This document shows, piece after piece, positions 1 through 10,845 of a stretch of 10,845 bases of DNA. Position 1 is the first letter of the stretch, and the number at the start of each line of letters is the position of its first letter. The notes under the pieces are model-generated. The model saw only the letters and a program-made list of their open reading frames with translations, had not been told where the DNA came from and did no database searches. The stretch is from Nanobdellati archaeon (GTDB taxonomy: Archaea; EX4484-52; GLR71): positions 1 through 10,845 of the forward strand of contig JAHYJR010000011.1 of assembly GCA_019429005.1 (NCBI GenBank), written 5' to 3'. The position numbers were made by a program, and so were the translations under genes.

Positions 1-192
1 TGGTTAGAATATGAATATTTTTTAACAGCATCAACAGATAAAAATCCAGTAGAATTTTGTTGGAAAAGAACAAGACAAGAATTATTACAATTTTATTCAT
101 TTTCTAAAAAAACAGAGTTATTGAGTAATTTAGGTAAATTATGGGAAAATGGGTTTTTCACACATGAACTCTCTAATTATTTGTCGCTTTGA
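1..192 (+). mobile_element. IS630-type transposase, C-terminal fragment (5' part outside window)
   Basis: The first reading frame is open from base 1 to a TGA at 190-192 and gives 63 residues. The segment DKNPVEFCWKRTRQELL at residues 13-29 matches the last catalytic block of IS630/Tc1-mariner-like DDE transposases (typically LNPVEECW), and the E of NPVE is the third acidic catalytic residue. The following RTRQELLQF and the closing FFTHELSNYL match the usual C-terminal tail. The enzyme would cut and join the element's ends and insert at TA dinucleotides. The gene stops immediately before the helicase remnant on the opposite strand. The sequence at 193-197 (CTATA) supplies candidate TA targets, so the element's right end may coincide with the transposase stop codon (inference). 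The rest of the element and its left end lie outside the window. Confidence is good for the family and moderate for the exact boundary. Confidence 0.8.
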
Positions 193-423
193 CTATAAAT
201 CTAGAAATTTAAGTAGTTCCGCTTTCCATTGAAACATTAAGTTTATGGTTGGGACGATTATACAAGTTCTATAATCGGGATTATCTTTCATAAATTGCTT
301 TATACAATATATTGCAAATACGGTTTTTCCTTTTCCTGTGCCTACTTTCAGTATTCCATTATAATTATTATTTTTGAAGATTTTATACGCATCATTTTGC
401 CATTCTCTTAATATAATTCCCAT
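193..423 (-). pseudogene. DEAD/DEAH (superfamily 2) helicase, N-terminal remnant cut off by an insertion sequence
   Basis: This 76-residue frame starts with ATG at 423 and ends in TAG at 193-195. It carries the start of an SF2 helicase: a Q-motif-like LREWQNDAY (residues 5-13), Walker A GTGKGKT (28-34) and motif Ia, CIIVPTINLMFQWKAEL (54-70). Such helicases run to several hundred residues with a DEAH/DEXD motif and a second RecA-like domain, and all of that is missing. The frame ends exactly where the IS630-type transposase gene ends on the other strand, so the simplest reading is a helicase gene interrupted by the element, with the TAG created by the junction or the element's end. The style resembles XPB/SSL2-like or type III Res-like helicases, but the fragment is too short to place. 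I see no Shine-Dalgarno before the ATG. It is presumably non-functional. Confidence 0.75.
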
Positions 424-534
424 TAAGATTAGTATATAAAGACAACTTTAATAACTTTGTTGAGAGTATCGTACTTGTTTGGTAAAGAAATAATCAACAT
501 TTCAGGGGAATAAAGATTGCCTTACAAATTGGTT

Positions 535-555
535 ATCACGGAATTATTTTGTGTA
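535..555 (+). repeat. 21-bp direct repeat, copy 1
   Basis: The 21 bases ATCACGGAAT-TATTTTGTGTA recur at 2682-2702 in the same orientation with two mismatches (positions 9 and 11 of the unit). This copy lies just upstream of the TATA-like box of the nuclease gene. The reverse complement begins TACACAAAAT, which resembles the terminal inverted repeats of some insertion sequences, so it could be an IS or MITE end. It could equally be a shared operator. It lies in the 197-base gap 424-620, which holds no gene I can support. Confidence 0.5.
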
Positions 556-571
556 CCCCATTACTAAACAG

Positions 572-584
572 ATATATATATATA
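572..584 (+). promoter_or_regulatory. TATA-like promoter element of the PD-(D/E)XK nuclease gene
   Basis: An uninterrupted 13-base alternating AT run is preceded by AAACAG, a plausible purine-rich BRE. A start about 26 nt downstream of its centre would fall near base 604, just ahead of the Shine-Dalgarno at 607-612 and the ATG at 621. This geometry fits an archaeal promoter with a short leader. In a bacterium the same bases could serve as a -10 region, but I see no clear -35. Confidence 0.45.
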
Positions 585-606
585 ACTCAAAAATACAAGA
601 GTTATT

Positions 607-612
607 AGAGGT
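607..612 (+). promoter_or_regulatory. Ribosome binding site of the nuclease gene
   Basis: AGAGGT lies 8 nt before the ATG at 621 and fixes that start. The 12-base string AGAGGTTATTAA that begins here is repeated exactly ahead of the res start codon (complement of 5792-5803). Confidence 0.6.
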
Positions 613-620
613 TATTAATT

Positions 621-1697
621 ATGGATTCTGATAAAAGTTTAAAGTATAATATATTTAACTATGCAACAAAAGAATTATCACAAGATGCATTTATTGCTTG
701 GTTATTGAACTATTATAATGATAAAGATCATGAGTTATACCCAATTGCTGAAAAATTGTTAAATAAGATTGTTACTGAATCACATATAGATAGTAAATTA
801 CCAAAAACAAAAATAGATATTAGATTACAAGAAGACAAACGAGATGTGACTGTTTATTTCTTAGATGATAAGGGAGAACCAATAAAAGAGTTAGTTATAT
901 TTTTTGAGGATAAAGTTAATAGTTCTGAGGGTGATGGTCAAATAACTGGATATTTTAATAAATTGAGGGATAAAGATTTTAATAAAGTAATCCCCGTTTA
1001 TTTTAAGACCACTTATATGACAAAGAAAGAAGAAGCTAGTTTAAACACACTTAAAACAAAACTTAATTCATTAGTTATATTTTCTCAAAAAGAGATTTCT
1101 GATTTCTTTGTTAATCATTTAAACCAAAAAGACAATATAGATATAATTATGCCAATTAGGACTTATAATGTTTTACTGAATGATTGGATTACATATTTTA
1201 AATCTATGGCTGTTTTTGGTATAGATGTAAAGGGGATTACAAATATATCTGAAAAACTGAAGGAGAAAGATAGTTCTATTTATAAAAAATCACTAAAAAT
1301 TAAGATTTTAGATGAAATTGGTAATTCTATAAAGACAAGTCAAAATCTTTCAAAATTAGATAATTATAATGTGGGGCCATTCAATAATAGCCATGCTATT
1401 TACTATTGGATAGAATTACCGGATAAAAAGACATACATTCAAATATACATTATGGGAGACACTCTCATACGTTTAAGTTTTAACCAAAATCCAGCAGAAA
1501 ACTTTGACGAAATTAGGAATAAAATTGAAGTGTTTTGTAATGCGCCAAATAACTGGAAGTATGCAAGATATAAAAAGAAAAGAGCATCTTTTAAGTTTGA
1601 TTTGAATATTGAAACATTAGAATGCACGTATAGTGATTTAAAAGAACAAATCAAAAAAGCGATTCTTGAGGTCAGTAATAATACTGATTTGATGTAG
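621..1697 (+). CDS. PD-(D/E)XK nuclease family protein
   Basis: This 358-residue protein resembles the stand-alone PD-(D/E)XK nucleases of the PDDEXK_4 type (PF14281). The N-terminal signature NIFNYATKELSQDAFIAWLL (residues 10-29) is typical of that group. The likely active site follows: D75 in the strand RDVTVYF, then E96 and K98 in VIFFEDK (the E-x-K), and Q107 in GDGQITGYF, which fits the QxxxY helix of these nucleases. The predicted activity is metal-dependent DNA cleavage in the cytoplasm; the substrate is unknown. The remainder (about 130-358) has no motif I recognise. A TATA-like box at 572-584 and an SD at 607-612 support the ATG at 621 and an independent transcription unit. It converges on the HAD gene and lies near a restriction-modification operon and a broken helicase, so a defence role is plausible but unproven. 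The length is normal for the family, with no frameshift or missing catalytic residue. Confidence 0.75.
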   Translation: MDSDKSLKYNIFNYATKELSQDAFIAWLLNYYNDKDHELYPIAEKLLNKIVTESHIDSKLPKTKIDIRLQEDKRDVTVYFLDDKGEPIKELVIFFEDKVNSSEGDGQITGYFNKLRDKDFNKVIPVYFKTTYMTKKEEASLNTLKTKLNSLVIFSQKEISDFFVNHLNQKDNIDIIMPIRTYNVLLNDWITYFKSMAVFGIDVKGITNISEKLKEKDSSIYKKSLKIKILDEIGNSIKTSQNLSKLDNYNVGPFNNSHAIYYWIELPDKKTYIQIYIMGDTLIRLSFNQNPAENFDEIRNKIEVFCNAPNNWKYARYKKKRASFKFDLNIETLECTYSDLKEQIKKAILEVSNNTDLM

Positions 1698-1700
1698 ATT

Positions 1701-1748
1701 GTTTTTTGTTTTATTTTGTCTTGAGCTTGTCGGAATTTCCGACAAGCT
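1701..1748 (+). terminator. T-rich tract and perfect inverted repeat between convergent genes
   Basis: Just after the nuclease stop codon come T-rich runs (1701-1722), which by themselves would suit archaeal-style termination. They are followed by a perfect inverted repeat at 1724-1748: arms AGCTTGTCGGAA and TTCCGACAAGCT around a single T. Neither strand has a T-run directly after the hairpin, so it is not a textbook intrinsic terminator. Its place between two converging genes still suggests a role at transcript 3' ends. The 1698-1829 gap holds nothing else I can name. Confidence 0.5.
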
Positions 1749-1829
1749 GAATGTTACAACTGTTTTTGCTTCAATTAAACAAGTATTTTATTTTTAATAA
1801 ATTACTATTTGTATAATATCCAATAAATC

Positions 1830-2501
1830 TTAATCCTCAATACATTTCAAAACATCTTTGATATCATTAATTACAAAATCTGCGCCAGAATCAAGGGTCT
1901 TGTCCAATGCGCCATAACGAGCCCAGCAAGTCTTAATACCTACTTTTGCTGCACCTAAGATATCTCTTTCGGGACAATCTCCAACCATTAAGGCATCAGA
2001 GGGATTGACATCTAGTAATGAAAGCGCCTTATTAAAAGGAAGTGATGATGGTTTTAATTCTCCTGTATCTTCAAAACCTACAACGATATCAAAAAGATTA
2101 AGGATACCTATTAAATCTAGTCGTTGATACACCTTTACTCTTGGTGCATCACTTATGACACAGAGCTTAATGCCTTTTTTATTAATACCTCTTAGAACTT
2201 TTGGTACTCCTGGATATGTCTTTAAATATTTCTTTTTTGCGCAAAGATATGCATTTAATCCAAGAGCTAGCATCTTATCATCAACAGTGCCGTTATGTTT
2301 TTTTATAAACCTTGAGAATGCTGTATTGCCCTCTATCCCATCTTCAAGATAGAACTTAAAAAGTTCATCTCCTGCGATTTTCTTATCAAAATTGAGTCCT
2401 GCAGACACCATGGCGAGCGCAGCACTTCTTGATGCGTTCTTCTTAAGTTTTATGAAGTCTATTAATGTCTGGTCCAAGTCAAAAAGGATAGCTTTTATCA
2501 T
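1830..2501 (-). CDS. HAD superfamily subfamily IA hydrolase (phosphatase)
   Basis: A 223-residue haloacid-dehalogenase-type phosphatase with all four motifs: FDLDQT with nucleophile D8 and acid D10, the motif II serine S117 in VISDAP, motif III lysine K150 in ELKP, and motif IV GDCPERD with acidic residues D175 and D180. The helical cap lies between motifs I and II, as in subfamily IA. It should hydrolyse small phosphorylated metabolites in the cytoplasm; the substrate cannot be read from the sequence. The style (FDLDQTLIDF near the start, ALMVGDCPERDILGA near residue 177) resembles archaeal and candidate-phylum members of the TIGR02253-like group. The frame extends four codons upstream to a GTG at 2513, but the ATG at 2501 is preferred because AAGGTG lies 9 nt before it. 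It is complete, monocistronic by position, and looks like an ordinary host metabolic gene rather than part of the defence systems around it. Confidence 0.85.
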   Translation of the reverse strand: MIKAILFDLDQTLIDFIKLKKNASRSAALAMVSAGLNFDKKIAGDELFKFYLEDGIEGNTAFSRFIKKHNGTVDDKMLALGLNAYLCAKKKYLKTYPGVPKVLRGINKKGIKLCVISDAPRVKVYQRLDLIGILNLFDIVVGFEDTGELKPSSLPFNKALSLLDVNPSDALMVGDCPERDILGAAKVGIKTCWARYGALDKTLDSGADFVINDIKDVLKCIED

Positions 2502-2510
2502 GAGTGAATA

Positions 2511-2516
2511 CACCTT
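2511..2516 (-). promoter_or_regulatory. Ribosome binding site choosing the HAD start
   Basis: On the - strand AAGGTG lies 9 nt before the ATG at 2501. It overlaps the alternative GTG at 2513, which makes that GTG an unlikely start. Confidence 0.55.
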
Positions 2517-2532
2517 GATATTGTGTTAGGAG

Positions 2533-2550
2533 TATTTATATTATTATATT
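2533..2550 (-). promoter_or_regulatory. TATA-like promoter element of the HAD gene
   Basis: Read on the - strand, this A/T-only stretch ends in TATAAATA (complement of 2533-2540). A start about 26 nt downstream would fall near 2511, at the SD and about 10 nt before the ATG, the same layout as at the nuclease gene. A bacterial -10 (TATAAT) can also be found inside it, but I see no -35 at the right distance. Confidence 0.45.
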
Positions 2551-2653
2551 TTGGGTCTGCAAAGTTTTCCTGTAATTATGCTAGTTTTTTGAAACATCAA
2601 AATAGGTTATGTAAATCACAAAAAACATAATCCCTCAACCCACTATATATTAG

Positions 2654-2670
2654 AAATCCTGAGGATTTTT
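2654..2670 (+). repeat. Small hairpin with T tail in the HAD-res intergenic region
   Basis: AAATCC-TGA-GGATTT followed by a run of T on the + strand forms a short stem of 6 bp. It is too weak to call a terminator with confidence. The surrounding gap (2502-2766) otherwise holds the HAD promoter, a second repeat copy and the res terminator, and no gene I can support. Confidence 0.25.
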
Positions 2671-2681
2671 AATATGGGATA

Positions 2682-2702
2682 ATCACGGACTAATTTTGTG
2701 TA
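2682..2702 (+). repeat. 21-bp direct repeat, copy 2
   Basis: ATCACGGACT-AATTTTGTGTA matches the unit at 535-555 in 19 of 21 positions, same orientation. A loosely inverted partner may exist at 2610-2636 (TGTAAATCACAAAAA followed by CATAATCCC). If so, this would be a degenerate short element of about 100 bp, but that partner match is poor. Confidence 0.5.
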
Positions 2703-2724
2703 ACAACATCTTGCAAAATAATAG

Positions 2725-2749
2725 ACCCCTCAAAATTTGAGGGGTTTTT
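2725..2749. terminator. Bidirectional hairpin terminator at the end of the restriction-modification operon
   Basis: ACCCCTCAAA and TTTGAGGGGT pair around a single A, and TTTTT follows directly on the + strand. On the - strand the stem is preceded by A-runs and followed by TCTATTATTTT, so it can serve the res transcript, whose stop codon lies about 20 nt upstream at 2767. It is the clearest intrinsic-terminator structure in the window. Confidence 0.65.
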
Positions 2750-2766
2750 AAACTGTCAATGTTAAA

Positions 2767-5700
2767 TTATACAGATTTAACCTTATTTCGCAATTCATCA
2801 AAACTACTTACTACATCAAATATAACATTTCCATCCGAAATTGCATTAAAATGTTTTCGTGCGCAATCAATTTTTACTTTTTCAACACCACGCCAATCTT
2901 TATCCTGCACACTTCCTTTAGTCTCAATTACAAAATATGCATATTGGATTTTTTTCTTATCAAAAACAATAATCCAATCTGGACTAAATTTCCCAACAGG
3001 TGTGTTAATTACATATTCCCCTTTAGGAAGTTTAGAAAAGACTAAAACATCTACTGATGCATCTATTTTTTCGGCTATATGTTTTTCAATATCAGAATCA
3101 TAGATAAGATAGTCATAAATGTATCTTTCTACATCTATAGATTTACCAACACTAAGTATATTTTTTTTAAAGATATCAATCGAAATAGTTTCAGAGGTTC
3201 TATGATATTCTATATTATGATAAATTATTTCTGCTTTTTCATCATTTATTATTTTACAGATTTTTATTAAAAAATCTTCAGGATTTTGTTTAAATAAATC
3301 AAATTTATCCGGATTAATCTTTGATACTATCTCAATAATAGTCCATCTAGTCATGCTTGTTTCAGAAACAATTTTACCTATTAAATCATATTTTACAAAA
3401 TCAGATATACTTTCAGTTAAATTATCATATTTGATTGTCTCTTTTGTAAACGCAGTTTTATTTTTTAAATCCTCTGCATTCAATCCAATATTTTTCATTT
3501 TACCCTCGGTTGTTTCTGATTCGATTTTAATAATTGATAATTTTTCATTTATCTCTTTAATTGCATTAGTTATAAGAGTCTCGGTTTTAAAATCTACAGT
3601 ATATGTACTTTTTATATTTATATAATCCCACAATTCTCTAAATTCTTCTTTATTAAAATTAGTTTCATTAATTTTATTTGTTATTTTATTTTCATTATCC
3701 TCATTATGTACTTTGACGTTATTTTCATATAATTCACGTATAATATCTATTAAATCAGTTGTTTTATCTTTAAGGTCATCTCTAATGTTTAGTGTGCCTT
3801 CATCTTTATCCTTATGATATTTTTCAGTCAATGACCCGTTTTCATCAACATACTTATTCACTGTAAAATCATATATAATAGCTTTAGCAACAGGTTCATT
3901 TATTCTCTCACCATTAATTGATTTCTTCATTAAAAATTCAACAGTTAGTTTTGATGGTCTTTCTCTTAGGTTTTGGCTGAATTCATTCTGAAGCCCATGA
4001 GCAAAATCTTCATAGGATTCATTAGCAATTATTGTTAAAATATTTGCTTGTGTAAAATCTAAGCCTTCATATTCCTCATCAACTCTATCTCCTTGTTGGT
4101 TCACACAAAGCCTTAAACCTCTTCCAACTTCTTGCCTTGTTCTTACCTCTTTAGGATCTGTATTTCTCAATACACAAATCTGAAATACATTTGGATTATC
4201 CCATCCTTCTCTTAGTGCTGAGTGTGAAAAGATAAATCTTGTTTTTTCTTTTAAATCAAGAAGTAACTCTTTTTGTTTCATAATCAAATCATAAGCACTG
4301 ACATCATCACAGGTCTTATTTTCACCTCTGCCTTTTTCATCAGGATTTATTAAGTGTCCTTTTTTATCTATTGAGAAATAACCTTTATGCGTTTCGTTTG
4401 AAGTTATTGATTCTAAATAAGCATTATATTTAGCCTCCTCTTTTTTGTATTCTTCAATTAATGTAGTATATTCTTCTTCAAAGACTCTTGCATATTTTCC
4501 GGGAATGTTATTGTCTTGCTCATCATATTCTCTGTAATTTTTTACTTCATCTATAAAAAACAGAGATATTGTCTTTATTCCGTTTTTATAAAGATTTCGT
4601 TCTTTATTCAAATGAGATCTTATTGTTTCTCTTATTTGTATTCTTCTTTTGTGATCTTCATTTATGTTTCCTACAATGTCACTTACGGAGACTTTGACTC
4701 CATTAGTAAATTCGATATAGTTTGAGGTTATATCAGATACCTTATATCCTTTATATTGTGGCAATTCACTAGATATTGAAAATAAATCATCGCCCCTATT
4801 TATTCTTCTTGTTTTTTTTACAATACTATTTATCTGTTTTACTTCAAGCTCAATCCTTGCTGATGGATAATTATTCTTGCTTATGTCAATTCCTTCTATG
4901 TACAAATAGCTGTGTGTTGCTGTAGTTCCTTTGATGTTTATTCCTTTAACATTAATTTGTTTTACTAGTTTTTTATTGAAAGCGTCAACTGCATCCAGAC
5001 GATAAACCATATTGTATGTTTCTCTATGTGTTGCTGAATATCTTAAAGTGAATAAAGAATTGAAATGTTTTAAACCTTCTTTAGTTGCAGGTCCTTCAAC
5101 GGATTGTGGTTCATCAATTATAATTATTGGATTTGTACCTGCAATATAATCTATTTGACGAGCACCGTGTTCTGTTTTTTTATAAATATTATTACTCGTT
5201 TTATTAGTTATATCATTTTTAAAATCTTTTTTATTAAATGCATGACTATTAATTATCATAACATTAATACTACTGTTTGTTGCAAATGATTCAATTTGAG
5301 TTTGTTTGGACGAATCAAATATGAAATGCCTAATCTTCTTGCCGTATAATGTGGCAAAATGTTCTTCCATAATTTGAAATGATTTTAAAACACCTTCTCT
5401 TATAGCAATACTTGGAACAACTATAATAAATTTAGTCCAATTATATTTTTTATTTAATTCAAAAATTGTGTTGATATATACATATGTTTTTCCAGTTCCG
5501 GTTTCCATCTCTACTGTAAGGTTCAGACCATCTCCTTCAAGTTTTGTTGAATGATGCAGATTATTATTTTTTTGTATTTTTATGATGTTTTTAAGTATTG
5601 TTTCTTCAGGGATTGTTATTTTTCCATTTTTCCATGCATATATGTTTGAATCCTTTGCAAAAGATGTCAGACCACCTTGTTTTTTACCATATAGGTATTT

Positions 5701-5790
5701 GTATGATTCTTTACCTTGACCCTCAAATACATCACAGACAGCATTCATTGCGTCAATCTGGAACTGTTGTTTTTTGAATTTTAGTTTCAT
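2767..5790 (-). CDS. res: Type III restriction endonuclease, Res subunit (helicase plus nuclease)
   Basis: This 1007-residue protein has the full architecture of a type III Res subunit, the ATP-dependent motor and DNA-cutting partner of Mod. Helicase motifs run in order: Walker A METGTGKT (95-102), motif Ia FIIVVPSIAIREG (121-133), DEAD-box variant IIIIDEPQ (222-229), motif III LRYSATH (249-255), motif V FSHSALREGWDNPN (521-534) and motif VI RTRQEVGRGLRL (550-561). The C-terminal PD-(D/E)XK nuclease is intact, with D938 in SPDW and E956 and K958 in FVIETKG. The complex should require ATP and two unmodified sites to cleave. The ATG at 5790 overlaps the dinD stop by four bases (ATGA), and AGAGG at 5799-5803 is its SD. 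The length is normal for the family and no motif is missing, so it looks active. A hairpin terminator follows about 20 nt after the stop. Confidence 0.93.
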   Translation of the reverse strand: MKLKFKKQQFQIDAMNAVCDVFEGQGKESYKYLYGKKQGGLTSFAKDSNIYAWKNGKITIPEETILKNIIKIQKNNNLHHSTKLEGDGLNLTVEMETGTGKTYVYINTIFELNKKYNWTKFIIVVPSIAIREGVLKSFQIMEEHFATLYGKKIRHFIFDSSKQTQIESFATNSSINVMIINSHAFNKKDFKNDITNKTSNNIYKKTEHGARQIDYIAGTNPIIIIDEPQSVEGPATKEGLKHFNSLFTLRYSATHRETYNMVYRLDAVDAFNKKLVKQINVKGINIKGTTATHSYLYIEGIDISKNNYPSARIELEVKQINSIVKKTRRINRGDDLFSISSELPQYKGYKVSDITSNYIEFTNGVKVSVSDIVGNINEDHKRRIQIRETIRSHLNKERNLYKNGIKTISLFFIDEVKNYREYDEQDNNIPGKYARVFEEEYTTLIEEYKKEEAKYNAYLESITSNETHKGYFSIDKKGHLINPDEKGRGENKTCDDVSAYDLIMKQKELLLDLKEKTRFIFSHSALREGWDNPNVFQICVLRNTDPKEVRTRQEVGRGLRLCVNQQGDRVDEEYEGLDFTQANILTIIANESYEDFAHGLQNEFSQNLRERPSKLTVEFLMKKSINGERINEPVAKAIIYDFTVNKYVDENGSLTEKYHKDKDEGTLNIRDDLKDKTTDLIDIIRELYENNVKVHNEDNENKITNKINETNFNKEEFRELWDYINIKSTYTVDFKTETLITNAIKEINEKLSIIKIESETTEGKMKNIGLNAEDLKNKTAFTKETIKYDNLTESISDFVKYDLIGKIVSETSMTRWTIIEIVSKINPDKFDLFKQNPEDFLIKICKIINDEKAEIIYHNIEYHRTSETISIDIFKKNILSVGKSIDVERYIYDYLIYDSDIEKHIAEKIDASVDVLVFSKLPKGEYVINTPVGKFSPDWIIVFDKKKIQYAYFVIETKGSVQDKDWRGVEKVKIDCARKHFNAISDGNVIFDVVSSFDELRNKVKSV

Positions 5791-6629
5791 TTTAATAACC
5801 TCTTTGAAACTTTAGCTAGATTATTTTCATCATTTTTTATTCTTCTTTCGAGCTTTTTAATGTCCTCTTCAGGAGGTAATCGTTCTGGATAAATATCATC
5901 TTCTAAAAGTACATTTCTAACTCTTTGATTATTTTTAATGTGTTCTGTTGTAATTTTTGGTTCTCCTTGTAAATCGTCTTTTTTTATATTAAAATTGGTT
6001 ATTTCAGTTGCAAAATTTTTAGCTGCCATTGTAACTGTTGGAAGAACATCTGCAAGGGGTTTATATTTAGGTATTTCTAATATTGTTTTCATTTGATTTG
6101 TATTATACCCACCAAATAATGCTTGGTCTCCTTTGCTTCTAATTCTTGCAAAACCTTTATTATCTACGCCCCTTTCATAAATCAATTTTGATAGTTCTGT
6201 TTCGGATTTTACTAATTTTTCTCTTACATCAAATCTTTCTTTTAATGCAATTCGTTTTTCAATTAATTCTTGTTTTCTTGTCTGGATTGCAAAATAGCTT
6301 TGAGCAAATGCAATTTCATCTTTTCTTGAATCTCCGTTTTGGGCAATTAGATAACATGCATATCGTGTAAGCATATAATTAATTATTTCTCTTTCTACAC
6401 CAGAACCTAGTTCTACCATTTTCCCGACGTCGGGAAAATGGTTCTGTACCTCTTGCCCTGCATTTTTACAAGAAATCTTTGCTTTTTCTATAATTTTTAC
6501 AAAATTATCCCACTTAGAATAACCTAAAAGACTTTGCAAATCTCTTGCAAACCAAAATTCGATTCCGTCTTCTATGTGCACATAATCTTCAAAATTTTTG
6601 GTAAGTCTTATAATAATCTCTTTTTCCAT
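5787..6629 (-). CDS. dinD: DinD-family (DNA-damage-inducible protein D) protein with BRO-N-like domain
   Basis: A 280-residue protein that I recognise as the DinD family. The N-terminal half is BRO-N-like (WFARDLQSLLGYSKWDNF at 26-43, RYACYLIAQNGDSRKDEIAF at 89-108, YFAIQTRKQE at 112-121). It is followed by the family block ARIRSKGDQALFGG (161-174), LADVLPTVTMAAKNFATEIT (192-211) and the closing PPEEDIKKLERR (252-263). E. coli DinD belongs to the SOS regulon and has been reported to inhibit RecA; the biochemical role of homologues in R-M operons is not known to me. Here the gene sits between mod and res: its ATG is 1 nt after the mod stop, with the SD GGTGAT inside the mod 3' end, and its stop overlaps the res start. 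It is therefore almost certainly expressed with both. I see no LexA-like operator, as it has no promoter of its own. Codons 63-72 lie in a perfect 28-bp palindrome. Confidence 0.88.
   Translation of the reverse strand: MEKEIIIRLTKNFEDYVHIEDGIEFWFARDLQSLLGYSKWDNFVKIIEKAKISCKNAGQEVQNHFPDVGKMVELGSGVEREIINYMLTRYACYLIAQNGDSRKDEIAFAQSYFAIQTRKQELIEKRIALKERFDVREKLVKSETELSKLIYERGVDNKGFARIRSKGDQALFGGYNTNQMKTILEIPKYKPLADVLPTVTMAAKNFATEITNFNIKKDDLQGEPKITTEHIKNNQRVRNVLLEDDIYPERLPPEEDIKKLERRIKNDENNLAKVSKRLLK
6415..6442. repeat. Perfect 28-bp palindrome inside dinD
   Basis: ACCATTTTCCCGAC is followed directly by its exact reverse complement GTCGGGAAAATGGT, with GACGTC at the centre. Symmetry continues imperfectly outward: TTCTG follows on the right and CAGAACC lies at 6401-6407 on the left, offset by 8 extra bases. 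It encodes the conserved family residues around HFPDVGKM of the DinD protein. Confidence 0.9.
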
Positions 6630-6630
6630 A

Positions 6631-8529
6631 TCAAATCACCTTCACAATCGTATTTGGTATTTTATTTTTCAAGTATTCATCACAGTTGACTTTTGTTGAA
6701 TCATCCTTGAATGAAGAGTCTTTAAAGACTATCCTTGAGGGATTAAGTTCTGCTATTTGCTTTATGGTCTCTAAATCAATATCGTTGTCAAAACATGCAA
6801 TAAGAAAGGTATCATTTACCTTGTAGATGGTTTTGTTATTTAATTTTTGTTCTTCTATTTTTGCAGAGATTGGTATTGCAAGTTCAAGCAAGACCTGATA
6901 TAAAAGGTCTTTGTCGGTTCGGTCTTCCTTGATGTTATTTTTGAAATTAGTTAGGGTTCGTTGGTCAATTTCGTTAGGGTTATAATAGACATCTTTCATG
7001 TTTGACGAATCTGTCTTAAACACTCTGAAGCCGAAATCTACATTTTTTAGATCTTTGTCTTTGTTGTCATCTTGAATCTTTTTGGCTGCTCTTCTTATGC
7101 GTTCTTTGCCGATTTCACAGATGTTTTTGTATCCCGCCTTGAATGCTTCTGAATCCTCTGCCGTTGGCTCTGGAAGCTGTACCATGATGAACTTGCGGTT
7201 GCCGCCGTCTTCTGCATTTAGCTGCATGACTGCGTGGGCGGTTGTGGCGGAGCCTGAGAAGAAGTCGAGGATTATATCGCCTTCATTGGAACTTATGGCA
7301 CATAAAAACTGTATTAAATCATATGGTTTTGAGTAATCAAATATTTTTGTCCCAAAAAGTTTTTCCATTTGTTTAGTAGCTTGCGTACTTGAATATTTTG
7401 AGATTACTGCTCTAAAAGGTACTTGTCTTGAAATAGGTTCTCCGTTATGATCCACTTTGAAATACTGTTTAGTATAAACCCAGAGTTTGCCATCGGTATT
7501 TTTTCGAATTTCAATAAAACGGTTTTTCAATCCCCATTCATATTTCGATTGGGACCATCTCCAGCAACCCCTTTTCCCATTTTCTGACGGGGTTACTTTC
7601 TCACCATTCGGGAGTTTAATCTCGTAATCAAGAGACTTAGAATATTGTATGCTGAAGCTATTTAATTTTATTAATTTGTATCTTCCTCTCTCCTTTACAA
7701 ACTCATCCTCATAAGAATATGAATTATCTTCTTGAGTAGTTTCACCTTGAATTCCGCATTCATCTATATCTTTAGCATAACATAAAATATATTCATGTTT
7801 TATTCTGAAAAACTTACTATCTGATGAACCTCCTCCTTCTTTATTCTCCCAAACAAGCTGTGATATAAAATTCCCTCCCCCAAAAATTTCATCACATATC
7901 TTCTTTAAATTATCCACTTCGTTATCATCAATCGAAATAAAAATAACCCCGTCATCCCTCAACAAATCCTTTGCAATAACCAGCCGCTCAAACATCATGG
8001 AAAGCCAGTCGCTATGGAATCTGCCGTTTGTTGTTGTGTTTTTGAATAGCTTATTTCCGCCTTCGTCTATTGCACCAGATTCTTTGTCCTCTGCATTTTT
8101 TGATTTTGTAAAGTTATCTTTATATACAAAATCTTTACCTGTATTATATGGTGGATCTATGTAAATCATTTTTATTTTGTTCAGGTAAGATTCTTGTAAA
8201 AGTTTTAATACCTCAAAATTATCTCCTTCAATATAAAGATTCTCTGTGTTTTCAAAATCAACGGAATCACCTGGGACTGGGCGCAATGTTTTATTTATTG
8301 GCATTACTATCTTCTGTCTAGACTTTTGCTTTCCCGCCCAAGTAAGGTCATATACTTCTGAATTATTGTCTGCATAATCACCGACCAATTCTTTAAGTTT
8401 ATCTGCATTAATTGTTTTGATTAGATTTCCATCTTTTTCAACTTCAGTTATTATTTCAGGAAATAGTTTTATTAGTTTAGCAATATTTTCCTGTGTTAAA
8501 TCCTTTGTAGTCATAGTTAATTTTTTCAT
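6631..8529 (-). CDS. mod: Type III DNA methyltransferase, Mod subunit (adenine-N6 type, beta class)
   Basis: Counting from the ATG at 8529 this is 632 residues. It methylates the recognition site and gives the type III complex its specificity. The catalytic motif IV, IDPPYNTGKDF, comes first (DPPY at 125-128), and the AdoMet-binding motif I, ILDFFSGSATTAHA, comes later (DFFSGS at 422-427). That order marks the beta class (N6/N4). The N-terminal block NLYIEGDNFEVLKLLQESY (97-115) is typical of type III Mod. The interval between the catalytic domains (about 225-415) is the target-recognition domain. The frame is open to a GTG at 8550, but the ATG at 8529 lies 1 nt after the stop of the ATPase gene, with AGGGA about 11 nt upstream, and is preferred; an ATG at 8514 is also possible. 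No simple-sequence repeat suggests phase variation. DNA for motif I and for the region near 7980-8050 is visibly richer in G+C than the recognition domain. Confidence 0.92.
   Translation of the reverse strand: MKKLTMTTKDLTQENIAKLIKLFPEIITEVEKDGNLIKTINADKLKELVGDYADNNSEVYDLTWAGKQKSRQKIVMPINKTLRPVPGDSVDFENTENLYIEGDNFEVLKLLQESYLNKIKMIYIDPPYNTGKDFVYKDNFTKSKNAEDKESGAIDEGGNKLFKNTTTNGRFHSDWLSMMFERLVIAKDLLRDDGVIFISIDDNEVDNLKKICDEIFGGGNFISQLVWENKEGGGSSDSKFFRIKHEYILCYAKDIDECGIQGETTQEDNSYSYEDEFVKERGRYKLIKLNSFSIQYSKSLDYEIKLPNGEKVTPSENGKRGCWRWSQSKYEWGLKNRFIEIRKNTDGKLWVYTKQYFKVDHNGEPISRQVPFRAVISKYSSTQATKQMEKLFGTKIFDYSKPYDLIQFLCAISSNEGDIILDFFSGSATTAHAVMQLNAEDGGNRKFIMVQLPEPTAEDSEAFKAGYKNICEIGKERIRRAAKKIQDDNKDKDLKNVDFGFRVFKTDSSNMKDVYYNPNEIDQRTLTNFKNNIKEDRTDKDLLYQVLLELAIPISAKIEEQKLNNKTIYKVNDTFLIACFDNDIDLETIKQIAELNPSRIVFKDSSFKDDSTKVNCDEYLKNKIPNTIVKVI
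6635..6640 (-). promoter_or_regulatory. Ribosome binding site of dinD within the end of mod
   Basis: GGTGAT on the - strand lies 5 nt before the dinD ATG and within the last codons of mod. This supports re-initiation or coupled translation. Confidence 0.6.
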
Positions 8530-8530
8530 A

Positions 8531-10774
8531 TTATTCACTATCCCTTGCACTAATTATTCTTTCTGTAACTGTTATAAATTGTTCAACAAGAGTTACAATC
8601 TCATTTGTTTCAATAAGAGTATAACTATCTCTTGATTCATGAACGTAATGTAATTCTGGATCTAATCCAAATGTTCCAAGTAATATTTTTGAGCATTTAG
8701 GCTGTTTTAATTCCTTAAATACATTTCCAATCTCAGTTTCATAATCCGAATATTGTTCCTTAAAAACTGATTCAATTCTATAATCTCCAATTAGTTGCTT
8801 CATACCAATACTATTTATTTTATCATACGGTATTTTTAATTTTAGGTTTTTTGCGATTTTAAATAAGGTATGTTCAAGAGAAAGTCTTGTATATAATGCA
8901 GTCGCACGTATATCTTTTTGTCTTAAATGTTCTTTTGCTTTTGAAATACAACTTCCATTAATCGGTTTGTAATTAACACCTTCACTTAGATTCCAATTAG
9001 ATTTTAACGCAACATAAGACTCATAATTAAATGAGGTTATCAAAATTTCAAAAAATAATCTATCTGACGAAAAAAGGATTAATTGAATTCCTTCATTAGA
9101 TAAACTATGAAAATATTTAATCAGATTATATCTGTGTTCATGATCTATTGCATATATTGGATCATCAACAAATAATGTCTTTATTTTTGTTGAATTAATT
9201 TTAAAATTAGCCATGAGTAAAGCAAAACCAAGACATTTTAAATGACCTGTACTCAAAGTGGAAACAGCATCTTCATAGACTCCATTAATTTTTACTTTAA
9301 AATCAATTAGGGGATTTGTTTCTTCTAATTTAGAAACATTTATTTTTAAGTCTTCAATATGTTTATCATGTTCAGATTGATTAATATCATTATATATTTT
9401 AAAAACTATATCTTTAGATAATGAATCGAGTTCACTCTGAATTTTGTTTTTATATGTTTGAGAAAATACGTCTTGATATTTAGTAATATCCCTTTTTATG
9501 ATTGTAATTGTTTTGAATTCTTTCTCTATTTCGTTATATTTTTTTTCAATATTAGTAAGTTCCTTTATTTTTTCAACATATTGTTTTGTTAAGATTATAT
9601 TTGAAGATGAATTTTTTTCAATTAAAGACATTAAATCTGGTTTTAATTTCAATAATTTATTTATTTGATCCAGATTATTTTTAGAAATGAAATCAGACAA
9701 ATTCAAATCAGTTAATAATTTTGTTATATTTTCTTTTTGAAGGTTCAACTCTTGACTCTCCTTTTTCATCAAAGAATTTAATTCAATCAATGTTTCATTT
9801 AATTGTGTGAAATCCTTATTTTGAGATTTTATTTTAGATAGTTGATTCCTTATTTTATTAGTATCAATATTGGTATTATGACAAATAGGACATTCTTTAA
9901 TATCAAAATATTTATTAAAAAAATCGTCTGCTGAATTAATTATTTTTAGTTTTGAGTCATCAATATTAATATTAATCTCTTTTTTCTTATTTTCTAAATT
10001 GTTTATTTTTAACTGATATTTTCCGAGAGTTTCATGTATGTTATAAAATAATGTCAGCGTTTTTTCTAAATACTTATATTTATTAGGATCTTTAATTTGA
10101 TTGGAAAAATAATCCATTTTACTTTCCCAGTCAATGCCAAGCATGTCATCCATACTATTTTTTAAATTTGAAATCTCCACACTTAATTCTATCTTTTTTC
10201 TTTTTATATGTTCAAATATGTCATTTAACGGGTCGTATTTTTTTGTAACCTCATTCTTTAAAGCAATTAATTTTTTATCAAATTCTCGTAATTCCTCAAA
10301 ATTTAAAAGTTCAGAGAATGCTTTCCATAAGTTTGCGGGAGCATCTAATACAAATTTATTAATTCGATTTATATCTATAAATGATGCATCTGAGAAATCA
10401 TGAGTTATACCATTTGGAGATGGAGAGATTATAGGATTACATAAAGATGTTTTTCCATCTAAACATCTTGATAATTTATTATTATCCTCAAACTCAATTT
10501 CAGTTAATAAATCTAAACTATAATCGGTATTTTTGTTTTTTAAGAATTCATTACAATTACATCTCCTATTTTTTGATTCTTCACAATCTCCAGTTATGCA
10601 CCATTCTAACACATCATATAATGATGACTTTCCGGTACCATTTTCTCCTAAAATAAATACATTTTTTAACTTAAAATTCAATGTTTGAGGGGATCTAATA
10701 TTGTCAAGGGGGAGGTTCTTAAAACCCCTAAGCCCATTTACTTTAATATTTTTAATCTTGACCATTTTTATCAT
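8531..10774 (-). CDS. SMC/RecF-like AAA ATPase with CxxC motif and helical C-terminal extension
   Basis: A 747-residue ABC-type head ATPase. Walker A is GENGTGKS (43-50). A long charged helical region follows (about 160-460), interrupted by CPIC (295-298), which resembles a Rad50-type zinc hook. The ABC signature is LSTGHLKCLGFALL (507-520), and Walker B with the catalytic acid is IKTLFVDDP (531-539, D537/D538). The position of the usual switch histidine (TH before DR) reads SS (S570 in LILFSSDR). After the ATPase comes a 150-residue helical extension (about 600-747) containing RLSLEH (630-635), an R-x4-H arrangement like that of HEPN ribonucleases. Such proteins act on DNA ends or couple nucleotide sensing to a toxic effector; I cannot tell which applies here. 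The gene ends 1 nt before mod, and its start overlaps an upstream ORF by 23 nt. The ATG at 10765 is an alternative start. It is not PrrC/RloC in its N-terminal signature. I am confident of the ATPase and unsure of the role. Confidence 0.82.
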   Translation of the reverse strand: MIKMVKIKNIKVNGLRGFKNLPLDNIRSPQTLNFKLKNVFILGENGTGKSSLYDVLEWCITGDCEESKNRRCNCNEFLKNKNTDYSLDLLTEIEFEDNNKLSRCLDGKTSLCNPIISPSPNGITHDFSDASFIDINRINKFVLDAPANLWKAFSELLNFEELREFDKKLIALKNEVTKKYDPLNDIFEHIKRKKIELSVEISNLKNSMDDMLGIDWESKMDYFSNQIKDPNKYKYLEKTLTLFYNIHETLGKYQLKINNLENKKKEININIDDSKLKIINSADDFFNKYFDIKECPICHNTNIDTNKIRNQLSKIKSQNKDFTQLNETLIELNSLMKKESQELNLQKENITKLLTDLNLSDFISKNNLDQINKLLKLKPDLMSLIEKNSSSNIILTKQYVEKIKELTNIEKKYNEIEKEFKTITIIKRDITKYQDVFSQTYKNKIQSELDSLSKDIVFKIYNDINQSEHDKHIEDLKINVSKLEETNPLIDFKVKINGVYEDAVSTLSTGHLKCLGFALLMANFKINSTKIKTLFVDDPIYAIDHEHRYNLIKYFHSLSNEGIQLILFSSDRLFFEILITSFNYESYVALKSNWNLSEGVNYKPINGSCISKAKEHLRQKDIRATALYTRLSLEHTLFKIAKNLKLKIPYDKINSIGMKQLIGDYRIESVFKEQYSDYETEIGNVFKELKQPKCSKILLGTFGLDPELHYVHESRDSYTLIETNEIVTLVEQFITVTERIISARDSE

Positions 10775-10844
10775 ATTCCCTGATTATTTCTTCGATTTTA
10801 GTTGATAAATAATTGCGGTTTTCATATAGCCCATACTTTTCAAG
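10752..10844 (-). CDS. Unknown protein, C-terminal 30 residues (5' part outside window)
   Basis: In a second frame of the - strand, codons are open from the window edge to TAA at 10752-10754. They encode a charged tail beginning LEKYGLYENR and ending IREYDKNGQD. The last 23 bases overlap the start of the ATPase gene, the arrangement expected for a translationally coupled upstream neighbour. The short length means the frame could be open by chance. Against that, no promoter or terminator lies between it and the ATPase start, and every other junction in this operon is equally tight. I do not recognise the family. Confidence 0.45.
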   Translation of the reverse strand, partial: LEKYGLYENRNYLSTKIEEIIREYDKNGQD

Positions 10845-10845
10845 C

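Follow-up and report, generated by a model that had tools for sequence, protein, structure and literature searches.

In type III restriction-modification (R-M) systems, Mod methylates the host DNA and Res cleaves unmodified DNA, the hallmark activity being a cleavage that depends on ATP and takes place between unmethylated sites in inverse orientation. The best-known back-up RNases tied to restriction belong to bacterial type I systems. PrrC, an ABC ATPase with a HEPN domain that is embedded in the EcoprrI operon, acts as such a back-up effector; PrrC proteins have 341-416 residues, lack a zinc-hook insert and are linked to type I (IC) systems. RloC carries a Rad50-like head with a hook and a C-terminal R-x3-E-x36-52-H, and is a wobble-excising, zinc-responsive tRNase (PMC2610378) that is activated by DNA breaks (PMC12707154). 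A linkage of RloC to type I or type III R-M genes was noted in passing in 8 of 73 instances, and one archaeal case is mentioned as well (PMC2610378). ABC-HEPN proteins are frequently found within R-M operons, one of their clades resides in prophages, the general HEPN motif is Rx4-6H, and certain HEPN domains are non-catalytic (PMC3710099).

Here we describe a locus on a 10,845-base archaeal contig, analysed over its entire length (hereafter the window), which belongs to a genome of 1.08 Mb that is 94% complete. The locus is a real extended type III R-M operon. Like EcoP15I and StyLTI, it encodes full-length Mod and Res proteins in which every recognisable motif is kept, mod preceding res; unlike standard type III systems, it also has an ABC-HEPN-like gene in front of mod, and dinD separates the two restriction genes.

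Organisation and genomic setting of the operon

Direct reading of the ORFs and their junctions places all four genes on the minus strand, in the 5' to 3' order ATPase, mod, dinD, res (Table 1). Only 1 nt separates the ATPase gene from mod, another single nucleotide lies between mod and dinD, and dinD and res overlap by the 4 nt ATGA, tight junctions that imply co-translation. The ATPase ORF is complete, because an in-frame TAA sits four codons 5' of its ATG. For mod, the start is the ATG at 8529 and the stop lies at 6631, the alternative listed GTG at 8550 falling within the ATPase gene. Upstream of the ATPase, the frame ending at 10752 (...YDKNGQD and a stop) comprises 30 codons, a length that is readily expected by chance at the local base composition. 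The search for hairpins after res found one where 0.4 were expected, and the relevance of such hairpins in archaea is uncertain.

Table 1. Features of the operon and their positions in the window.
Feature	Position	Strand	Basis
ABC-ATPase/HEPN-like protein, RloC-like architecture, 747 aa	8531..10774	-	ORF
Predicted HEPN-like C-terminal domain, residues 597-747, R630-x3-E634 ... H708/H711	8534..8986	-	AF2 model, PDB matches, invariant residues
mod, type III adenine methyltransferase, 632 aa	6631..8529	-	PADLOC, Pfam, motifs
dinD (Bro-N), 280 aa	5787..6629	-	NCBIfam, PADLOC, tree
res, type III helicase-endonuclease, 1007 aa	2767..5790	-	PADLOC, Pfam
Terminator-like hairpin 3' of res	2725..2745	-	9-bp stem, T-rich tail CTATTATTTT
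30-codon open tail 5' of the ATPase, truncated at the contig end	10752..10845	-	sequence

Mod matches the PADLOC profile MTase_III at full length (E 4e-221, covering residues 8-637 of the ORF as listed) and Pfam N6_N4_Mtase (E 1e-39), with visible DPPY and FSGSATT motifs, and is thus a beta-class N6-adenine methyltransferase over its whole length. Res, for its part, matches PADLOC REase_III at full length (residues 1-1005, E 2e-273) as well as Pfam ResIII and RE_endonuc (the latter at E 6e-30), and combines over its whole length an SF2 helicase and a C-terminal endonuclease, with a Walker A motif, a DEP box and a D...ExK motif all visible. The closest Mod and Res proteins in our census of type III loci (see below) share only 42-47% identity with those of the window and are spread over several phyla. 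A sequence-only reading of this DNA had described the four genes as locked together by the junctions given above, and the motifs of Mod and Res as all intact; both observations were confirmed, the former by the ORFs themselves and the latter by full-length profile matches together with recognisable motifs. The further gene which that reading thought might come first corresponds to the 30-codon tail at the end of the contig.

The best match of the flanking HAD hydrolase, at 60% identity, comes from a different genome within the same order, and the GC content of the window (28.8%) compares with 28-31% in the other contigs of the genome. Both observations place the contig in the archaeal bin and make a binning artefact improbable. 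Kinship lists and the ORFs of other contigs, which by our reading include KaiC-like ATPases and isopentenyl phosphate kinase, indicate an archaeon with a small genome.

Besides the operon, the window contains a relic of the N-terminal half of a ResIII-type helicase (190-414, minus strand), which ends at a TAG after about 75 codons, and a 358-aa ORF (621-1697, plus strand; GC 26%) with a weak match to the nuclease family PDDEXK_4 (E 1.6e-4, just below the cut-off). An imperfect 21-nt direct repeat, ATCACGGANTNATTTTGTGTA, at 535-555 and 2682-2702 flanks 2.1 kb that include this nuclease-like ORF and the HAD gene, and was absent from the other parts of the genome that were sampled. Elsewhere in the same genome, an open frame of 12,145 aa is reported on contig C8 around 16223-16660, part of it being visible in the 20-kb end, and the start of contig C10 (L239:98-1660 and 1757-2725) carries what we judged by eye to be an HsdM-like gene and a C5-methyltransferase-like gene.

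The ATPase and its C-terminal domain

As in RloC, the ATPase has a Rad50-like ABC head that is split by a coiled coil with a CxxC hook. Its Walker A motif spans G43-S51 (10622-10648), the zinc hook is C295-P-I-C298 (9881-9892), and Walker B lies around D537-D538 (9158-9178). Compared by description, it also falls within the 658-897 aa size class of RloC and shares a C-terminal R-x3-E...H. Sequence searches returned similarity of the Rad50/SMC type only, with the family profile A3 matching Rad50 at E 6e-13; the matches of profile A5 to PDB sequences (augmin, FliG) were all of low grade and were dismissed as chance. Unlike RloC, the window ATPase did not match Pfam AAA_13, which we take to be the family of RloC and PrrC, at E 0.01. 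Weak matches to AAA_13 were seen in four relatives (L105, L107, L114 and L019), of which L114 exceeded the cut-off. The AF2 model of the full-length protein was poor (pLDDT 55) and was read for secondary structure only.

Relatives of the ATPase, at 18-23% identity, were detected in plasmids, viral contigs, E. coli and two genomes, and all contain a CPxC hook and an F(I/V)xxNRI motif beside the ABC motifs, with C295 and C298 invariant. They are mostly solitary and located in prophages or plasmids, although one adjoins a three-component ABC system in an E. coli island and another belongs to a type I operon, where it is flanked by hsdS and hsdR. The prophage-located relatives, with their HEPN-type C-terminal domain, resemble by description the prophage ABC-HEPN clade of APECO1_4465 (PMC3710099); they are solitary, and at the N-terminus the relatives have some 80 aa more than the window ATPase, which lacks this region. 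A member of the ABC-HEPN family was also seen as cargo of an E. coli prophage near prfC (L260 and L261), and such matches occur in 15 E. coli genomes, two of which were inspected.

No homologue of the ATPase above about 30% identity was found. Close homologues were absent from the phylum of the window itself (33 other genomes), from 84,980 genome contig sets searched with single-sequence peptide patterns, from phages, and from viral contigs searched with the single sequence. The 279 genomes of the phylum to which the Woesearchaeota locus L023 belongs yielded one weak partial match, and profile A2 detected 1 of 249 in Pseudomonadota, 1 of 198 in Bacteroidota and, in the phylum that includes Methanoregula, 0 of 196, at strict E cut-offs with which rare relatives may be missed.

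The second ABC half is followed by a domain of about 150 residues. Among seven aligned sequences, the only invariant charged residues of this domain are R630, E634 and one His (H708 or H711), and the three are kept in a wider set of 13 relatives as well. Their invariance across relatives that are less than 20% identical suggests an active site. When modelled alone with AF2, the domain gave a model of moderate confidence (pLDDT 66, pTM 0.62), for which the nine best PDB matches in VIA-align were all of HEPN or HepT type (Z 7.7-6.5, the next unrelated fold scoring 4.5), with the caveat that, in helical folds, a Z value below 13 may stem from a common arrangement. Foldseek gave no significant E-value for the same model, and the Pfam HEPN match (E 0.064), found in a single member, was not counted as evidence. 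The domain is thus predicted to adopt the HEPN helical fold.

The order of R, E and H is the same as in the PrrC/RloC triad (PMC2610378), while the spacing between E and H is 73-76 residues in the window protein versus 36-52 in RloC. The Rx4-6H motif is absent from the window protein (...FGLDPELHYVHESRD), in which no Arg stands 5-7 residues before H708 or H711, and is present in some relatives only (WRYLNKGTH). Since the triad order agrees, the spacing is longer and the motif is lacking, we refer to the ATPase as RloC-like and not as RloC; the long spacing and the missing motif also imply that the putative RNase may be inactive or unusual. Because no homologue exceeds about 30% identity, the protein is assigned to its family from motifs and a model of moderate confidence. 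The protein is also similar to PrrC in combining an ABC ATPase and a predicted HEPN domain within an R-M operon, but with 747 aa, a hook and a type III locus it does not qualify as PrrC.

DinD and the accessory positions of type III operons

The window DinD matches its reference profiles at full length, with 354.5 bits for NCBIfam NF008573 (cut-off 242) and an E-value of 4e-114 for the PADLOC candidate PDC-S13. An alignment scan of 84,980 genomes, from which the best 80 DinD loci were kept, revealed dinD within a mod/res operon in four of these 80, in the order mod-dinD-res in genomes of Omnitrophota, Nitrospinaceae and Halopseudomonas and as dinD-mod-res in Ozemobacter. The unbiased Res census added a fifth case, again mod-dinD-res, in a further genome of Pseudomonadota (L221). 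About ten other loci among the best 80 are of type I, one is a dnd operon and the majority represent other contexts, the context being unclassified in 61 of 77 loci. Outside the window, DinD usually occurs alone, in type I loci or in other contexts, and only a few lineages have it inserted between mod and res.

In the DinD tree, the window copy groups, with support 0.99, among archaeal DinDs from loci in which type III genes are not seen, whereas four other type III copies fall inside a separate clade of 13 members (support 1.0) that also contains type I- and IIG-linked copies. The Omnitrophota copy is placed apart from both. These placements show that dinD has been recruited into type III operons more than once, with at least two and probably three independent events.

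Several ATPase genes near dinD proved to be unrelated to that of the window. A Geobacteraceae MAG has dinD as part of a dnd phosphorothioation operon (L027:6226-11997), in the order dndC-dndD-small gene-dinD-cysteine desulfurase, and the adjoining ATPase is the DndD of this operon. The gene labelled 'AAA family ATPase' near dinD on a Flammeovirgaceae plasmid is not related either. Locus L070 is a probable type IIG operon with a helicase, DUF1016, dinD and a small ABC ATPase that has only the P-loop in common with the window ATPase and was rejected as a family member.

For the census, Res loci of the PADLOC subfamily of the window were collected with their flanks from four phyla and the gene order was read by script, giving 52 loci with mod and res, 39 of them with a readable upstream side; as ORF calling was mechanical, the counts are approximate. 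At least one gene lies between mod and res in about 31 of the 52 loci (~60%), including the DUF1016/YhcG nuclease, Fic, Schlafen AlbA_2, AAA_21 with DUF4276, HEPN, DinD, a PDC-M59 protein with a Fic/Doc partner, and others. Before mod, an SNF2/HKD helicase, mostly accompanied by DUF4391, was present in 21 of the 39 assessable loci. The variety of genes at both places indicates that they are exchangeable cargo positions of type III operons. We found no description of two such positions in the literature that we searched. The window fills both of them, in a combination found only here in this sampling.

In the type III operons L198 and L182, mod and res are separated by genes for an AAA_21-type ATPase and a small partner, which is DUF4276 in L198. 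Comparable accessory genes occur in other R-M operons, such as the type I operon of a Bacteroidota genome (L151:3815-14839), which has three of them, an AAA_15 ATPase, an HNH-like protein and an ABC-HEPN relative, between hsdM and hsdR.

No second ATPase-mod-dinD-res locus was found in a limited sample of some 60 type III and 80 DinD loci. The sequence-only reading had raised the possibility of a multi-gene system, to be recognised by a recurrent gene order in distant hosts and to be abandoned if the relatives of the ATPase were mostly away from type III genes or if the order was confined to this genome. For the ATPase the outcome is largely the latter, its relatives being mostly solitary, whereas mod-dinD-res does recur in distant phyla. 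A conserved four-gene system is thus not supported, because both the full order and the linkage of the ATPase are unique in this sampling.

Candidate roles of the accessory genes

We consider it probable, by a modest degree, that the two filled accessory positions of this type III operon hold an RloC-like ABC-HEPN protein acting as a latent back-up RNase before mod and an accessory DinD between mod and res. Mod and Res would restrict unmodified DNA as a first line of defence. The ABC-HEPN protein would be kept as a latent RNase, its ATPase and hook sensing DNA ends or failed restriction, and once triggered it would cut RNA, perhaps tRNA, so that translation stops in an abortive response and a second line of defence is provided. 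The linkage of dinD suggests a damage-related regulator, and DinD may be a linked damage-responsive or regulatory accessory rather than a subunit required for restriction. We infer the RNase activity and its coupling to Mod and Res; the proposal of a back-up RNase is based on the precedents of PrrC for the coupling to R-M and of RloC for the activation by DNA breaks (PMC12707154). The ATPase had previously been regarded, by analogy with PrrC, as a possible linked effector. This analogy is now better grounded, because the ATPase has an RloC-like architecture with a predicted HEPN C-terminal domain, although in this sampling its linkage to type III genes is unique to this locus.

The main rival, a serious possibility to which we give somewhat less than an even chance, is that the ABC-HEPN gene and dinD are passive cargo, that is, self-sufficient defence genes that share the type III promoter but are uncoupled from Mod and Res. 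The solitary relatives of the ATPase in prophages and plasmids are consistent with it, as are the prevalence of DinD outside restriction loci, the closeness of the window DinD to archaeal copies outside type III loci and the high variability of the genes at the cargo positions. The base composition is uneven as well (GC 24.7% in the ATPase gene versus 34.4% in mod), a gap that fits a recent separate acquisition and thus possibly mere co-transcription. On the other hand, the 1-nt and 4-nt junctions imply co-translation, an ABC-HEPN gene is also present in a type I operon, and the linkage to R-M has been reported repeatedly (PMC3710099, PMC2610378).

Two further readings concern the ATPase itself. 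We think it unlikely that it is a Rad50/SbcC-like subunit for DNA-end processing or sensing that aids Res, with the C-terminal domain as a non-catalytic binding module: the Rad50-like head and hook, the missing Rx4-6H and the existence of non-catalytic HEPN domains (PMC3710099) would agree with such a function, yet the operon has no SbcD/Mre11-like nuclease partner, and the R, E and H that are invariant among such distant relatives point to catalysis. Far less probable still is the reading of the protein as LmuB, the sensor of Lamassu-type systems, or as a different SMC-like defence ATPase that is not ABC-HEPN. The top PADLOC profiles of the protein are indeed LmuB (E 6e-20) and mad3 (E 2e-12), but these matches span the SMC/ABC head and coiled-coil regions common to such proteins, and in the window, whose contig ends upstream of the ATPase, neither the lmuA gene expected beside LmuB nor an LmuC-like partner was found. 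The independently predicted HEPN fold and the conservation of R, E and H also speak against LmuB, the definition of which, to our knowledge, includes no HEPN-like C-terminal domain.

For the back-up RNase that we favour, a more specific and more speculative version, which we regard as rather doubtful, is an archaeal type III counterpart of PrrC-EcoprrI. Mod and Res would then silence the ABC-HEPN RNase, inhibited restriction or accumulated DNA ends would release it, and DinD would be a damage-dependent modulator.

Overall, the two exchangeable cargo positions of type III operons, before mod and between mod and res, offer a means of searching for back-up effectors. The window locus is a compact, complete and apparently co-transcribed candidate for a type III-linked back-up RNase, and it is found in an archaeon.
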